Shown here: piece by piece, positions 1 to 64,000 of the stretch
Layout: every line of letters starts with the position of its first letter
Numbering within the stretch: position 1 is the first letter of the stretch
Source: Methanoculleus horonobensis
GTDB lineage: Archaea; Halobacteriota; Methanomicrobia; Methanomicrobiales; Methanoculleaceae
Assembly: GCF_001602375.1 (NCBI RefSeq)
Contig: NZ_BCNY01000011.1
Location: 62,001 to 126,000 of the forward strand
Direction: 5' to 3'
Length of the DNA: 64,000 bases
Made by a program: the position numbers and the translations under genes
The notes under the pieces: generated by a model
What the model was told of the DNA's origin: nothing
What the model saw: only the letters and a program-made list of their open reading frames with translations
The model's database searches: none

Positions 1-145
1 ACGGCGTCCGTAACAGGGAAAGGACGCTTGCTTTTGCCCGCGAAGCACGAAACGCTCTGCCCGGGGAGCCGGACAGATAGAGTCCTCCCATTCAGCCGTC
101 GTCCTGCACCCGGCAGGAGAGTTGCCCGGGCAGGCGGCCTGCCCG

Positions 146-157
146 AAAAAAGTTTTT
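146..157 (-). terminator. T-rich archaeal terminator of the DUF5320 gene
   Basis: On the minus strand a run of six T lies just past the stop codon at 162. It is followed by a hairpin (8-bp arms CGGGCAGG/CCTGCCCG, loop CGG, 127-145). Archaeal termination usually needs only the T run, so the hairpin may be incidental or may serve a gene outside the window. Confidence 0.45.
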
Positions 158-161
158 CTCT

Positions 162-407
162 TCACCAACGGCGCCCGCGCCCGCGTCCGCCGCCGAAGCC
201 GCGCCCACGACCGCACCCATATGGGATTCCGCCTCTTCCGAGGCCATAAACCGGCTGCTGCTCAGCCGGTGCCTCCCGGGCGGTCTCGTTCGTCTCTCCG
301 GCAGGGTTGCCCTCTGCCGGCTGTTGCGGCGGCAGGGCGCACCGGCCCATGCGCCGCCCGGTCATCGGCCCCATACCGCGGGGCCCGGTAGCATCGAATC
401 CTGGCAT
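162..407 (-). CDS. DUF5320 family small Gly/Arg-rich protein
   Basis: An 81-residue protein opening with MPGFDATGPRGMGPMTGRRMG, the conserved start of DUF5320 proteins, and ending in a Gly/Arg-rich tail. The family is common in methanogens and other anaerobes, often beside Fe-S or NifB/dinitrogenase-cofactor-type proteins; no function is established. The start is supported by a GAGGTGA Shine-Dalgarno sequence 6 nt upstream. A TATA-like stretch (TTTATAGTATTTAG on the minus strand, about 455-470) lies upstream. No partner gene is visible because the window edge follows. The family call is from the N-terminal signature only. Confidence 0.75.
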   Translation of the reverse strand: MPGFDATGPRGMGPMTGRRMGRCALPPQQPAEGNPAGETNETAREAPAEQQPVYGLGRGGIPYGCGRGRGFGGGRGRGRRW

Positions 408-624
408 TTCTCTTCACCTCGTTTGTAACATATTACTCATATGCGCTAAATACTATAAATCTATCCCATCACCGTGTGTGCCCACACCAGAACCAGACCA
501 TAACATCTTCATGCACAACCGGCGATATCGGCCTGTACAGAACCGGCTCCTGCCGGATCATCGCATGCCAAAGTTTACTGCCGATTAAGTTCCACCCCGG
601 ATACGCAGAACGGTCGAACGTACC
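408..624. promoter_or_regulatory. Divergent intergenic region with AT-rich promoter segment
   Basis: This 217-nt gap separates the minus-strand DUF5320 gene from the plus-strand histidine kinase. The AT-rich part (about 425-470) holds TATA-like sequences suited to the minus gene. For the kinase only a weak AT-rich patch (gattaagt, about 584-591) is seen, at a plausible distance for a near-leaderless transcript. No small gene is recognised here. Confidence 0.35.
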
Positions 625-3024
625 ATGTCTTCCACACCCGTATCCAGTGAGCGGCTCATGCCACATGCCCCCATCGACGAACTCGAGGACGGCGTGCTCC
701 TGCTCGACGCCGAGAGAAGAGTGATACGGGTCAACCGGGCCTTTCAAAGCCTTCTATCGCTGCCGGACACCAGGGACCTCACCGGGGCGGACGGAATGGC
801 GCTCGTCCGCACCCATCTCGCACCGCTCATCGACGATGCCGGAACGGCCGGGCGGCTGCTCGCGGCGCTCCGGGACAGGGAACCGCTCTCCGGGCTGGAA
901 TGCCGGATCGCTCCCGACCGATGGATGGCGTGCTCGGTCAGGGTTCCAGGCGACGGCGCGGTACTCCTCCTCGTCAGCGACATCGCCGCAAGGAAGGAGA
1001 GCGAGGAGAAGGGCCACCGTCTCGGGCAGGAGCACAGGTACTACCGGGAGACCTTCGACCTCGCCCCCGACGGCTACTTCGTCTGCGACCCGGAGGGAAC
1101 GATCCTCGACGTGAACCTGGCGGGAGCCGTCCTCCTCGCGAGAGACCGCCGGAACCTGATCGGGACGCTCAGCACCGATTACATCGCCCCCGAGGACGGG
1201 AAGGCCTGCCGTGACCTCGTCGCACAGTTCGAGGCCGGAGCCCCGGGCCCCCTGCGGGGGATCGAGGTCACGATACAGCCGGCGACCGGAGCGCCCGTCC
1301 CCGTCTCCCTCTCCGCCACGGCCGTCCGGGACGGCCGCGGCAGCCTCACGGAGATCCTGTGGCTCGCCCGGGACATCACCCGGAGGAAAAGGACGGATGC
1401 GGAACGGGAGCGGCTGCTCGCTGAGAACCAGTCGCTCGCGGCCGACCTCGCGGCAGAACGCGACATCCTCCGGACGGTCATGGAGTACACCGACGTCCAC
1501 CTCGCGTACCTCGATCCCCACTTCCGGTTCGTCCGCGTGAACACCGCCTACGCAGAAGGTTCGGGCTACAAAAAAGAGGAACTTCTCGGCCGCAACCATT
1601 TCGACCTCTTCCCGAACCCGGAAAACCAGGCGGTCTTTGAGCGGGTGCGGGATACCGGCGAGCCGTTTAGGATATACGCAAAACCGTTCACCTACGAGAA
1701 CCAGCCGGAACGAGGGACAACCTACTGGGACTGGAGCCTCGTGCCGGTGAAGGACGCACGGGGAGGCGTCCAGGGGCTGGTCTTCTCGCTTGCCGACGTC
1801 ACGGAGCGGGTACGCGCCGGGGAAGAGATCCTTATCAGGAACAAGAGGCTCGCCGTCTTAAACGCGGTCATCACCGCGTCGGCATCCGCATTCACCCTGG
1901 ACGAACTCCTCGACAATACGCTTGACGCCGTCCTCGACAACCTCGGATTCGATCTCGGGTCGATCTACATGCTGGAGGAGGGAGAGCGGATGCACGCCAT
2001 CATCCGGTGCCACCGGGGAGTCTCCGAGTTCGCCCTGATGCATAACGGGAGACTCAACGTCCGGCACTGGCCCTACAACCGGGTCTTCGTCGCGGGGCAG
2101 CCGTGGTTCGTCGAGGGAGGGGAAGATGCGTCCGGCCGGAACCTGGACGTCCTCGCGGACTTCGGCGCCGCCTCCCTGGCCTTCATTCCACTCACCGCCG
2201 AATCCTCCGTCATCGGGGCGCTCGTGCTCGGGAGCACCGCCGCCCGGGAGATACCGGAGGAGACGCGGCTGATCCTCGAGGCGGTCGGCCGTGAGGTCGG
2301 GAGCGGGGTTCTGCGGGGGATGCTCTACTCACGGCTCGAGGAGGCGAACCGGGAGGCGAACCTCTACCTCGACATCCTCACCCACGACATCAAAAACGCC
2401 GACAACGTCACGAACATCTACGCCGAACTGCTCGACGAAGCACTCTCCGGGAAGGAGCGGGAATACCTGAAGAGACTCCGCGCCGGTATCAGAAAGAGCA
2501 TCGATATCACGGCAAACGTCACCACGATCCGCAAGATCCGCGAGAGCCGGGCGGCGCTCCACCCGGTCGACCTGGACGGGGTGATCCGCGAGGAGATCGC
2601 TCACCATCCAGACGCTCGCATCACCTACGAGGGGCTGCGGGTGATAGTCCTCGCAGACGACCTCCTCCCCGAGATCTTCACGAACCTCATCGGCAACGCC
2701 GAGAAGCATGGCGGGCCGGGCGTCGAGATAGAGATCGTCGTCGAAGACGCTGAAGATGGCGGGCTCGTCCTCGTCACCGTCGCCGACACCGGCCCGGGGG
2801 TTCCGGACGAGGCGAAGGAAGTTATCTTTTCCCGGTTCGAGCAGGGGAAGGCCCGGGAGAGCGGCCAGGGCCTCGGCCTCTCGATCTGCCGGATGCTTGT
2901 TGTCCGCTACGGCGGCAGAATCTGGGTCGAAGACCGGGTGCCGGGGCATCCCGGGTGTGGGGCGGCATTCCGGCTCACGCTCAGGGAGGCTGAGGGCGGC
3001 GAATCCGGGGAAGAGACAGAGTAG
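625..3024 (+). CDS. Soluble multi-PAS/GAF sensor histidine kinase
   Basis: A 799-residue cytoplasmic sensor kinase with no clear membrane segment. Domains in order: PAS (about 15-115), PAS (about 135-255), PAS (about 280-400), GAF (about 410-565), a DHp helix pair with the phospho-accepting His in LTHDIKN (H587), and an HATPase_c domain. The HATPase domain shows an N-box (NLIGNAEKHGG), a G1 box (DTGPGVP) and a G2 box (GQGLGLSI). The HDIKN form of the H-box is typical of methanogen kinases. No response regulator is adjacent, so the partner is unknown. A second in-frame ATG at 658 (MPHAPIDEL) is also possible; neither start has a clear Shine-Dalgarno sequence. Confidence 0.9.
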   Translation: MSSTPVSSERLMPHAPIDELEDGVLLLDAERRVIRVNRAFQSLLSLPDTRDLTGADGMALVRTHLAPLIDDAGTAGRLLAALRDREPLSGLECRIAPDRWMACSVRVPGDGAVLLLVSDIAARKESEEKGHRLGQEHRYYRETFDLAPDGYFVCDPEGTILDVNLAGAVLLARDRRNLIGTLSTDYIAPEDGKACRDLVAQFEAGAPGPLRGIEVTIQPATGAPVPVSLSATAVRDGRGSLTEILWLARDITRRKRTDAERERLLAENQSLAADLAAERDILRTVMEYTDVHLAYLDPHFRFVRVNTAYAEGSGYKKEELLGRNHFDLFPNPENQAVFERVRDTGEPFRIYAKPFTYENQPERGTTYWDWSLVPVKDARGGVQGLVFSLADVTERVRAGEEILIRNKRLAVLNAVITASASAFTLDELLDNTLDAVLDNLGFDLGSIYMLEEGERMHAIIRCHRGVSEFALMHNGRLNVRHWPYNRVFVAGQPWFVEGGEDASGRNLDVLADFGAASLAFIPLTAESSVIGALVLGSTAAREIPEETRLILEAVGREVGSGVLRGMLYSRLEEANREANLYLDILTHDIKNADNVTNIYAELLDEALSGKEREYLKRLRAGIRKSIDITANVTTIRKIRESRAALHPVDLDGVIREEIAHHPDARITYEGLRVIVLADDLLPEIFTNLIGNAEKHGGPGVEIEIVVEDAEDGGLVLVTVADTGPGVPDEAKEVIFSRFEQGKARESGQGLGLSICRMLVVRYGGRIWVEDRVPGHPGCGAAFRLTLREAEGGESGEETE

Positions 3025-3120
3025 ACCGTTCTCGTGTGCGCCCCTCTACGGTCTCCTGCTTGTCAGGTGAGCCCGCGAGCGAAGAATTCCGGCACCCCAT
3101 CTCACGCACGAAAAAGAGTA

Positions 3121-4365
3121 TTACCGGGCCGGCACCGCTGCCATACCCTTCTCAACCCGGCGGGCCACTTCCTGCTTGACCTGCCTGATATTCGCCGCCT
3201 GGTCGCGCTCGGCAAGGGTCGGGCCCGCCTTGGAGACGACCTCCTCGCTCGGGACGCCCTTTGCGTTCATGACGCGCAGGTAGCCGAAACTCGCCCAGCT
3301 GTCCGGGAGGTCGCGCAACCGCACATACTCCATGTTGTTCGGCGCGAGATCGAGCTGGGCGTCGATGACGCTGTTGACGTAGTCCTTGTTCTCCTCGAAG
3401 ACGACCAGGGGCTCGATGACGTCGGCCTTCACGAGGTCCTGGATATCGCGGCCCTCATACTGCTTGATGAGCCGTGCGCACTCGTTGAAGTGCGTGACCT
3501 CCATCTTCATGAACTTCTCCCAGATCCCCTTGATCCTCGGGTCGCTCTCGGTCTGTGCGCACGAGTAGTAGAGGTAGGCCTCGTTGAGCTCAATCATCGC
3601 CATCTTCTCGAGCATCGTCTCGTTCGGGTCGCCGAGCAGCCCGTACTGGGTGACGTGCTGCTCCTCGATCTCCGCGATCTCGGCATACAGTTGCCGTGCA
3701 ATCTCATCGGGATACATGAACCCGTGCGCCCGGTAGTAGAGCATCGTCTGCTGCTCTCCGGCGGTGATCGTGATGTAGTTCATCTTCGTCTTGATGTCGG
3801 CCGTCTCCTTGTCGTAGTGCTTGCGCATCGAGTCGAAGGGGTGGCGGTGCTCGATGCTCGTCGGCCTGCCGGGTTTCACCTCGGTCTTGCCCTGGACGAT
3901 CGAGTCGGGGTCGCCGCCCTCGATGTAGTCGTAGAGGCAGCTGTATCGGTAGAGGTGATCGAAGTCCTCGAGCAGGGCAAAGTCCAGCGTCTGCTTCACG
4001 TAAGGATCCGGCTCGTTCTGCGCCAGGTTCGCGGTGAGGTCGACCGCCACCTGCTCGTAGCCGAGGGTAGTCTCGACGACCGACTGGTCCGCCGGGTTGA
4101 GCCAGTTGATCGTCTCCTGCTGCTGGGAGTCGATCCGCCGCATCAGGGCCATCGCCTTCTTCACCTCGGGATCGGGATGCATCCGCTCGATCGCGTGCGA
4201 CATCAGGACAGCGTTGTTCTCGATCCCGTTCATGAGGATGATCCGGGTCCGGGTGTAGGCGTCGACCGCCTTTTTGTCATACGGGGCCGGAACCATATCC
4301 TTCCAGTTCATGGGCTGCTCTTCGATAGGCATCCCTTCCATCTCGAATGGTCTGAATTGCGCCAT
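3121..4365 (-). CDS. Large ferritin-like (tandem four-helix) protein, function unknown
   Basis: A 414-residue soluble, acidic, strongly helical protein with two regions resembling ferritin-like di-iron domains. The first holds an E/H-rich helix (about residues 30-115); the second contains EIEEQH and later KMEVTHFNE, i.e. ExxH-type metal-ligand pairs on helices. The reading frame extends upstream to 4521, but GGAGG lies about 8 nt before the ATG at 4365 (MAQFRPF), so this start is preferred over ATG 4380. It may be a rubrerythrin or ferritin relative in oxidative stress or iron handling. This is inferred from motif spacing only and no named family is assigned. Confidence 0.7.
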   Translation of the reverse strand: MAQFRPFEMEGMPIEEQPMNWKDMVPAPYDKKAVDAYTRTRIILMNGIENNAVLMSHAIERMHPDPEVKKAMALMRRIDSQQQETINWLNPADQSVVETTLGYEQVAVDLTANLAQNEPDPYVKQTLDFALLEDFDHLYRYSCLYDYIEGGDPDSIVQGKTEVKPGRPTSIEHRHPFDSMRKHYDKETADIKTKMNYITITAGEQQTMLYYRAHGFMYPDEIARQLYAEIAEIEEQHVTQYGLLGDPNETMLEKMAMIELNEAYLYYSCAQTESDPRIKGIWEKFMKMEVTHFNECARLIKQYEGRDIQDLVKADVIEPLVVFEENKDYVNSVIDAQLDLAPNNMEYVRLRDLPDSWASFGYLRVMNAKGVPSEEVVSKAGPTLAERDQAANIRQVKQEVARRVEKGMAAVPAR

Positions 4366-4770
4366 CTCATCTTCCTCCATAACCCCCGCATATCCATCGG
4401 CACGGGCATCTCCGGCATAACGGCGGCACGGGCGGTGAACCCTGCGGTTCCCCCGCACCCCGGAAGACCGGGGGTTGCTCCCCATGCCGGTCACGCCACA
4501 AAAACCTAACGGCCGGGACAAGCAGGCAGAAAAAACGCTCTCCGAGAGCGTATCGACAGCCGCCCAACGACGTCCAGGGGATTATCCGGCGCGGCACCGC
4601 CGCGGGCCGCCGGGAAGACCGCAACGTATACATCACCGGAGGCCCGGCTGCGGGAGGAGACCACCCGATGCAGGTTACCCGGGTAAAATTGTTATGCATG
4701 CAGGCTCATGTGGGGGCGGCGGATGGTGACCGGCCACCCGACGGCAACCAGACCGCAGGAGGCAAGGATC
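4366..4770. other. Intergenic region, no gene recognised
   Basis: This 405-nt gap lies between divergent genes. It is GC-rich with a small hairpin at 4536-4550 (CGCTCT/AGAGCG arms) preceded by six A residues, and an AT-rich patch near 4684-4697 that could be the hsp20 promoter. Open frames crossing it have no recognisable protein signature. Confidence 0.5.
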
Positions 4771-5244
4771 ATGACAGGGAGAGAAGACGACCCCTCCGGC
4801 CCCGGGCGGCGGCAGGATAGGGATCAGAGAGCGGACAACCCGGAGGCCGGGGAGAAAGGCGGGTTGCCGCCGGTCTCGCGCGGCGGCAGTCGCGACTTCC
4901 CCGGCCTCACCGCAGACTTCCGGATCGACATCCTCGATCACGACGACGAGGTGATCGTCGTTGCGGAACTGCCCGGCGCGGACAAAGACGAGATCCGGAT
5001 CAACCTGCCAAACCCCCAGACCCTGCGAATAACGGCGAGGCGCACCGGGCCGGCCGAGGAGGAGCCGGGGACTTACTACATCCACGAACGCGGAGACGAG
5101 ATCCTGACCCGGATGGTACGCCTGCCCGCGAGCGTGATAGAAGATGGCGCCGGGGCCGGATTCAAGAACGGCGTCCTCGAAGTACGCCTGAAGAAGATGA
5201 GGACACGGTCCGGAACCAACGGCAAAAAGATCCCCATCGAGTGA
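4771..5244 (+). CDS. Hsp20/alpha-crystallin family small heat-shock protein
   Basis: A 157-residue ATP-independent holdase chaperone. A disordered charged N-terminal arm (about 1-45) precedes the alpha-crystallin domain, which starts at DFRIDILDHDDEVIVVAELPG, the usual first beta strands. It ends in the canonical FKNGVLEVRLKK segment, followed by a short tail with KIPIE, an IxI-like motif used for oligomer assembly. The frame opens at 4708, but AGGAGG at 4757-4762 places translation start at the ATG at 4771. It sits between a ferritin-like gene and a trehalose-type glycosyltransferase, which suggests a stress-related neighbourhood but not an operon. Confidence 0.93.
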   Translation: MTGREDDPSGPGRRQDRDQRADNPEAGEKGGLPPVSRGGSRDFPGLTADFRIDILDHDDEVIVVAELPGADKDEIRINLPNPQTLRITARRTGPAEEEPGTYYIHERGDEILTRMVRLPASVIEDGAGAGFKNGVLEVRLKKMRTRSGTNGKKIPIE

Positions 5245-5265
5245 CGGGGACGGAGGGGGCAGGCA

Positions 5266-6594
5266 TCAGTGCCGGGCCGCGCACCCGGCCATCCGGGTCG
5301 TCACCACCTGCGGGTGGTAGCAGATGACGCTGTCCCGGGCGGTGATCCTGCCGTTCTTCACCTGGTCGATGGCAGTGAGGTGATCCTGCACGCCCCGGGT
5401 GAGGAGATAGTACTCCCGCACGAACTCCTTCCCTCGTGCGCCCATCTCGTGGGCCAGCTCCGGGTTCCGGAGGAGATGGAGGATCCGGTCGGCGGTCTCC
5501 TGGATCGTCGAGACCAGGTAGCCGTTCCAGCCGTCGCGGATCTGGAGCGGTATGCCGCCGACACTCCCGGCGACGACCGGCTTCTCCTTCCAGAGCCCTT
5601 CGGTCACCGTCAGCCCGAACCCCTCCTTGATGGACTTCTGCACGATCACGTCGGACGCCCGCTGGAGCGCGTTGATCTCGCGATGGCTGTCCGGCGGGAG
5701 GTCGAGGATATGGATATCGGGATCGTCCTCGGCTGTCTCGCGGACTTCACGCAGGACGATGAAACACTCCGGGTCGTCGCACGCCCGCCCGCCGACGAGG
5801 ACGAGCTGGCAGGGCATCTTCCGGCGGACGTTCTTGAACGCCTGGATGACGCCGACCGGGTCTTTGAAGGCATCGTACCGGGATACCTGGGTGACGATCG
5901 GCTTCTCCGGGTCGATACCGTACTTCGCGAGGGTTGCATCGATCTCGGACGGGGCGAGATCGCGGTTCTTCTCGGATAAAGGATCGATGAACGGCGGAAT
6001 GATGAAACTCGGCACGTTCCAGAGAGGAAGATACTGGAAACTGGAGAATATGCCGGCGTGATACTTCTCGACCAGCCTTCGCAGGATGTTGCCGATCTCC
6101 CCGACGGTCGTGGTAGGTACCGTCTCCAGCTGGACGTGGCACCGCCAGAGCAGCCTCTTTCGCTCGCGTTCCCGGTTCGTCAGGAACTCGACGAGGCCGA
6201 GCGGCTGAGGGTCGTGGATGGTCACGACGTCGGAATCGTCCTCTATCAACCCTTCGTTCTGCCGCTGGGCCTCCCAGTAGGTCTCGACCATTGCCGGCGA
6301 GAACCCGCCCCCCCGACCCTGGAGGAAGTTATGGAGCGTCTTTGTCACGTCGAAAAATGCCGGGTCGGCTTCCATGACGCTCCAGGTCGTCTCGAGGCCG
6401 AGCGCGTTGAGGAACGGAACGTAGGAGATCAGGATCTCCGAGACGCCGCCCCCGTAGCGGGTCGAGTTGATCTCCTGGATCTTGACACCGGAGAGACGCC
6501 CGGCAAGTTCCTCGATCACCGAAAACTGCTTTGTGCCCGCGATTCGCTGATATTCCCTGAGGGAAGGATACCCGGGGAGATCTGTAACGATCAT
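5266..6594 (-). CDS. TreT-like trehalose synthase/GT4 glycosyltransferase
   Basis: A 442-residue cytosolic retaining glycosyltransferase of GT-B fold, family GT4. The N-terminal INSTRYGGGVSEIL and ADPAFFDVTKTLHN motifs match trehalose glycosyltransferring synthases (TreT), which join NDP-glucose and glucose to make trehalose. Further signals are VSRYDAFKDP (donor-domain start) and SIKEGFGLTVTEGLWKEKPVV (the E-x7-E nucleotide-sugar motif). The ATG at 6594 is chosen; an upstream in-frame TTG at 6615 is possible. It follows the histidine kinase and receiver genes on the same strand after about 100 nt. Substrate specificity is inferred, and a different NDP-sugar or acceptor is possible. Confidence 0.82.
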   Translation of the reverse strand: MIVTDLPGYPSLREYQRIAGTKQFSVIEELAGRLSGVKIQEINSTRYGGGVSEILISYVPFLNALGLETTWSVMEADPAFFDVTKTLHNFLQGRGGGFSPAMVETYWEAQRQNEGLIEDDSDVVTIHDPQPLGLVEFLTNRERERKRLLWRCHVQLETVPTTTVGEIGNILRRLVEKYHAGIFSSFQYLPLWNVPSFIIPPFIDPLSEKNRDLAPSEIDATLAKYGIDPEKPIVTQVSRYDAFKDPVGVIQAFKNVRRKMPCQLVLVGGRACDDPECFIVLREVRETAEDDPDIHILDLPPDSHREINALQRASDVIVQKSIKEGFGLTVTEGLWKEKPVVAGSVGGIPLQIRDGWNGYLVSTIQETADRILHLLRNPELAHEMGARGKEFVREYYLLTRGVQDHLTAIDQVKNGRITARDSVICYHPQVVTTRMAGCAARH

Positions 6595-6697
6595 AAGAGG
6601 AACACTACCCGGCAATACACACCCAACCGATAAAATGCCTTTCGGTGGGAGAGAGACAGCCCCGGGAGACTGCCGCGGGCATGCGTGCTAAACAGGG

Positions 6698-7123
6698 TCA
6701 CTCACTTTTGATCTCGAGAGTGCGGCGGGTCTCGGGGTCCGTGCGAGAAGAGGCGTCCCGGGGAAGGGCCCTCTCCAGGGCGGCCTTCAACTCGGCAAGA
6801 GAGATGGGCTTTTCCAGGACACCGACGATATCGTTCGCGTATCTCGAATACTCTTCCGGCCAGACATGTTTTGCGGTGAAGAGCAAGACCGGGATATCCC
6901 TGTACTCGTCATTCCGTTTCAGTTCTTCCAGGAACTGCCATCCGTCTATAGGAGACATCATCACGTCGAGAATGATGAGTGCGGGTTTCTCCTTCTTGAT
7001 TGCCCGCAGCGCATCCCATCCGTTATGAACAAGGAGCGGTTCGCGGTTGATCTTCTTGAGCAGCAGCTCCATTACTTCCAGCGTCGGCAGGTCGTCGTCG
7101 ACGACCATGATCTTGTTTCCCAA
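6698..7123 (-). CDS. Single-domain CheY-like response regulator
   Basis: A 141-residue stand-alone receiver domain. Visible active-site residues are the acidic cluster D9-D11 (MVVDDD), phospho-acceptor D53 (IILDVMM), T83 (LLFTAK) and K105 (LEKPIS). There is no output domain, only a charged C-terminal tail of about 20 residues. It begins with TTG (MGNKIM), 8 nt after a GGGAGG Shine-Dalgarno sequence that overlaps the end of the upstream kinase gene, so the two are translationally coupled. The kinase at 7127-8920 is the obvious phosphodonor. How the signal leaves the receiver is unknown. Confidence 0.92.
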   Translation of the reverse strand: MGNKIMVVDDDLPTLEVMELLLKKINREPLLVHNGWDALRAIKKEKPALIILDVMMSPIDGWQFLEELKRNDEYRDIPVLLFTAKHVWPEEYSRYANDIVGVLEKPISLAELKAALERALPRDASSRTDPETRRTLEIKSE

Positions 7124-7126
7124 AGT

Positions 7127-8920
7127 TCATACCTCCCTTGGTATCCTGATGGTGAAGGTGCTCCCTTCGCCCACCTTACTCGTCACCGTTATATCCCCGC
7201 CATGCAACTGGACATACTTGTTCGCGATCGAGAGCCCAAGGCCGGCGCTGCCGCCTTTGCAGGCCTGCTCGGCGTCTCCTATGTAGAACGGCTCAAAGAT
7301 CGATTTGATAACATCTTCGGGGATACCGATGCCATTATCACACACCATAATATAATGGTTTTCATTTGATCTCGTATACCGGATCCATACTTTCTCTGGC
7401 GGTTCATTATACTTAACGGCATTCGATACCAGTCCCGCAACCACCATCGAAAGCCGATCGGGGTCTCCCATAATACGGACGTTATCAGGGATTTCATTAC
7501 AAATCCGGGCACTTTGTTCGTATTCGCCGTCCGATACGACAGCATCGACCAGTTCGTGGAGCGGCACCTCCTGAACGGTCAGATCGACGTAGTCCATCGT
7601 GAGCAGACTGAGCTCGACCGCCCTCTCCACCACCGCCATCTCCTTGTCGGCGCACGCAAGGCAGGTCTTGAGGATCTTCTCCGTATCCTTCGTGAGGCCG
7701 TAATAATCGGGATCTTCGACGAGCATCCGGAGATAGCCGACGAGCGGCTGCAGCGGGGTGCGTAACTCATGGGCGAGCTTGGTGACGAGCCCTTTCCACT
7801 GTTCGACCTCCCAGGAGAGCTGCCTGCACGCAAGGCTCTGCCGCCGCACCTCGGTGGTATCCCGTGCCGACCCCACGACGCCGGTGAACGCACCGTCCAC
7901 TCCGTTATACGGGGCGATCGCAACGGAGAAGTTGTGCCGGGCGCCTCCGATCTCCAGATCGAGGTCATAACAGGCGCCCTTCTGTTCTTCGATCACCTTC
8001 CGGATCTCTTCCATGTTCTGCGCGGCAAGGTCGCCAGGCAGGAGAGTGTCCACACACTTCCCGACGATCTCTTCGGGAGAGATCCCGTACTCGAGCGCAC
8101 GAACCCAGGAGAAGTGCAGGATGCAGCCCGCGGCATCCTGAATGAAGAAGATATCGTTTGTCTGCCGGATGAGATCCATCAGCCGCCCATTCGACCGGAT
8201 GAGCGCGTCGTTCTGGGTGAGGAGCCTTCCGGTGTCGACGACCGTGCATTCGAAGAGGTTCTCGATGGAAAGCACCCTGCAGGAGAGAAGAACTCTCCTC
8301 GCATCGCCGTTCTGCGCGTAAAATGTCATCTCCGCATTTCCGACGTAGCCTTCCCGCTCCATCTCCGCGATGAACCATGCCTTGCCGGCCTCGTCCGCCC
8401 AGAACGCCTCTGCCGGGATGCCGACGAGTTCCCGGGGCGCGTAACCGAGCATATCGGCACACTTTCTGCTGGCACAGACAACGCGGAGGGTCTCGGGATC
8501 GCAGAGGAACCTTGCATTTCGGGTATCCTCGATGATCCGCCTGCACCGGGAGGCAGCCAGATGAGATTCCTGAGAAAAGAGCGTCGCGGCCCCGAAGACC
8601 CAGAGGAAGATCATCGTGTGCAGCCCCGTCATCACAGGGTCGACGGCGAAGCCGAGCGTCGATAGGTACACCCGGATGATTACAAACCCGGCAACAAGGA
8701 ACGCTGTCGCCTTGAATGCCTGCCTCGGAAACCAGAGAGCAGCAAAGAGTATCGGGATGCAGAATGTCAGGGGACAGAAGAGCTGGGCGTTCATCGGTGT
8801 AGCCGCCGTGAGCATGAGCGACACCGCCGATAACGAAACCACCACGATCATTCTGACGATATCCGTCCCGGTAAAAAGATCCTGTTGAAAACCGCTCAAG
8901 AGGCTCCGGTTCAAGGCCAT
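7127..8920 (-). CDS. Membrane-bound PAS sensor histidine kinase
   Basis: A 597-residue kinase with about four hydrophobic N-terminal helices (roughly residues 20-120) anchoring it in the membrane. Two PAS domains follow (about 130-230 and 240-360), then a DHp domain with the H-box KLAHELRTPLQP (H384) and an HATPase_c domain. The latter shows VSNAVKYN (N-box), CDNGIGIPED (G1) and GGSAGLGLSI (G2). All catalytic boxes are intact. It forms an operon with the downstream receiver gene (3-nt gap). Transcription probably starts just before the ATG: the minus-strand TATA box GCTTATATAC sits about 30 nt upstream, and no Shine-Dalgarno is present. Confidence 0.92.
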   Translation of the reverse strand: MALNRSLLSGFQQDLFTGTDIVRMIVVVSLSAVSLMLTAATPMNAQLFCPLTFCIPILFAALWFPRQAFKATAFLVAGFVIIRVYLSTLGFAVDPVMTGLHTMIFLWVFGAATLFSQESHLAASRCRRIIEDTRNARFLCDPETLRVVCASRKCADMLGYAPRELVGIPAEAFWADEAGKAWFIAEMEREGYVGNAEMTFYAQNGDARRVLLSCRVLSIENLFECTVVDTGRLLTQNDALIRSNGRLMDLIRQTNDIFFIQDAAGCILHFSWVRALEYGISPEEIVGKCVDTLLPGDLAAQNMEEIRKVIEEQKGACYDLDLEIGGARHNFSVAIAPYNGVDGAFTGVVGSARDTTEVRRQSLACRQLSWEVEQWKGLVTKLAHELRTPLQPLVGYLRMLVEDPDYYGLTKDTEKILKTCLACADKEMAVVERAVELSLLTMDYVDLTVQEVPLHELVDAVVSDGEYEQSARICNEIPDNVRIMGDPDRLSMVVAGLVSNAVKYNEPPEKVWIRYTRSNENHYIMVCDNGIGIPEDVIKSIFEPFYIGDAEQACKGGSAGLGLSIANKYVQLHGGDITVTSKVGEGSTFTIRIPREV

Positions 8921-9139
8921 AGGTAATACAGTGGTTATTTAAGGAGATGTATATAAGCGATTCGGAATCGATTGGCCGATAAAAAGTAATGTTTCAGGGA
9001 AACAAGTGCATTTCTTTGAATTTTCAGAACATATCTCGAATATTCTTCAATTCATGAGAGGGCGGCGGCAGGAGGTTCTGCCGGCGCAGTATTGCAAGAA
9101 AAGGGAGCATATATGAAGAACGGCGTGTAACCCTAATTT
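8921..9139. promoter_or_regulatory. Divergent promoter region of kinase and arfC genes
   Basis: Two TATA boxes are visible. gtatataagc (8949-8958) reads towards the kinase gene at 8920, and gcatatatga (9108-9117) reads towards the ATG at 9140. Both lie 25-30 nt from the start codons, which fits leaderless transcripts. The middle part contains no gene. Confidence 0.6.
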
Positions 9140-9820
9140 ATGCGCCCGTTTGTCTTCGGTAACATCGCCATGAGCGCTGACGGGAAGATCTCAACGAGAG
9201 AGCGGCGGCAGGTGAGGATCTCGGGTAACGAGGATTACCTGCGGGTCGATCGGATCAAAGCGGAGAGTGACGCCATCATGGTCGGCATCGGCACGGTGCT
9301 CGCCGATGACCCTTCGCTCACTGTGAAATCCCCGGAACTCCGGGAGCGCCGGAAGGCAGCCGGAAAGGATGAGAACCCCATCCGCATCGTAGTGGACGGC
9401 AGAGGAAGGACGCCTCTGGATGCGGACATTCTCCACAAGGGAAGCGGAAAGCGTATCGTCGCGGTTTCAAAAAAAGCGCCCACAAACGCTGTGGAGGCTC
9501 TCCGGCAGCATGCCGCCGTCATCGTCGGCGGCGAAGAGACCGTCGACCTCCGCGGCCTGCTCGAGGAACTGCACCGGCAGGGTGTCCGGCGCCTGATGGT
9601 CGAAGGAGGAGGGACGCTGATCTGGACACTCTTCGAGCAGGGGCTCGTCGATGAATTCCAGACGTTCGTCGGCAACGTCGTCATCGGCGGAAAGGATGCC
9701 CCCACACCCGCTGACGGCGCCGGTTTTCTCCACGAGGAAGACTTTCCCCGGCTGCAGATCATCGAGGCCGTCCGGCTCGACGACGGCCTGCTCATACGGT
9801 GGGAAGTGAAGAGAGCGTAA
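9140..9820 (+). CDS. arfC: 2,5-diamino-6-ribosylamino-pyrimidinone 5'-phosphate reductase
   Basis: A 226-residue NADPH-dependent reductase (archaeal RIB7-type, RibD C-terminal fold). It acts in riboflavin and F420-chromophore precursor synthesis, reducing the ribosyl group of the diaminopyrimidinone to ribityl. Family motifs seen: NIAMSADGKIS at the N-terminus, AIMVGIGTVLADDPSLT (substrate and cofactor loop), PIRIVVDGRGRTP, and LMVEGGGTLIWTLF (the glycine-rich NADPH motif). The length is normal for the archaeal enzyme. There is no Shine-Dalgarno; a TATA box about 27 nt upstream supports a leaderless mRNA. The gene stands alone between a divergent kinase and a convergent lipoprotein gene. Confidence 0.93.
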   Translation: MRPFVFGNIAMSADGKISTRERRQVRISGNEDYLRVDRIKAESDAIMVGIGTVLADDPSLTVKSPELRERRKAAGKDENPIRIVVDGRGRTPLDADILHKGSGKRIVAVSKKAPTNAVEALRQHAAVIVGGEETVDLRGLLEELHRQGVRRLMVEGGGTLIWTLFEQGLVDEFQTFVGNVVIGGKDAPTPADGAGFLHEEDFPRLQIIEAVRLDDGLLIRWEVKRA

Positions 9821-9835
9821 GGCGGGAAAAACTCG

Positions 9836-9880
9836 TTCGATAACTTTTTCAAAAAAGACTGGTCGATCGAAAAAAAGGTT
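9836..9880. terminator. Shared T-rich terminator between convergent genes
   Basis: Between the convergent arfC and lipoprotein genes lie a plus-strand T run (aactttttc) and minus-strand T runs opposite the A tracts aaaaaag and gaaaaaaagg. Oligo-T tracts on both strands fit a bidirectional archaeal terminator. Confidence 0.5.
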
Positions 9881-9887
9881 GTTCGGA

Positions 9888-10358
9888 TCAGGGTACTTCC
9901 ACGATCTGGTCTTTGACCTTGAAAGTGCCTCCGGTGACGAAGGATACCGTTATCTCAACCCGGTTCTCTCCCTTCGCATGCTGGATGACGATATCGTCGC
10001 CGCGGATGGGCTGCAGGGTGTCGGTGATGACTTCCCCGGTCGATTTGGTCACGCGCACGTCGATCTTCGTCACGAAGTCCTGGCCCTTCCCGCCGCTGAA
10101 TGCGATGTACAGGTCGTTCGTTACCCGTGAGGGGTATCCGCCCGTAAGCTGGAAGTCAACCTCCTTTCCCGGCGGCGCCGTCTGCGTCGGGCCGGGCGTA
10201 AGCGAGGCCGGCGCCGTCGTGGCCGCGGGGGTCTCCGCGATCGTCGTCGTCACCCTCGGGGTTGTGGGGTCGGCAGGCTCGCCTGTGCCGGTGCAGGCGG
10301 CAGAGAGCGAAAATGCAAGCAGGAGCACAATCAGAGCTGATAGCAACCTGAAGTTCAT
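9888..10358 (-). CDS. Small secreted lipoprotein, function unknown
   Basis: A 156-residue protein with a signal peptide (about residues 1-21) and a lipobox LSAAC with Cys22, so it is probably lipid-anchored outside the membrane. A Thr/Pro-rich linker (about 25-65) leads to a beta-rich domain of about 90 residues ending at the C-terminus. The domain has polar alternating strands and resembles an immunoglobulin-like or archaeal-type carrier fold, but no family is recognised. A TATA element (GTAAAATAC on the minus strand, about 10380-10388) lies some 26 nt before the ATG, consistent with leaderless expression. Confidence 0.8.
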   Translation of the reverse strand: MNFRLLSALIVLLLAFSLSAACTGTGEPADPTTPRVTTTIAETPAATTAPASLTPGPTQTAPPGKEVDFQLTGGYPSRVTNDLYIAFSGGKGQDFVTKIDVRVTKSTGEVITDTLQPIRGDDIVIQHAKGENRVEITVSFVTGGTFKVKDQIVEVP

Positions 10359-10556
10359 AAAGCAATCATGCTCATCAATGTATTTTACTTTTTCGTCACG
10401 CTCCCGGCACGCCGTGGATACAAGGAGATAAATAGCCCAGGGTGCCTGCCGGTCAGGCAGCGCGACCCGGGGGATTCCACCGGGTCGGAAGTGAAACCGA
10501 AGTTACGACGACGGGATTTCGACGCGGTTCTGGAAGAGCCGGTCAACCGGTACGAA

Positions 10557-10569
10557 ACATTTATATGTG
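10557..10569 (+). promoter_or_regulatory. TATA element upstream of the glutamate-synthase-like gene
   Basis: An AT-rich element (acatttatatgtg) lies about 45 nt before the ATG at 10611. The ATG is preceded by a Shine-Dalgarno-like AAGGTG about 8 nt upstream, so this mRNA probably has a short leader. Confidence 0.45.
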
Positions 10570-10610
10570 CAGGAAGGAACCTTCTATCCACATTTGTGAA
10601 GGTGCAACTG

Positions 10611-12200
10611 ATGAATCTGCGAAGACCAAACGCTAACGATGCAACGGGTACGGCCAACCGCTCCCGTGATGTCGTTCCGATGTCCGGCATCTGCAGCCGG
10701 TGCGTCGACGGGTGCAAAGGATCCTGCGAGATCTGGCTCTCCTCGTTCCGGGGCAGAGAAGTGCTCTACCCCGGCCCGTTCGGCGAGATCACGGCCGGCG
10801 CGGATAAAGACTACCCGATCGACTACTCACACCTGAACATCCAGGGCTACGCCCGGGGCGCAAAAGGGCTGCCGGAAGGCGTCGATGCCAATCCCGACAC
10901 CGCCGTCTTTCAGGACGTCGATACCCGGACGGAATACGGCTGGGAGATCAAAGTGCCGATGCGGGTTCCGATCTTCACCGGGGCACTCGGGTCGACCGAG
11001 ATTGCCCGGGCGAACTGGGAGCACTTCGCCATCGGAGCGGCAATATCCGGCATTACACTCGTCTGCGGAGAGAACGTCTGCGGCGTCGACCCGGAACTGG
11101 CGCTCGATCACGACGGCAAGGTCGCCCGATCGCCCGAGATGGATCGCCGGATCGAGTCCTACAGGGAGTTCAAAGACCGCTACGGCGAGCTCCTGGTGCA
11201 GCTGAACGTGGAGGACACAAGGCTCGGAACCGCCGAGTACGTCTCCTCGAAGCACAACCTGGAGACGATCGAACTGAAGTGGGGCCAGGGGGCAAAGTGC
11301 ATCGGCGGCGAGATCAAGGTCGGCAACCTCGACCGGGCGAACCAGCTCAAGGATCGCGGATACATCGTCCTCCCCGACCCGGGGATTCACGAGGTGCAGG
11401 CGGCCTTCAACGACGGCGCCATAAAAGAGTTCGAGCGGCACTCCCGCCTCGGCTTCGTCACCCGGGAAGACTTCCTCGATGAGGTCGACCGGCTCCGCGA
11501 GATCGGGTTCAAGCGCGTCACCCTCAAGACCGGCGCCTACTCGGCCGTCGAACTCGCGATGGCAATCCGCTACGGGGCCGAAGCGAAGATCGATCTCCTC
11601 ACCATCGACGGCGCTCCCGGCGGTACGGGGATGAGCCCCTGGCCGATGATGAACGAGTGGGGCATTCCGACATTCTACATCGAGTCGCTTGCCTACCAGT
11701 TCGCCGAGAGGCTCCGGGAGCGGGGCATCCGGGTCCCGGACATCGCCATCGCCGGCGGGTTCGCGGACGAGGCCAACGTCTTCAAGGGGATTGCCATGGG
11801 GAGTCCTTACGTCAAGGCGGTCTGTATGGGCCGCGCTCTGATGATCCCCGGCATGGTCGGGAAGAACATCGCAAAGTGGCTTGAGACCGGGGAGATCCCG
11901 AAGACCGTCTCGAAGTACGGCAGCAGCGCCGAGGAGATCTTCGTCTGCTACGAAGAGCTCAAGGAGAGATTCCCCGGCCGGATAGGAGAGATCCCGCTCG
12001 GAGCAATCGGGATCTACACCTACGTCCAGAAGTTCAGAACCGGGCTCCAGCAGATCATGGCCGGAAGTCGGAACTTCAGCCTCAAGACGGTCGGCCGGAA
12101 CGACCTGATGGCCCTGACCGAGGAGGCGGAAGCGGTCTCCGGCATCCCGTACGTGATGCGGGCTTACCGCGACGCTGCCGAGGCGATCCTCGACTCGTAA
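10611..12200 (+). CDS. Archaeal glutamate-synthase-like FMN-binding domain protein
   Basis: A 529-residue protein related to the FMN-binding synthase domain of glutamate synthase large subunit. An N-terminal Cys cluster (CSRCVDGCKGSC) looks like an iron-sulfur site. The core carries GQGAKCIGGEIK, DLLTIDGAPGGTGMSPWPMMNEWGIPT (FMN/2-iminoglutarate loop) and IAGGFADEANVFKGIAMGS (FMN-phosphate loop). In archaea GltB is split, and this type often acts apart from a classical GOGAT; the substrate is therefore uncertain. The frame extends to 10368, but the ATG at 10611 has AAGGTG upstream and begins the conserved part. No amidotransferase or small-subunit gene is adjacent. Confidence 0.85.
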   Translation: MNLRRPNANDATGTANRSRDVVPMSGICSRCVDGCKGSCEIWLSSFRGREVLYPGPFGEITAGADKDYPIDYSHLNIQGYARGAKGLPEGVDANPDTAVFQDVDTRTEYGWEIKVPMRVPIFTGALGSTEIARANWEHFAIGAAISGITLVCGENVCGVDPELALDHDGKVARSPEMDRRIESYREFKDRYGELLVQLNVEDTRLGTAEYVSSKHNLETIELKWGQGAKCIGGEIKVGNLDRANQLKDRGYIVLPDPGIHEVQAAFNDGAIKEFERHSRLGFVTREDFLDEVDRLREIGFKRVTLKTGAYSAVELAMAIRYGAEAKIDLLTIDGAPGGTGMSPWPMMNEWGIPTFYIESLAYQFAERLRERGIRVPDIAIAGGFADEANVFKGIAMGSPYVKAVCMGRALMIPGMVGKNIAKWLETGEIPKTVSKYGSSAEEIFVCYEELKERFPGRIGEIPLGAIGIYTYVQKFRTGLQQIMAGSRNFSLKTVGRNDLMALTEEAEAVSGIPYVMRAYRDAAEAILDS

Positions 12201-12311
12201 GACGGAGCGTATCGATTGACGAACAACCTTCCCCGCTGGCCGCACACCATGTCCCTGACGTTGGACCGGGGGAGGTTAAACAACCTCGGGGGATACAAAT
12301 ACCCCGAATAA

Positions 12312-12352
12312 CCATTTTTTATTAATATTTTGTGTTCGCGATAATATTTAAT
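12312..12352 (+). promoter_or_regulatory. T-rich terminator and AT-rich promoter before the epimerase
   Basis: A cattttttatt tract ends the upstream transcription unit, and a TATA-like aatatttaat (about 12342-12351) sits some 35 nt before the ATG at 12385. Both are judged by eye from base composition and spacing. Confidence 0.45.
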
Positions 12353-12384
12353 GCAAAGAGTGCATCAGGAATGCCTGATACACC

Positions 12385-13518
12385 ATGCATACGGATACCA
12401 GTCAGACCGTTCTCATCACCGGGGGAGCGGGATTCATCGGGTCGCACCTCGCGACTGAACTGCTGCAGCACGGTTACCAGGTCCGTATCCTCGACAACCT
12501 GATGCCGCAGGTGCACGGGGCGGAGCGGCGCCTGCCCGAGCACCTCGACCGGCGAGCGAAGGTTCTCGTCGGGGATATCCGCGATTCGCACCAGTTCAAG
12601 GAGGCTCTCGACGGAGCCGACGCCGTCATTCACCTTGCGGCGGTCGTCGGAGACCGGTCGAGCATGTACCAGATCGAGAAGTACATGAGCGTCAACACCG
12701 CCGGAACCGCCACTCTCCTCGAGGCGCTGCTCGACCATCCGGTCAAGCGGCTCATCGTCGCCTCGAGCAGCGCCGTCTACGGGGAGGGGCTCTACTGCTC
12801 ATACAACGGCACCGTCTACCCGAAGATCCGCCGTTCCCCGGGAGAGACGGCACGGGGCGGGTGGGAACCGCGGAGCCCGGACGGGGAGGTGATCTACCCC
12901 CTCCCGACCCCGGAGACGAAGGAGACGTCGCCGCTCTCGGTCTACGCCATCTCAAAGCACGACCAGGAAGAGATGTGCCGGCTGATCGGGGAGTCCTACG
13001 GAATTCCGACGACCATTCTCCGGCTTTTTCCCGTTTACGGGCCTCACCAGGGGTATGCAAACCCGTACTCCGGCGTGCTGACCGAGTACGCGTCCCGCCT
13101 GCTCCAGGGCTTTCCCATACGCCTCTTCGAGGACGGCTACCAGCAGCGCGACTTCGTGAGCGTCTACGACGCGGCACGCGCCTTCCGCCTGGCCCTCGAG
13201 TCTCCCCGTGCCGCCGGCGGGACGTTCAACATCGCAAGCGGCCGCCCCTGTACATTTAGAACAGCCGCCGACCTTCTTGCAACGATGACCGGGCGGCAGG
13301 ATCTCTCCCCGGAGATCATGCGGATCAGCCGGATCGGAGATATCCGCCACTGCTTTGCAGACATCAGCCGTGCACGGGAGGTTCTCGGCTACGAGCCGGA
13401 GGTTCCCCTCGAGGCCGGCCTGCTCGACCTGGTCGCCTGGGTCGAGGCCGGGATCGCAGAGCGGCGGAAGGTTCCTGCAACCATCAAGACACCGGGATCC
13501 TCGCGCCTGCGGGTCTGA
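12385..13518 (+). CDS. NAD-dependent nucleotide-sugar epimerase/dehydratase
   Basis: A 377-residue extended short-chain dehydrogenase. GGAGFIGSHLA near residue 12 is the NAD-binding GxxGxxG motif, VIHLAAVVGDRSSM follows, SSSAVYGEG carries the catalytic Ser region, and YAISKHDQE is the YxxxK catalytic pair. RLFPVYGPHQGYANPY is typical of UDP-glucose 4-epimerase or dTDP-glucose 4,6-dehydratase relatives that supply sugars for S-layer glycans. The substrate cannot be told from sequence. The gene is single, with no glycosyltransferase cluster nearby. The C-terminal 25 residues look like a disordered extension. Confidence 0.88.
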   Translation: MHTDTSQTVLITGGAGFIGSHLATELLQHGYQVRILDNLMPQVHGAERRLPEHLDRRAKVLVGDIRDSHQFKEALDGADAVIHLAAVVGDRSSMYQIEKYMSVNTAGTATLLEALLDHPVKRLIVASSSAVYGEGLYCSYNGTVYPKIRRSPGETARGGWEPRSPDGEVIYPLPTPETKETSPLSVYAISKHDQEEMCRLIGESYGIPTTILRLFPVYGPHQGYANPYSGVLTEYASRLLQGFPIRLFEDGYQQRDFVSVYDAARAFRLALESPRAAGGTFNIASGRPCTFRTAADLLATMTGRQDLSPEIMRISRIGDIRHCFADISRAREVLGYEPEVPLEAGLLDLVAWVEAGIAERRKVPATIKTPGSSRLRV

Positions 13519-13571
13519 GGGGGACCCGGTACCCAACCTTTATTTCCCCGCCGGAGGTACGTGATGATATC

Positions 13572-14318
13572 ATGCGCATCAGCCTCCGGACCTGGGAAGT
13601 AAGGCTCGGGATCATCCTCGTCGCTTCATCGGTCGTCATCTACGGCGTGAAACACCTCCTGCTCGGCGACGCCGAGAACACCTACCAGTATATCTTCAAC
13701 GCTCTCGGATTCCTTCCGATAAACGTCCTCCTGGTGACCCTCATCTTAAACCAGCTCCTGAGCGTCCGGGCAAAGCGCGACCGGTTGGACAAACTGAACA
13801 TGGTCATCGGCACCTTCTTCTCGGAGGTCGGCACCGAGCTCCTCACCATCCTCTCGGACCGCGACCCGAACCTCCCGGAGATCCGGCACGACCTCGTCGT
13901 GACGAACGCCTGGACGCCGGAGAAGTTCTCCGGGGTGCGCAGCCGTCTCCGGCACCACACCTGCCGGGTCACCGTCGGTGCCGCCGACCTGCAGGACCTC
14001 TGCCGGTACCTCAAAGAGCAGCGGGGGTTCCTCCTCCGCCTGCTCGAGAACCCCGTCCTCATGGAGCACGAGTCGTTCACCGACCTTTTGCGGGCGGTCT
14101 TTCACCTGACCGAAGAACTCGAACGGCGGGGCGACTTCGCCGGGCTCCCGGCAAGCGACGTCGAGCACCTCGCGGGGGACGTCGAGCGGGTCTACGGCCG
14201 GCTCATCGGAGAATGGCTCGCCTACATGGAGTACCTCCAGAGGAACTATCCGTACCTCTTCTCGCTTGCGATGCGGAGCAATCCCTTCGATGAGACAGCG
14301 TCGCCGATAGTGCGATAA
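13572..14318 (+). CDS. Conserved membrane-anchored protein, function unknown
   Basis: A 248-residue protein with two N-terminal transmembrane helices (about residues 12-32 and 40-65). A soluble helical domain with many charged and Leu/Glu residues follows (about 70-240), with coiled-coil-like stretches such as LEENPVLMEHESFTDLL. No enzymatic motif is seen. It could be a membrane scaffold or stress protein. It begins 53 nt after the epimerase gene on the same strand, so co-expression is possible but function transfer is not justified. Confidence 0.75.
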   Translation: MRISLRTWEVRLGIILVASSVVIYGVKHLLLGDAENTYQYIFNALGFLPINVLLVTLILNQLLSVRAKRDRLDKLNMVIGTFFSEVGTELLTILSDRDPNLPEIRHDLVVTNAWTPEKFSGVRSRLRHHTCRVTVGAADLQDLCRYLKEQRGFLLRLLENPVLMEHESFTDLLRAVFHLTEELERRGDFAGLPASDVEHLAGDVERVYGRLIGEWLAYMEYLQRNYPYLFSLAMRSNPFDETASPIVR

Positions 14319-14429
14319 GAGACCGGAGGGGTTGCGGGAGATGCACCTGCCGTCGCCTCCCGCGAGACAGCGTCCTCCCCGGAGCACAACCTATATACCC
14401 GCAGGCGGGCTACGGCACGCCTGATCACC

Positions 14430-16088
14430 ATGGCCGAATACTCCGTACTGATCGGCGGGAAGGCGGGGGAGGGGATCAACACGGCGGGCCTCTCCATCGC
14501 CGGTCTCTTCTCCCGCCTCGGCTACCGCACCTACATGTACTTCGATTATCCCTCGCTCATCCGGGGCGGGCACAACTTCGCGATCATCCGGGCCGCGGAT
14601 AGAGCGATCGGGGCGCACCGCACCCCGGTCGACGTCCTCCTCGCCTTCGACCAGAACAGCATCGACAACCACCGCGAAAGCATTCACGACGGCACGACGG
14701 TCGTCCACGACGCATCAGCGGTGGTGCGGGGCGAGGGCTACGGCCTCCCGCTCGACGATATCGTCAAAGAGGAGAAAGCGCCCCCGATCACCAAAAACTC
14801 CGCGATGCTCGGGGCGCTTGCCCGGGTGGCGGGGATCGGGCGGGAGGTGCTCGAGGATGTCCTTCGCGGAAGCGTTCCGGCAAAGCACCTGGAGGCGAAC
14901 CTCAGGGTCGCCGGCCGGGGCTACGACGCCGTGGAGGGCGTCTTCACCGTCGAGCCGGTCGATGCCCCGGCGCTTCCGGTTCTGACCGGCAACGAAGTCG
15001 CAGGACTCGGGCTCGTCCACGGCGGGCTGGAGTCCTACGTCGCCTACCCGATGACACCGACATCGAGCATCCTCCACTTCCTCGCGAACCGCGCCGAAGA
15101 TCTCTCGATCGGGGTCATCCACCCCGAAAACGAGATCAGCGTCATCCTGATGGCACTCGGGCTCGGCTACGCCGGGAAGAAGACGGCGGTCGGCACCTCG
15201 GGCGGCGGGTTCTGCCTGATGACCGAGGGGCTCTCGCTTGCCGGGATGTCGGAGATTCCCGTGACGATCGTGATGGGGCAGCGGCCCGGCCCGAGCACCG
15301 GCATACCGACCTACACCGCACAGGGCGATCTCCATTTCGTCCTGAACGCAGGCCAGGGCGAGTTCCCCCGGCTCGTCGTCGCTCCGGGCGACCTCGAGGA
15401 GACCTACGTCTGGTCGGCGGCCGCCCTGATGCTCTCCTGGAAGTACCAGGTTCCCGCGATCGTCCTGACCGATAAGACACTTGGGGAAGGCGCTTACTCA
15501 TTCGATCTCGGGGCGATCACCCCGCTTCCCGACCGCCAGCCGGTGCTCTGGGACGGTGCAGGCGAGTATCGCCGGTACGCCCGGACAGAGGACGGGGTAT
15601 CGCCGCTCGCCTTCCCCGGAAGAGCGGGGGCAACCATCAAGGCAAGCAGTTACGCCCACGACGAGGTCGGGTTCACGACGGAAGAGCCGACCGAGACGAG
15701 GGAGGTGCAGGAGAAGATGCTCAGGAAGGAGGAGAGCCTGAAGGCGGAACTTGCCACCTACCCGACGGTGAAGACCTACGGCGCACGGGACGCCGGGACG
15801 ACGATCGTCTGCTGGGGGTCGCAGAAGTGGGTCTGCATCGAGGCTGCCGAGCGGCTCGGAGCACGGGTCGTCCACCCGCTCGTCCTCTCGCCGTTCCCCA
15901 CCCGCGCCTGGAAGGAGGCGATGATCGGGGCGGGGAAGGTTGCCTGCGTCGAGAACAACGCCACCGGACAGTTCGCCCGCCTCCTCCGCCAGCAGGGGTT
16001 CGATCCGGGTCGATCTGTCCTGAAGTACGACGGACGGCCGTTCGCGGTCGACGAACTGGAGGCACGGCTTACGGAGGTCTTCACATGA
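14430..16088 (+). CDS. korA: 2-oxoacid:ferredoxin oxidoreductase, fused gamma-alpha subunit
   Basis: A 552-residue subunit joining the gamma domain (about 1-180, starting IGGKAGEGINTAGL) to the alpha pyrimidine-binding domain (about 190-540, YPMTPTSSILHFLA and GTSGGGFCLMTEGLSLAG). With the downstream beta subunit it catalyses CoA-dependent oxidative decarboxylation of a 2-oxoacid (2-oxoglutarate or a branched/aryl 2-oxoacid) with ferredoxin, reversible for carbon fixation. The two genes overlap by ATGA, giving translational coupling. There is no ferredoxin-type delta subunit next to them. The substrate is inferred from the KorAB-type two-gene layout; the symbol is therefore tentative. Confidence 0.88.
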   Translation: MAEYSVLIGGKAGEGINTAGLSIAGLFSRLGYRTYMYFDYPSLIRGGHNFAIIRAADRAIGAHRTPVDVLLAFDQNSIDNHRESIHDGTTVVHDASAVVRGEGYGLPLDDIVKEEKAPPITKNSAMLGALARVAGIGREVLEDVLRGSVPAKHLEANLRVAGRGYDAVEGVFTVEPVDAPALPVLTGNEVAGLGLVHGGLESYVAYPMTPTSSILHFLANRAEDLSIGVIHPENEISVILMALGLGYAGKKTAVGTSGGGFCLMTEGLSLAGMSEIPVTIVMGQRPGPSTGIPTYTAQGDLHFVLNAGQGEFPRLVVAPGDLEETYVWSAAALMLSWKYQVPAIVLTDKTLGEGAYSFDLGAITPLPDRQPVLWDGAGEYRRYARTEDGVSPLAFPGRAGATIKASSYAHDEVGFTTEEPTETREVQEKMLRKEESLKAELATYPTVKTYGARDAGTTIVCWGSQKWVCIEAAERLGARVVHPLVLSPFPTRAWKEAMIGAGKVACVENNATGQFARLLRQQGFDPGRSVLKYDGRPFAVDELEARLTEVFT

Positions 16089-16966
16089 CCCCCGATCGAT
16101 CTTCGAGACCGGCCGGCGACCTCATCAGCCCTGCGGAGAACACCTGGTGCCCCGGCTGCGGCAACTTCTCGATAGAGCATATGATGAAGTCGGCCGTCGC
16201 CGAACTCTCGGAGGAGGAGGGGATACCCATTGAGAACTTCGTCCTCCTCGGCGGGATCGGGTGCCACGGGAAACTGGTCGATTACCTGAACGTCAACAGT
16301 TTCTACGGTATCCACGGCCGTTCGGTTCCGGCGGCGACCGGGATACGCCTCGGAAATCCGGATCTGAAGGTTATCTGCCATGTCGGGGACGGGGACATCT
16401 ACGCCGAGGGACTTGATCATCTCATCTTTGCAGCAAAACGGAACAGCGACATCACGGTCGTCGTCCACGACAACCGGGTCTACGGGCTGACGACGGGGCA
16501 GTACACCCCGACATCGCCCGCCGGTTTTAAGGGCCGCTCGACCCCGGGCGGCATCACGGAGCACCCCTTAAACCCGCTCGAAGTCATGCTCGCCGCCGGG
16601 GCCACGCACATAGCACGGGGCTATACGAAGAAGATCCGGCACCTAAAAAACCTCTTCAAGGAGGCGATCATGCACCGGGGGTTCTCGTTCGTCGACGTGC
16701 TCCAGATCTGCGCGACCTACTTCAACCTGACCGACTACTACAACGAGCACGCCTACGAGATGAAGGTGGGCGAGGTGGATGCCGGGAGATTCGAGAGCGC
16801 TCTCGGAAAGATCCGGGAGTGGGATTACGACCGGGAGGCGCCGATCCCGCTCGGGACGTTCTACTCGGTCGAGAAGCCGATCTACGAGGAGAAGTTCCAG
16901 GCGCTCATGGCCGGCGGGCCGGAGAGGCGGCCGCTTGTCCGGAAGGTGATCGAGGAGTGGCGGTGA
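16085..16966 (+). CDS. korB: 2-oxoacid:ferredoxin oxidoreductase, beta subunit
   Basis: A 293-residue thiamine-diphosphate-binding subunit. It opens with NTWCPGCGNFSIEHMM, the conserved Cys motif involved in the proximal Fe-S cluster. HVGDGDIYAEGLDH is the ThDP/Mg GDG motif and VHDNRVYGLTTGQYTPTSP is the diagnostic beta-subunit loop. Translation starts at the ATG in the ATGA overlap with the alpha subunit stop. A longer frame begins at 15827 but lies inside the alpha gene and is not homologous. It acts as a heterodimer or heterotetramer with the preceding gene product in the cytosol. Confidence 0.93.
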   Translation: MTPDRSSRPAGDLISPAENTWCPGCGNFSIEHMMKSAVAELSEEEGIPIENFVLLGGIGCHGKLVDYLNVNSFYGIHGRSVPAATGIRLGNPDLKVICHVGDGDIYAEGLDHLIFAAKRNSDITVVVHDNRVYGLTTGQYTPTSPAGFKGRSTPGGITEHPLNPLEVMLAAGATHIARGYTKKIRHLKNLFKEAIMHRGFSFVDVLQICATYFNLTDYYNEHAYEMKVGEVDAGRFESALGKIREWDYDREAPIPLGTFYSVEKPIYEEKFQALMAGGPERRPLVRKVIEEWR

Positions 16967-16985
16967 ACGGAGGATAGCAGGATCT

Positions 16986-17999
16986 TCACGGGGCCTCAAT
17001 CTGGTGGTGCTTGCGGAGATACTCCCGGATCGACGACGATTCGAGGAACCTCAGGTCGAGTTGCCGGACGGTATCGTCGATCATCTCCACCTGGAGCAGG
17101 ATCTTGTCGCGAGCGTCACCATCCATGAATCCGGCCAGTGCGGCGATCACCTGAAGGGGATTGCGGATCCGGTCGTTGAGGGTCATGAGTTGCTCGACAT
17201 TCTCCTCGATCTGCCGGAGCACCCTCTCCCGGGAATCGAAGTCCGGGAGAAGGACGTCCTCATCTTCAGTGCCGAAACAGATCCAACCGCCACAACACTC
17301 CCCGGGATCCAGTGCCGGGTGGCAGGTCCACCGGACGGGCACCCGCCCCCCACCGGCGGGCATGTAATCAACGACAAACTCAATCTCCCGCCCCTCTTCG
17401 AACCGCTTCCGGAGATAATTGCCGTCCCGATCGGACTTCGGCAGAACAGTCCCGACGGCATCTCGCCCGGCGAGTGCCGTGCGGGAGCGTCCGGCAAGGA
17501 TCGCTCCCGGGAGGTTGATGAACCGGATGCGGCGGTTGGCGTCCAGGGTCATGACAAAATACGAGATAGAATCGGCAGCGCGCCTGAATGCCTCGTCCCA
17601 TGCCCGGCGCAGGCACCCGGAGCGGTGGCGTGCGGCCGCGGCTGCCATCGCGGCGGCAAGGTCGTTCGGCCCGAAGGGTTTCTCCAGGATCTCCTCTCGC
17701 GAGAGCCCTTCCGGCCCGCCCGGAGGCAGCGCGTTCATCGGGTCTGCCGTCGTGAAGACGACGGGGATCTTCAGCCGGTCACGGATCGTAAGAGCCGTCG
17801 CGAGAGGGCTTTTCGGGCAGGGGAGGGAAGCGTCAAGGACGACAAAACCCGGCCGGGATGCCGCTGCGGCCGCGAGGGCGTCATCGCCACGCCCGACCAC
17901 GCTCACAACTGTATACCCCTCGCCCTGCAGCCAGCAGGAGACCTTTCCGGCGGCGTCACGGTCGGGTTCCGCAAGGAGGACGGTGCGATCCTCCGCCAT
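16986..17999 (-). CDS. Receiver-PAS protein with degenerate, His-less H-box
   Basis: A 337-residue soluble protein. An intact CheY receiver (about 1-125) shows the acceptor Asp in VVLDASLP and Lys in LEKPF. A PAS-like domain follows (about 140-250), then a helical C-terminal domain carrying NDRIRNPLQVIAAL. That motif aligns with kinase H-boxes (HE-IRNPL), but Asp stands where the phospho-accepting His belongs, and no HATPase domain follows. It thus cannot autophosphorylate as written and may be a phospho-relay receiver or adaptor. The protein at 46343-47479 has a similar tail. The start at 17999 sits 5 nt after a possible small upstream ORF; an ATG at 18017 is an alternative. Confidence 0.85.
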   Translation of the reverse strand: MAEDRTVLLAEPDRDAAGKVSCWLQGEGYTVVSVVGRGDDALAAAAASRPGFVVLDASLPCPKSPLATALTIRDRLKIPVVFTTADPMNALPPGGPEGLSREEILEKPFGPNDLAAAMAAAAARHRSGCLRRAWDEAFRRAADSISYFVMTLDANRRIRFINLPGAILAGRSRTALAGRDAVGTVLPKSDRDGNYLRKRFEEGREIEFVVDYMPAGGGRVPVRWTCHPALDPGECCGGWICFGTEDEDVLLPDFDSRERVLRQIEENVEQLMTLNDRIRNPLQVIAALAGFMDGDARDKILLQVEMIDDTVRQLDLRFLESSSIREYLRKHHQIEAP

Positions 18000-18004
18000 G
18001 CCGG

Positions 18005-18151
18005 TCAGGCGGTGCATGCATCCGCCCCCGTCGCCGCCACCGAAAGATCCCCGCAACCGGGTTCCTCAAGCCGGGTCGCTATCTCGAACGCGATGATGCC
18101 GCCGTCCTCGACGACAGGTGTCCGCGTATCTCCATCACCGGCTCCGGTCAT
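18005..18151 (-). CDS. Possible 48-residue upstream protein, unknown
   Basis: A short frame (start ATG 18151, MTGAGDGD) ends 5 nt before the preferred start of the receiver-PAS gene, an arrangement seen in coupled genes. The composition is ordinary (GGIIAFEIATRLEEPGCG in the middle) and no family is recognised. It may be a chance frame in GC-rich DNA. Confidence 0.25.
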   Translation of the reverse strand: MTGAGDGDTRTPVVEDGGIIAFEIATRLEEPGCGDLSVAATGADACTA

Positions 18152-18348
18152 ATCCCGTACATCTCCTGCCCCCTGTCCCACCACCAATGACAGTTCCGGT
18201 GCACGAACAGAGGGTTTTCCGTTGTAGTGATATCGTGCAGGATATTAACCGTTTTTCGGTTCTTCGCCGGCGTCTGCACCACCCACCCGGGACCTTCATA
18301 ACCCACCCGCTCCACAGGGTGCCCGGATCACCCGGAAGGTGAGGCAAG
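18152..18348. other. Intergenic region upstream of the SDR gene
   Basis: This segment lies between divergent genes. It contains an AT-richer patch (aggatattaaccgtttttcgg, about 18239-18259) that could include a promoter. A good Shine-Dalgarno (AAGGTGAGG) precedes the ATG at 18349. No gene is recognised. Confidence 0.4.
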
Positions 18349-19161
18349 ATGAAACGGCTGGAGGGAAAGAACGTCCTCGTCACCGGCGGCTCGACCGGAA
18401 TCGGCCGGGAAACGGCGATCCGGTTCGCGGACGAGGGGGCAAACGTCGCCATAAACTATCACTCGAGCGAGACGGAGGCGGAGACGACGCTTGAAGACGT
18501 GCAGGATGCCTGCAGCATCATCCGTGAGAGAGGATGCCGGGAGATGCTGGTACAGGGGGATGTCGCGAGCGAAGAGGACGTTGAGCGTATATTCCGGGAG
18601 GTTCTTGGGGCGTGGGGGAGGCTTGACGTCCTGATCAACAACGCAGGCATCCAGACCGCGAGCCCGACCCACGAGATGACTCTGGACGCCTACGACCGGG
18701 TTCTCGCGGTGAACCTCCGGGGCGCGTTCCTCTGCTCCCGCGAGGCGGTGCGGCACTTCCTCGATCGTGGGGGAGGGGGCGTCATCCTCAACAACACCTC
18801 GGTTCACGAGACGATTCCGAAACCGCAATACGCCCCCTACGCCGCGAGCAAGGCGGGAATCGGGGCCCTTACGAGGACGCTCGCACTCGAGTATGCCGGG
18901 CAGGGCATCCGGGTCAATGCGGTCGCCCCCGGAGCGATCGCGACGCCGATCAACCGGGAATGGGTGGACGATCCCGAGAAGAAGGCGGCTGTCGAGGGGC
19001 ACATCCCGATGGGGCGCGCCGGAGAGCCCGGGGAGATCGCCGCGGTCTTTGCCTTCCTTGCCTCGGACGAGGCTGCTTACATCACCGGGCAGACGATCTA
19101 CGTCGACGGCGGGCTGACGCTCTACCCCGACTTCAGGACACCGTGGTCGTCGGGAAGTTGA
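18349..19161 (+). CDS. Short-chain dehydrogenase (glucose 1-dehydrogenase-like)
   Basis: A 270-residue classical SDR. Motifs: VTGGSTGIGRETA (TGxxxGIG cofactor loop), NNAGIQ (NNAG), the catalytic Ser in NNTSVHE, YAASK (YxxxK), and VNAVAPGAIATPINREW. The late segment TGQTIYVDGGLTLYPDF is strongly reminiscent of glucose 1-dehydrogenase-like family members. NAD(P)-dependent oxidation of a sugar or other alcohol is expected; the substrate is unknown. The Shine-Dalgarno AAGGTGAGG lies at good spacing. It stands alone, with promoters on either side. Confidence 0.88.
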   Translation: MKRLEGKNVLVTGGSTGIGRETAIRFADEGANVAINYHSSETEAETTLEDVQDACSIIRERGCREMLVQGDVASEEDVERIFREVLGAWGRLDVLINNAGIQTASPTHEMTLDAYDRVLAVNLRGAFLCSREAVRHFLDRGGGGVILNNTSVHETIPKPQYAPYAASKAGIGALTRTLALEYAGQGIRVNAVAPGAIATPINREWVDDPEKKAAVEGHIPMGRAGEPGEIAAVFAFLASDEAAYITGQTIYVDGGLTLYPDFRTPWSSGS

Positions 19162-19346
19162 CGGGCGATGAAACCCCGTAATGAGCATACCCACCCGGAG
19201 ATCGCGGCCGCTCCCACGCCGCCGCCGGAGAGCCACGTGATTCATTCAAACAGATTAATATAATTCCATTTTTATATGATCCGGCTCGAAGAATCGCCCC
19301 CCACAGGATCTGTTACGGCGGGCAATCCATCGAGGTGACCGGCTCC

Positions 19347-20858
19347 GTGAGCATAACGAGAGGACGCAGACGGCGCACGATCTTCGAGGCAAAGGAGAGC
19401 CTGACGGCCGAAGAGGTCGACCACGGCCTGAGACTCGTCATCCGCGACGGCCTTAGCACCCAGGCAATGGTGACGCTGACCGGCGGCATCTTCCTGGTAG
19501 CCTTCGCCCTGCAACTCGGGGCATCCAACACCGTCATCGGCCTGCTCGCCGCAATCCCCCCGCTCGCAGAACTCCTGCAGATACCCTCCATCTACATCAT
19601 CGACCGCATCAAGAACCGCAGGCTGGTCGTCGTCATGGCATCGTTCGCGGCGCGCCTCTGCTGGATACCCATCATCCTGATACCCTTCTTCCTCTCGCCG
19701 GGGCAGGGAATAATCGCGCTCATCGCCTCGATTACCCTCTACGCATCGTTCTCGGCGGTCTCCCACTGCGGCTGGAACTCCTGGATGCGCGACCTGATAC
19801 CACAGGACCGGCTCGGGGAGTTCTTCTCCCGCCGGCTGACCTTCTCCACGGGGATCGCGCTCGTCATCAGCCTCGTCGCCGGGTTCTTCATCGACTCGTG
19901 GGAGATCACCTTCCCCGACCTTGCTGCCTACGGCTACTCCATCCTCTTCCTTCTCGGGCTCATCGCCGGGCTCATCGGGATCACGTTCCTCGCCCGCACT
20001 CCCGAGCCCCGGATGGCTCTCGAAGACGGGAAGGACGGCCTGCTCGCCGCAATCAAAAAGCCGTTCGCCGACCTGAACTTCAAAAACCTCATCATCTTCC
20101 TTGGATCATGGAACTTCGCCGTCAATCTCGCGGCGCCGTTCTTCACGGTCTACATGCTGCAGAGGATCGGTCTCGATATCTCGATCGTCGTCGCCCTCAG
20201 TGTCCTCAGCCAGGTCATGAACATCATCTTCTACCGTTCGTGGGGGCGGGTCTCCGACCGCTACTCCAACAAGTCGGTTCTTGCCGTGAGCGGGCCGCTT
20301 TTCATGCTCGCGATCTTCGCGTGGATGTTCGTCACGCTCCCGAACGTCTACATCCTGACCTACCCGCTGCTCGTCCTCATCCACATCCTGATGGGGATCT
20401 CCCTTGCCGGAGTCTCGCTCGCCTCGGGCAACATCAGCCTGAAGATGGCCCCGCAGGGCCAGGCGACCAGTTATCTCGCGGCAAGCACCTTCGCGAACTC
20501 CGTCGCCGCCGGCGTCGCCCCGATCCTCGGCGGGCTCTTCGTGGACTTCTTCGCCGAGCGGGAACTGATCTGGACTCTTATCTGGAAGGACCCGGTGCAG
20601 GAACTCGTCTTCGTCACGCTCGACATCCAGCAGTGGGAGTTCTTCTTCCTCTTCGCCTTCATCCTCGGGCTCTACTCCCTCCACCGCCTGGCGGTGGTGC
20701 AGGAGGAGGGGGAGGCAAAGGAGCAGGAGGTCGTCGACGAACTCATCGCCGGGGTCAGGCGGGATATGCGCAACTTCTCCCCGGCAGGGGGACTCCGGGA
20801 CTTCGTGAAGTTCCCCTTCTCGTCTGCCGGGAACCGCCGCGAGAAGAAGAAACGGTAA
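19347..20858 (+). CDS. Major facilitator superfamily permease
   Basis: A 503-residue polytopic membrane protein with about 12 hydrophobic helices and an inserted loop near the C-terminus. The N-terminal SITRGRRRRTIFEAKE arm is cytoplasmic. Loop 2-3-like IDRIKNRRLVVVMASF and the second-half equivalent WGRVSDRYSNKSVLAV match MFS signatures. The GTG at 19347 is chosen because GAGGTGA ends 8 nt upstream; the frame also opens at GTG 19335. The transported compound is unknown. An AT-rich promoter (ttttatatgatc, about 19267-19278) lies upstream. Confidence 0.85.
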   Translation: MSITRGRRRRTIFEAKESLTAEEVDHGLRLVIRDGLSTQAMVTLTGGIFLVAFALQLGASNTVIGLLAAIPPLAELLQIPSIYIIDRIKNRRLVVVMASFAARLCWIPIILIPFFLSPGQGIIALIASITLYASFSAVSHCGWNSWMRDLIPQDRLGEFFSRRLTFSTGIALVISLVAGFFIDSWEITFPDLAAYGYSILFLLGLIAGLIGITFLARTPEPRMALEDGKDGLLAAIKKPFADLNFKNLIIFLGSWNFAVNLAAPFFTVYMLQRIGLDISIVVALSVLSQVMNIIFYRSWGRVSDRYSNKSVLAVSGPLFMLAIFAWMFVTLPNVYILTYPLLVLIHILMGISLAGVSLASGNISLKMAPQGQATSYLAASTFANSVAAGVAPILGGLFVDFFAERELIWTLIWKDPVQELVFVTLDIQQWEFFFLFAFILGLYSLHRLAVVQEEGEAKEQEVVDELIAGVRRDMRNFSPAGGLRDFVKFPFSSAGNRREKKKR

Positions 20859-20920
20859 ACGGAGCGTGCCCCGATACCATCATGAACCGGAGATTGAGAA
20901 CCACAGGTGCGAAGGACAGG

Positions 20921-21052
20921 AGTTAAAGCACCGGAGAACGACGTTCCACCTGGGAACGGAGTTAGAGCACCGGAGAACGACGTTCCACCTGGGAACGGAG
21001 TTAGAGCACCGGAGAACGACGTTCCACCTGGGAACGGAGTTAGAGCACCGGA
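20921..21052. repeat. 39-bp tandem repeat, about 3.4 copies
   Basis: Direct repeats of 39 bp start at 20921, 20960 and 20999, with a partial copy at 21038. The copies are identical apart from one A/G change in the first. Each holds GAACG-A-CGTTC and CGTTCC-acctg-GGAACG, so a copy can fold into alternative hairpins. There are no unique spacers, so it is not a CRISPR array. It lies between a permease and a DUF1211 gene and all frames through it are low complexity. Confidence 0.9.
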
Positions 21053-21115
21053 GGTGCGGAGGTGCGGAGGTGCGGAGGTGCGGAGGTGCGGAGGTGCGGA
21101 GGTGCGGAGGTGCGA
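21052..21115. repeat. 8-bp microsatellite-like repeat, eight copies
   Basis: The unit aggtgcgg is repeated seven times perfectly, with an eighth copy ending in A. It abuts the 39-bp repeats. Because 8 is not divisible by 3, all three frames give the same 8-residue cycle, explaining several spurious repetitive ORFs on both strands. Confidence 0.92.
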
Positions 21116-21181
21116 AGCCGCGAAGAACGCGAAAGGGTTCTCGCGAATGTTTGAAGCCATGAGCGGCCCGGAGGGGGCACA

Positions 21182-21286
21182 ATGGACGCCCTCGAAGCAA
21201 TCCTGACCCGGCAGAGCGTCAAGGAAGTATATCGGCCGCCCGGCCTCGCCCGAGAAGAGCTACCGCAAGGGCAGGGTTCGCCGTAA
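21182..21286 (+). pseudogene. Nitroreductase N-terminal remnant
   Basis: A 34-codon frame begins MDALEAILTRQSVKEVYRPP, which resembles the start of nitroreductase-family flavoproteins (typically M-x-A-I-x-x-R-R-S-V-R-x-Y-x-x-x-P). It stops at 21284-21286 where the rest of a roughly 170-200 residue enzyme should follow. No continuation is seen in other frames nearby. It sits next to the tandem repeats and is read as the stub left by a deletion. The call is by resemblance only. Confidence 0.35.
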
Positions 21287-21368
21287 CGGTTGATGACCCC
21301 GTTTCGATCTCGTGGATGCAAATGCTCATTCTTTATCAGGCCGGCGCTCCCAGCAGAGATTGCGAACA

Positions 21369-21995
21369 ATGAAGCAGGGAGACGGCACCGGGAGAGAGTC
21401 GGAAGCATCCCTGGGTTATCCGAAGAACAGGGCGGAGGCGCTCACCGACGGCATATTTGCCTTCGCCATGACCCTCCTGGTAATCAGCCTCGACATCCCG
21501 GAAGGCTTGCGCGACCCCTCCGATGCCGCCGTCGCCGCGATGCTTGCCGGCCAGGTTCCCGCCCTCTTCCACTACTTCCTCGCGTTCTTCATCCTCGCTT
21601 CTTTCTGGATAGCGCACCACGCCCAGATCGACCGGCTCCGGCATATCGACCGCACCTTCCTCTGGATCAACATCGGGGCGCTGATGTTCGTAGTGCTGGT
21701 ACCGTTCTCCGTCTCCCTCATCAGCGACTATCCGGGTGAGACCTTCGCGGCAGTCATCTTCGAGGCGAACCTCCTCTTCATCGGCCTGCTCTTTGCCGCC
21801 CAGTGGTGGTATGCCGCGCATGACCGCCGGCTCGTCCGGCCCGGCACCGAGATCCGCCGCGGGAACCAGCGGGTGATGGTGGTGCCGGCCATCTCCGTCA
21901 TCGCAATCCTGCTCGCTCTCGCCGGCTGGGACTGGAGCACGGCGACCTACGCAATCATTCCACTCGTGATGCGCTTCCTTCCCCAGGGCAGGTGA
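21369..21995 (+). CDS. DUF1211/TMEM175-like membrane channel protein
   Basis: A 208-residue membrane protein with about six hydrophobic helices. The first carries NRAEALTDGIFAFAMTLLVISLDIP, matching the DUF1211 (TMEM175) signature. The canonical pore motif FSD reads LTD here, a known variation in archaeal/bacterial members. Prokaryotic TMEM175 proteins conduct K+; function here is inferred. The ATG at 21369 begins the conserved part, although the frame extends to 21312; no clear Shine-Dalgarno is present. The 3' end overlaps the convergent agmatine-enzyme gene by 41 nt. Confidence 0.8.
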   Translation: MKQGDGTGRESEASLGYPKNRAEALTDGIFAFAMTLLVISLDIPEGLRDPSDAAVAAMLAGQVPALFHYFLAFFILASFWIAHHAQIDRLRHIDRTFLWINIGALMFVVLVPFSVSLISDYPGETFAAVIFEANLLFIGLLFAAQWWYAAHDRRLVRPGTEIRRGNQRVMVVPAISVIAILLALAGWDWSTATYAIIPLVMRFLPQGR

Positions 21996-23889
21996 TCCGG
22001 GGCGCAGCGGACGGTTGCTGCTGGCTGATGCAGTGAACCGCGCCGAAACCCGCGACCATCGCCGTGCAGTCGATCCCGACGACCTCCCGGTCGGGGAAGA
22101 CCTGCTGGATCCGGGCTACGGCAATCCTGTCGTTCGGGTGCTTAAAAACCGGCACCAGCACGACGGTGTTTCCTATGTAGAAGTTCGCGTAACTCGCCGG
22201 CAGCCTCTCCGCGCCGCCGACCCTCCCCGGCATGGGAAGGGGGATGACCGTTAAGAGGTTGCCGTCCTGGTCGGTCGAGGAGAGGAGGATCTCGTAGTTC
22301 TCCTGGAGAACGGCGTAGTTCTCATCGTCCTCGTTCTCCTCGAGCGCACAGAAGACCGTCGTCGGATTCACGAACCGGGCGATATCGTCGACGTGGCCGT
22401 CGGTGTCGTCCCCAGCAATCCCCTGCTTTAACCAGATGACGTGGCCGGCGCCGAGGTACGCCTCCAGGTAGGCCTCGACCTCCTCCCGGGCGAGGTGCGG
22501 GTTCCGGTTGGGGTTTAAGAGGCAGGCCTCCGTCGTGATCACCGTGCCGCACCCGTTCACCTCGATCGACCCTCCCTCGAGGACGATCCCGGGGGTGAAG
22601 AGGGGGAGTTCCATCTCGCGGTTCATGGCAAGCGGGATCCGCGAATCCTCCATGAGTTCCGCGTACTTATTCCCCCAGGCGTTGAACGTCCAGTTCACCA
22701 TCGCGAGGTTCCCGGTCTTCCTGTTCACGAGGAACGTCGGCCCGTAGTCCCGGAACCAGACATCGGCGTAATTGGCGAGGTGGAACCTGATGCCGCCCGT
22801 ATCGACGCCTTCCTCCTCCAGCATCGCCTCGATCCGGGTGCGCATCGCTTCGCCCGTGACGAGGAGGTCGACGGTCTCCGAGCCGCGGAGCGCCGCGATG
22901 ATCTCGACATAGATCCCCTCCACCGCGGCAAGGTCGGGGAACGTCTCGCGGTCATGGGGCCAGGAGAGCCAGACCGCGTCGTGCGGCTCCCACTCCGCAG
23001 GCATCCGGTAGCCGGAAGCCGCAGGGGTCATGCCCGGCGGGAGTTTCCGGGCGAGCAGACCGTAGGTCTCCGGCCGCCGGTTCCGGAAGAATCCCCAGCC
23101 TTCCCGGACGGCCTCGTTCTCCGCGAGGTCGATCTCCACGACGAGTACCTCCTCACCGGTCTCGCTCGCCCGGGCGAGGACGTTCCCGAACGCGTCGGCG
23201 ACGAACGAGCTCCCGAAGAACCGGATATCGCCCTCGCTCCCCACCCGGTTGACGGCGGCGACGTGGACGCTGTTTGCGATCGCGTGACCGCGCTGCACCG
23301 TCTCCCACGCCTCGCGCCAGTCGCCTTCGGGCGGCTCTTCCCCGGCAATCCGGCCGATGGCGGTCGGGTAGAAGACGATCTCCGCGCCCATGAGCGCAAC
23401 CGCCCTCGCGGCCTCCGGGAACCACTGATCGTAACAGATGAGCACGGCAATCCGGCCGTAACGGGTATCGTAGACCCGATAGCGGTCGCCGGGCAGGAAG
23501 TAGGTCTTCTCGTAAAAGAGCGGGTCGTAGGGGACATGCACCTTCCGGTAGGCGGGGAGGAGCCTGCCGTCGGCGTCGATCACCACGGCAGTGTTGTAGT
23601 GCTCTCCTGAGGCGGCACGCTCGTAGACCGGCACGACGATCACCACGCCGTGCTCCCGGGCAAGCGCCGCGAAGGCTTCGGTCGACGGCCCCGGGATCGT
23701 CTCAGCGTAGCGGGAAGCGTCCGTATCCTCGTACTGCGGGAAGTAGGGGACGCGGTAGAGTTCCTGCAGGCAGAGGATCCGCGCACCCTTCGCGATCGCC
23801 GTTCTCGCCGCTTCAAGGGTGCGCTCCAGGTTGCGGTCGGCATCCTCGCTCACCGCCGTCTGGATGAGGCCGATCTTCTGTGTGCTCAT
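21955..23889 (-). CDS. Fused N-carbamoylputrescine amidase and agmatine deiminase
   Basis: A 644-residue fusion of two consecutive polyamine-pathway enzymes. Residues 1-290 are a nitrilase-superfamily amidase with the Glu-Lys-Cys triad E43 (LQELYR), K116 (AYRKVHVP) and C152 (ICYDQW), i.e. AguB type. Residues about 297-640 are an agmatine deiminase (AguA): AEWEPHDAVWLSWP, VWFRDYGPTF, EGGSIEVNG, DDTDGHVDD and the catalytic Cys near 620 in AVHCISQQQP. Together they convert agmatine via N-carbamoylputrescine to putrescine. The ATG at 23889 (MSTQKIG) is preferred, with GGAGAG about 9 nt upstream. The frame is open throughout with no internal stop. Confidence 0.92.
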   Translation of the reverse strand: MSTQKIGLIQTAVSEDADRNLERTLEAARTAIAKGARILCLQELYRVPYFPQYEDTDASRYAETIPGPSTEAFAALAREHGVVIVVPVYERAASGEHYNTAVVIDADGRLLPAYRKVHVPYDPLFYEKTYFLPGDRYRVYDTRYGRIAVLICYDQWFPEAARAVALMGAEIVFYPTAIGRIAGEEPPEGDWREAWETVQRGHAIANSVHVAAVNRVGSEGDIRFFGSSFVADAFGNVLARASETGEEVLVVEIDLAENEAVREGWGFFRNRRPETYGLLARKLPPGMTPAASGYRMPAEWEPHDAVWLSWPHDRETFPDLAAVEGIYVEIIAALRGSETVDLLVTGEAMRTRIEAMLEEEGVDTGGIRFHLANYADVWFRDYGPTFLVNRKTGNLAMVNWTFNAWGNKYAELMEDSRIPLAMNREMELPLFTPGIVLEGGSIEVNGCGTVITTEACLLNPNRNPHLAREEVEAYLEAYLGAGHVIWLKQGIAGDDTDGHVDDIARFVNPTTVFCALEENEDDENYAVLQENYEILLSSTDQDGNLLTVIPLPMPGRVGGAERLPASYANFYIGNTVVLVPVFKHPNDRIAVARIQQVFPDREVVGIDCTAMVAGFGAVHCISQQQPSAAPRITCPGEGSASRVE

Positions 23890-23988
23890 CTCCATCATCT
23901 CTCCGTATCCGTAGGGCACTCCAGCGTTTTATAGCATACGCCGCACCCACAGCGTTATCCCGCACCGTGCCGAACCTTTCCGGAAGCA

Positions 23989-24546
23989 ATGGAGTTTGCG
24001 ACGATCCTCCTCATCGCCATCGGGCTTGCGATGGATGCGTTCGCGGTCTCGATCAGCGGAGGCGCCACCCTGCGGGAGGGGCGGCTCCGGTGGGCCGTCA
24101 TTGCCGGAGTGCTCTTCGGCGGGTTTCAGGCGGGAATGCCGGTGCTCGGGTGGCTCGGGGGAGTGGGGCTCGCCTCGCTCGTCGGGACGTACGGCCCCTG
24201 GATCGCCTTCCTGCTGCTCGTCCTGATCGGCGGGAAGATGATCGCCGAGGCGGTGCGTGGGGACGGCGAGAGCATCCGGTTCGAGAACGGCGCGGCCGTC
24301 CTCCTCCTGCTCGCCGTCGCGACGAGCATCGACGCCCTTGCCGTCGGCGTCTCGTTTGCCGTTCTCGATACCCCTATCGCTCTGCCCGCAATCACGATCG
24401 GGATCGTCACCTTCGCCTTCTCCGCCGCCGGCGTCCTCCTCGGGAGCGCGTTCGGCCATATCATGGGGCGGAAGGCCGGCATCGTCGGCGGGGTGATCCT
24501 CGTCGCGATCGGGCTGCGGATCCTGTTCGAACACCTCTTCAACTGA
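23989..24546 (+). CDS. mntP: Putative manganese exporter MntP
   Basis: A 185-residue inner-membrane protein with six helices arranged as two three-helix repeats. The repeat motifs are [13 protein letters not shown] near the start and [13 protein letters not shown] in the second half; their paired Asp residues are the expected metal ligands. It exports Mn2+ from the cytosol. The length matches the family. The start lies 69 nt from the divergent polyamine gene, and no yybP-ykoY-type riboswitch is visible in this short leader. The stop is 3 nt from the end of the convergent DUF362 gene. Confidence 0.93.
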
Positions 24547-24549
24547 ACC

Positions 24550-25470
24550 TCAGGCGGTCTCGTCCAAGATCCGGCGCATATCGAGGACGAGGTTTTTGCT
24601 CTCGGAGTCGAGCGCGACGAGCCGGAGATCCTGTGCCGATTTGACGCCGACCCCGAGTTCCGCGGCCCGGGCAATGGTATCCATTGCAAATATCCGGCCC
24701 CGCATCACCTCCGGCGTCGAACCGTAGTGCCGGAGAAGCGCGATACCGGCGGCGTCGAGGGCGACCCGGTCGGTGCTCGCGAGGATGACGTTCGGAACGA
24801 TGCGGTTGCCCCGCTCCGGTCCCCCGGTCGAGAACCCCTCCGTCGCGTCCATGACGGCGACGTCGCAGGGGAAGAACCGGTTGATCTCGGCGACCATCCT
24901 CCTCTGGTGCGGCGACGAGTGCAACTCCGCCATGTAGTCGTAGCCGTCCCCCGGATTCTTCGCCGCCACCGCTCCGACCGCGTTCTTCAGGGAGAGAGAG
25001 ACGTGGCCGCCGAACCGGTGCGTCTTCAGGCAGCAGGTCTGAACCACCGCATCGGAACCCCGGAAGAGCCGGGCGACCAGGAACCCGCGCTCCCAGTGAA
25101 GATCGTCCGGCGGGATCGCCTCCCACCCCTCCAATGAAAGCGAATCAAGCACCGTCACCTCCGCACCCGCCCGGGCTGCGAGATCGGTGGCGCCCCGGTG
25201 CTTCAGCACCTGAGCGGTCTCTCCCATCCCGCTCCGTTCCCCGAGCACGATCGACCGGGCACCGTCGCCGCGGACCCGCGAAAGGATCGCTTCCAGCATA
25301 TCGGGATGGGTCGTCGCGGGGAACGGGTCGTCGCTGTTGAAGTTCGCCTTGACCGCAACGGTCTTTCCATCGAGGGAGGGAAGACCGATCTCCCGCCAGA
25401 GCGCCTCGACGGCATGGGAGCGATCGGATGCATCGATGACGTAGACTTCTGATGCCGCAGGGGATGCCAT
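24550..25470 (-). CDS. DUF362 domain protein (iron-sulfur-associated, unknown role)
   Basis: A 306-residue soluble DUF362 protein. Visible family signals: VAVKANFNSDDPFPATTHPDML (binding loop), SIVLGERSGMGET, LKTHRFGGHVSLSLKNAVG, and VMDATEGFSTGGPERG. DUF362 members are often fused to or next to ferredoxin domains; none is present here. The ATG at 25470 (MASPAAS) is chosen: a TATA element (ATTTATAG on the minus strand, about 25495-25502) sits 25-30 nt upstream, consistent with a leaderless transcript. The upstream in-frame TTG at 25491 would overlap that region. Confidence 0.85.
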   Translation of the reverse strand: MASPAASEVYVIDASDRSHAVEALWREIGLPSLDGKTVAVKANFNSDDPFPATTHPDMLEAILSRVRGDGARSIVLGERSGMGETAQVLKHRGATDLAARAGAEVTVLDSLSLEGWEAIPPDDLHWERGFLVARLFRGSDAVVQTCCLKTHRFGGHVSLSLKNAVGAVAAKNPGDGYDYMAELHSSPHQRRMVAEINRFFPCDVAVMDATEGFSTGGPERGNRIVPNVILASTDRVALDAAGIALLRHYGSTPEVMRGRIFAMDTIARAAELGVGVKSAQDLRLVALDSESKNLVLDMRRILDETA

Positions 25471-25770
25471 GCGCGCAGAGTGCCATGACAACCTATAAAT
25501 ATTCTACGTCTGTGACCCGGATCGAGATAACACGGTTGATTTGTTGTCATTCGTCTTTGCAGGAGACGGGGATCCCGTCAGGTTCCGGCACCGTGAGCGA
25601 GCGGATCCGCGCACCTCATTCGACACGTATAAGAGCACCCCGAGCGCAATACGTAGTAAACCTCACGAAAATCGTAGAGATCGCGCATCTCGCGTGGAAT
25701 GCTTCCGGAAGGCACGAAGCCCCGCGCCCGGTGTCTCTGGAAGAGTAAGAGGTATGAGGCCAGTATAAAC
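25471..25770. promoter_or_regulatory. Divergent intergenic region, no gene recognised
   Basis: This gap has AT-rich parts at both ends: the promoter for the minus-strand DUF362 gene near 25495-25502, and ggccagtataaacatg just before the ATG at 25771. The middle is ordinary GC-rich sequence with no recognised feature. Confidence 0.4.
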
Positions 25771-26226
25771 ATGACTTCCAGAATGCATACCCCCCACACC
25801 ACCTGCCCCAGCTGCCATGAAGAGGTCTACCTGGACGAACTCGTGGGTGGGCGCTGCCCCCTCTGCGGGTATTCCCTCGATGAAGACGACGGAACGTGCA
25901 GCGAATATGAGGAGACCATAGAGCGCTCCGACCTCGGGTGGATGATCTTCCAATTTTATGTCTTCAAGCGATTCTGCAGTGAGGGAGCAAACCCCCTCCA
26001 GGTCATGCAGATCCTCTCCAGGTACGAGGAGCTCACCCAGTGCAATCCCGCCGACGCGGAGAAGATGCAGTTCACTCTGGAAGTTCCGATGAGCCGCTGG
26101 GAACGGCTGCTCCCGAAGAGATGTGAAAAGTGCGGGAGAATATTCTTCCTTGGCGGAAAAGCCGTGATCTCGGGAGACCTCGCGGCCCCCGAACACGTAA
26201 AAACGTATACCTGCCCGTCCTGCTGA
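25771..26226 (+). CDS. Zinc-ribbon protein, function unknown
   Basis: A 151-residue protein with two metal-binding Cys sets. At the N-terminus CPSCHEE and CPLCGYS form a classic zinc ribbon (about residues 12-35). At the C-terminus CEKCGR and CPSC form a second (about 126-151). A helical middle (about 50-120) separates them. Similar proteins are found in methanogens without known function; RNA- or DNA-binding is possible. Its stop codon TGA abuts the stop of the convergent prolyl-tRNA synthetase gene with no gap. The start has no Shine-Dalgarno. Confidence 0.75.
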   Translation: MTSRMHTPHTTCPSCHEEVYLDELVGGRCPLCGYSLDEDDGTCSEYEETIERSDLGWMIFQFYVFKRFCSEGANPLQVMQILSRYEELTQCNPADAEKMQFTLEVPMSRWERLLPKRCEKCGRIFFLGGKAVISGDLAAPEHVKTYTCPSC

Positions 26227-27660
26227 TCAGTAGGTCCGGGCAACCAGGGCGGACGTGCCTTCGCCTCCACAGGCGATGCACGGGCCGTCCGAGACGGCGA
26301 TCAGGTCCGAGCGGATCTCGGAGCCGATGATGCTCGCATCCACCGCCGCCTCGATCTTTTCTGCGCATTCCTGCGACCCGCACCAGTGAACGACCGCAAC
26401 TCCGCCCTTCACCGCCTCGGCGGTCTCCTCGATCGTCGCGGCAGCGGTTATCCGTGCGGCCATCATCTCTCGCGCCGCCTGCGAGAGATCCTCCCCGAAC
26501 GCTCTGAGGACGGAGTTGATCCCTTCGGCGACGCCCCGGCGGTCGAGCGTGGTCTTTTTGCCCGTGCGAGTGACGGCGACGACCGTGTTCGCGTCGATGT
26601 CCCGCGGCCCGACCTCGATCCGGAGCGGGACGCCGCGCATCTCCCAGTGGTAGTACTTCGCGCCCGGACGCATATCCCGCGCATCGAGTTTCACGGCGAA
26701 TCCGGCATCGCGGAGTTCCGCTTCAAGAGCACCCGCCGCCGCGAGCACCTCGTCGCGCCGTTTCCCGACGATGATCGGCACGATGACGACCTCGATCGGG
26801 GCGACCTCGGGCGGCAGCACGAGTCCCTTATCGTCGCCGTGGACACTGACGACAGCCGCAATCGACCGCTCGGAGATGCCGTAGCAGGTCTGGTATGCGT
26901 ACTGCTGCTCGCCGTTCGCGTCCTCGTAGGTGATGGCGTAGGTGCGGGAGAAGTGGTCGCCGAGCATGTGTACCGTCCCGATCTGGAGCGTCTTGCCGTC
27001 GGGCATGACGGTGTCGACCGCGATGGTGTAGTCGGCGCCGGGGAACTTGTCCCAGGCCGGGCGGCGCGAGAGGATCACCGGGACACGGAGACTGTCGTAG
27101 AACTCCCGGTAGAGGCCGAGCGCGACCTCGACCTGGGCCGCCGCCTCCTCCCACGTCGCGTGGACGGTATGCGCCTCCTTAAACGACGTGATCTCCCGGA
27201 GACGGATGAGCGGGCGGGTATGCTTCGTCTCGTAGCGGAATGTGTTGACGATCTGGTAGAGTTTCAGGGGCAGATCCGTGTGCGACCGGATCCAGAGGGA
27301 GTACATCGGGTAGATGGCGGTCTCGCTCGTCGGCCGGAGAGCGAGCGGTACGTCGAGCTCGTTCCTGCCGCCGTGAGTGACCCAGTAGACCTCGTCCTCG
27401 AAGCCTTTGATGTGCTCGGCCTCCTTCATGAACTCGGTCTTCGGGATGAGGAGCGGAAACATCGTCTCAGCGTGGTCGCGGTCCATCAGGTTCCGGAGTA
27501 TCCCGTATGCACGCTTCCGGATGCCGAACCCGTGAGGATACCAGACGTACAGCCCCTTGACCGGGTAGCGGACGTCCATGATCTCGGCTCGCCAGAGTAT
27601 CTCATTGTACCACTCGGAAAAATCCTCTTTCCGGGGAAGTGCTCCTGTATCTTCTTCCAT
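26227..27660 (-). CDS. proS: Prolyl-tRNA synthetase, archaeal/eukaryal type
   Basis: A 477-residue class II synthetase (ProS type 3) that charges tRNA-Pro. Motif 1 lies around [15 protein letters not shown], motif 2 is [27 protein letters not shown], and motif 3 appears near [20 protein letters not shown]. An anticodon-binding domain follows ([15 protein letters not shown]), then the archaeal C-terminal zinc domain with WCGSQEC and GPCIACGG. There is no bacterial editing insertion. The length is standard. It is likely the only prolyl synthetase. Confidence 0.96.
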
Positions 27661-27695
27661 CCGACTCGTACCTCAAAAACTGTTGATCTGCCTCG

Positions 27696-28262
27696 TTAAG
27701 CGATCATACTTAGGATTGCCGGCGTAATAAATGCCTCTACGACCGCGGCAATCGCGAGGAGCGGGACGACCAACCGGAGAAAGAGCCGGCCGAGATGCCG
27801 GGCTTCTGCGGCTGCATCGCTGGTTCCGTGCCATTCGCCGATGAGTTCTCTCCCGAGGAGGAGGCCGAGGCCCCCTGCGATGAGGAAGGCAGGGATCTCG
27901 AAGATGCCGTGCGGGGCGAGTGCCGCCGCAATAAAGAGCATCCCCTGCTGCTGCCGGACGAGTTCCGTCAACGCACCGATCAGAAGGCCGTTGACCGAGA
28001 GGATCAGCATCGTGACCACGCCGAGGGAGGCTCCCCCGAGGAAGAGGAGGAGACAGGCAGTCAGGTTGTTCAGGAAGAGTTTCCCGGCAAGGACGGCGGG
28101 GGAGTCGGAGAGGAGCTGGCCCACCACCTGCTCGTTAAAGAGGGTTGCGGCCTGTGCACCGATCTCCGGGTCGCGGGAGACGGCAAAGACGCCGATGGCG
28201 ATCGAGGCGGCGAAGAAGACGGCCGCGAAGATCGTGGACCGGGCCAGCGACACCTCAGACAT
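27696..28262 (-). CDS. SpoIIM-family (DUF95) integral membrane protein
   Basis: A 188-residue protein with about five membrane helices. NNLTACLLLFLGGASLGVVTMLILSVNGLLIG and PHGIFEIPAFLIAGGLGL match the SpoIIM/DUF95 family. Archaeal members have no sporulation role and may act in membrane organisation. Its start overlaps the end of the DUF63 gene by 8 nt, so the two are translationally coupled and probably form a membrane unit. Confidence 0.85.
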   Translation of the reverse strand: MSEVSLARSTIFAAVFFAASIAIGVFAVSRDPEIGAQAATLFNEQVVGQLLSDSPAVLAGKLFLNNLTACLLLFLGGASLGVVTMLILSVNGLLIGALTELVRQQQGMLFIAAALAPHGIFEIPAFLIAGGLGLLLGRELIGEWHGTSDAAAEARHLGRLFLRLVVPLLAIAAVVEAFITPAILSMIA

Positions 28263-29100
28263 AGAGCACCATCCGTACCAGGTCGCGGATCCCCGGCGCC
28301 ATGCCGACGACGATCATGGCGAGCAGGATGAGGTGCCAGAGGCCGGGGCTTCCTTCGCGCCGGTACATCTCGAGGACGTAGACGGCGGGGACGAGCACCG
28401 CGAGTTTCAGGAGGAACATCGAGAAGGCGGTTCCGGTCGCATCGATCAGGGCCGCACCCACGACATGCTGCTCGACGTAGTGGACGGGGTGGATGTCGAT
28501 CCCGTAACTCGTGGCGCTCGCGTCCAGCATGTGGCCGAAGATGAGGAGTTTATAGAGGATGTTCGAGGCGTAGTCCCACTTCAGCACGTAGACGAAGAAT
28601 GCCCAGAGGGCGAGCGAGGTAACGGAGGCAAGCGCCAGGATGGCGGCGAGCACGTCGAGCGCGATCGTCGCTTCAGTTAGGCCGAACCAGACGAGCGCCG
28701 CTGTGGCGAGAAGACAGGTAACGACTCCCGCCCCCCCATAGAAACGGCTGTAGCGGGGGACGAGGCCGGCGTTCTCCGCAAGTTTCCCGGCAAAGAGAGC
28801 GACACCTGCGATCGCGAAGATCGTAAAGAAGATCAGGGGCGTGATCAGGAGAAAACGGAGGTCGGAGACGATCATCCCGGTATCCTCGACGACCCGGAGA
28901 AGCCCTCCGAGGACGACGAACGGCAGGGTTGCAAGCACCAGCTCTTCGTCGACGGCAATTCCATACCGCCGGAGGCCCCGATAGACGAGATAGACCGCTG
29001 CGATGAGGATCAGGGCATAGGTCAACGTATCGACGAGCGTATACGCCTCGCCGTAACGGATGGGATCTATGTAGTATTTGTAGAGGAACTCCCTAATCAT
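28255..29100 (-). CDS. DUF63 family integral membrane protein
   Basis: A 281-residue archaeal membrane protein with about seven to eight helices, starting MIREFLYKYYIDPI, the usual DUF63 opening. A GIDIHPVHYVEQH motif with conserved His residues sits in the second half. The role is unknown; the family is restricted to archaea. It heads a two-gene operon with the SpoIIM-like gene. Only 11 nt separate its ATG from that of the divergent G1P dehydrogenase gene, so promoters must overlap the coding regions. Confidence 0.87.
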   Translation of the reverse strand: MIREFLYKYYIDPIRYGEAYTLVDTLTYALILIAAVYLVYRGLRRYGIAVDEELVLATLPFVVLGGLLRVVEDTGMIVSDLRFLLITPLIFFTIFAIAGVALFAGKLAENAGLVPRYSRFYGGAGVVTCLLATAALVWFGLTEATIALDVLAAILALASVTSLALWAFFVYVLKWDYASNILYKLLIFGHMLDASATSYGIDIHPVHYVEQHVVGAALIDATGTAFSMFLLKLAVLVPAVYVLEMYRREGSPGLWHLILLAMIVVGMAPGIRDLVRMVLYV

Positions 29101-29111
29101 TGTTGATCTAA

Positions 29112-30194
29112 ATGAGCGCAGACCGCATAAACCTACTCAGAACCAAGGTCTTCGACAAGTCAAAATGGATGCAGCTCCCCCGTGACGTCGTCATCGGCCA
29201 CGATGTCATCGAGCAGATCCCGGCTGTCTGCGAAGACCTTGCCCTCGGCGACTCTGTGCTCATCGTATCGGGTGGCCAAACAAGGGATATCGCCGGGAAG
29301 CGGGTCGAGGCGCTCCTCGCCGGCTCCTACGACGTCGCGACGTTCGCCGTGGGCGAAGGCGATCCTCTCGAGACGATCAGGAAGGCCGAGAAGGCGGCGG
29401 CAGAGGCAGGGTTCGTCATCGGCGTCGGCGGGGGCCGGGTCATCGACACGGCGAAGATCGCCTCCTACAACACCGACCGCCACTTCATCAGCGTCCCCAC
29501 CGCCGCATCGCACGACGGGATCGCCTCGTCGCGTGCCTCTGTCCCGACCGCCGAGGGGAACGTCTCGCTCGCGGCCGAACCCCCCATCGCCGTCGTCGCC
29601 GACACCGCCGTCATCGCGTCGGCGCCCCACCGGCTGCTGGCGTCCGGGTGTGCGGACATCATCGCGAACTACACCGCAATCCTCGACTGGGAACTCTCCC
29701 ACCGTCTCCGGGGAGAACAACTCTCGGAGTACGCGCTGACGCTCTCCCGGATGACCGCCGAGATCCTCTTTAAGAACGCCGACCTCATCAAACCCCACTC
29801 CGAGGAGAGCGCCTGGCTCGTGACGAAAGCGCTGGTTTCTTCAGGTGTCGCGATGAGCATCGCGGGGTCGTCCCGTCCCGGGAGCGGCGGCGAGCACAAG
29901 TTCTCCCACGCGCTGGAGCAGCTTGCGCCGGGAAAGGGGCTCCACGGGGAGAAGTGCGGGATCGGAGCAATCATCACGATGTACCTCCACGGCGGGAACT
30001 GGGAAGGGATCCGCGACTCCTTAAAGAAGATCGGTGCGCCGACGACCCCCGCCGGGATCGGGGTCGACGACGAGACGGCTGTTGCGGCGCTGCTCGCCGC
30101 GAGGACTATCCGGCCGGAACGGTTCACCATACTGGATATGGGGTTGACCGAGGAGTCGGCGCGGGATCTGGTGAAGATGCTCTACCGGGAGTGA
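29112..30194 (+). CDS. egsA: sn-Glycerol-1-phosphate dehydrogenase
   Basis: A 360-residue NAD(P)-dependent enzyme that reduces dihydroxyacetone phosphate to sn-glycerol 1-phosphate, the backbone of archaeal ether lipids. Family motifs: LPRDVVIGHDVIEQIP, VIGVGGGRVIDTAKIAS (dinucleotide binding), PTAASHDGIASSRAS, and the metal ligands in SGCADIIANYTAI, GGEHKFSHALEQ and GLHGEKCGIG. The start gives the usual length. UPF0179 follows 6 nt downstream and is probably co-transcribed. This is a strong marker of an archaeal genome. Confidence 0.96.
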   Translation: MSADRINLLRTKVFDKSKWMQLPRDVVIGHDVIEQIPAVCEDLALGDSVLIVSGGQTRDIAGKRVEALLAGSYDVATFAVGEGDPLETIRKAEKAAAEAGFVIGVGGGRVIDTAKIASYNTDRHFISVPTAASHDGIASSRASVPTAEGNVSLAAEPPIAVVADTAVIASAPHRLLASGCADIIANYTAILDWELSHRLRGEQLSEYALTLSRMTAEILFKNADLIKPHSEESAWLVTKALVSSGVAMSIAGSSRPGSGGEHKFSHALEQLAPGKGLHGEKCGIGAIITMYLHGGNWEGIRDSLKKIGAPTTPAGIGVDDETAVAALLAARTIRPERFTILDMGLTEESARDLVKMLYRE

Positions 30195-30200
30195 GGAGAG

Positions 30201-30653
30201 ATGGTGAAAGGGAAGACTAAAGTGACGCTGATCGGTGCCGCGCTCGCAAAGCCGGGGCTTGATTTCATCTACGAAGGCACCTTATGCACGGAGTGCGAGA
30301 GCTGCAAGGTCCGCAAAGCCTGCCACAACCTGCAGCCGGGCAGGAGATACCGCGTCGCAGCAGTCCGCACGAACACCCGGCACGACTGCCCGGTTCACCA
30401 CGAGGCGGTGATCGCGATCGACGTCATGGAGGCGCCGCTCGTCGCCCTGATCGGTGCCGATATGGCGATAGCGAACTCGAAGGTCAGCTACGAGTTCTCC
30501 TGCCCGAGAATCGAGTGCCGGAGTTACCGCCTCTGCCGTCCGGACGGCATCATCGAGGGGGAGAAGTACGTCGTCGGCGAGGTTCTCGGCAACGCTCCCG
30601 ACGTCTGCGAGCGGGGCCGGACACTGAAACTCGTGGAACTCCGGCCGGCGTGA
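30201..30653 (+). CDS. UPF0179 family cysteine-rich protein
   Basis: A 150-residue archaeal protein of UPF0179. Cys pairs CTECESCKVRKAC, DCPVHHE, CPRIECRSYRLC and VCERG suggest a metal- or Fe-S-binding domain. The function is unknown. It has a clear Shine-Dalgarno (GTGAGGAGAG) and follows egsA by 6 nt, so it is likely expressed with it. Confidence 0.92.
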   Translation: MVKGKTKVTLIGAALAKPGLDFIYEGTLCTECESCKVRKACHNLQPGRRYRVAAVRTNTRHDCPVHHEAVIAIDVMEAPLVALIGADMAIANSKVSYEFSCPRIECRSYRLCRPDGIIEGEKYVVGEVLGNAPDVCERGRTLKLVELRPA

Positions 30654-30783
30654 GGGCGGTGCGGGGAACCCTCTCATCAGATAGCATTGGAGACTCACAT
30701 TCGGTGCTCAAACTCCGGCCCACCGCAACTCGCACCATCGGTGTGCGAATTCTGTTTAGTCGCACATGCCCATGCAGTGGACA

Positions 30784-30875
30784 GTGGGGCTATCGCGTTT
30801 GGGGGAGGGGCTGACGGGGAGGGGGGAGTATTCCCCCCTCCCCTGTCCCCACCCCCCTCACGGCGATACCCCCAC
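30784..30875. repeat. Large GC-rich imperfect palindrome with perfect 12-bp core
   Basis: Two imperfect arms of about 46 nt meet near 30829. The core arms are perfect: GGGGAGGGGGGA (30816-30827), loop gtat, and its complement (30832-30843). Outer parts match with gaps (gtggggctatcgc versus gcgatacccccac). The plus strand carries four G tracts at 30801-30827, a possible G-quadruplex. It lies between convergent genes (stops at 30653 and 30978), so a role in termination or as a small mobile-element relic is possible. Nothing else is seen in this 324-nt gap. Confidence 0.8.
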
Positions 30876-30977
30876 GAAATCCGTACACGGACATGTAGCC
30901 AAACGAGATTCAAGCACCGCCAGATAGCGAATTGCGCCCCGGCGAAGTCGTCCAAAAAAGAAAACAGGGAACCCCGC

Positions 30978-32816
30978 TCAGTTCCCGTTGTTGCTCTTCT
31001 GCAGTTCCTGGTCCCGCAGGACGTTCCTCTGGATCTTACCGGATATCGTCTTCGGGAGTTCCTGGACGAACTCGATCGCCCGCGGGTACTTGTACGGGGC
31101 GGTGGTGTTCCGGACATGGGCCTGGAGTTCCTTGACCAGCGACTCGGAGGGATGATATCCGGACTTTAAGACGATGAAGGCCTTGACGACCATCCCGCGG
31201 ATGAGGTCGGGCGACCCGACGACCGCCGATTCCTGCACCGCCGGGTGCTCCATGAGGGCGCTCTCGACCTCGAACGGCCCGATCCGGTAGCCGGACGACT
31301 TGATGACGTCGTCGCTCCTTCCGATGAACCAGAAGTAGCCGTCCTCGTCCATACGTGCCTTGTCGCCGGTGTAGTAGTAGCCGTTCTGGAACGACTCGCG
31401 GTTCGCCTCGGGGTTGTCCAGGTACTCCACGAAGAGCCCGACCGGCCGGGGATCGAGTTTGACCGCGATCCGCCCTTCGTCACCGGGGCCGACCGGGCTG
31501 CCGTCGTCGTCGTGGAGCTCGATATGCCAGCCCGGCGCGGGTTTCCCCATCGAGCCGGGCTTATGCTTCATGCAGGGGAACGTCGCGATGCAGCAGACGG
31601 TCTCCGTCTGGCCGTATCCCTCGTAGATGGCCTCTCCCGTACCGTCCTCCCAGACGCGGATCACCTCGGGGTTGAGCGGTTCCCCGGCGCTGCAGCAGTG
31701 CCGCAGGTCGCGGAAGTCGAACTTGTCGAGGTCGGCGAGGATCAGCATCCGGTAGACCGTCGGCGGTGCGCAGAACGTGGTCACCTCGTACTTCTCGATC
31801 AGCGGGAGGAGCTCGGTCGCGCCGAACTTCCCCCGGATATCGTAGACGAAGATGCAGGCTCCGGCGATCCACTGGCCGAATATCTTGCCCCAGGCACACT
31901 TCGCCCACCCGGTATCGGAGAACGTCAGGTGCAGGTCGTTCTCCGTGACGTCCTGCCAGAGCGAGGCGGTGATGATGTGCCCGAGCGGGTAAGAGTTGTC
32001 GTGCAGCACCATCTTGGCCTCGCCGGTGGTGCCCGAGGTGAAGTAGATCATCATCGGGTCGGTCGATCTCGTCCTCTTCGCGACCGGCATGCTGACCTTG
32101 TGGTGCGATACCGGTGCGGGATACTCGAGCTCGTGTGGGTAACTCGCCCAGCCCTCCCGCTCCCCATCCACGAGGAAGAGGGTGTCGAGCAGCGAGCAGG
32201 CGTCGGCGACCTCGTCGACCTTCTCGGCGTTCTCCGAGTTCGTGATGATCATCCGGAACTTCCCGGCCTGCACGCGGTATTTGATATCTTTCGGGGTCAA
32301 CATCGTCGGGCAGGGGCAGAAGACCGCACCGAGTTTGATCAGCGCGACAACAAAGATCCACCATTCGGGGACACGCGGGAGCATCAGCATGACCCGGTCG
32401 CCCTTCTTGATCCCGTATTTTAAGAGGATGTTCGCTGCACCGTTGGAGAGGTATCTGAGGTCGCGGAAGGTGTACTTCCTCTCGTTTCCGTCCTGGTCGA
32501 CCCAGATCATGGCGAGCTTGTTCCGGTCGGTCTCGGCCCACCGGTCGATCACATCGTAGCCGAAGTTGAACTGTTCGGGGACGTCGATCCTGAAGTTGGC
32601 GCAGGCGGCCTCGTAGTCGGTCATGTTCGGCTCCCGGTCGTTTACGGGCTGCACCCCCGCGGGAACCGCGGTCTGCACGCCTTTTGCGGACGCACCGTTG
32701 AGATACTTCGTGCAGAGTTCGTTGAGCCATTCCGACCGGGATATATCCCGGTATTCGCGCATCCTGTCGATCGCTTTCACGAGGTCGTCGTCCATCGTGA
32801 CCGAGTATCGCACCAT
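30978..32816 (-). CDS. Ribbon-helix-helix/AMP-forming acyl-CoA synthetase fusion
   Basis: A 612-residue protein. Residues 1-40 (MVRYSVTMDDDLVKAI, then SRSEWLNELCTKYL) look like a ribbon-helix-helix DNA-binding domain. After a linker, an adenylate-forming acyl-CoA synthetase starts near residue 65. It carries YFTSGTTGEAKMV (P-loop), YGQTETVC, YYTGDKARMDEDGYFWFIGRSDDVIKSSGYRIGP and the catalytic Lys in PKTISGKIQR. It should activate a medium- or branched-chain carboxylate to its CoA ester. ATG 32816 has a TATA-like gatatac about 25 nt upstream and no Shine-Dalgarno. An internal ATG at 32624 has GGGAG 6 nt upstream and could give the enzyme alone. Confidence 0.88.
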   Translation of the reverse strand: MVRYSVTMDDDLVKAIDRMREYRDISRSEWLNELCTKYLNGASAKGVQTAVPAGVQPVNDREPNMTDYEAACANFRIDVPEQFNFGYDVIDRWAETDRNKLAMIWVDQDGNERKYTFRDLRYLSNGAANILLKYGIKKGDRVMLMLPRVPEWWIFVVALIKLGAVFCPCPTMLTPKDIKYRVQAGKFRMIITNSENAEKVDEVADACSLLDTLFLVDGEREGWASYPHELEYPAPVSHHKVSMPVAKRTRSTDPMMIYFTSGTTGEAKMVLHDNSYPLGHIITASLWQDVTENDLHLTFSDTGWAKCAWGKIFGQWIAGACIFVYDIRGKFGATELLPLIEKYEVTTFCAPPTVYRMLILADLDKFDFRDLRHCCSAGEPLNPEVIRVWEDGTGEAIYEGYGQTETVCCIATFPCMKHKPGSMGKPAPGWHIELHDDDGSPVGPGDEGRIAVKLDPRPVGLFVEYLDNPEANRESFQNGYYYTGDKARMDEDGYFWFIGRSDDVIKSSGYRIGPFEVESALMEHPAVQESAVVGSPDLIRGMVVKAFIVLKSGYHPSESLVKELQAHVRNTTAPYKYPRAIEFVQELPKTISGKIQRNVLRDQELQKSNNGN

Positions 32817-32981
32817 GCAGTACAGGTTTGTGGTGCAGTATATCACGTTTTTGGTTCTTCCCGCACCATCGCCCGGGAAACAGGCCATCCATCGGTGCGT
32901 TGTCACAGCGTATGTGCCGTGGAGCGCACCGGACGCGAGCACCGCCACGTTCAAATAGAGAGGGCATACACCGGGACGCAT
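32817..32981. promoter_or_regulatory. Divergent promoter with TGCAGTA direct repeats
   Basis: This 165-nt gap separates the RHH-synthetase (minus) from the SDR gene (plus). The octamers TGCAGTAC (32816-32823) and TGCAGTAT (32834-32841) are 18 nt apart and flank or overlap the TATA-like tatatcac of the minus gene. This is a plausible operator for the adjacent ribbon-helix-helix domain. Confidence 0.4.
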
Positions 32982-33830
32982 ATGACGGAGCAGATCATCC
33001 TCGTCACGGGCTCGACGGACGGTATTGGAAAGGCGACCGCACACGCGCTTTCCCGGCAGGGCCACCGCGTGCTGCTCCACGGCAGGAACCCCGAGAAGGG
33101 GAGGACGGTTCTCGCCGAACTGGAGGGGGCTACCGGCTCCGACCTGCACGCTCTCTTCATCGCCGACCTCTCGGTGCAGGAGCAGGTCAGGGGTCTCGCG
33201 GAGGATATCGCCGGGGCGTACGACCGGCTCGACGTCCTCATCAACAACGCCGGGGTCTTCATGCCGGAGCGGGAGGTCGCTCCCGGCGGGATCGAGACGA
33301 CGTTCGCCGTGAACTTTCTCGCACAGTTCCTCCTCACCCACGAACTCCTCCCGCTCCTTAAAGGAAGCGCCCCGGCACGGATCGTCAACGTCGCATCGAT
33401 AGCTCACCGGAGTGCAGGGTCGATCGACTGGAGAAACCTCCCGGGTTTTCCGAGTTACGACGCCTACGATGCCTACGCCATATCGAAGGTAGGTGTCATC
33501 GCCTTCACCGCCAGGCTCGCCCGGACGCTCGAGGGGACGGGAGTGACGGCGAACTGCCTCCATCCGGGAGTGATCAACACGAAACTCCTCCGGGCCTACA
33601 CCCACAACGGGGGCGAAGGCGCCCCGCCGGAGAGGGGGGCGGAGGTGGTGACATACCTCGCAACCTCCCCCGACGCCGGGGCGGTGAACGGCGGTTACTT
33701 CGAGGAGAGCCGGTGGACACGCCCGTCATCCCTCGCCCTCGATGTTGGGACGCAGGAACGGTTCTGGGAGATGGGGAGCAGTCTCACCGGGGCGGTGCAG
33801 CGGGCCGACCCGAAAGCATATGCCCGATGA
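32982..33830 (+). CDS. Short-chain dehydrogenase (retinol-dehydrogenase-like)
   Basis: A 282-residue SDR. VTGSTDGIGKATA is the cofactor loop, NNAGVFMPE the NNAG motif, NVASIAHRS carries the catalytic Ser, and YAISKVG is YxxxK. ANCLHPGVINTKLL and the longer C-terminus recall the retinol dehydrogenase/WW-oxidoreductase-like branch. NADP-dependent oxidation or reduction of a lipid-like carbonyl is possible. The ATG at 32982 (MTEQIIL) begins the fold; the frame is open upstream to 32895. It is divergent from the acyl-CoA synthetase gene, hinting at a shared lipid or carboxylate function. Confidence 0.87.
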   Translation: MTEQIILVTGSTDGIGKATAHALSRQGHRVLLHGRNPEKGRTVLAELEGATGSDLHALFIADLSVQEQVRGLAEDIAGAYDRLDVLINNAGVFMPEREVAPGGIETTFAVNFLAQFLLTHELLPLLKGSAPARIVNVASIAHRSAGSIDWRNLPGFPSYDAYDAYAISKVGVIAFTARLARTLEGTGVTANCLHPGVINTKLLRAYTHNGGEGAPPERGAEVVTYLATSPDAGAVNGGYFEESRWTRPSSLALDVGTQERFWEMGSSLTGAVQRADPKAYAR

Positions 33831-33861
33831 AGAAGAAGGCACCGCCCGGAGGGAGAACAGC

Positions 33862-34038
33862 ATGACCAGACGTAGCATCAAAGGCGAAGAGAAAGAGGAG
33901 ACAAAGGAGTTCTGGTGCGAGATCTGCGGGGCGGCCTGCGACGAGATCACCGAAGAGAACTATCCCGACCTCGAGAAGGCGCGGACGCTCTGCCCGGACT
34001 GCAGGAAGTCCTACGAGGAGTCCTGCAGGATCAGGTGA
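33862..34038 (+). CDS. Small zinc-finger-like protein, unknown
   Basis: A 58-residue protein with two Cys pairs, CEICGAAC and CPDCRKSYEESC, likely binding one zinc ion. The N-terminus is charged (GEEKEETKE). The start is well supported by GGAGGGAG at 33849-33856. It follows the SDR gene by 31 nt on the same strand. The function is unknown. Confidence 0.7.
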   Translation: MTRRSIKGEEKEETKEFWCEICGAACDEITEENYPDLEKARTLCPDCRKSYEESCRIR

Positions 34039-34050
34039 CGGACGGGAAGA

Positions 34051-34116
34051 TCACTTCCCGCCTTTCCTCAACTCCTCGATCGTCATCCGGAACCGTTGAG
34101 ACGGCAGGCAGGTCAT
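34051..34116 (-). other. 21-codon frame after mntA with ferritin-like tail
   Basis: This short frame overlaps the restored mntA stop by ATGA and ends in MTIEELRKGGK. That closely resembles the MIEELKKGGNS end of the ferritin-like gene at 34971-35288, at the nucleotide level too (cgcctttcytcaactcctc on the plus strand). It may be a duplicated gene tail or chance similarity. Confidence 0.25.
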
Positions 34117-34507
34117 GACCGGACGCGGCGGAGCAGATCCCCGGGCGAGACCGGCTTCTGCCGGTGCTTCATGTCGCGCCAGACGGAACGCTGTCGATAC
34201 AGCCAGTAGTCCAGGTCGTCCGGATCGTCGGCATAGAGCACCGTATGCGCCTCAAGCACCGCGCCCCTGAGATACCAGGGGATCTCGTCGAAGATGACGA
34301 TATCGTAGCGCTCCCCCGCCGCAAGTATGCGCCCATAAACCGGGGCGCGGTCGGCGCCCTCGTGCAGGATGAGGCAGACGTCGACGTCCGAGCGTCCGTC
34401 TGCGTGTAGCCTTTGACGTGCGACCCGTAGATGAGGATACCCCTGATGGACGGCAGCACCTCGCGGAAGTGTTCAAGGAGCTCTGTGCCGGTCACCTCTG
34501 GAGCCAC
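34113..34507 (-). pseudogene. mntA: MntA-like nucleotidyltransferase antitoxin, frameshifted
   Basis: This is a MNT-domain protein of the HepT/MntA toxin-antitoxin type. The first frame (GTG start at 34507) runs through the catalytic GSHVKGYTQTD; about position 34390 one base is missing. The next frame then carries SDVDVCLILHEG (the second Asp pair) and continues to a stop at 34113-34115 (ending SPGDLLRRVRS). In an intact gene these MNTs add AMP to a Tyr in HepT. Whether the shift is real or a sequencing error cannot be decided here. Its start overlaps the hepT stop by 16 nt. Confidence 0.75.
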
Positions 34508-34874
34508 GTGAGTATCACCCCGGTAAATTCGCGCAGGGCTCTGGTGAGCCGTGCAATTGAGGCATATGCAATCCGGTCGTTGACGCCGTCGTATTCATGA
34601 ACCAGCCATCTGCCGAAACGATATCCCGATCGACCAGATAGTCGACGTTGCTATAGTCGTCCTGCGCCGAAGAGTCCAGGCTGCGCCGGACAAGGGCACA
34701 GATGTCGGCCGCGGCTTCGACCGCCTCCTGGAACTCCTTGTACATCGCCTTCCTGAGTATCCTGTCGGTGAGAACCTCTTTTGAGAAGTTCAGATCGATA
34801 AACTCCACCCGGTCGACCAGCATCTCGCATTTCTGCGCCACTCTCTCTCTGATCGTCCGGGTGTGAGGTTCCAT
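34492..34874 (-). pseudogene. hepT: HepT-like (DUF86) toxin, frameshifted
   Basis: This is a HEPN-family ribonuclease toxin partner. The first frame (ATG 34874) covers the N-terminal helices up to DYLVDRDI. Near 34617-34622 a single base appears to be missing. In the next frame the sequence continues with FGRWLVHEYDGVNDR, the HEPN R-x-H-x-Y active-site motif, and ends ILTWLQR at 34492. Active-site residues are still encoded but in a different frame from the N-terminus. It would be translated before MntA. Confidence 0.75.
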
Positions 34875-34970
34875 CGCTGAAGTTTCGCACGAAGTCGTAT
34901 TTGAGTGTATGCATTTACGGGAGGCGTCGTGGCGGGGTTTCCGGCGCCGGATGCGATCCCCGGCAACACC

Positions 34971-35288
34971 TCACGAATTACCGCCTTTCTTCAACTCCTC
35001 GATCATCTCCTCGACTTCTTCGTAGCCGTGCCGGTAGAACTCCTCTTCGCCGGGCTCAATCTCCCGGAGAAGCCGCAGAAACTCTCCCGCGTGCTCTTTC
35101 TCCTCGTCCGCGATATCGCGCATCACCTTCTGGACCAGCGGTTCGTCGGTCGATTCGGCGATCTGGTTGTAGAACTGGATCGCCTCGTACTCGGCGGCGA
35201 TCGAGAACCGGATCGTCCTGATGAGTTCCCCCCGGTCAAGTTTGCGCTCCATGCGGTTCCCGGAGAACGGTTGTGCAAATTCGGGCAT
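34971..35288 (-). CDS. Encapsulated-ferritin-like four-helix protein
   Basis: A 105-residue half-ferritin. ELIRTIRFSIAAEYEAIQFY gives the first iron-ligand Glu helix and DIADEEKEHAGEFLRLL gives the ExxH pair on the second helix. This layout matches encapsulin-cargo ferritins (EncFtn), which form ferroxidase sites by pairing two subunits. The C-terminus ends in ELKKGGNS, possibly a cargo tail. No encapsulin shell gene is in the window. The ATG at 35288 (MPEFAQPF) has GAGGT about 9 nt upstream and a TATA element (tctataaata on the minus strand) further up. Confidence 0.82.
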   Translation of the reverse strand: MPEFAQPFSGNRMERKLDRGELIRTIRFSIAAEYEAIQFYNQIAESTDEPLVQKVMRDIADEEKEHAGEFLRLLREIEPGEEEFYRHGYEEVEEMIEELKKGGNS

Positions 35289-35355
35289 CTCGAATGACCT
35301 CGGGGGGGTCATGGGAAGAGGCGTTATTTATAGATTGGGCAGGCTGGCGACCCTT

Positions 35356-37038
35356 TCACGCGACCTTCGCGATCCTCCCTTCCGGCTCCATCTCCACCGG
35401 TTTCGGAAGGGACTCCATATACGCGACCAGCGCATCGACGTCGTACGGGCCATTGACGATACCCGTCCCTTCTCTGAAGACGGTGTACTTATCGCCGCCA
35501 GCCGCAAGGAAGTCGACCATCGCCGCCGTGTACTCCTCGTTCGGATCGAGCGGGGTGCCGTTCACCCGGACCTCGACGATCCTGCGGCCCACGGGCTCTC
35601 TCTCGTCGAAGGTATACGCCAGCCCGGATACGGCGAGGTTGTGGGGCGGCAGCGGCGCCTCCCACTGCCGTTCCAGCGTGTCCCGGACTTCTTCTCCCGT
35701 CAGGGTCATCGAGAGCACGGTCGAGGAGAACGGCTGCACCGCATACAGGTCGCCCCAGGTGACGTTCCCCCCGGCGATATCCGCCCGGAGCGAGCCGGTG
35801 GTGACGAACGCGATATCGGCGCCCATCGCCGCCCGCTGGCCGTCGGCGACGAGGTTGCCGAGCGCGGATTCTCCGGCATCGGTCTGTACCCGCGTGATCT
35901 CTGCAGATGTGGTCGTTATGACCCGGGCGGCCAGCGGCCCGACCGCCTCTTTGCAGGACTCGAGCAGCGATTGGGCCTCCGGGTCGGGGCTGGTGCCGTT
36001 TTTGTACGCCGGGACGATCCGTGCCGACGTATGGGTGACCTCGCCGGTGAGGGGATCGATGACGATATCGACGTCGGCAAACGCCCTGCTGTAGCCGTAT
36101 GCCTGCGTCACCAGCACCGGGTTGCCGCCGGCGTTCTCCAGGTAGGCGTTGGTGAAGAGATGGGTGTGGCCCGAGAGGACGACGTCCACGTCCGCATCAA
36201 GGCCGGCGACGATCCCGGCGACCCTGCCGGTGACGTTCTCCCCCTCCCGGGTCGGGCCGTCGTAGGGCTCCTGCTCTCCGCCCTCGTGGAGGAGGACGAC
36301 GATAGCGTGCACCCCCTGCTGCTGGATCTCCGGGACGTAGCGGTTGATCGACCCGGCTTCGTCTTCGAAGCGGAACTCCTCGATGCTCGCCGCCTTCACG
36401 ATCGAGGGCGTCTCGACGGTCGTGGCGCCGATGAACGCTATCTTTACACCGCCGGCGTCGCGGATGGTGTAGGGAGCGGCAAGGAGGGTGCCGTTCGTCT
36501 TCCAGACCACGTTCGAGGAGATGTACTCCGCCGCCGCGCCCGGGTAGGGGTCTACCGGGCGGGTGAGAGCCGTCGTGCCGTTCCCGCCGCGAACCATCCG
36601 CAGCAGCTCGTCCGGGCCCCGGTCGAACTCGTGGTTGCCGAAGGTCGCGATCGTCCCCTGGCAGTCGTCCGCGAGACCGTTGAAGAAGAGCACGGCAGGT
36701 TCGTCCAGCAGCAGCCCGGACTCGGGCGGCGACGCCCCGACGACGTCTCCCGGGAGCGCGATGAACGTAGCCGCCTCGCCGGCATCCGCCATCGCGGATT
36801 TGAGGTACGCCGCAAGCACCGGTGCGCTCCCGGCCGGCTCGCCGTTGAGGTTCTGCCCGCCGGGGAGCTGCCCGTGGAAGTCGTTGACCGCGAGGATCCG
36901 AACATGCACCGGTTCGGGATCCGGCGAGAAGTATCCCGAGAGTGCGATGGGGGCGAGAGCGACGGCGAGAAGAACCAGTAACCCGATGATCGCCTGCCGC
37001 CGGGGCGATCCGGCGCTTGTGGGCGAACCGGCTGTCAT
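35356..37038 (-). CDS. Exported 5'-nucleotidase/2',3'-cyclic phosphodiesterase
   Basis: A 560-residue UshA-type enzyme. A transmembrane or signal segment (about 14-36) exports it. The metallophosphatase domain shows ILAVNDFHGQ (first metal ligands), LPGDVVGASP, TFGNHEFDRGPDELL and VVLSGHTHLFTN. The C-terminal nucleotidase domain (about 320-550) contains GNLVADGQRAAMGADIAF and the substrate-binding NGTPLDPNEEYTAAMVDFLAAGGDKY. It likely dephosphorylates nucleotides outside the membrane. A TATA element (tattta, plus 37058-37066) about 25 nt upstream suggests a leaderless mRNA. Confidence 0.93.
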   Translation of the reverse strand: MTAGSPTSAGSPRRQAIIGLLVLLAVALAPIALSGYFSPDPEPVHVRILAVNDFHGQLPGGQNLNGEPAGSAPVLAAYLKSAMADAGEAATFIALPGDVVGASPPESGLLLDEPAVLFFNGLADDCQGTIATFGNHEFDRGPDELLRMVRGGNGTTALTRPVDPYPGAAAEYISSNVVWKTNGTLLAAPYTIRDAGGVKIAFIGATTVETPSIVKAASIEEFRFEDEAGSINRYVPEIQQQGVHAIVVLLHEGGEQEPYDGPTREGENVTGRVAGIVAGLDADVDVVLSGHTHLFTNAYLENAGGNPVLVTQAYGYSRAFADVDIVIDPLTGEVTHTSARIVPAYKNGTSPDPEAQSLLESCKEAVGPLAARVITTTSAEITRVQTDAGESALGNLVADGQRAAMGADIAFVTTGSLRADIAGGNVTWGDLYAVQPFSSTVLSMTLTGEEVRDTLERQWEAPLPPHNLAVSGLAYTFDEREPVGRRIVEVRVNGTPLDPNEEYTAAMVDFLAAGGDKYTVFREGTGIVNGPYDVDALVAYMESLPKPVEMEPEGRIAKVA

Positions 37039-37170
37039 GAAAAGAGGTCTTGCCGGGCGGCATAAATACCAGCCGGAACCAACCCGGGTGGGAACGAAGA
37101 AACAGGGCGGTTATGTCGCCGGATTGGATCACACCCGATCCGGCGCGGCGGGTGCCGGCGAGGCGGCCGC

Positions 37171-37608
37171 TCAGCCGTCCCGGGGGAGGATCTTCTCGAC
37201 GGTGATCGTGTAGGTGATCGTCTCCCCGGCGAGCGGGTGGTTCGCGTCGACGGTGATATATTTCTCGTCCACGTCGAGGACGGTCACCAGGCAGGGTTTC
37301 CCCATCACCTCGACGCGGACGAACTCACCGACAACCGGTTCGTGGTCGAGTCTCAGGTTCGTGCGCTTTATCGTGACCACGAGTTTCTTCCGGAACTTCC
37401 CGTAGGCCTTCTCCGGGGGCAGCACCACGGTCACCGTCTCGCCCGGCTCTCTCCCGATCAGCGCCTCCTCGAAGAGGGGATTGATCTGGTTCGCCCCGAG
37501 GGTGACCCGGGCCGGTTCGCCCGAGCGGGTATCCTCGAAGACCTCGCCGTCGGGGCGGGTGCTGGTGAAGTGCAGGAGGAGGGTATCGCCGTCTGTTGCG
37601 GGTGCCAT
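37171..37608 (-). CDS. FKBP-type peptidyl-prolyl isomerase (SlyD-like)
   Basis: A 145-residue folding catalyst. The FKBP core GDTLLLHFTSTRPDGEVFEDTR and GREPGETVTVVLPPEKAYG is interrupted by the IF (insert-in-flap) chaperone domain (about 70-125) and closed by NHPLAGETITYTITVEKIL, the usual SlyD-type ending. The metal-binding His-rich tail of bacterial SlyD is absent. It is a cytosolic protein common in archaea. The gene is alone on its transcript. Confidence 0.92.
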   Translation of the reverse strand: MAPATDGDTLLLHFTSTRPDGEVFEDTRSGEPARVTLGANQINPLFEEALIGREPGETVTVVLPPEKAYGKFRKKLVVTIKRTNLRLDHEPVVGEFVRVEVMGKPCLVTVLDVDEKYITVDANHPLAGETITYTITVEKILPRDG

Positions 37609-37802
37609 AGGTGCCTGATCGGTTTGTCGGGCAGGGGTTTTAACTCATCGGGAATACAGCGGATCCCGGGCATCGCTCCCGGAAGGTTCACGCGCAGACG
37701 AACCTCCCATGGCCTTCTTCCGCCACGCTTACCAGACAATAGACCATCCCGGATCGGGATATGCGACGCACCGCTCAATAACTACGGGCACGGAGTGTTC
37801 GG

Positions 37803-38219
37803 CTATTCGAGCAGCCGTCCGTAACGATTATGATACGTCTTGCCGGGCTTAGGCCGGGTGAACTTAAGTCCGGTCCATACGTCGTCGATACGCAGGTTGA
37901 CGCTCTCGACCAGCCCGTGGCTGTAGCCGATTGCGATCACCGTTTTGATCTTGAGGTCTGTGCCTAACTGCCCGCCCCTCGGCCACGATATCCATAACCT
38001 GCCGCCAGGGGCGAGGTGCGCTTTTAGTTCCGCAACGTGCGCATCAAGTTCCGCCCGGCTTTTTACGAAGTAGTGTATGTAATCGAACGTGCCCTCCAGA
38101 GTGTCGGCTATAACAAGCGGGGGCAGATTCATTGCCGCCACCGCCTCCGGTGGCGCATCCAGGAAGAACGCCCTCATTCCTTCTTTAACACCCATCTTCT
38201 CCGAGACGAGTTCCGGCAT
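37803..38219 (-). CDS. DUF3052 family protein
   Basis: A 138-residue protein matching DUF3052: KMGVKEGMRAFFLDAPPEAV, FDYIHYFVKSRAELDAHVAELKAHLAPGGRLWISWPRG and SHGLVESVNLRIDDVWTGLKF. It resembles a methyltransferase-like fold without the SAM motif. The function is unknown. The ATG at 38219 (MPELVSEK) is where the family begins; the frame opens at 38249. Confidence 0.85.
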   Translation of the reverse strand: MPELVSEKMGVKEGMRAFFLDAPPEAVAAMNLPPLVIADTLEGTFDYIHYFVKSRAELDAHVAELKAHLAPGGRLWISWPRGGQLGTDLKIKTVIAIGYSHGLVESVNLRIDDVWTGLKFTRPKPGKTYHNRYGRLLE

Positions 38220-38381
38220 AGGTACGTCACCGTTCGTGCAGCATCTCAAGAATGTGAGTGCTATGCATCAGGCTTCACGTTCGATACACGGCCGGTATCC
38301 TCCGGCACCATGACAGATCAGATCGATTATGAGCGTAACCGTCCGGGATTACACTTAACAGTATCGCACAGGTGCAGTACT

Positions 38382-38392
38382 GCAAAACAAAA
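38382..38392 (-). terminator. T-rich terminator of tRNA-Thr
   Basis: Reading along the minus strand, TTTTTGTTTTG follows directly after the discriminator base of the tRNA, as expected for archaeal tRNA termination. Confidence 0.6.
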
Positions 38393-38465
<73 letters not shown>

Positions 38466-38495
38466 GTGACGCACCAATTATGTTAGAAGTCAACC

Positions 38496-38504
38496 CTATA
38501 AAAG
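38496..38504 (-). promoter_or_regulatory. TATA box of tRNA-Thr
   Basis: On the minus strand the sequence CTTTTATAG centres about 34 nt before the tRNA 5' end at 38465. Confidence 0.6.
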
Positions 38505-38545
38505 GTTACGGCCGAAACCGGGGAAGGAACCGGGCAGGACCGCTC

Positions 38546-39277
38546 TTATTCGCCCTGGTCGGCGGCGCCGATCGTCTCCAGCGCGGATATGCTGGCGGTC
38601 ACCCCTTCGAAGGTCTCCACCTCGACGATGGGGGTGGCGCCGCTCCTCCGCACGGCCTTCATCACGGCCGAAAAGTCGATCGTCCCGTCCCCGACCGGCG
38701 AATGCGTATCTCCGGTGCCGTCGTTGTCGTGCAGGTGGAAGTGCGCCGCCGGGTGGGCGAGGAAGCAGTCCAGGCACCCGTTCAGGTTCGCGTGGCCGAC
38801 ATCGAGCGCGAACCCGATCCCATCGATGAGCGGCAGGTCGTCGCAGGAGCGCAGGAAGAAGTACTCCCAGTTCCCCATGTTCTCGACAACGAACGTGACC
38901 GAGAGGTCATCGGCCGCCCGGGTCAGTTCCGAGAGCGACCGGCGGAACCGCTCCACCGCCGGCTCCCGCTCCTCGACCCACGCATAGTAGCCCGGGTGGA
39001 TGACCACGCCCGCCCCGGCCTCGGCGGCGACGGCGAAGGTCTGCGTCAGAACCTCGACGCTTGCCCGCCGGATCGGCTCGAGGAGGCTTGCGATGTTGAC
39101 CCCCCGGGCCGGTGCGTGAATGAAGTAACGGTACGAGTAACTCTCGAGCGGTTCCGCGCTCTTCAGGTAGTGCAGCCCGTCGTCCATCACCTCCACGCAA
39201 TCGGTGATGGGAGCGAGTTTCTCAAGCGCGCAAGAGAGCGGCTCGTGATGAAGGCAGTAGGTGGAGACGCCGAACAT
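38546..39277 (-). CDS. Xylose-isomerase-like TIM barrel (sugar phosphate isomerase/epimerase)
   Basis: A 243-residue AP-endonuclease-2/xylose-isomerase-like barrel. MFGVSTYCLHHEPL is the first strand, FIHAPARGVNIAS, VVIHPGYYAW and VVENMGNWEYFF supply metal ligands, and IGFALDVGHANLNGC with HFHLHDNDGTGDTHSPVGDG completes the metal centre. It may isomerise a sugar or cut DNA; the family cannot be resolved further. The ATG at 39277 lies about 27-35 nt downstream of a TATTTATCG element, suggesting a leaderless mRNA, so the longer frame to 39418 is rejected. Confidence 0.85.
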   Translation of the reverse strand: MFGVSTYCLHHEPLSCALEKLAPITDCVEVMDDGLHYLKSAEPLESYSYRYFIHAPARGVNIASLLEPIRRASVEVLTQTFAVAAEAGAGVVIHPGYYAWVEEREPAVERFRRSLSELTRAADDLSVTFVVENMGNWEYFFLRSCDDLPLIDGIGFALDVGHANLNGCLDCFLAHPAAHFHLHDNDGTGDTHSPVGDGTIDFSAVMKAVRRSGATPIVEVETFEGVTASISALETIGAADQGE

Positions 39278-39468
39278 ACAGAATGTTCCGGCCGGGACGA
39301 TAAATAGGTTCGGAACAGGGAACCTCCCGTCGACCACCGTCTCATCCCCTGATCGAACCGGATCGCCCCGTCCGGCCGCGCCGTCCGTGCCCGGCACGGG
39401 GCAGCCTTCCGGCGTCAAAAAAGACCAATCCGCATGGTTTATACAATCAACACCACATATGAATAATC

Positions 39469-40647
39469 ATGGCTGACGGCTTCGTCCCGGAGGTTGTCGT
39501 CTCGAACCGGCTTGAAAAAGCAAAGGCCGAGATCTTCTCCTACATAGACTCCAATGCCAAAGCCATCGACGAGAACTTCCCCGTCTTCTTCGGGAACGTC
39601 GTCACGCTCCTCGACCGTGCGGGTGCCCCCATCACCGACGCGATCTACGACGAGTTCATCGACGCAATCGTCTTCCGGGTCTTCGAGGTCAGCAACCGGG
39701 CCGGGGACGTGAAGTTCCTCAGCCGTGCCTGCGAGATCGCCTGCGGGATGAAGCGCAAGAAGGAGCGCAAAGCAGGCGTCCACCTTGCCGCCGCCGTCAA
39801 ACTGATGAAGATAGGGATGCCGCTTGCGGCGACCGTCTTCCTCCAGCCCTACCGCAAGCACGACGCCGCCGTCGGGTGCTGGTACGCCTACTGCTACTAC
39901 GTACTCTATAAAGAGGGGTCGGCCGAACCCGGCTACTCCGCCGTCGAACGGTGGAACTACCTGAAGGCCGCGCGCCAGTATATGGAGGAACTCGGGCAGT
40001 TGCGGCCGGGGCTGCAGCGGCTGGTCCGGGGCGAACTCGAGCAGGACAGGTGGCTTGCCGAGCCGTTCTGGGTGATGCTCTTCCTTGCGACCGAATGGAT
40101 CCCCGACAACCGCTGGTTCCTGGAGATCGGGATCACGCAGAGCAAACAGGAGAAGAACGACGTAGCCCTGGTCAAGATGCTCCAGATCGGCCTCATCCGG
40201 TTCCCCGACGAGATGTTCTTCTACCGGGAAGCCTACCACCTCAAGTTCGAGCAGGGCGACCTCGCCGATGCCATGGGCCTCATCCGCGACCTGCTGCAGA
40301 GGTTCCCCGATGATCCCGAACCGGTCTACTACGGCCTCCGGACAGCCCTTTACCTCCCCCAGGAGGGAGAGTTCAACAGGTTCCGCAAAGCAGCCGAACA
40401 GGTGAAGATGCCGGGCCACGTCCTCTGCCTCATCGACTACACCTACGCCTTCCTCCGGGGGAAGCGGGGGCAGGCGTCCCTCTGCCTCGACGAGTTCCGC
40501 AGGAAATACCCTTCGTTGAACTACTACTCCGATATGCTCCGGTTCGTCACCGCCGACGTCCCCGCGACCGAGCGGGGCGTCAACGCGGCGGTCTTCACCT
40601 CGGTCGATCATTTCTGCAAGAAGATGCTCAAGATCGGCGACGCCTGA
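39469..40647 (+). CDS. TPR-like helical solenoid protein, unknown
   Basis: A 392-residue soluble protein composed of helical hairpins, with many aromatic-rich repeat-like segments such as YLKAARQYMEELGQL, MLQIGLIRFPDEMFFYREAYHLKFEQGDLADAM and IRDLLQRFPDDPEPVYYGL. These resemble tetratricopeptide repeats (about residues 180-320). No catalytic motif is seen, so it is probably a protein-protein scaffold. It ends 56 nt before the radical SAM gene on the same strand, suggesting an operon. Confidence 0.78.
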   Translation: MADGFVPEVVVSNRLEKAKAEIFSYIDSNAKAIDENFPVFFGNVVTLLDRAGAPITDAIYDEFIDAIVFRVFEVSNRAGDVKFLSRACEIACGMKRKKERKAGVHLAAAVKLMKIGMPLAATVFLQPYRKHDAAVGCWYAYCYYVLYKEGSAEPGYSAVERWNYLKAARQYMEELGQLRPGLQRLVRGELEQDRWLAEPFWVMLFLATEWIPDNRWFLEIGITQSKQEKNDVALVKMLQIGLIRFPDEMFFYREAYHLKFEQGDLADAMGLIRDLLQRFPDDPEPVYYGLRTALYLPQEGEFNRFRKAAEQVKMPGHVLCLIDYTYAFLRGKRGQASLCLDEFRRKYPSLNYYSDMLRFVTADVPATERGVNAAVFTSVDHFCKKMLKIGDA

Positions 40648-40703
40648 GGGTGCCGCGATGAGCAGCCTGATAGTCGATCGTGCCGGATAATAGTGAGGAC
40701 ATC

Positions 40704-41630
40704 ATGGCATACCGTCACCTCTTCGGCCCGGTTCCCTCCCGGCGGCTGGGCATATCGCTCGGGATCGACCTGGTGCCGCACAAGACCTGCTCCTTCGACT
40801 GCATCTACTGCGAGTGCGGGCGGACGACCGATCTTACCTGCGAGCGGCGCGAATACGTCCCGACCGGCCGGGTCATCGCGGAGCTCGACGACTTCCTCGC
40901 GAAGGGGCCCGACCTCGACTACATCACGTTCGCCGGGTCGGGAGAGCCGACGCTTCACACGGGCATCGGCGAGATCATCGCCTTCATCAAAGACCGGTAT
41001 CCCCGCTACCGGGTCGCGGTGCTGACCAACAGCGCGCTCTTCACCGACCCGGATGTCCGGGCGGCCCTCATGTGGGCCGACCTCGTGGTGCCGTCGCTCG
41101 ACGCCGTCTCCGAAGAGGTCTTTATAAAGATCAACCGCCCCTCTCCCGGCATCACCGCGGAGCGGGTGCTTAAGGGGCTGCTCGACTTCGCCCGGGAGTT
41201 TTCCGGCGAGATCCGGCTCGAGATCTTCATTGTCCCGGACATCAACGACACCGAGGAAGAACTCCGGCTCCTCCAGGAAGCCGTCGCGGCAATCCGTCCC
41301 GACCGCGTCCAGATAAACACCCTCGACCGCCCCGGCACCGATATCCGGGTGAGGCCGGCCTCCATCGGGGCGCTCGAGCGGATCGCAGCGATGCTCGGCG
41401 GGGAGGTGATCGGGGCGGCCTGCACGGAGAGAGCGCTGCCGCCGGAGAGCGAGGATGTCGCAGAGACGATCCTCGCGACCATCCGGCGGAGGCCCTGCAC
41501 GCCCACAGATCTCGCGGCACTCCTCGGCATCAGACCGGCCGAGGTCGCGAAACACCTCAGGGTTCTCGAGTCCGGCGGGCAGATCGAGCCGGTGCAGGAA
41601 AAAAGAGGGGTATTTTACCGGGCGACCTGA
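40704..41630 (+). CDS. Radical SAM protein with C-terminal winged-helix domain
   Basis: A 308-residue protein. CSFDCIYCECG is the radical SAM CxxxCxxC cluster-binding motif, near residue 28. PVPSRRLGISLGIDLVPHKT and ITFAGSGEPTLH match the COG0731-like archaeal branch related to wyosine enzymes. The last 60 residues (RRRPCTPTDLAALLGIRPAEVAKHLRVLESGGQIEPV) are a winged-helix fold, so it may bind nucleic acid. The start at 40704 is preceded by GTGAGGAC. The role is unknown. Its stop codon abuts the end of the convergent MscS gene. Confidence 0.85.
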   Translation: MAYRHLFGPVPSRRLGISLGIDLVPHKTCSFDCIYCECGRTTDLTCERREYVPTGRVIAELDDFLAKGPDLDYITFAGSGEPTLHTGIGEIIAFIKDRYPRYRVAVLTNSALFTDPDVRAALMWADLVVPSLDAVSEEVFIKINRPSPGITAERVLKGLLDFAREFSGEIRLEIFIVPDINDTEEELRLLQEAVAAIRPDRVQINTLDRPGTDIRVRPASIGALERIAAMLGGEVIGAACTERALPPESEDVAETILATIRRRPCTPTDLAALLGIRPAEVAKHLRVLESGGQIEPVQEKRGVFYRAT

Positions 41631-42667
41631 TCAGCCCCGCAGGTGAACGTCCATCTGCGGGAACGGTATCTCGATCCCTTCTTCCGCAAACCGCTCGTAG
41701 ACGCGCGTGTTCACGTAGTCCTGGACGTCCCAGGTCAGGTTGAAGGCTTTTGCCCAGAGGACGAGCATGAAGTCCAGGCTCGATGCTCCGAACTCGAGGA
41801 AGTAGGCGGACGGCGCAGGGTCGGAGAGGACGTACTCCGACCGTGCCGCGGCCTCGCACCCGATATCGATGAGGATCTCTTTCACGCGCTTGATATCGCT
41901 GCCGTAGGCAGCCGAGATCGGGATCTTGATCTTCAACTTGACGTCCGGCAGGGCGTAGTTGACGATGACGCTGCTCGATACCTTCGAGTTCGGAAGGGTG
42001 ACCATCTGGTAGTCCAGCGTCTTGATCCTGGTGCTCCGGGGCCGATGCTGATCACGTCTCCGAGGAACTCGTCGATCTTGATCCGGTCGCCGACCGCGAA
42101 CGGCTTGTCCACCAGGATGACCGCGCCCCCGAAGAAGTTGGAGACGATGTCCTGGGCAGCGAGCGCCACCGCCAGGCCGGCGAGCCCGGCACCGGCGACG
42201 AGCGGCGTGATGTTCACCTCGAGCATCTGGAGCACCATGAGGATGGCGATGAACCAGATGATGTAGCGTGCCGAGACCTCGAGCACCCGGATGATCCGGT
42301 CGTCGAGGTCGGTCTCGGTCTGCGACGCCATCCACCTGCCGTAGAGGTTGATGAAGTTGTAGATGAACGAAGAGATCACCCACGCCGCGATGAGTATCGC
42401 CGCCGCGGCGAAGTATTTCTCCGAAACGAGCCATGCGTACTCCCCGAGAAGGGCCGCGGGGTCGATGATGAACGTTACGGAGATCCAGACGGAACCCGCG
42501 ATTATGGCAATGGCCAGGGGTTTGTCGAGCGAATAGAGCACGATGTCGTCGAGTTTTGATTCCGTGAGGTCGGCCCGCTTTTGCAGCCACCGGAAGACCT
42601 CGTGAACGATGAACGCTGCGATGATTCCGCAGAGGACGACCGCGCTTCCGTACATGATGCTGTTCAT
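41631..42667 (-). pseudogene. MscS-family mechanosensitive channel, frameshifted
   Basis: A small-conductance channel of about 345 residues, split by a frameshift. The first frame (ATG 42667, MNSIMYGSA) encodes three to four membrane helices, the pore helix GAGLAGLAVALAAQDIVSNFFGG and the beta-domain start IKIDEFLGDVISIGP. At a CCCC run (about 42037-42043) one base is missing. The next frame continues STRIKTLDYQMVTLPNSKVSSS, the conserved MscS beta domain, to a normal C-terminus at 41631. It may be a sequencing error, a real null allele or phase-variable. A TATA element (ttatattcc) lies 25-30 nt upstream. Confidence 0.85.
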
Positions 42668-42713
42668 TCCGGTACTAATATGTGCTGTCAGTGGAATATA
42701 AGTGTGATAATTC
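42668..42713. promoter_or_regulatory. Compact divergent promoter of mscS-like gene and hypD
   Basis: Only 46 nt separate the two starts. The AT-rich aatataagtgtgataa serves TATA-like sequences in both directions: ttatattcc on the minus strand and ggaatataag on the plus strand. Confidence 0.5.
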
Positions 42714-43745
42714 ATGGCGGTAGGTAAGGAGATCCTGGATACGCTTCACGCTCTCGTGGACAGGGATATCACGCTCATGCACATCTGCGGCACCCACGAG
42801 GCGGCAATAGCCCGCGCCGGGCTCAGGAGCGTCCTTCCCGAGCGGCTCAAGATCGTGATGGGGCCGGGATGCCCGGTCTGCATCACGCCCCAGGGCGAGA
42901 TCGACGCTGCGCTCGACCTGGTGGAGCGCGACTGCACCATCGCCACCTACGGCGACCTGCTGCGGGTTCCCGGGACGAAGGGATCGCTCGAGTCGAGCGG
43001 CGGGGACGTCCGGGTGGTGCAGGGCATCCACAAGGCGGCGGAGATCGCCCGGAGGGAACCCGACCGGGAGGTCGTCTTCATATCGGTCGGGTTCGAGACG
43101 ACCGCACCGACGGTCGCCGCCACGATCCTCTCCCGCCCGCCGGAGAACTTCTCTATCCTCTCGTGCCACCGGCTCGTCCCGCCCGCGATGGCATGGCTCC
43201 TCGGCCAGGGGGAGGCGTCGCTCGACGGGTTCCTCCTCCCGGGGCACGTCTGCGCGGTGATGGGCTACGAGGAGTACGAGCGGTTCCCCGTCCCGCAGGT
43301 CGTCGCGGGGTTCGAGCCCGAGGACATCCTTCTCGCCCTCTTGATGGCGGTCAGGCAGGTTCGCGAAGGCGCGCACCGGGTCGAGAACGCCTACCCGCGC
43401 GTGGTCACCCGGGAGGGGAACGTCAAGGCGAAACGCCTGATGTACGAGGTCTTCGAGCCGTACGACGTCGAGTGGCGCGGATTCCCGGTGATCCCGGCCT
43501 CCGGCCTCCGACTGAAGCCGGAGTTCGAGGGCTACGACGCGCAGAAGAAGTTCGATATCGAGATCCGGCACGTGGACAAGCATTCCGCCTGTATCTGCGA
43601 CAAAGTGCTGCGCGGCATCGCCCGGCCGTCCGACTGCAAGCTCTTCGGGAAGGTCTGCACCCCGCGCACCCCTGTGGGCCCCTGCATGGTCAGCCACGAA
43701 GGGGCGTGCAAGATCTGGCATCTCTACGAATCGCGGAGGGCATGA
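42714..43745 (+). CDS. hypD: [NiFe]-hydrogenase maturation protein HypD
   Basis: A 343-residue Fe-S protein. With HypC and HypE it assembles the Fe(CN)2CO unit of [NiFe] hydrogenases. HICGTHEAA near residue 25 and GPGCPVC (C53, C56) form part of the active site. A C-terminal group of Cys residues (HSACICDKVLRGIARPSDC, GKVCTPRTPVGPC, GACKIW) binds the 4Fe-4S cluster. The length is slightly short of bacterial HypD but complete. No other hyp gene is adjacent. Its presence fits a hydrogenotrophic methanogen. Confidence 0.95.
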   Translation: MAVGKEILDTLHALVDRDITLMHICGTHEAAIARAGLRSVLPERLKIVMGPGCPVCITPQGEIDAALDLVERDCTIATYGDLLRVPGTKGSLESSGGDVRVVQGIHKAAEIARREPDREVVFISVGFETTAPTVAATILSRPPENFSILSCHRLVPPAMAWLLGQGEASLDGFLLPGHVCAVMGYEEYERFPVPQVVAGFEPEDILLALLMAVRQVREGAHRVENAYPRVVTREGNVKAKRLMYEVFEPYDVEWRGFPVIPASGLRLKPEFEGYDAQKKFDIEIRHVDKHSACICDKVLRGIARPSDCKLFGKVCTPRTPVGPCMVSHEGACKIWHLYESRRA

Positions 43746-43765
43746 AACCCTCCTCTCCGCTGGCC

Positions 43766-43772
43766 TTTTATA
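43766..43772 (+). promoter_or_regulatory. TATA box of tRNA-Arg
   Basis: The sequence TTTTATA centres about 28 nt before the tRNA 5' end and lies just past the hypD stop codon. Confidence 0.6.
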
Positions 43773-43797
43773 CCATACACGACAACATAATATGGCA

Positions 43798-43869
43798 GTC
43801 TCGGTAGGGTAGTGGATATCCTGAAAGCCTCCGGAGCTTTCGACCCGGGTTCGAATCCCGGCCGGGGCG
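43798..43869 (+). tRNA. tRNA-Arg(CCG)
   Basis: A 72-nt gene. The acceptor arms GTCTCGG/CCGGGGC pair with two G-U wobbles. The anticodon stem AAAGC/GCTTT encloses loop CTCCGGA, giving anticodon CCG, which reads CGG. The T arm is CCGGG-TTCGAAT-CCCGG. CCA is not encoded. A TATA box at 43766-43772 and a T-rich tract after 43870 delimit the unit. A restriction-modification pair follows 215 nt downstream. Confidence 0.93.
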
Positions 43870-44084
43870 TTTCTTGTTTTTGTTCAAGTTGTGAAACCCC
43901 TGTTTCCAAAACGGCTTTTTCCGGGTATAAACAGACGTCCGATTCCAGAAAATAGTCGCGGGGAGAAGAACACCAATACTTGAGCGGGCACTCACCGTAC
44001 TCCATCCGCTGTCCCGGATCACTATGTATTTGTGAAGTCGTCGCCAATACTACCAAACCACGAAACCATATTGCAGGACAGCAC
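43870..44084. other. Terminator and spacer between tRNA-Arg and methyltransferase
   Basis: A T-rich stretch (tttcttgtttttg) ends the tRNA. Further on are a small hairpin (GAAAC...GTTTC) and TATA-like sequences (gggtataaacag near 43925-43936 and tatgtatttgtg near 44023-44034). No second copy of the tRNA 3' end was found by eye, so no attachment site is called. Confidence 0.45.
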
Positions 44085-45311
44085 ATGCTCACGAACGAAG
44101 AAGAACGGGTGAGGATTTACTCGATGGGAAATGTCCCAACACGATCGCATGAGGTGACGCCTTCCACCCCGCTGGACGAACTCAATCTCAACTGGACCGA
44201 GAAAGATCTCCCCGAACGGGAGCGCACAAAACACGTCCACCGCCTTCACCCGTACCTCGGCAAATATATTCCGCAACTCGTCGAGGTCTTCCTGAGAAAA
44301 TACTTCTCTCCCGGCCAGACAGTCATCGATCCGTTCTGCGGCTCCGGGACTACGCTGGTTCAGGCCAACGAGCTCGGCATCAACGCTATCGGCTACGACA
44401 TCTCTGCCTTCAACGTCCTTCTCTCGCAGGCAAAGACCGCCGAGTACGATCTTCCCGTGGTGCAGAGAGAGATCCTGGACATCCTGAACAAGGTGAAAGC
44501 GGCGACGCAGATCGACTCGGGGCAGCGGAGGCTCTGGATGGAATGCACGAAAAGGCCGTATCTCTCCGCTGACAACAACGAATACCTGGAGCGTTGGTTC
44601 GCACCACAGGCGCTCGAGGAACTGCTCACCTACCGATACTACATCGAGGCCGGCGAGTATGAATACGCAGATCTCTTGCAGATCATCCTCTGCCGATCCG
44701 CACGGTCCGCACGGTTAACGACGCATTTTGATCTGGACTTCCCCAGAGAACCCGTGACTGAACCGTATTACTGCTATAAGCATAGGAGAACCTGCCAGCC
44801 GACCCGGGAAGCGTTCAAGTTCCTCAAACGCTACAGCAACGATACGATCAAACGGATCGCCGCGTTTTCAGCCGTGCGAACCGGGGCACGTGTAGAAGTC
44901 CATCACGAAGACTGCCGCACCGTTGATTTCCCTGCGGCTCACGGCGTCGTTACCAGCCCTCCCTATGTCGGGTTGATCGACTACCACGAGCAGCACGCCT
45001 ACGCGTATCACCTCCTCGGACTTGAAGACAAACGGGCAAAGGAGATAGGGCCTGCTGCGAACGGAAAGAGCAAAAACGCGAAAGAAGCCTATCAGAAGGA
45101 CATTGCAGAGGTCTTCCAGCGAATTCTCCGGACGATGCATCCCGACGGCCGTCTGATCGTCGTTGCAAACGACCGGGAAAATCTCTACGATGAGATTGCG
45201 GACTCACTGGATGTTGAGGTTGAGAATATCATCCAGCGCCACGTGAACCGGAGAACCGGCAGGCGTTCGACCGAGTTCTATGAATCGATCTTTATATGGC
45301 GGAAACTCTGA
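44085..45311 (+). CDS. Type II DNA methyltransferase (amino-MTase)
   Basis: A 408-residue DNA methyltransferase. DPFCGSGTTLVQANELG is SAM-binding motif I and VVTSPPYVGLIDYHEQHAY holds the catalytic SPPY motif IV, typical of N4-cytosine or N6-adenine enzymes. Motif I precedes motif IV. HPYLGKYIPQLVEVFLRKY, before motif I, is common in N4C enzymes. AGGA at 44075-44078 supports the ATG at 44085, although the frame opens at 43980. The gene protects host DNA against the adjacent endonuclease, 19 nt downstream. Its base composition is less GC-rich than the neighbourhood, which suggests acquisition. Confidence 0.88.
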   Translation: MLTNEEERVRIYSMGNVPTRSHEVTPSTPLDELNLNWTEKDLPERERTKHVHRLHPYLGKYIPQLVEVFLRKYFSPGQTVIDPFCGSGTTLVQANELGINAIGYDISAFNVLLSQAKTAEYDLPVVQREILDILNKVKAATQIDSGQRRLWMECTKRPYLSADNNEYLERWFAPQALEELLTYRYYIEAGEYEYADLLQIILCRSARSARLTTHFDLDFPREPVTEPYYCYKHRRTCQPTREAFKFLKRYSNDTIKRIAAFSAVRTGARVEVHHEDCRTVDFPAAHGVVTSPPYVGLIDYHEQHAYAYHLLGLEDKRAKEIGPAANGKSKNAKEAYQKDIAEVFQRILRTMHPDGRLIVVANDRENLYDEIADSLDVEVENIIQRHVNRRTGRRSTEFYESIFIWRKL

Positions 45312-45329
45312 TACACCGGTGTTGAGAGT

Positions 45330-46196
45330 ATGTCTGACTCCAAACGAATGAAAGCAGCCATCCAGCAGGTAGTTCAGGAACTCATGGACGGTGTCATGGA
45401 AAGAGTCCTTGTCTCAGATCCGTTTGTAAAGGAAGCACACCACTCGAAAAAGCCTCTCTACGCAGCACTCATCCCGGATGAAATATTCAAGGGATCGCAT
45501 TTTGAGCGACGATTCGTCACGCCCTTCGGCAAAGTCTGGGAGAAACTGGCGGTCGTTGCAGCAACGGAGGGGCTCGGATACGGCACGATGGGGCACCGCA
45601 TTGACGGGTGCGTCCGGGAGGATCGTCTTCACAGAATTGCAGAGATCCTGAACAGGCTGGAACACTCCCCAAACCGCAAGGACAGGATCAAGCCGGACTG
45701 GGCGGCCGAACTGGCATACATCACAGCAGGAAAAGGGGAACTGATTCCGGTCTCCGTCATCTGCGATCTCTACGTCGAAGATAGGGTCAGCAACAGGCGG
45801 TATGCATTTGAGTTGAAGGCACCGCTGCCGAACAGCGACCAGACCAAGGTAAGTAAAGAGAAGATCTTGAAACTGCACTGCATGGAGCCTCCCCTGGTCG
45901 ATAACGCCTATTTTGCGCTGCCGTATAACCCGTACGGTTCGCGCGAGAACTACTCCTGGAGTTTCCCGGCTCGCTGGTTCGACATGAAGCACGACGATGT
46001 TGTTCTCATCGGCGATGAGTTCTGGGATACAATCGGGGGGGCCGGAACATATACCGCATTCATCTCCGCCATCAACGAGATTGGGGCAGAGTATAAAGAG
46101 AGAATATATCGGGAGTATCTGGGGATTGAACCTCCGGAACACTCCGACGCGGCACTGACGACGCTACAGGAGCACGGAGAGGCGTATCGCGTATAA
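45330..46196 (+). CDS. Putative type II restriction endonuclease (TdeIII/MjaII-like)
   Basis: A 288-residue protein directly after the methyltransferase. SVICDLYVEDRVSN followed by YAFELKAPLPNSDQTKVSKEK fits a PD-(D/E)xK nuclease core with catalytic Asp, Glu and Lys (FELK). FVTPFGKVWEKLA and GYGTMGHRIDGCV resemble the TdeIII/MjaII family, whose known members cut GGNCC. Family and specificity are a moderate-confidence recollection. Position, spacing and lower GC support a complete R-M pair. Confidence 0.78.
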   Translation: MSDSKRMKAAIQQVVQELMDGVMERVLVSDPFVKEAHHSKKPLYAALIPDEIFKGSHFERRFVTPFGKVWEKLAVVAATEGLGYGTMGHRIDGCVREDRLHRIAEILNRLEHSPNRKDRIKPDWAAELAYITAGKGELIPVSVICDLYVEDRVSNRRYAFELKAPLPNSDQTKVSKEKILKLHCMEPPLVDNAYFALPYNPYGSRENYSWSFPARWFDMKHDDVVLIGDEFWDTIGGAGTYTAFISAINEIGAEYKERIYREYLGIEPPEHSDAALTTLQEHGEAYRV

Positions 46197-46342
46197 TCCC
46201 CTGACGGCGCTTAATCCATTGCCGGAGTAGTCAGCATCTCTCTTCCCAGCCGTCTCCCGATGCTGCACCGTCCATACATTCCTCGTCCTGGACGCACATC
46301 GCTCTCCGAACGGTTTATACCGGTCACAGCGGGAAGTGTGTA

Positions 46343-47479
46343 TCAGAGATCTTCCTTATTGCGTTTCGAAAACCGGAAGAGCGCCTCTTTAAGAGACCCC
46401 GTGCCGTCCCCGTGCCGTCGCAGGAACTGCCTGACGTTCGCCGACTCGATCCATCCCCGGTCGAGTTCGGTGACGAAGCCGTCGATCCGGCGCGACTCTG
46501 CGAGGATCTTCTCTGCAAACGGGTCGTCGATCATCTCCGCGTACCCGACGATCACCTGCAGGGGATTCCGGATATGGTCCCCGAGGATGGCAAACTGCTC
46601 GATATTCTTCCCGAGCTGCGCGTAGGTCTCCCGCCTCATCTGATCGGTGAGGATGCGCTCGGTGATGTCCATCACGATCAGCATGATGCAGAGCGGCTGC
46701 CCGGCACCGTTCTGCACGACGCTGCCCGAGATCTGGACATGAAACGGAGACCCGTTGTTCCGCAGCCCGATCGTCTCCTGCACGATCGCATGGCTGTCGA
46801 GGAGGTGAGCGGTGACCCTCTCCCCGACGGTAGGGTCCGCGAAGAACGCCTCCAGGTTCCTCCCCGCGATCGCCCCCTCCCGCTCGTAGCCGAACATCGC
46901 GGTAAAACTCCGGTTGGCGTACATGACCGCTCCGGTGAGATCGGCGATGAGGATGCCGTTCGTCGAGGATTCGAGCGCGCTCTCCTTTATCCTGAGCTCC
47001 CTCTCGGTGTGGATCCGATCAGTGATGTCCCGTGCAATCGCGACGATATACTGCTCGGCGCCGAAGGTGACCGACCGGACGGTGATCTCCATCGGGATCT
47101 CCGTTCCGTCCCGCGCTACGAGCGGCGCGGTGAAGGCCTGCCGGAATTCGGACGGCAGATTGCTGCAATCCATGAGGAACTCGGAAAATTGAGCCTGTTT
47201 TGAGGGGCAGATCAGATCGATGAACAGTTTTTTGAGCAGTTCCTTCTTCGAGTAGCCGAGATACGCCCTCACGGATGCGTTGACGTCCGTAAGCCTCCCG
47301 GTCTCCGCACGGATCAGGAATATCGCGTCGTACGTCTGGTCGAGCAGCGCCCGGAACCGCTCGAGTTCGGCAAGCCGGCTCTGCAGCTCGGGATAGTAAC
47401 TCTTGTGCAGGGACGTCTCTCCGAGGCCGATGATCTTCTCGCGGAGCGCGTCCCGGTCTTCGGGGGCTTCAGAAGGCAT
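46343..47479 (-). CDS. Two-PAS protein with His-less H-box tail
   Basis: A 378-residue soluble sensor-like protein. PAS 1 covers about residues 40-155 (LLDQTYDAIFLIRAETGRLTDVN) and PAS 2 about 165-290 (SALESSTNGILIADLTGAVMYANRSF). The tail carries LGDHIRNPLQVIVGYAEMIDDPFAEKI. Aligned to HE-IRNPL H-boxes, Asp replaces the phospho-accepting His, and no HATPase domain follows. Its start (ATG 47479) lies 11 nt inside the end of the upstream Fe-ADH gene, so translation is coupled. A relative with an N-terminal receiver is at 16986-17999. It may bind or regulate a kinase rather than act as one. Confidence 0.85.
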   Translation of the reverse strand: MPSEAPEDRDALREKIIGLGETSLHKSYYPELQSRLAELERFRALLDQTYDAIFLIRAETGRLTDVNASVRAYLGYSKKELLKKLFIDLICPSKQAQFSEFLMDCSNLPSEFRQAFTAPLVARDGTEIPMEITVRSVTFGAEQYIVAIARDITDRIHTERELRIKESALESSTNGILIADLTGAVMYANRSFTAMFGYEREGAIAGRNLEAFFADPTVGERVTAHLLDSHAIVQETIGLRNNGSPFHVQISGSVVQNGAGQPLCIMLIVMDITERILTDQMRRETYAQLGKNIEQFAILGDHIRNPLQVIVGYAEMIDDPFAEKILAESRRIDGFVTELDRGWIESANVRQFLRRHGDGTGSLKEALFRFSKRNKEDL

Positions 47480-48608
47480 GCATATAAATCCGTTCGATCT
47501 CGTCGCAGGCAAGGCTGCGCGGGTTGGTTACCATGCAGGGATCGTTGTATGCCGCTTCGGCAAGGGCGGGAATCGCATCCTCCCGGACGCCGGCCGTGGC
47601 GAGGGTCTCGGTGATCCCGAGCGCCCTCCGAAACGCCCCCACCTCCTCTGCCGGGGTCGCCCGGCCCGGCCCGAAGATCGCACCAATTCGGTCGTAGCGG
47701 CCGGATGCCGCCTCGTAGTTGGCTGCCATCACGTGCTCGAGCAGCAGCGCGTTGCACCGCCCGTGCGCAAGGTCGTAGGCGCCCCCGAGACAGTGCGCCA
47801 TCGCGTGCACCGCCCCGAGACTGGCGTTCGAGAACGCGAGCCCGGCGTGAAGGCTGGCAAGGAGGGTCGAGAACCGCAGGTTCAGGTCGTCGGGCTCCTC
47901 AACGGCCGCAGGCAGTGCGCTCGCGATGAGCCGGATCCCCTCGAGAGCATGCATATCGGTCATCGGAGAACTGGCGTTCGAGACGTAGGCCTCGATCGCG
48001 TGGCTGAGGGTATCCATGCCGGTATTCACGGTCAGATCCCGCGGCATCGTCGTCAGGGGCTCGGGATCGAGCAGGGAGATGTCGGGGACGAGCGTTTTCG
48101 AGACAATGGCGATCTTCCGTCTTCTCTCTTCGTCCGTGATGATGGCGAACTGGGAGACGTCTGCGGAACTCCCGGCGGTGGTCGGGATGCAGATGAGCGG
48201 CGGGGCAGGCACCGGCACCCGGTCGACGCCCTCGAACGCGAGGATATCGCGCATGTTGGAGGACGCTATCCCGATCCCTTTGGCGCAGTCCATCGGGCTG
48301 CCGCCGCCGACAGCGACGATGCCGTTGCACTCCTCGGCGAGATACGCTTCTTTACCCGCCATAACCTGCCGGGAGCGGGGGTTTACGGAGACGGAGTCGA
48401 AGACGGTGAACGATACCCCCGCTTCGGTCAGGCTCTCCCCGACGGCCCCGGCCCAGCCTGCGGCCCGGACGCCCGGGTCGGTGACGAGGAGGACATGCCT
48501 CATCCCGAAGTTGCGGGCATACCGGCCGGCGAGACGCAGTGCGCCGTCTCCGCAGATAAATTCAGGAGCTACGAATTTTCGTAAGTCGAGCTGGCTTCGC
48601 TGGATCAT
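47469..48608 (-). CDS. Iron-containing alcohol dehydrogenase (group III)
   Basis: A 379-residue Fe-ADH. GIVAVGGGSPMDCAKGIG is the NAD-binding GGGSxxD motif. PTTAGSSADVSQFAII, TGMDTLSHAIEAYVSN and AMAHCLGGAYDLAHGRCNALLL provide the Asp and three His iron ligands. The overall form recalls ErcA-like members, which work with PAS sensor kinases in ethanol metabolism of pseudomonads. The coupled downstream PAS protein makes a similar link conceivable. The ATG at 48608 lies within the first copy of a duplicated 13-bp segment and has no Shine-Dalgarno. Confidence 0.9.
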   Translation of the reverse strand: MIQRSQLDLRKFVAPEFICGDGALRLAGRYARNFGMRHVLLVTDPGVRAAGWAGAVGESLTEAGVSFTVFDSVSVNPRSRQVMAGKEAYLAEECNGIVAVGGGSPMDCAKGIGIASSNMRDILAFEGVDRVPVPAPPLICIPTTAGSSADVSQFAIITDEERRRKIAIVSKTLVPDISLLDPEPLTTMPRDLTVNTGMDTLSHAIEAYVSNASSPMTDMHALEGIRLIASALPAAVEEPDDLNLRFSTLLASLHAGLAFSNASLGAVHAMAHCLGGAYDLAHGRCNALLLEHVMAANYEAASGRYDRIGAIFGPGRATPAEEVGAFRRALGITETLATAGVREDAIPALAEAAYNDPCMVTNPRSLACDEIERIYMHAF

Positions 48609-48637
48609 GATTCAATACCGTCCATGGATCATGATTC
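48601..48637. repeat. 13-bp direct repeat at the Fe-ADH start
   Basis: The sequence tggatcatgattc occurs at 48601-48613 and 48625-48637, a 24-bp period. The first copy contains the start codon of the minus-strand gene. It could be an operator or a duplicated start region. Confidence 0.7.
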
Positions 48638-48900
48638 GACCCGGTAGTATGCTGGCGGCTGAGAGGAGAACTCTTACTCAGTTGTAAGGAATTGTATCCA
48701 TATATATCTGGCGAACCAGCATAATCGCTTTATATACCTTCTGTAATTACAACTGCCCAACTTGTGCCTTTAATTAAATTCTATACAGTAACTAACCATA
48801 TCGCGCGAAAATTCCTGCACTGCCCCTGCCGCCCCGGGCAGAGCGGGAGGGAGCCGGGACGGTGCCCGCACCCCTCCAAAAAAAAAACGAGTGGATCGGC
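48638..48900. promoter_or_regulatory. AT-rich promoter region of the Fe-ADH gene
   Basis: Several TATA-like elements (ccatatatatctgg, tttatatacc) lie at 48695-48740. The gap also holds tttaattaaattctatacag and a C-rich stretch. No gene is seen. Confidence 0.5.
48878..48887 (-). terminator. Oligo-T terminator of transglutaminase gene
   Basis: Ten consecutive T on the minus strand lie just past the stop codon at 48901. Confidence 0.65.
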
Positions 48901-50418
48901 TCACTCGACAGCCGTAAGACTGATCCCGAAACACCCCATGCAGATGAGCTCGATGTCATAGTCTACCGTATCGGAGACGATCGCCGGGGACTGCCTGACG
49001 ACCCTGAAGGTGGCAGCGTCGTCGGGCAGGGCCGGATCCATCGGGGTGTCGACGTTCGTCTGGATGACGAGGCGTGCCGGATCGAGGTTCGTGGCGTAGT
49101 AGTCCTTGAACGCGGTCCGCTTCTCTTCGGGGAGGACGACCCAGTCGGCCGCCTCGGCAACCGTCACGTCGTTCGGAACCCAGCCGTACCCGGGGAGGTA
49201 GTACTCCGACCAGAAGTGGCCGCCGGGCGTCTCAGCCATGATCATCTGGTAGCCGCCGAGGGCACGGGCGGGGATCCCGAGCGACCGGCAGAACGCGGCA
49301 AAGAGCATGCTCTGGGTGCCGCAGTCGCCGTTGCCGGTCTCGAACATGTAGGTGGACTCCGCCACTTTGGGCTCCCGGGCATCGAGCGAACCGTGCGGGA
49401 CGTGGCTGTAGGGATAGGTCTCGATGATATGGTAGTAGATCATCTGCGCCTGCAGGTGCGGGTTCGTCTCGTTCCCGACGATCTCCCGTGCCTTCTCCCG
49501 GACGGCGTCCGTGAGTTCGATGTTCCTCTCGGACTTCGTGTAGAGCAGGTACTCAGGATCGCTCGTGTTGTACTCCCCGACCAGCGCCGGGTCGATATCC
49601 TCGAATATCTGCTCATAAGAGGTGAACGCGATATCCGCCGAGATGACGAGGTTCCCGTTGACCGCTCCGGCCGGGACTTCATAGTAGACGTAGCCGATAG
49701 GGCCGGTGGTGACCGGGCCGGCGACGATGAAGTCGGGGCACGAGAGGTTCGTGACGGTGACGTTCCTCTGCGCGTCCGTCTCGACCGGGAGCGGGAACCA
49801 GATCTTCAAGGTGCCCGTCGAGGGGAGCGCCTCGAACGGGATCTCGAGCCGCTCGATCCCCGAGTAGCGGACGGGGTTCACATATGGCCCGTGCTCCGGA
49901 CGGTCCTCTGCCCAGGCGAACCGGCCGATGTAGTCGAAGTCTATACCTCTCTCGTTCTGCTTCTGCATATCGTCGGGGTGCGCGTAGAGGTAGTTCCCGG
50001 CGACATCGTAGAAGTAGAGCGTCTCGTTCTCCGAGACAATCTTCTGGGCGCGAGTATCCAGCCAGTCGGCTATCCCGGCATCGGTGATCCCGGGAACCTT
50101 CTCCCGCAGCGCCGCCTCTGCGGCGCTACGATCGAACATGTACTCCATATACGTCCGGTTCGCCCGGAAGATCGCATTCCGGGCCGTCAGCGCCTTATCC
50201 GTATCGCCGGCGTCCGTGTAGAGGGCGTAGGCCTCCGAGAAGCGTTCTTCGGCTGTCCGGTAGTTGGCGGCTCCGTATTCAGCGAGCCCCCGGGCGTAGG
50301 CCTCGTCGGCCGGTGCACCAGGATCGTTCTTCTCTTCCGTTGTGGCGGTGCATCCTGCTGCAGCGATGAGAAGCAGGACGGATGCAATCAGGAGAGCGGT
50401 GATCGCACGGTATCTCAT
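48901..50418 (-). CDS. Secreted transglutaminase-like lipoprotein
   Basis: A 505-residue exported protein. A signal peptide ends in the lipobox IAAAGC (Cys about 23), so it is probably lipid-anchored. A TPR-like helical region (about 40-130) follows, then a beta-rich middle domain and a transglutaminase-like core. The core shows MFETGNGDCGTQSMLFAAFCRSLGIPARALGG (catalytic Cys), GGHFWSEYYLPGYGWVPNDVT (catalytic His and Asp). Cysteine peptidase-like cleavage or cross-linking of surface proteins is expected. A minus-strand AT-rich element about 27-35 nt upstream and lack of a Shine-Dalgarno favour the ATG at 50418 over the frame start at 50469. Confidence 0.88.
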   Translation of the reverse strand: MRYRAITALLIASVLLLIAAAGCTATTEEKNDPGAPADEAYARGLAEYGAANYRTAEERFSEAYALYTDAGDTDKALTARNAIFRANRTYMEYMFDRSAAEAALREKVPGITDAGIADWLDTRAQKIVSENETLYFYDVAGNYLYAHPDDMQKQNERGIDFDYIGRFAWAEDRPEHGPYVNPVRYSGIERLEIPFEALPSTGTLKIWFPLPVETDAQRNVTVTNLSCPDFIVAGPVTTGPIGYVYYEVPAGAVNGNLVISADIAFTSYEQIFEDIDPALVGEYNTSDPEYLLYTKSERNIELTDAVREKAREIVGNETNPHLQAQMIYYHIIETYPYSHVPHGSLDAREPKVAESTYMFETGNGDCGTQSMLFAAFCRSLGIPARALGGYQMIMAETPGGHFWSEYYLPGYGWVPNDVTVAEAADWVVLPEEKRTAFKDYYATNLDPARLVIQTNVDTPMDPALPDDAATFRVVRQSPAIVSDTVDYDIELICMGCFGISLTAVE

Positions 50419-50728
50419 AGTAGAGAGAAGATGCGGAACGATTAAAATCTTTTTATTCCAGCGGGGCATTATCCGCCGGTTATCTAAGATTCGCCGCAGT
50501 TTACAGCGTGATGCCCGGGAATTCCGGAGATCGCGGAGCCGCGCCTCATTTACCGGGAACCGGAACGCAGCCCTCTCCTCCGGTGTGCCGTATCTCGTCG
50601 GATGTGCCCAGATTGGACAGAGAAATCACAGACTTTTTGTAAATCCCGTTTAACTCGCGATTCTGCCGATAAAAGAGAGAAAGGTATATCCGTCAGAAGA
50701 TAATTTATTAACTAAAGCGGAGGCTTTT

Positions 50729-51403
50729 ATGCAGAGCGCTGTACGCAATCTCCTGGTCTTTTCTCTCATCGCCTGCTTCCTTGTCCTTCCCTCGAGTGCT
50801 CAGCCGCCCATAGGCGGGGACAACGGATGGTATGCGGTCAACTGTAACGTGAACGGAGCCGACGTCTACTTCGACAACGAATACAAGGGCACGATCGAGA
50901 ACGGCGTGTTCTACGTCCCGGTCTACACCACCGGGGCACCCTACCAGACGTTCCGCGTCGAGAAGGACGGCTACGCGACCCACTACGGGGACATAACCTC
51001 GGTTCCGGGTAAAGGAGAGACGTTCGATCTCTATGCGACCCTGAACCCCGTCGCGCCTCCCGCCCCGATCGGCGGCGACGTCGGCTGGTATGCCGTCCAC
51101 GTCAACGTCGACGGGGCGACCGTCCAGTTCGACAACGAGGTCAAGGGCGTCACCAGCCAGGGCGTCCTCTCCGTCCAGGTCTACGTGACCGGGACGCCGT
51201 ACAGGACCTACACCGTGACGAAGGAAGGGTATCTCCCCTACACGGCGGCCGTCGACCGGTATCCCGCCAGGGGTGAGACCGTCGACCTCTACGTGGACCT
51301 GAGCTCCGCGCCCCCCACGCAGAACGCGCCCCTCGCTCCGGCCCTTGCCGGCATCGCCCTGCTGATTGCCGGGCTGGTGCTGGTTGCGGCGAGAAAGAAC
51401 TAA
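50729..51403 (+). CDS. Secreted PEGA-domain protein with C-terminal membrane anchor
   Basis: A 224-residue surface protein. A signal peptide (about 1-24) is followed by two copies of a PEGA-like domain, each beginning PIGGDxGWYAVxxNVxGAxVxFDNExKG (about 27-105 and 112-185), a Pro-rich linker and a C-terminal membrane helix (about 203-220) ending RKN. PEGA domains occur in archaeal surface proteins with an unknown binding role. AAAGCGGAGGCTTTT upstream supplies a Shine-Dalgarno (GGAGG) before the ATG. Confidence 0.87.
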   Translation: MQSAVRNLLVFSLIACFLVLPSSAQPPIGGDNGWYAVNCNVNGADVYFDNEYKGTIENGVFYVPVYTTGAPYQTFRVEKDGYATHYGDITSVPGKGETFDLYATLNPVAPPAPIGGDVGWYAVHVNVDGATVQFDNEVKGVTSQGVLSVQVYVTGTPYRTYTVTKEGYLPYTAAVDRYPARGETVDLYVDLSSAPPTQNAPLAPALAGIALLIAGLVLVAARKN

Positions 51404-51563
51404 CCCTACTTTTTTTCGCGAACCTCGCCCGGACGATCGCCGTCCCGGGGATCGCTGCATGCTGTGGCCGGGTATTGCCCTGAGCAGATAGCAAACTCTT
51501 TCTCTTCGGGAGGAGTACGATCGCTCGATAGCTGGAATCGCCGGCACATTAAGGGATGAACTC

Positions 51564-52481
51564 ATGAAACGCTACCGGTTTAAGAAACTCGACGCCTTTG
51601 CAGCCGCCGGGTCGTCGGGAAACCCCGCGGGATACGTCCGCCTCTCCCCGGGGGAGGAGATCACCGACCGCGATATGCAGCAGATCGCCCACGAACTGAA
51701 GGGTTTCGTCTCGGAGGTCGGATTCCTGCGCGACGGCACGCCGGGCGATTCCGATCTCGCGATACGCTACTTCTCCTGCGAACGGGAGGTCGAGTTCTGC
51801 GGCCACGCGACGATAGCCATCATGGACGACGTGGTGCGTAGCGACGACCGGTTCAGGAACCGCGAGAGCCTCCTCCTCCGGACGAACAAAGGCGTCGTCA
51901 CGGTGCTGAACCGGACGGGCGAGGACGGCATGGTCTACATCCGGGCTCCTGAGCCGGAGTTCTCCGACGCACGCCCCGACACCAGAGAGACCGCCGCCGC
52001 GCTCGCGCTCGACGTCCGGGATATCGACCCCGCGATACCCATAGGCGTCGTGAACGCCGGCCTCGATACCCTGCTCGTCCCCCTCGCCTCGCTCGACGCC
52101 TGTATCCGGTGCTCTCCGGACTACGCGGCGCTCCGTGCGTTCGCCCTCGCCCATGCCGTCGACGTGATCGTCATCTACACCCGCGAGACGGCGTTTCCGG
52201 GGAACGACCTGCACAGCCGGGTCTTCGCTCCGACGTTCGGGTACCTGGAAGACCCGGCGACCGGTTCGGGGAACGCCGCCCTCGGAAACTTCCTCATCCG
52301 GGAGAACCTCTGGACAAACCGGACGCTCGTCATCGAGCAGGGGCCGGACCGGGCGAACCCGAACATCGTCCGCCTGCTCCGCCCCGACGACGGCGGGCTC
52401 ATGTTCGGCGGGCGGGGGCAGGTGCGGATCGACGGGGAATACGTCCTCTCTACAGGAGATTCCCCCGGGCAACCGGAATGA
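51564..52481 (+). CDS. PhzF-family isomerase/epimerase-like protein
   Basis: A 305-residue PhzF/diaminopimelate-epimerase-fold protein. It opens KRYRFKKLDAFAAAGSSGNPAG. The acid residue expected at the PhzF active site is in GFVSEVGFL, and later motifs are REVEFCGHATIAIMDDV and PTFGYLEDPATGSGNAALGNFL. Its substrate is unknown; the family does not imply phenazine production. The last 32 nt overlap the end of a convergent second PhzF gene. Confidence 0.9.
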   Translation: MKRYRFKKLDAFAAAGSSGNPAGYVRLSPGEEITDRDMQQIAHELKGFVSEVGFLRDGTPGDSDLAIRYFSCEREVEFCGHATIAIMDDVVRSDDRFRNRESLLLRTNKGVVTVLNRTGEDGMVYIRAPEPEFSDARPDTRETAAALALDVRDIDPAIPIGVVNAGLDTLLVPLASLDACIRCSPDYAALRAFALAHAVDVIVIYTRETAFPGNDLHSRVFAPTFGYLEDPATGSGNAALGNFLIRENLWTNRTLVIEQGPDRANPNIVRLLRPDDGGLMFGGRGQVRIDGEYVLSTGDSPGQPE

Positions 52482-53319
52482 CCCTGCCGCCGACCTGCAC
52501 CGTAATAGATTCCCCGTGCCGCTCCGCCCTGCAACGGATCAGGGACGGGCGGTGTATCTCGCAGCCCTGCTCCACGCGGATATCGAGCGAGTCGCCCAAG
52601 TAGCCGTGCCGGAGGAGGTAGCCGGCAAGGCACCCGTTCGCGCTGCCGGTCGCCGGGTCCTCCGGGACGCCGAAGTGGTCGGCGAAGACCCGTGCGTTGA
52701 ACGTGTTCTCCGGCCGGTAGGGTTCCGGGCAGAAGATGAAGACGGCTTTTGCCGCCGTCGTGCTGATCAGTTCTTCGTAGGCGTCGCGGTCGATCGCCGC
52801 CCGCCGTACGGATTCAAGGCTTCTTACCGGGACGATGATGAACGGAAGCCCCGTGGAGACCTCCTCGACCGGAAAGCGGGTATCGATCGCGGTTTCCGGG
52901 AGAGAGAGGACGCCCGCGAGCGTATCCGGAGGAAACTCTCCGGTGAAGACCGGCGGATTCTGCCGCATCCAGGCGATACCGTCGGGGGCAAACGAGACCG
53001 GGACCTCTCCTGCCGCGAGGTTCAGCCTGACTTCGGGGACGGGCTCCTGCAGGACTTCCTCCCGGATCACGTAGGCCGTGCCGAGCGTCGGATGCCCGGC
53101 AAAGGGAACCTCGCGCTCCGGTGTGAAGATGCGCACGTCATAGGCACGGTCTTCTCCCCCATCCGACCGGACGAACGCGGTCTCGGAGAGGTGCATCTCC
53201 CGGGCAATCGCCTGCATGGCCGTATCGGAGAGCGCTCCGGCGTCCAGCACCACGGCGAGCGGGTTGCCGGCGTACTTCTTCTCCGCGAAGACATCGACGA
53301 TCTGGTAACGCATGGTCAT
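52450..53319 (-). CDS. PhzF-family isomerase/epimerase-like protein, second copy
   Basis: A 289-residue PhzF-type protein. MRYQIVDVFAEKKYAGNPLAVV is the start, with active-site HLSETAFV, REVPFAGHPTLGTAYVIREE and DHFGVPEDPATGSANGCLAGYLL. It is closer to the standard PhzF/YHI9 length than its neighbour. The two genes are convergent and overlap tail to tail by 32 nt, so each mRNA end is antisense to the other. The two proteins are clearly distinct, not a recent duplication. Confidence 0.9.
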   Translation of the reverse strand: MTMRYQIVDVFAEKKYAGNPLAVVLDAGALSDTAMQAIAREMHLSETAFVRSDGGEDRAYDVRIFTPEREVPFAGHPTLGTAYVIREEVLQEPVPEVRLNLAAGEVPVSFAPDGIAWMRQNPPVFTGEFPPDTLAGVLSLPETAIDTRFPVEEVSTGLPFIIVPVRSLESVRRAAIDRDAYEELISTTAAKAVFIFCPEPYRPENTFNARVFADHFGVPEDPATGSANGCLAGYLLRHGYLGDSLDIRVEQGCEIHRPSLIRCRAERHGESITVQVGGRVIPVARGNLL

Positions 53320-53409
53320 GGCCCCTTTCAGCAGATCGTCCGTTCTCCCCGAGGATAACGCTTGCGTCTCCGGCGGTCGCCGGAAAAAAGACGGGGGGGT
53401 GGAGCCCGG

Positions 53410-54987
53410 TCAGGCAGCCTCGGCCGGTTTCTCCAGGGCCACCTCATGGCGATCGAGCGCCCACCCGACCAGCAGGGCGGCCGTCGAGAGGGGGAGGGCG
53501 ACAACGAGCGGGTCCACGTCCTGCCACGGGGCGGAGAGAACCGCCGGCACCCCGAAGAGGAGGTTGGAGAGCCCGAGCGCCGCCGACTCCTTGACGTGGA
53601 CGAAGGCCGTCCACGCGAACCAGGCCGCCGTTCCGGTGACGAGACTCATCTTTGCTGCCCGGAGGGACGGCCTGCTGCTGTACATGGCATGGGCGTAGGC
53701 CGGCAGGAACGCCGATGCACAGAGACCCATGAACATCGCCGTCGCCCGGGCGATGATGCTGCCCGGCATGACGAAGGCAAGGATGACGCTTATGACGATC
53801 ATGACGAGGGTCGCCAGCCGGATCGGCCGCATTGCCGCCCTCCCCGTTCCGGTGCGCCGCACGACGTCGAATCCGAGCGATGTTCCCATCGTGTGGAAGA
53901 GGGAACTGAGCGTGGACATCGCCGCGGCAAGGAGCGCCAGCATGAAGACGACGATGAAGAGATCCGGCATCGACGCGTTGATGAAGTTCGGGATGATCGT
54001 GTCGACGTTGCCGTTGGTCGCCGCCGTGAGAGCGATCACGCCCTCCGTCTGGTAGAAGTAGACGTTCGTGAGCGCCCCGACCGTGAAGGCGACCCCGGTC
54101 ATCATCAGGATGAACGGCCCGCCGACGAGGACGGCACGATTCAGCGCCCGGCTGTCTTTGACGGTCATGAACCGGACGGCCAGCTGGGGCTGCGCCAGCA
54201 CCCCGATGCCCACCCCGAGAACGAGCGTCGTCACCAGCGTGAGCCAGATCGACGACCCGAACGCCGGCATGGACGCCCACCCGGTCATCCCCCCGGCGGC
54301 GAGCGCCTGCGGGACGAGGTCGGACATCCCGGCAAGGGCGGTATGCGCCTCGATGACGCCCCCGAGCCGGATGTAGGTGAGCACGAGGAGAATGGTCATC
54401 CCGACAAGCATGATCCCGCCCTGCAGCGCGTCGGTGTACATGACGGCAATGAGCCCGCCGAGCACCACGTAGAGGGCGACGATCACGGCGAACGCGATGA
54501 GCGCGGTGGTGTAGGGGATCTGCAGCGTGCTCGTGATGAACTGAGCGCCGCCGATCAGGATCGCCGCCGTGTAGAGCGGCATGCCGACGACGATGACGAG
54601 TCCCGCGGCATACTGCATGAACGACGACCCGTAGCACTTCCCCATCAGGTCGGGGAAGGTCACGGCACGGAGTTTGCTCCCGATACTGCGGGTCTTCTTT
54701 CCGAAGAAGACGAACGCGATGAAGATCCCGAGCCCGATATTGAGGACGGTCAGCCAGATCATCCCCATGCCGAGCTGCGCCGCAACCCCCCCGAACCCGA
54801 CGATGGCGGAGGTGCTGATGAAGGTCGCGCCGTAGGAGAGGGCGAGCACCACGGGATGGATCTTCCTCCCGGCGACCATGTAGTCGTCGTTCTCTTTTGT
54901 CCGGCGGTAGCCGAGGTAGCCGAGACCGATGACGAGGACGAGGTACACGAGCGTCATTGCGACGAAGAGCCCGGTATCAACTGCCAT
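53410..54987 (-). CDS. Sodium:solute symporter (SSF family)
   Basis: A 525-residue membrane protein with about 13 helices. RRTKENDDYMVAGRKIHPVVLALSYGATFISTSAIVGFGG is the signature SSF N-terminal region and VLGGLIAVMYTDALQGGIM matches the conserved central motif. Na+-coupled uptake of an organic acid, amino acid or similar solute is expected; the substrate is unknown. It starts (ATG 54987, MAVDTGL) within the last codons of the 42-residue gene upstream, so the two are translationally coupled. Confidence 0.9.
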   Translation of the reverse strand: MAVDTGLFVAMTLVYLVLVIGLGYLGYRRTKENDDYMVAGRKIHPVVLALSYGATFISTSAIVGFGGVAAQLGMGMIWLTVLNIGLGIFIAFVFFGKKTRSIGSKLRAVTFPDLMGKCYGSSFMQYAAGLVIVVGMPLYTAAILIGGAQFITSTLQIPYTTALIAFAVIVALYVVLGGLIAVMYTDALQGGIMLVGMTILLVLTYIRLGGVIEAHTALAGMSDLVPQALAAGGMTGWASMPAFGSSIWLTLVTTLVLGVGIGVLAQPQLAVRFMTVKDSRALNRAVLVGGPFILMMTGVAFTVGALTNVYFYQTEGVIALTAATNGNVDTIIPNFINASMPDLFIVVFMLALLAAAMSTLSSLFHTMGTSLGFDVVRRTGTGRAAMRPIRLATLVMIVISVILAFVMPGSIIARATAMFMGLCASAFLPAYAHAMYSSRPSLRAAKMSLVTGTAAWFAWTAFVHVKESAALGLSNLLFGVPAVLSAPWQDVDPLVVALPLSTAALLVGWALDRHEVALEKPAEAA

Positions 54988-55105
54988 CCTGCTCACCGTC
55001 CACGCCGTTGTTCCAGTTCAAGAGGCCGTACACTAAGCATGCGAGCGTGAACGCGAGCGCAAGCAGATACCCAACCCAGATCGCGGGATCAGTAATGCCA
55101 AACAT
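54977..55105 (-). CDS. 42-residue symporter-associated membrane protein
   Basis: A very small protein starting MFGITDPAIWVGYLLALAF, with one membrane helix (about residues 9-29) and a polar tail ending GEQDGS. It has a strong Shine-Dalgarno (AGGTGG, 7 nt upstream). The frame overlaps the symporter start by 11 nt. Similar small accessory subunits precede SSF symporter genes in many archaea and bacteria (for example MetS with MetP-type transporters). It may be needed for symporter stability or activity. Confidence 0.82.
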   Translation of the reverse strand: MFGITDPAIWVGYLLALAFTLACLVYGLLNWNNGVDGEQDGS

Positions 55106-55505
55106 AACAAACCACCTGGCGGTAACGGAAAAACCGTTACATTACACGGGAACTCAGCAGAAGGGCCGGTTCCCTATCTAAAGAAGAATGCGTTCTGCGC
55201 AAACGTGCGCCGCACGTTTCCACAGGTCTGCACTGACGTGCAACAGGACTCTACATGGTTGCCAATCATCGAGTACCTAAACACCTTCTCGATCAATTGT
55301 ATTTAAATCATCCGATCCTGCTGCCGGAGAGACGAAGGGAGATCGCACCACTGCCGGATTCCTCTCGCCTGAGCGCTCCAATTCAGATACCATCTACAAT
55401 AAGAACGGCAGGTTCCGGTCGCGGCCATCCAGAACGGTGATATGGACGGAGGGCGTACCGGATGTTGTTTCGGGGCGGGACGAACGCCGCAAGGCAGGGT
55501 GAACC
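55106..55505. promoter_or_regulatory. Divergent intergenic region with 19-bp palindrome
   Basis: This 400-nt gap contains a near-perfect palindrome AAACGTGCG-C-CGCACGTTT (55201-55219) and, shortly after, GCAC-tgac-GTGC (about 55229-55241). They share the CGTGC core and lie about 100 nt upstream of the small symporter gene. A TATA-like gtatttaaatc occurs near 55297-55307. No gene is seen. Confidence 0.5.
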
Positions 55506-56465
55506 ATGGACGGCACGGCGGAGATCATTTCAGCGGCACTGGGCCTCTCGTTCGAACTCCTGGTTCGGACGGTCCCGATCGTCGTCGCCGGCGTCCTGAT
55601 CGCCGAAGTCCTGATCGCTCTCAAGATCACCGACAGGATAGCGAGCGTCGCCTACCCGGTCACGACGTTCTCCCACCTCCCCCGCGAGTGCGGGGCGAGT
55701 TTCCTTCTGGCGTTCGTCTCGCCGCAGGCGGCCGACGCGATGCTCGTCGACTACCACCACAAAGGGATGATCGGGAGGAACGAACTCGTCGTCGCGGCGC
55801 TCATCAACTCCTTTCCGTCCGTCGTGATGCACTGGCGCTACCTCATCCCGGTCTACGTGCCGCTGCTCGGGGTCTTCGGCCTGGTCTACTTCGGCATCCT
55901 GATGGGGATCGGGTTCCTCAAGACCGGGATCGTCATGGCGGCCGGGAGGGTGCTGCTCCCCCCGCCCCCTGCATCCGGGCCGTCGGAGAAGTCGCCCGGG
56001 CCGGCCCCGCCCGTCCGCGAGGCCCTGCGGGCCTCTCTCGGACCGACCGCGAAGACCCTCCGCCGCATTCTCGGGATCATGATCCCGACGATCGTCATTG
56101 TGGCATTTCTGATCGAGGCAGGCGTCTTCGACGCCGTCGCGGCGTACCTGGAGGGCGCGAGCCGGTTCTTCCCCATACCCCCCGAGGGGCTCGCGATCGT
56201 CGCCGCGAAGTTCGGGTCGTACGTCGCCGCGGCAAGCCTTGCATCCGGGCTGCTCGCGGCGGGGGATATGACGGGCAGGGAGATCGTCATCACGCTGCTC
56301 GTGGCGAACCTGCTCACCAGCGTCGTCACCTACCTGCGATGGCTCGGGTCGTTCTACGCCGCGATCTTCGGCCCGCGGCTGGGTGCCGAGATCATGATCC
56401 TCTCCGTCGTCCTCCAGGACGGCCTTTTGCTGGTAACGATCTTCCTGCTGGCCTGGTTCTGGTGA
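55506..56465 (+). CDS. Gate (nucleoside-recognition) domain membrane protein
   Basis: A 319-residue membrane protein with two Gate-type halves (about residues 1-150 and 190-319). TTFSHLPRECGASFLLAFVSPQAADAML and the matching second half with FGSYVAAASLASGLLAAGDMTG carry the polar, helix-breaking Gate motifs. Relatives include SpmA/SpmB-like and nucleoside transporter-like proteins. Transport of a small solute is possible but unproven. A Pro-rich loop separates the halves. Confidence 0.8.
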   Translation: MDGTAEIISAALGLSFELLVRTVPIVVAGVLIAEVLIALKITDRIASVAYPVTTFSHLPRECGASFLLAFVSPQAADAMLVDYHHKGMIGRNELVVAALINSFPSVVMHWRYLIPVYVPLLGVFGLVYFGILMGIGFLKTGIVMAAGRVLLPPPPASGPSEKSPGPAPPVREALRASLGPTAKTLRRILGIMIPTIVIVAFLIEAGVFDAVAAYLEGASRFFPIPPEGLAIVAAKFGSYVAAASLASGLLAAGDMTGREIVITLLVANLLTSVVTYLRWLGSFYAAIFGPRLGAEIMILSVVLQDGLLLVTIFLLAWFW

Positions 56466-56626
56466 AGGGGGAGAGAGCACGTATCCGGATGGGAGCCCCT
56501 GCCCGCACCCGGGACATACCGCCGGAGGGATTTGCCGCCATCGTCATTCTTTTCACCGGCATGCCCGTGAGGGGAAAATTTTTCATGGAGAAGGGATGAA
56601 GCCCGGGAACCATCGGAGGGGATATA

Positions 56627-57118
56627 ATGGCAGAAACAAGTCTCACCGCTGAACCGGGAAAACAGGATGTCGTCATCTCGCGGGAGTTCGATGCCCCGCA
56701 GGATCTCGTCTTCAGGGCATGCACGGATCCGGAACTGGTATCGCAGTGGTGGGGGCCGGAGAGCGTCACGACCACGGTCGAGAAGATGGACGCGAGGCCC
56801 GGCGGGACGTGGCGTGTCGTCCAGCGCGATGCCGGGGGCAGCGAGTACGCGTTCCACGGCGTATACCACGAGGCTACGCCGGAGCGGATCGTCGACACCT
56901 TCGAGTACGAGGCCATGCCGGGCCACGTTCTGCTCGAGACGCAGACGCTCGAAGACCTCGGCGGCGGCAGGACAAAGGTGACGGACCATCTGGTCTTCCA
57001 GTCGGTCGATGACCGCGACGGGATGCTCCAGTCGGGGATGGAGGAAGAGATGACCGGCCCCATGGAGCGCCTCGCCGGACTCCTGCAGTCGCTGAAACAG
57101 GCTGCGCCGGCACGATAG
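56627..57118 (+). CDS. SRPBCC/AHSA1-family ligand-binding protein
   Basis: A 163-residue START-like protein of the AHSA1 branch. ISREFDAPQDLVFRACTDPELVSQWWGPESV is the family opening and EEMTGPMERLAGLLQ the C-terminal helix. It binds hydrophobic ligands or partners; the exact role is unknown. AGGGGATATA lies just before the ATG and acts as a weak Shine-Dalgarno. A paralogue at 59424-59936 lies on the other side of the AT-rich cassette. Confidence 0.87.
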   Translation: MAETSLTAEPGKQDVVISREFDAPQDLVFRACTDPELVSQWWGPESVTTTVEKMDARPGGTWRVVQRDAGGSEYAFHGVYHEATPERIVDTFEYEAMPGHVLLETQTLEDLGGGRTKVTDHLVFQSVDDRDGMLQSGMEEEMTGPMERLAGLLQSLKQAAPAR

Positions 57119-57139
57119 GTGCGGTCACGGCCAGGATTT

Positions 57140-57162
57140 TGCCTCTGGGGGAAACAGAGGCA
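57140..57162 (+). terminator. Hairpin after the first AHSA1 gene
   Basis: Perfect arms TGCCTCTG and CAGAGGCA (8 bp) flank a 7-nt loop, just beyond the stop at 57118. No long T run follows, so its role as a terminator is uncertain. It also lies at the edge of the AT-rich cassette. Confidence 0.45.
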
Positions 57163-57182
57163 GCCTCGGCACGAATCATATT

Positions 57183-58412
57183 TTATAGCGAATTGGGCCT
57201 CTCAGATTCAATATTCAGGTGAGCGGATTTGTCAGGAATTTTTCTTATTGTTGCCATAACATCCTGAGCGAATCGATGAAACAGATCTTCATCCTGCATA
57301 ACAACTTTTGCAGCAACATAAGGGAGCTTGTGTTGCAAGACACCCCTTGAAAAACGCATTAGGTCCATTACATTTGCCGCACCTTTCCCATCGCTGAAAT
57401 CTTCTGAGAAGGGAGATCGCTCGTACATTGAATTATCATACCCCTGAAGGGATCGTATTGAAATTGTACGGAGTAAACAAGCACAACATCGTCCGCACAT
57501 CTTCGTTTCATTCCCTCGCGGTTGCTGGCTAAAACATGAATAGCTGCATTCAATTGCAGTTTTGAAGTTTTCGTTCAGGTTTCGTTTTGCAACTTCAAGT
57601 ACTTCTTTTTTCGTCATCTTTAAGAACGGCGTTTTGATCTGAATATCTTCACTGTAGATATCTGACAATAACCCCTGCAGCAAGCGAACAAAACTAGGAT
57701 TCATTGTCCTTGTGGGTTTCGAACCTTCAAATAGGGGGGGATTATGCATCATCACTCCATTTTCCCCGGTAATAAGTGTATTCGACTTACTCAAGCCAAG
57801 ATGAACCGATGCCAATCCAAGAAAAATTAAACCTCTTGAATTTGAGATGCCGGTATCGCGAGGCAGATTTTCTCCCCTTAAACCATAAGTAATTGTTTTG
57901 ATTTTTCGCTCAGGGAAAAGATTCATTACATTTTTCAAATGTGATTCTGTGTAAGTGGATTTTATGACATGGATTAATGTTGCTTTTTGAAACACGGTCG
58001 CTGCCGCGATACTATCCAACCCTTCAGAAAACAACAAAAGTTCTTCTCGATCTTCGTCAAAAAGTTTCGTTTGAATTTGCGTTTTGGGCTTCTGTGATGT
58101 CTCAAAAATAAAGTCCAAGAAAAAGTCCCGCCGATAGAGTGACCACAAGATTTTAACTAGTTGTTCTTCTTCGTCCTTCCAAAACGGGAGATCATATACG
58201 GGAATTTCAATCTGGTGTTGCTCGTCTTTCTCACAAACGTTTAGTCGATCAATGAAGTTGCAGTACATGATTACTCTGACAAAATCATCCAATCTTGCAG
58301 GCAACCTCTCTCGTATTGGAGCGTTCTTTTCTTCACCAAAGAAAAACCGATTTATATGCTCACTATTGATATTCAGTTTGTGTTTTTCGATTAGTGTTTT
58401 GTCAATTTTCAT
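57183..58412 (-). CDS. QueC-like ATP-pyrophosphatase-type enzyme with N-terminal extension
   Basis: A 409-residue soluble protein. Residues 1-120 are an unknown N-terminal region. ELLLFSEGLDSIAAATV (SEGLDS, 129-134) is a PP-loop (SGGxDS-like) nucleotide motif with Glu for the first Gly. KTPFLKMTKKEVLEVAKRN (about 260-277) matches the QueC substrate region. C289, C293 and CGRCCACLLR (C306, C309, C310, C312) form the QueC-type zinc site. Housekeeping QueC is about 230 residues, so this is a divergent form as found in defence systems such as QatABCD and type IV CBASS. GGGAGG precedes the ATG. Its AT-rich composition differs sharply from the genome. Confidence 0.85.
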   Translation of the reverse strand: MKIDKTLIEKHKLNINSEHINRFFFGEEKNAPIRERLPARLDDFVRVIMYCNFIDRLNVCEKDEQHQIEIPVYDLPFWKDEEEQLVKILWSLYRRDFFLDFIFETSQKPKTQIQTKLFDEDREELLLFSEGLDSIAAATVFQKATLIHVIKSTYTESHLKNVMNLFPERKIKTITYGLRGENLPRDTGISNSRGLIFLGLASVHLGLSKSNTLITGENGVMMHNPPLFEGSKPTRTMNPSFVRLLQGLLSDIYSEDIQIKTPFLKMTKKEVLEVAKRNLNENFKTAIECSYSCFSQQPRGNETKMCGRCCACLLRTISIRSLQGYDNSMYERSPFSEDFSDGKGAANVMDLMRFSRGVLQHKLPYVAAKVVMQDEDLFHRFAQDVMATIRKIPDKSAHLNIESERPNSL

Positions 58413-58693
58413 GATTGCCTCCCGATAATTTGGGTAATTATTTTCTTTACCTCTTCTTTGTGCGTGACAATCATTTGCGGATCCGAAAGACTTTGTTCAG
58501 AAATCTCTTTACCGATCTTTTTTACGGCTTCCTGCAATTCTTTTAGAATCACTTCCTTTATTGCCCTTCTTTCTTCGAATGCCCTTGACTTGAACTTTGG
58601 TGCAATTTCTTCAGAGTTCAGCGTTTTTGCTGCGTAATCAACTAAAATAACATATAAGACTTCTTCAAATTTTGTTTCAAACTTATTACTCAT
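58409..58693 (-). CDS. 94-residue helical protein of the QueC-like cassette
   Basis: A small, charged, helix-rich protein with no recognised family. Lys/Glu heptad-like stretches (EERRAIKEVILKELQEAVKKIGKEISEQ) suggest a coiled coil. It is the middle gene of three: it overlaps the gene before by 8 nt (ATGAGTAA) and the QueC-like gene by ATGA. The partner proteins are thus likely produced in fixed ratio. AT-rich like its neighbours. Confidence 0.78.
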   Translation of the reverse strand: MSNKFETKFEEVLYVILVDYAAKTLNSEEIAPKFKSRAFEERRAIKEVILKELQEAVKKIGKEISEQSLSDPQMIVTHKEEVKKIITQIIGRQS

Positions 58694-59138
58694 TCAAAAA
58701 CGCCTCTTCAACACTATCAATACCCTGATCGATGACCATTCCCATGATCGTTTCCAGTTGCTCCTTGTACTGTGAAGGTATGTTTTCTGAGTCAACGATT
58801 AAATCCATAGCAGAATCAGTTAGATACTGGTGAATCACTCCTTTTGCGACATCCTTCATAATTTCAGACATTGCTGCGTCGGTACCCTCCCTTTCAGCTA
58901 TTTCTGCATAATGAGCGACTTTTTGTAGAATGGCAATCAAAAGGATAGCAGCAACTGCGATTGCAAAGAAGGAACTTGCGGGGGCAAATACGCTCAATAG
59001 AATTTTTGCAGCGACTACCTGGCCAGCCTCAGTGGGAGTATCACTCACCGCGGTTTCAATTTGGCCGACCTGGCGTTTTGAATAATGAGCAACTCCAGGC
59101 CCTGTAGCGCTTAGACGTGATCTATTTTGACTACCCAT
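58686..59138 (-). CDS. Met-Gly-initiated small protein with hydrophobic segment
   Basis: A 150-residue protein from the ATG at 59138, starting MGSQNRSRLSATGPG; adjacent in-frame ATG 59141 and TTG 59144 would add one or two Met. Residues about 40-75 (VVAAKILLSVF, then FFAIAVAAILLIAIL) form one or two membrane helices. The rest is acidic and helical. It begins the three-gene unit. If Met is removed Gly becomes N-terminal, as expected of partners modified by QueC-like enzymes in defence systems. No family is recognised; a membrane effector role is inferred. Confidence 0.75.
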   Translation of the reverse strand: MGSQNRSRLSATGPGVAHYSKRQVGQIETAVSDTPTEAGQVVAAKILLSVFAPASSFFAIAVAAILLIAILQKVAHYAEIAEREGTDAAMSEIMKDVAKGVIHQYLTDSAMDLIVDSENIPSQYKEQLETIMGMVIDQGIDSVEEAFLNE

Positions 59139-59144
59139 CATCAA

Positions 59145-59423
59145 TTACTCTTTAAGGGGGTGTTCGCGCAAGGACATATAAAGCTATACTTTTATACTCA
59201 AAACCAGTTGTAAACATATTTGGAGCATGCTTCGCACTAAAAAAGGCCTTCACCTACTTCTTCCAAATACGAAGATCTGAATCCAATGTCCCAATAGGTT
59301 ACTTCCAGAGAAACCAAGGTCTACTTAGGACGGGCTAAGCCACTGTGGCCACCTCGCCCCGGGCATCGCCGATGAGTTAATAACCACCCGCCCATCATAG
59401 GGCGCTCCCGGGGTGAGCAGATC
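59145..59423. promoter_or_regulatory. Cassette promoter and GC transition
   Basis: Minus-strand TATA-like sequences (GAGTATAAAAG and GCTTTATATG, plus 59174-59200) lie 35-60 nt upstream of the first cassette gene. AT-rich DNA continues to about 59330, where it returns to GC-rich sequence. A second promoter-like gagttaataacc (about 59376-59387) precedes the AHSA1 gene at 59424. No gene is seen. Confidence 0.5.
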
Positions 59424-59936
59424 ATGGAAGAAGCAGAGCAGATCAAGTCGGATATTCTCGTCGAGCGGGTCTTCGATGCTCCGCGGGAACTCGTCTGGAG
59501 GGCGTGGACAGAGCCGGGGTGTGTAAAGCGCTGGTGGGGGCCGAAGGGCTTCACCGCGCCGGCCATCGAGATCGATCTCCGCGTGGGAGGGAGATACCTG
59601 TATGGCATGCGGTCGCCCGAGGGCCAGGACTTCTGGAACACGGGCGTTTACCGCGAGATCGTCCCCGGGAAGCGGATCGTCGCCACCGACTCGTTCTCGG
59701 ACGCGGAGGGCAACGTCGTCCCGGCCTCGGACTACGGGATGACCGGGGACTGGCCGCTGGAACTGGTGGCGACGGTGACGTTCAACGAGATCGAAGGCCG
59801 GACGGAGATGACCATACAGGAGCCCGACGTCCCAACGGGCGAGAACCGCGAGATGGCCGAGGCCGGGTGGAACGAGTCCTTCGACAAACTCGCCGACCTC
59901 CTGAAGGAACTCTCAAGGGGAGAGACCGGCGCCTGA
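59424..59936 (+). CDS. SRPBCC/AHSA1-family ligand-binding protein, second copy
   Basis: A 170-residue START-like protein. [46 protein letters not shown] is typical of the AHSA1 family and [16 protein letters not shown] is the C-terminal helix. It is a divergent paralogue of the gene at 56627. The ATG is supported by GGGGTGAG about 12 nt upstream. It is followed by the hydrolase gene 9 nt downstream and probably forms an operon with it and the CPBP gene. Confidence 0.88.
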
Positions 59937-59945
59937 AGACCCGGC

Positions 59946-60920
59946 ATGGTTGACCTCCCGATCGTTCTCGTCCTCCTCGGTATCGCCGTCGCGGGGGTGG
60001 CGGTCACGGCACGTTACCGGGGGGATATGCGTGCCGTCCGGGAGCGTATCGAGAGCCTTGAGAGCCGGGTTGCCCGGACCGCCTGCGGACCGATCGGGTA
60101 CGTCCGGGTGGGAGACGGCTACCCGGTGCTGGTCGTCCACGGCAACGCTGGCGGGTTCGACCAGGGGTTGATGCTCGCCGGGTGGACCATCGACCCGGGG
60201 TTTCAGGTCATCGCGCCCTCGAGGTTCGGCTACCCCGGCTCGCCCATGCCTCCGCGGGCGAGCGTCGCCATGCAGGCGGATGCCTTTGCCGTTCTGCTGG
60301 ACGCCCTCGCTATCGAGCGGGCGGCCGTCGTAGGCTACTCGGCGGGATCGGCATCGGCGCTCCAGTTCGCCGTTTGCCACCCGGACCGCGTCTCGGCGCT
60401 CGTCCTCGTCGAGCCCGTCGCACCGGGGAAGGGGCCGGTCATGCCGAAACCCATATTCACCGTCTTCTTCAAGAGCGACTTCATCTACTGGGCAACGATC
60501 ACCGGCTTCTGGCCGATCGTAGGCGGACCATGGGCCGGTGTGCCCCCGGGAAAGCGGCTTAGCCCGAAAGATAAGGCCGAAGTCAGGATGCTGCTCTCAA
60601 GTCTCCTTCCCGTAAGCGCCCGGGTCGACGGAAGTTCTTTTGACATCTACGTCTCAACCCCCGGACTGCTCAACGCCACGGAGAGCGATTATCCGTTCGG
60701 TAGCATCAGGACGCCGGCGCTGGTGATCAGCGCCGTGGACGATCCGCTGGCTCTCCACGAGAACGCCCGCGCCCTCGTGGAGAAGATCCCGAACGCCCGC
60801 CTCCAGGCCGTATCCGGCGGCGGCCATATCCTTCTCGGGCACCATGAAGAGGTCCGGCGGGGGATCGCGGAGTTCCTGCGGAGGACCGTGGCCTCGCCGC
60901 TGAACGAAAAGGGAAAGTGA
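59946..60920 (+). CDS. Membrane-anchored alpha/beta hydrolase
   Basis: A 324-residue hydrolase. An N-terminal membrane helix (about 4-22) anchors it. The core has VLVVHGNAGG (oxyanion region), the nucleophile elbow GYSAGS, the acid in SAVDDPLAL and the His in GGGHILLG. The Ser-Asp-His triad is intact. Esterase or lipase-type activity is expected; the substrate is unknown. Its stop overlaps the start region of the CPBP gene. Confidence 0.88.
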   Translation: MVDLPIVLVLLGIAVAGVAVTARYRGDMRAVRERIESLESRVARTACGPIGYVRVGDGYPVLVVHGNAGGFDQGLMLAGWTIDPGFQVIAPSRFGYPGSPMPPRASVAMQADAFAVLLDALAIERAAVVGYSAGSASALQFAVCHPDRVSALVLVEPVAPGKGPVMPKPIFTVFFKSDFIYWATITGFWPIVGGPWAGVPPGKRLSPKDKAEVRMLLSSLLPVSARVDGSSFDIYVSTPGLLNATESDYPFGSIRTPALVISAVDDPLALHENARALVEKIPNARLQAVSGGGHILLGHHEEVRRGIAEFLRRTVASPLNEKGK

Positions 60921-60922
60921 TC

Positions 60923-61717
60923 ATGGCGGAGAATGTGAAACCTAGAGAATGCATGAGCGCCGGGCGGTCGCCCCCGGCGTTCTTCCTCCTGCTCTTCGTC
61001 CTCTCCGTCCCGTTCCTGCTCTTTTCCGGGACACCGCTCCCGGGGCCGGCAAACCTCCCCGTGAGCGCGCTCATGCTCGTCTGCCCGGGCTTGGCGGCCG
61101 CGATCCTGGTTTTTCGGGAGGAGGGAGGCGGCGGTGTCAGGAGGCTGGTCGGACGGGTCGCCGACTTTCGGAAGATCGGAGCCGCCTGGTACCTTCCGAT
61201 CCTCTTCCTGATGCCCGCGATCATACTCATCTCCTACGGTGCCGCGCTCTTTTCCGGCCGGCCGCTCCCCGCCGACCCTTTCGTCCCGTATCTTCTGATC
61301 CCGGCCTTCGTGCTCCTCTTCTTCGTCGCCGGCGCATTCGAGGAGGTTGGCTGGACAGGATACGCCACCGACCCCCTGCAAGAGCGGTGGAGCGCTCTTT
61401 CCGCCGCACTCATCATCGGGACGGTCTGGGCGATCTGGCACTTCATCCCCTGGATCCTGCAGAACAGCCCGGTCTGGGCGGCGGGTCAGTCCCTCTCGAC
61501 GGTCGCGCTCCGGGTCCTGATCGTCTGGCTCTACAACAACACCAGGGGAAGCGTCTTTGCGGCAAGCCTCTTTCACGGCATGGTGAACGTTAGTGAGTTC
61601 TCGTTCCCGAACTACGGCTCCCACTACGACCCGGTCGTAACCGGGGTGATCACGCTGGCGGTCGCGGTCGCTGTGGTGGCAGTATGGGGGCCGGCAACTC
61701 TCGCCTGCCGGTCCTGA
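60923..61717 (+). CDS. CPBP-family intramembrane metalloprotease
   Basis: A 264-residue membrane protein of the CPBP (Abi/RCE1-like) family with about eight helices. FEEVGWTGYATDPLQER is motif 1 with the EE pair, IWHFIPW carries the motif 2 His, and LFHGMVN motif 3 with His. They form the metal site for cleaving CAAX-like or other membrane substrates. Bacterial members may be self-immunity proteins. The ATG at 60923 is chosen; a GTG at 60917 overlaps the hydrolase stop. It closes the AHSA1-hydrolase-CPBP operon. Confidence 0.87.
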   Translation: MAENVKPRECMSAGRSPPAFFLLLFVLSVPFLLFSGTPLPGPANLPVSALMLVCPGLAAAILVFREEGGGGVRRLVGRVADFRKIGAAWYLPILFLMPAIILISYGAALFSGRPLPADPFVPYLLIPAFVLLFFVAGAFEEVGWTGYATDPLQERWSALSAALIIGTVWAIWHFIPWILQNSPVWAAGQSLSTVALRVLIVWLYNNTRGSVFAASLFHGMVNVSEFSFPNYGSHYDPVVTGVITLAVAVAVVAVWGPATLACRS

Positions 61718-62217
61718 CAGCACGGGTGTACTACAACGGCAACAGACACCGCTTGTCCGTGCGACGGAACGAGCCGGGAGACGCGAGCGCGACGGGCATG
61801 GTGAATCCACCGGCAACCGGTTCAAAGCCCGCGCTTTCCGGAGCGACCGCTCCGGAGATATTCTGATCGATGATCCCACCCCGGGGAGATGGATCGAGCG
61901 GCGAAGATGTATTTGCTGTTTCACCCCGGCATGCGGGAGCTCGGAGATCTTCTCTGTCGTGAGCCGGACCGCAATGCCCACGCTATCGGAAACGTGATGA
62001 GCAGAATCCGTATCTTCCAACCGATTCCGCATCGGCATGGACTTTTTTCCGTCGACGTCCGGAGAAATATCATCGCGCCGGTTTCCAGGACTTCACACTG
62101 CCCTGACCGCTCCCGCTTGACCCAAGGAGATCGCAACAGGAGATCTTCAGGAAATTTCATCGCCCGGGTGCAGAAAAGCGATGAAACACAGAGCAGAGGA
62201 ATCAAAAGAGGAGGTAT
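61718..62217. other. 500-nt intergenic region, no gene recognised
   Basis: This gap lies between two convergent genes. It holds a hairpin TCCGGAGCG-ac-CGCTCCGGA (61837-61856), possibly a terminator or structured site. The remaining open frames on both strands have no protein signature, although they may be remains of a decayed gene. Confidence 0.5.
61837..61856 (+). terminator. Perfect 9-bp hairpin after CPBP gene
   Basis: The inverted arms are 9 bp with a 2-nt gap, about 120 nt after the CPBP stop. There is no T run, so it may be a structural element rather than a terminator. Confidence 0.35.
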
Positions 62218-63426
62218 TTATTGCATCGGCAAGATGCCCTGAGGCCGTAACCAGTCGATATCGACGAGAATGCACATTGAACTGTATTCCTCACGCGAAA
62301 CATCCAGGCCCAGTAACGATTGATATAATTCCATTCTTGTGGCATCTTCAGCAAGTTCCGCTCTCCCGACGTCGTACGCCTCCTCGAAGTTGTAATCGCT
62401 TATCCATGTTGTTTCAAGCGCGTCAATCCCCGTTCCGGACACATCGGTGTCCCATGCGACATATGCGTGATTTGGGGTGATAATGATATACGGCCGCATA
62501 CCTATCGCCTCGATTGCAGAGGCAAAGAGGACTGCACCGTCGATGCAGTTCGCGCTCCCTCTTGCTAGAGATTCATCCGGAGGGCTGACCCGCTGTGAAT
62601 CGCCTATCCCGAATGCCACCGGCACACTCACGTAACTAAAATTGTAGTCGTATTTCAATGCGTTATAGATGGCTTTGATCTGAAGAGTCGTATAATTCCT
62701 CGTGTCGTTGTAGGTGGCTAGAGAGCCGGGACTTGAATACCCCGAAAAACTCCGCTCAAGTCCATAAAACGCATATCTCTCATCGACATCGCTCGTCGCT
62801 CGTTCTTTTGCCGTTGCCAATAACTCCGTTACCCCACTGGACTGAGGGGTGACGAATGCCGCGATGAGCCCATGATAGATGCCGACCGTCCCATTTGAAT
62901 CTTCAATAGCCCACACCATCTGGTTCATTGGATAGAACGTGATCAGGTACGTCTGTTCGTCGTGAACAACCCAGTCGTCGCCGTTCCAGTATTCAATTTT
63001 GTAGTAAAAGTTTGCGCTGGTTGTTGTCCGAATCTCCTGAATCTTCTCGACGCTTAATTTCGTGTATTGATTATAGGCTTGCGTACTGTTCGCACCAACC
63101 CGCATGAGATTGATAGTCTCGCTACCGTAATCCGGATATTTCGACGTGAGTCGAACTCGAACGGGCGCTGCTGTCGGATTATATATGGTATAAGTTGCAT
63201 CCGGCTTGTTCAAGAACCGTGTAGTTGCTGCGCTATGCCAGGACAAAGGATAGATCGACTTGTATTCTACATAGCTCTGAATAGGGGATTCCTCGTTTCC
63301 CGGCGGCAGATTCTCCGGCTCTTCAGATGCGGAGGCGGAGACGGGTATGGAGCAGGATAGCAGTGAGATGACTGCTATGAGCCAGCATACCGTAAAATAG
63401 CGAAAAGCAGTTATTATGAGGGACAT
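62218..63426 (-). CDS. Secreted transglutaminase-like protein
   Basis: A 402-residue exported protein. An N-terminal signal segment (about 10-32, ending VSASA) is followed by a beta-rich domain (about 50-200) and a transglutaminase-like core. SLARGSANCIDGAVLFASAIEAIGMRP carries the nucleophile Cys, and TPNHAYVAWDTD the His and Asp of the triad. The role is likely on the cell surface. It is unrelated in its N-terminus to the similar gene at 48901. A TATA element (ATTTATAATAG on the minus strand, about 63462-63472) lies upstream. Confidence 0.87.
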   Translation of the reverse strand: MSLIITAFRYFTVCWLIAVISLLSCSIPVSASASEEPENLPPGNEESPIQSYVEYKSIYPLSWHSAATTRFLNKPDATYTIYNPTAAPVRVRLTSKYPDYGSETINLMRVGANSTQAYNQYTKLSVEKIQEIRTTTSANFYYKIEYWNGDDWVVHDEQTYLITFYPMNQMVWAIEDSNGTVGIYHGLIAAFVTPQSSGVTELLATAKERATSDVDERYAFYGLERSFSGYSSPGSLATYNDTRNYTTLQIKAIYNALKYDYNFSYVSVPVAFGIGDSQRVSPPDESLARGSANCIDGAVLFASAIEAIGMRPYIIITPNHAYVAWDTDVSGTGIDALETTWISDYNFEEAYDVGRAELAEDATRMELYQSLLGLDVSREEYSSMCILVDIDWLRPQGILPMQ

Positions 63427-63687
63427 GCAATTGCCTCTGGCCGCAGTGTGGATACAATATCTATTATAAATAATTTGCCAGAAATCCGGGTACTCAATAT
63501 CGATTTGGGATTGATTAGTGATCTATTATTTTCAGGCCGGCCGATCGCCAGTTTATTTGGCATTTCCTCGAAGATACCGGTCGACGGGCAGTACAACTGC
63601 ATAAAATGGCGTTCAGTAATGTCCGTACATCACGTCCCATTCATGTAGGATAGTATTATATTGTGGGGTATATATTGTGGGCCGGTG
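63427..63687. promoter_or_regulatory. AT-rich divergent promoter region
   Basis: TATA elements for both flanking genes are seen: ATTTATAATAG reads towards the transglutaminase gene, and agtattatattg plus tatatattg (63651-63677) read towards the ATG at 63688. The rest holds no gene. Confidence 0.55.
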
Positions 63688-64000
63688 ATGATCGGCGTGA
63701 CCAGAATTTGCCATATTGCCGGACTGCTTCTTCTCATGGCCATGATCTCCGTAATCGTTCAGGGGTCGCCGACCGATGAAACCGGCGATATTTCTCCGAT
63801 TGACAGTCGTGACCCGGCATCGTCGACGGATCCCGGGACCGGAGAAAATTTAGGCGGCCCGCAGATAATGCAGATAACTAACCGCACAGGAGACCAGTAT
63901 TTTCCACGCGTGTCAGATAACTGGATAATATGGATAGAAAATGAAAGTGAAGGCACCATGGGCCTGTACTTATACGATATTGCAAACAGGTCCGAGAGAC
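63688..64000 (+). CDS. Partial surface protein with beta-propeller-like repeat (truncated by window end)
   Basis: Only the first 104 codons are in the window. The start MIGVTRICHIAGLLLLMAMI gives a signal peptide. A Ser/Asp/Pro-rich linker follows, then the segment PRVSDNWIIWIENESEGTMGLYLYDIANRSE. That matches the repeat of archaeal TolB/YVTN-like surface beta propellers, where VS.(D/N).I.W and LYDIA recur. The full size is unknown. A TATA element lies about 30 nt before the ATG. Confidence 0.65.
   Translation, partial: MIGVTRICHIAGLLLLMAMISVIVQGSPTDETGDISPIDSRDPASSTDPGTGENLGGPQIMQITNRTGDQYFPRVSDNWIIWIENESEGTMGLYLYDIANRSER

Follow-up and report, generated by a model that had tools for sequence, protein, structure and literature searches.

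An archaeal family of sensor-protein tails derived from HisKA carries aspartate at the phospho-histidine position

Proteins with a HisKA-like domain but no histidine-kinase ATPase domain have been known since 2018, when Galperin et al. recorded them in Methanomicrobia and Archaeoglobi (PMC5847659). The text of that survey describes them as “with a conserved His residue”, names them “Nonenzymatic HK-like proteins” or “HisKA, no HATPase”, and raises phosphatase activity as a possibility for them. We describe a family of tails that resembles this set in having front sensors, a C-terminal HisKA-like domain, no HATPase domain and an occurrence in Methanomicrobia and Archaeoglobi. Unlike the “conserved His” of the survey text, the phospho-His position (position 0) holds Asp in all 75 non-redundant tails, and His appears one step later in 46 of them. 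This Asp is the new point here; in the titles and abstracts searched, we found no description of an Asp substitution at the HisKA phospho-His site.

How a HisKA hairpin divides kinase from phosphatase activity has been described for CrdS, in which H371 and E372 (position + 1) are needed for the kinase, E372 serves the kinase only, and N375 (position + 4, or H + 4) serves the phosphatase only (PMC3510030). The half-life of the phosphorylated CrdS regulator is given there as 53.5 min alone, 0.7 min with the wild type, and 2.6, 0.4 and 47.6 min with H371A, E372A and N375A, respectively. The same article reports that H371A retains much phosphatase activity, that in PleC the equivalent substitution abolishes it, and that CheZ and HisKA_3 use a DxxxQ motif. 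For HK853, DHp constructs were used in phosphatase work, and H260A lowered activity (PMC5727384); the pH switch proposed for HK853 in that article is disputed (PMC7005713). As described in PMC4211667, the Caulobacter pseudo-histidine kinase DivL is like the tails in joining PAS sensors to a DHp domain with a non-His residue at the site, but in DivL that residue is Tyr and the CA domain is kept, whereas in the tails it is Asp and a CA domain is lacking. A different case from the tails is that of Methanosarcina kinases that lack an H-box yet are reported to bind ATP (PMC11784639).

The window analyzed here is a 64,000-nucleotide stretch of the Methanoculleus horonobensis genome (contig NZ_BCNY01000011.1), in which a 337-aa protein drew attention by its C-terminal tail (Table 1). 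Its gene is convergent with a korB-like gene, with 19 bases between the two.

Table 1. Position and domain content of the two tail-bearing genes of the window
Feature	Residues	Window position	Strand	Remarks
Tail-bearing gene		16986..17999	minus	Single open frame from ATG to stop, 337 aa
Receiver, probably degenerate	7-117	17649..17981	minus	Pfam 27.1 bits, cut-off 30.2
PAS domain	143-244	17268..17573	minus	Pfam PAS_4, 29.1 bits
Tail, HisKA-derived hairpin without His or ATPase domain	257-337	16989..17231	minus	Nine genome copies, HisKA matches of paralogues, predicted hairpin
NDRIRNPLQVIAAL	275-288	about 17136-17177	minus	Asp276 = phospho-His position, Asn280 = H + 4
Second tail protein, PAS-PAS-tail, DHIRNPL		46343..47512	minus	389 aa

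The original prediction was that a degenerate motif shared by two proteins of the window reflects more than chance. The motif NDRIRNPLQVIAAL is present in the 337-aa protein, as is the PAS-like domain assigned to it, and the two tails align without gaps over 75 residues at 41% identity (E = 1e-16, the two being compared on their own). Across the genome (15 contigs, 2.45 Mb in total), a search found nine tails: the query, at 1.9e-47, and eight more with E values between 3.3e-15 and 8.7e-10. Eleven columns are invariant among the nine. Since the similarity spans 75 residues and further genome tails, a chance match of the motif with no wider likeness between the tails is ruled out. The sharing of the tail by two proteins is correct for the window pair but not as a total, and “His-less” is accurate for the 337-aa protein but not for the family, as seven of the nine genome tails have His directly after the phospho-acceptor position.

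The last 80 residues of the 337-aa protein have no Pfam match at E ≤ 1, HisKA included. All eight paralogue tails match Pfam HisKA (20.8–33.4 bits), and three of them reach or exceed the cut-off (26.9). When the genome was scanned with the HisKA model, 19 places were found: eight are tails, and the other 11 have His in the H-box with an HATPase_c match close behind, a domain that Pfam places in none of the nine tail proteins. Compared with HisKA (PF00512), the tails have a homologous hairpin in the same H-box register but differ in lacking the His and the ATPase domain, in their shorter hairpin, and in a C-terminal motif of their own, LDxGWxES. On the tails, NCBIfam gave partial kinase models alone, far below their cut-offs. 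The output domains MetOD1 and MetOD2 (PF18546, PF18548) were considered and set aside, appearing neither among the matches of the 337-aa protein (E ≤ 1) nor among the 24 families listed for the 75 tail proteins. An in-window contrast to the tails lies at 6722-8920 (minus strand), where a free-standing receiver adjoins an ordinary PAS-PAS-HisKA-HATPase kinase reading AHELRTPL.

The 75 tails comprise 52 from the order and 23 from outside it. Of the tail-profile matches, those containing X or at least three gaps near the site were removed, leaving 188; reduction to less than 80% identity left 79, and four of these (below 34 bits, His at the site) were tallied separately. The sample is not blind, as the loci are mostly each genome’s best match and Asp-bearing tails were the source of the profile. 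Asp at position 0 is the sole invariant column of the full-length alignment. At + 1 we find His 46, Arg 8, Gln 6, Glu 5, Lys 4, Ala 2, Ser 2, Gly 1 and Leu 1, so that the acid is absent in 70 tails and kept in five. Position + 3 is Arg in 73 and Lys in two; + 4 is Asn in 64, Gln in six, His in four and Leu in one; and + 5 is Pro in 74 and Ala in one. The Leu at + 4 marks one non-redundant tail group, with many Methanoculleus orthologues. Between 0 and 53 residues follow the tail. HATPase_c was found in none of the 75 (Pfam, E ≤ 0.001). The domains ahead of the tail, which the original prediction had proposed to survey, are PAS and GAF, sometimes a receiver or CHASE4; in Pfam counts, which are limited by the cutting of many upstream parts at about 500 residues, HisKA occurs in 58 of the 75 proteins, PAS_9 in 63, GAF_2 in 18, a receiver in seven and CHASE4 in six.

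At its weak end, the profile reaches kinase-type proteins reading LAHDIRNPL and similar, in ungapped register with the LxDHIRNPL of the tails. Six low-scoring, His-bearing matches of this type were fetched, and five have HATPase_c. One locus (L196, genome G235) has a 263-aa PAS-HisKA frame that bears His and shows no HATPase_c match; either a frameshift accounts for this, or it is a genuine ATPase-less protein with His, a kind that may exist. In quick trees, 59 tails lie on one side of a single branch from 17 kinase-type sequences (SH-aLRT 99), and this split holds with positions 0 and + 1 masked; the trees rest on 85–87 columns and a quick search, and most forks are open. Three receiver-bearing sequences (L116, L117 and L189, in genomes G085 and G140) are divergent tails that read DRIRNPLQVI and lack the WxES end, and perhaps form a sister group.

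AlphaFold2, run on 24 tails, predicts a helical hairpin (residues 7–42 and 48–85 of 90) with a mean pLDDT of 83.7. In a Foldseek comparison with the PDB, the top eight places go to structures that contain a DHp (CpxA, HAMP-DHp fusions, ERS1), at E 0.5–1.3 and with none at E 0.001, and VIA-align gave Z of 8.4 or less, with DHp structures mixed among unrelated helical proteins. The predicted fold is consistent with a DHp hairpin without proving it, and homology to HisKA rests on the evidence given above.

In the genus, eight of 35 genomes, including the source genome, match the 337-aa protein at E ≤ 1e-20, and our comparison of the locus covers these eight. In all seven other genomes, a tail gene stands at the same place, convergent with korAB-like genes, and retains NDRIRNPLQVI. 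The first gene of the korAB-like pair has POR domains (Pfam), and the second we take to be korAB-like from its sequence; the pair is conserved at the locus, yet as neighbors these genes give no functional hint. The front of the protein varies: G092 and G145 have receiver and PAS, G063 has the receiver fused directly to the tail, G016 has the same PAS with the receiver missing, and G088, G052 and G108 have a different front, which in G052 is a PAS by Pfam. Against the source genome, dN/dS for tail, receiver and PAS is 0.23, 0.42 and 0.49 in G092 and 0.36, 0.61 and 0.56 in G145; it is 0.30 for the tail and 0.34 for PAS in G016 (receiver sites too few), and 0.42 for the tail and 0.41 for the receiver in G063 (PAS sites too few). 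The tail thus has the lowest ratio of the testable domains in three of four comparisons, and in G063 tail and receiver are equally constrained. Because of these swaps and deletions, together with the dN/dS values, we conclude that the tail is what stays constant, with an exchangeable front. A fixed pairing of receiver and tail is not supported, either at this locus or among the 75, where a receiver is found in seven.

The receiver of the 337-aa protein had been taken as intact, which our results do not support. The genome has 12 receiver matches, of which this one alone falls below the Pfam cut-off, and its acidic pair reads Glu-Pro versus two acids in the ten other genome receivers that cover the stretch; the phospho-Asp, Thr and Lys are retained. 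In the orthologues the pair is Glu-Pro, Asp-Pro or Val-Pro, G145 has Ser for the phospho-Asp, and the Lys is missing in G145 and G063. This receiver is probably a degenerate input or a passenger. Tail-joined receivers of other lineages (L106, L076, L183, L100) can look ordinary.

Other features of the window are recorded here as side observations. A 248-aa protein with no Pfam match (13572-14318, plus strand) lies beside the korAB-like genes in each of the seven other genomes, in one of them partial at a contig end. At 20919-21114, just past a transporter gene, tandem repeats have a 39-base unit in 3.5 copies with 98% matches, and beside them CGGAGGTG is repeated 8.2 times at 100%. At 21955-23919 (minus strand), a 654-aa fusion joins a carbon-nitrogen hydrolase (residues 16-272) to a PAD_porph-type agmatine deiminase (305-636), which we take to be two likely polyamine-route enzymes in a single chain.

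Tails were present in 113 of the 150 sampled genomes of the order (profile search with alignment A1, E ≤ 1e-3). At the level of the class, 171 of 232 genomes have tails (A2, E ≤ 1e-5); the genomes listed are all from the same order, and among the class-search matches listed, genus g20 has none. Across the phylum, tails occur in 119 of 392 genomes, of which 53 lie outside the order and 40 of those 53 in family f9. We infer that f9 is Archaeoglobaceae because a named Archaeoglobus locus (L078) bears the same tail. The highest number in one genome is at least 23, and per-genome counts in the class and phylum searches are lower bounds, with 23 and 13 first-look candidates scored per genome. A scan of named genomes, with patterns derived from one paralogue tail, gave 31 loci, 30 in methanogen or euryarchaeal records and one in Archaeoglobus; the profile searches covered the phylum of the window. 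This spread, the uniform Asp, the low dN/dS of the tail and the one-branch split of the tree agree with the original prediction of a dedicated, conserved module, and random decay is ruled out by the Asp and by dN/dS at the orthologues.

The 2018 survey gives a count of seven for M. marisnigri JR1, and the presumed JR1 genome holds seven tails, with Asp at the site in each, followed by His in six and Arg in one. For M. petrolearia the survey likewise gives seven (PMC5847659), and the presumed genome of that species holds 14 tails. Given this second count, the survey’s set, which we compared through its text and not its tables, may differ from ours.

We propose, at a probability of about 45%, that the tail acts as a pseudo-DHp gated by sensors, docking on response regulators and, most likely, dephosphorylating them. 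With its ATPase domain gone and Asp in place of the phosphorylated His, this HisKA-type DHp hairpin would be unable to phosphorylate itself. The upstream sensors (PAS, GAF, sometimes receiver or CHASE4) would set the conformation of the hairpin, which as a dimer would dock on phosphorylated receiver proteins as the DHp of a kinase does. The output would most likely be dephosphorylation of the bound regulator, the Asn (or Gln or His) at H + 4 placing a water, and the Asp four residues ahead would complete an acid-plus-amide pair with CheZ-like spacing (DxxxQ). The tails combine HisKA homology, absence of the ATPase domain, Asp at the site, loss of the kinase-specific acid, retention of Asn, Gln or His at H + 4, and swappable fronts. 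Dimerization, docking, phosphatase chemistry and sensor control are what we infer from this. A sensor-gated phosphatase is our best guess because both kinase residues are lost, H + 4 Asn, Gln or His is mostly kept, and Asp0/Asn + 4 is CheZ-like. The first helix is also alike among the nine paralogues, with a mean pairwise identity of 63% over 25 residues versus 37% for the genome’s 11 kinases, which would fit a common partner. The tails are like the DxxxQ of CheZ and HisKA_3 (PMC3510030) in having acid and amide four residues from each other on a presumably receiver-facing helix, and unlike it in mostly having Asn rather than Gln; the likeness is one of motif, and the phosphatase activity is putative.

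Several points count against a phosphatase. Conservation is stricter for Asp than for Asn, a difference left unexplained by the known mechanism of HisKA phosphatases, and one tail group has Leu at + 4. By analogy, loss of the His might be expected to lower the activity, as in HK853 and CrdS, or to abolish it, as in PleC. PDB matches are at E ≥ 0.5, and only two of the nine tail genes adjoin a kinase gene by genome coordinates. DivL, also without His, has no phosphatase activity in the account of PMC4211667. The main rival reading follows from DivL: a pseudo-DHp that binds phosphorylated regulators without hydrolysis, relaying their state or titrating them, as DivL does with DivK~P. DivL, with Tyr at the His site and PAS in front, is described as binding DivK~P without kinase or phosphatase activity and with a dispensable CA domain (PMC4211667), and the tails likewise carry a fixed non-His residue at the site. 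We nevertheless consider such a reader or sink rather unlikely, as 74 of 75 tails keep a residue of the water-placing type at H + 4, and binding alone would have no need of one.

The two tail genes beside kinase genes, and the homology of the tail to a dimerization domain, would also suit a hairpin that heterodimerizes with the cell’s true kinases, inhibiting or redirecting them. We regard this as improbable, since the first helices of the tails and of the genome’s kinases are not much alike by eye and most tail genes lie away from kinases. Equally little weight goes to a tail that merely dimerizes its sensor, or binds a non-receiver partner through LDxGWxES: the LD pair is invariant and the WxES part common in the family alignments, but this reading leaves the invariant Asp at the former active site and the Asn at H + 4 unexplained. 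Least probable is a phospho-relay through the His at + 1. The 2018 survey considers a phospho-acceptor role for the His of ATPase-less proteins (PMC5847659), and the + 1 His is common in the tails; it is missing, however, in 29 of 75, including that of the 337-aa protein, while the Asp never changes.

Returning to the sensor-gated phosphatase, the genome’s 12 receiver matches include six in open frames that also hold HATPase_c (35 HATPase_c matches in all, not all of them kinases), so the nine tails would share a small number of free regulators. More tentatively, we suggest a single origin, in which an exchange of His-Asp to Asp-His in the H-box, with loss of the ATPase half, would once have turned a kinase hairpin into ATP-independent, sensor-gated regulator phosphatases with a CheZ-like DxxxN/Q; these would have multiplied in Methanomicrobiales, with a highest count of at least 23 copies in one genome, and be shared with Archaeoglobi, many sensors draining few shared regulators.

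Should Asp prove invariant at this position, a considerable number of archaeal “kinases” would be unable either to form phospho-His there or to carry it, which would alter how archaeal two-component systems are counted and how their wiring is modeled. With the kinase residues lost and the phosphatase residue kept, the role of ATPase-less HisKA proteins becomes testable by two point mutants.
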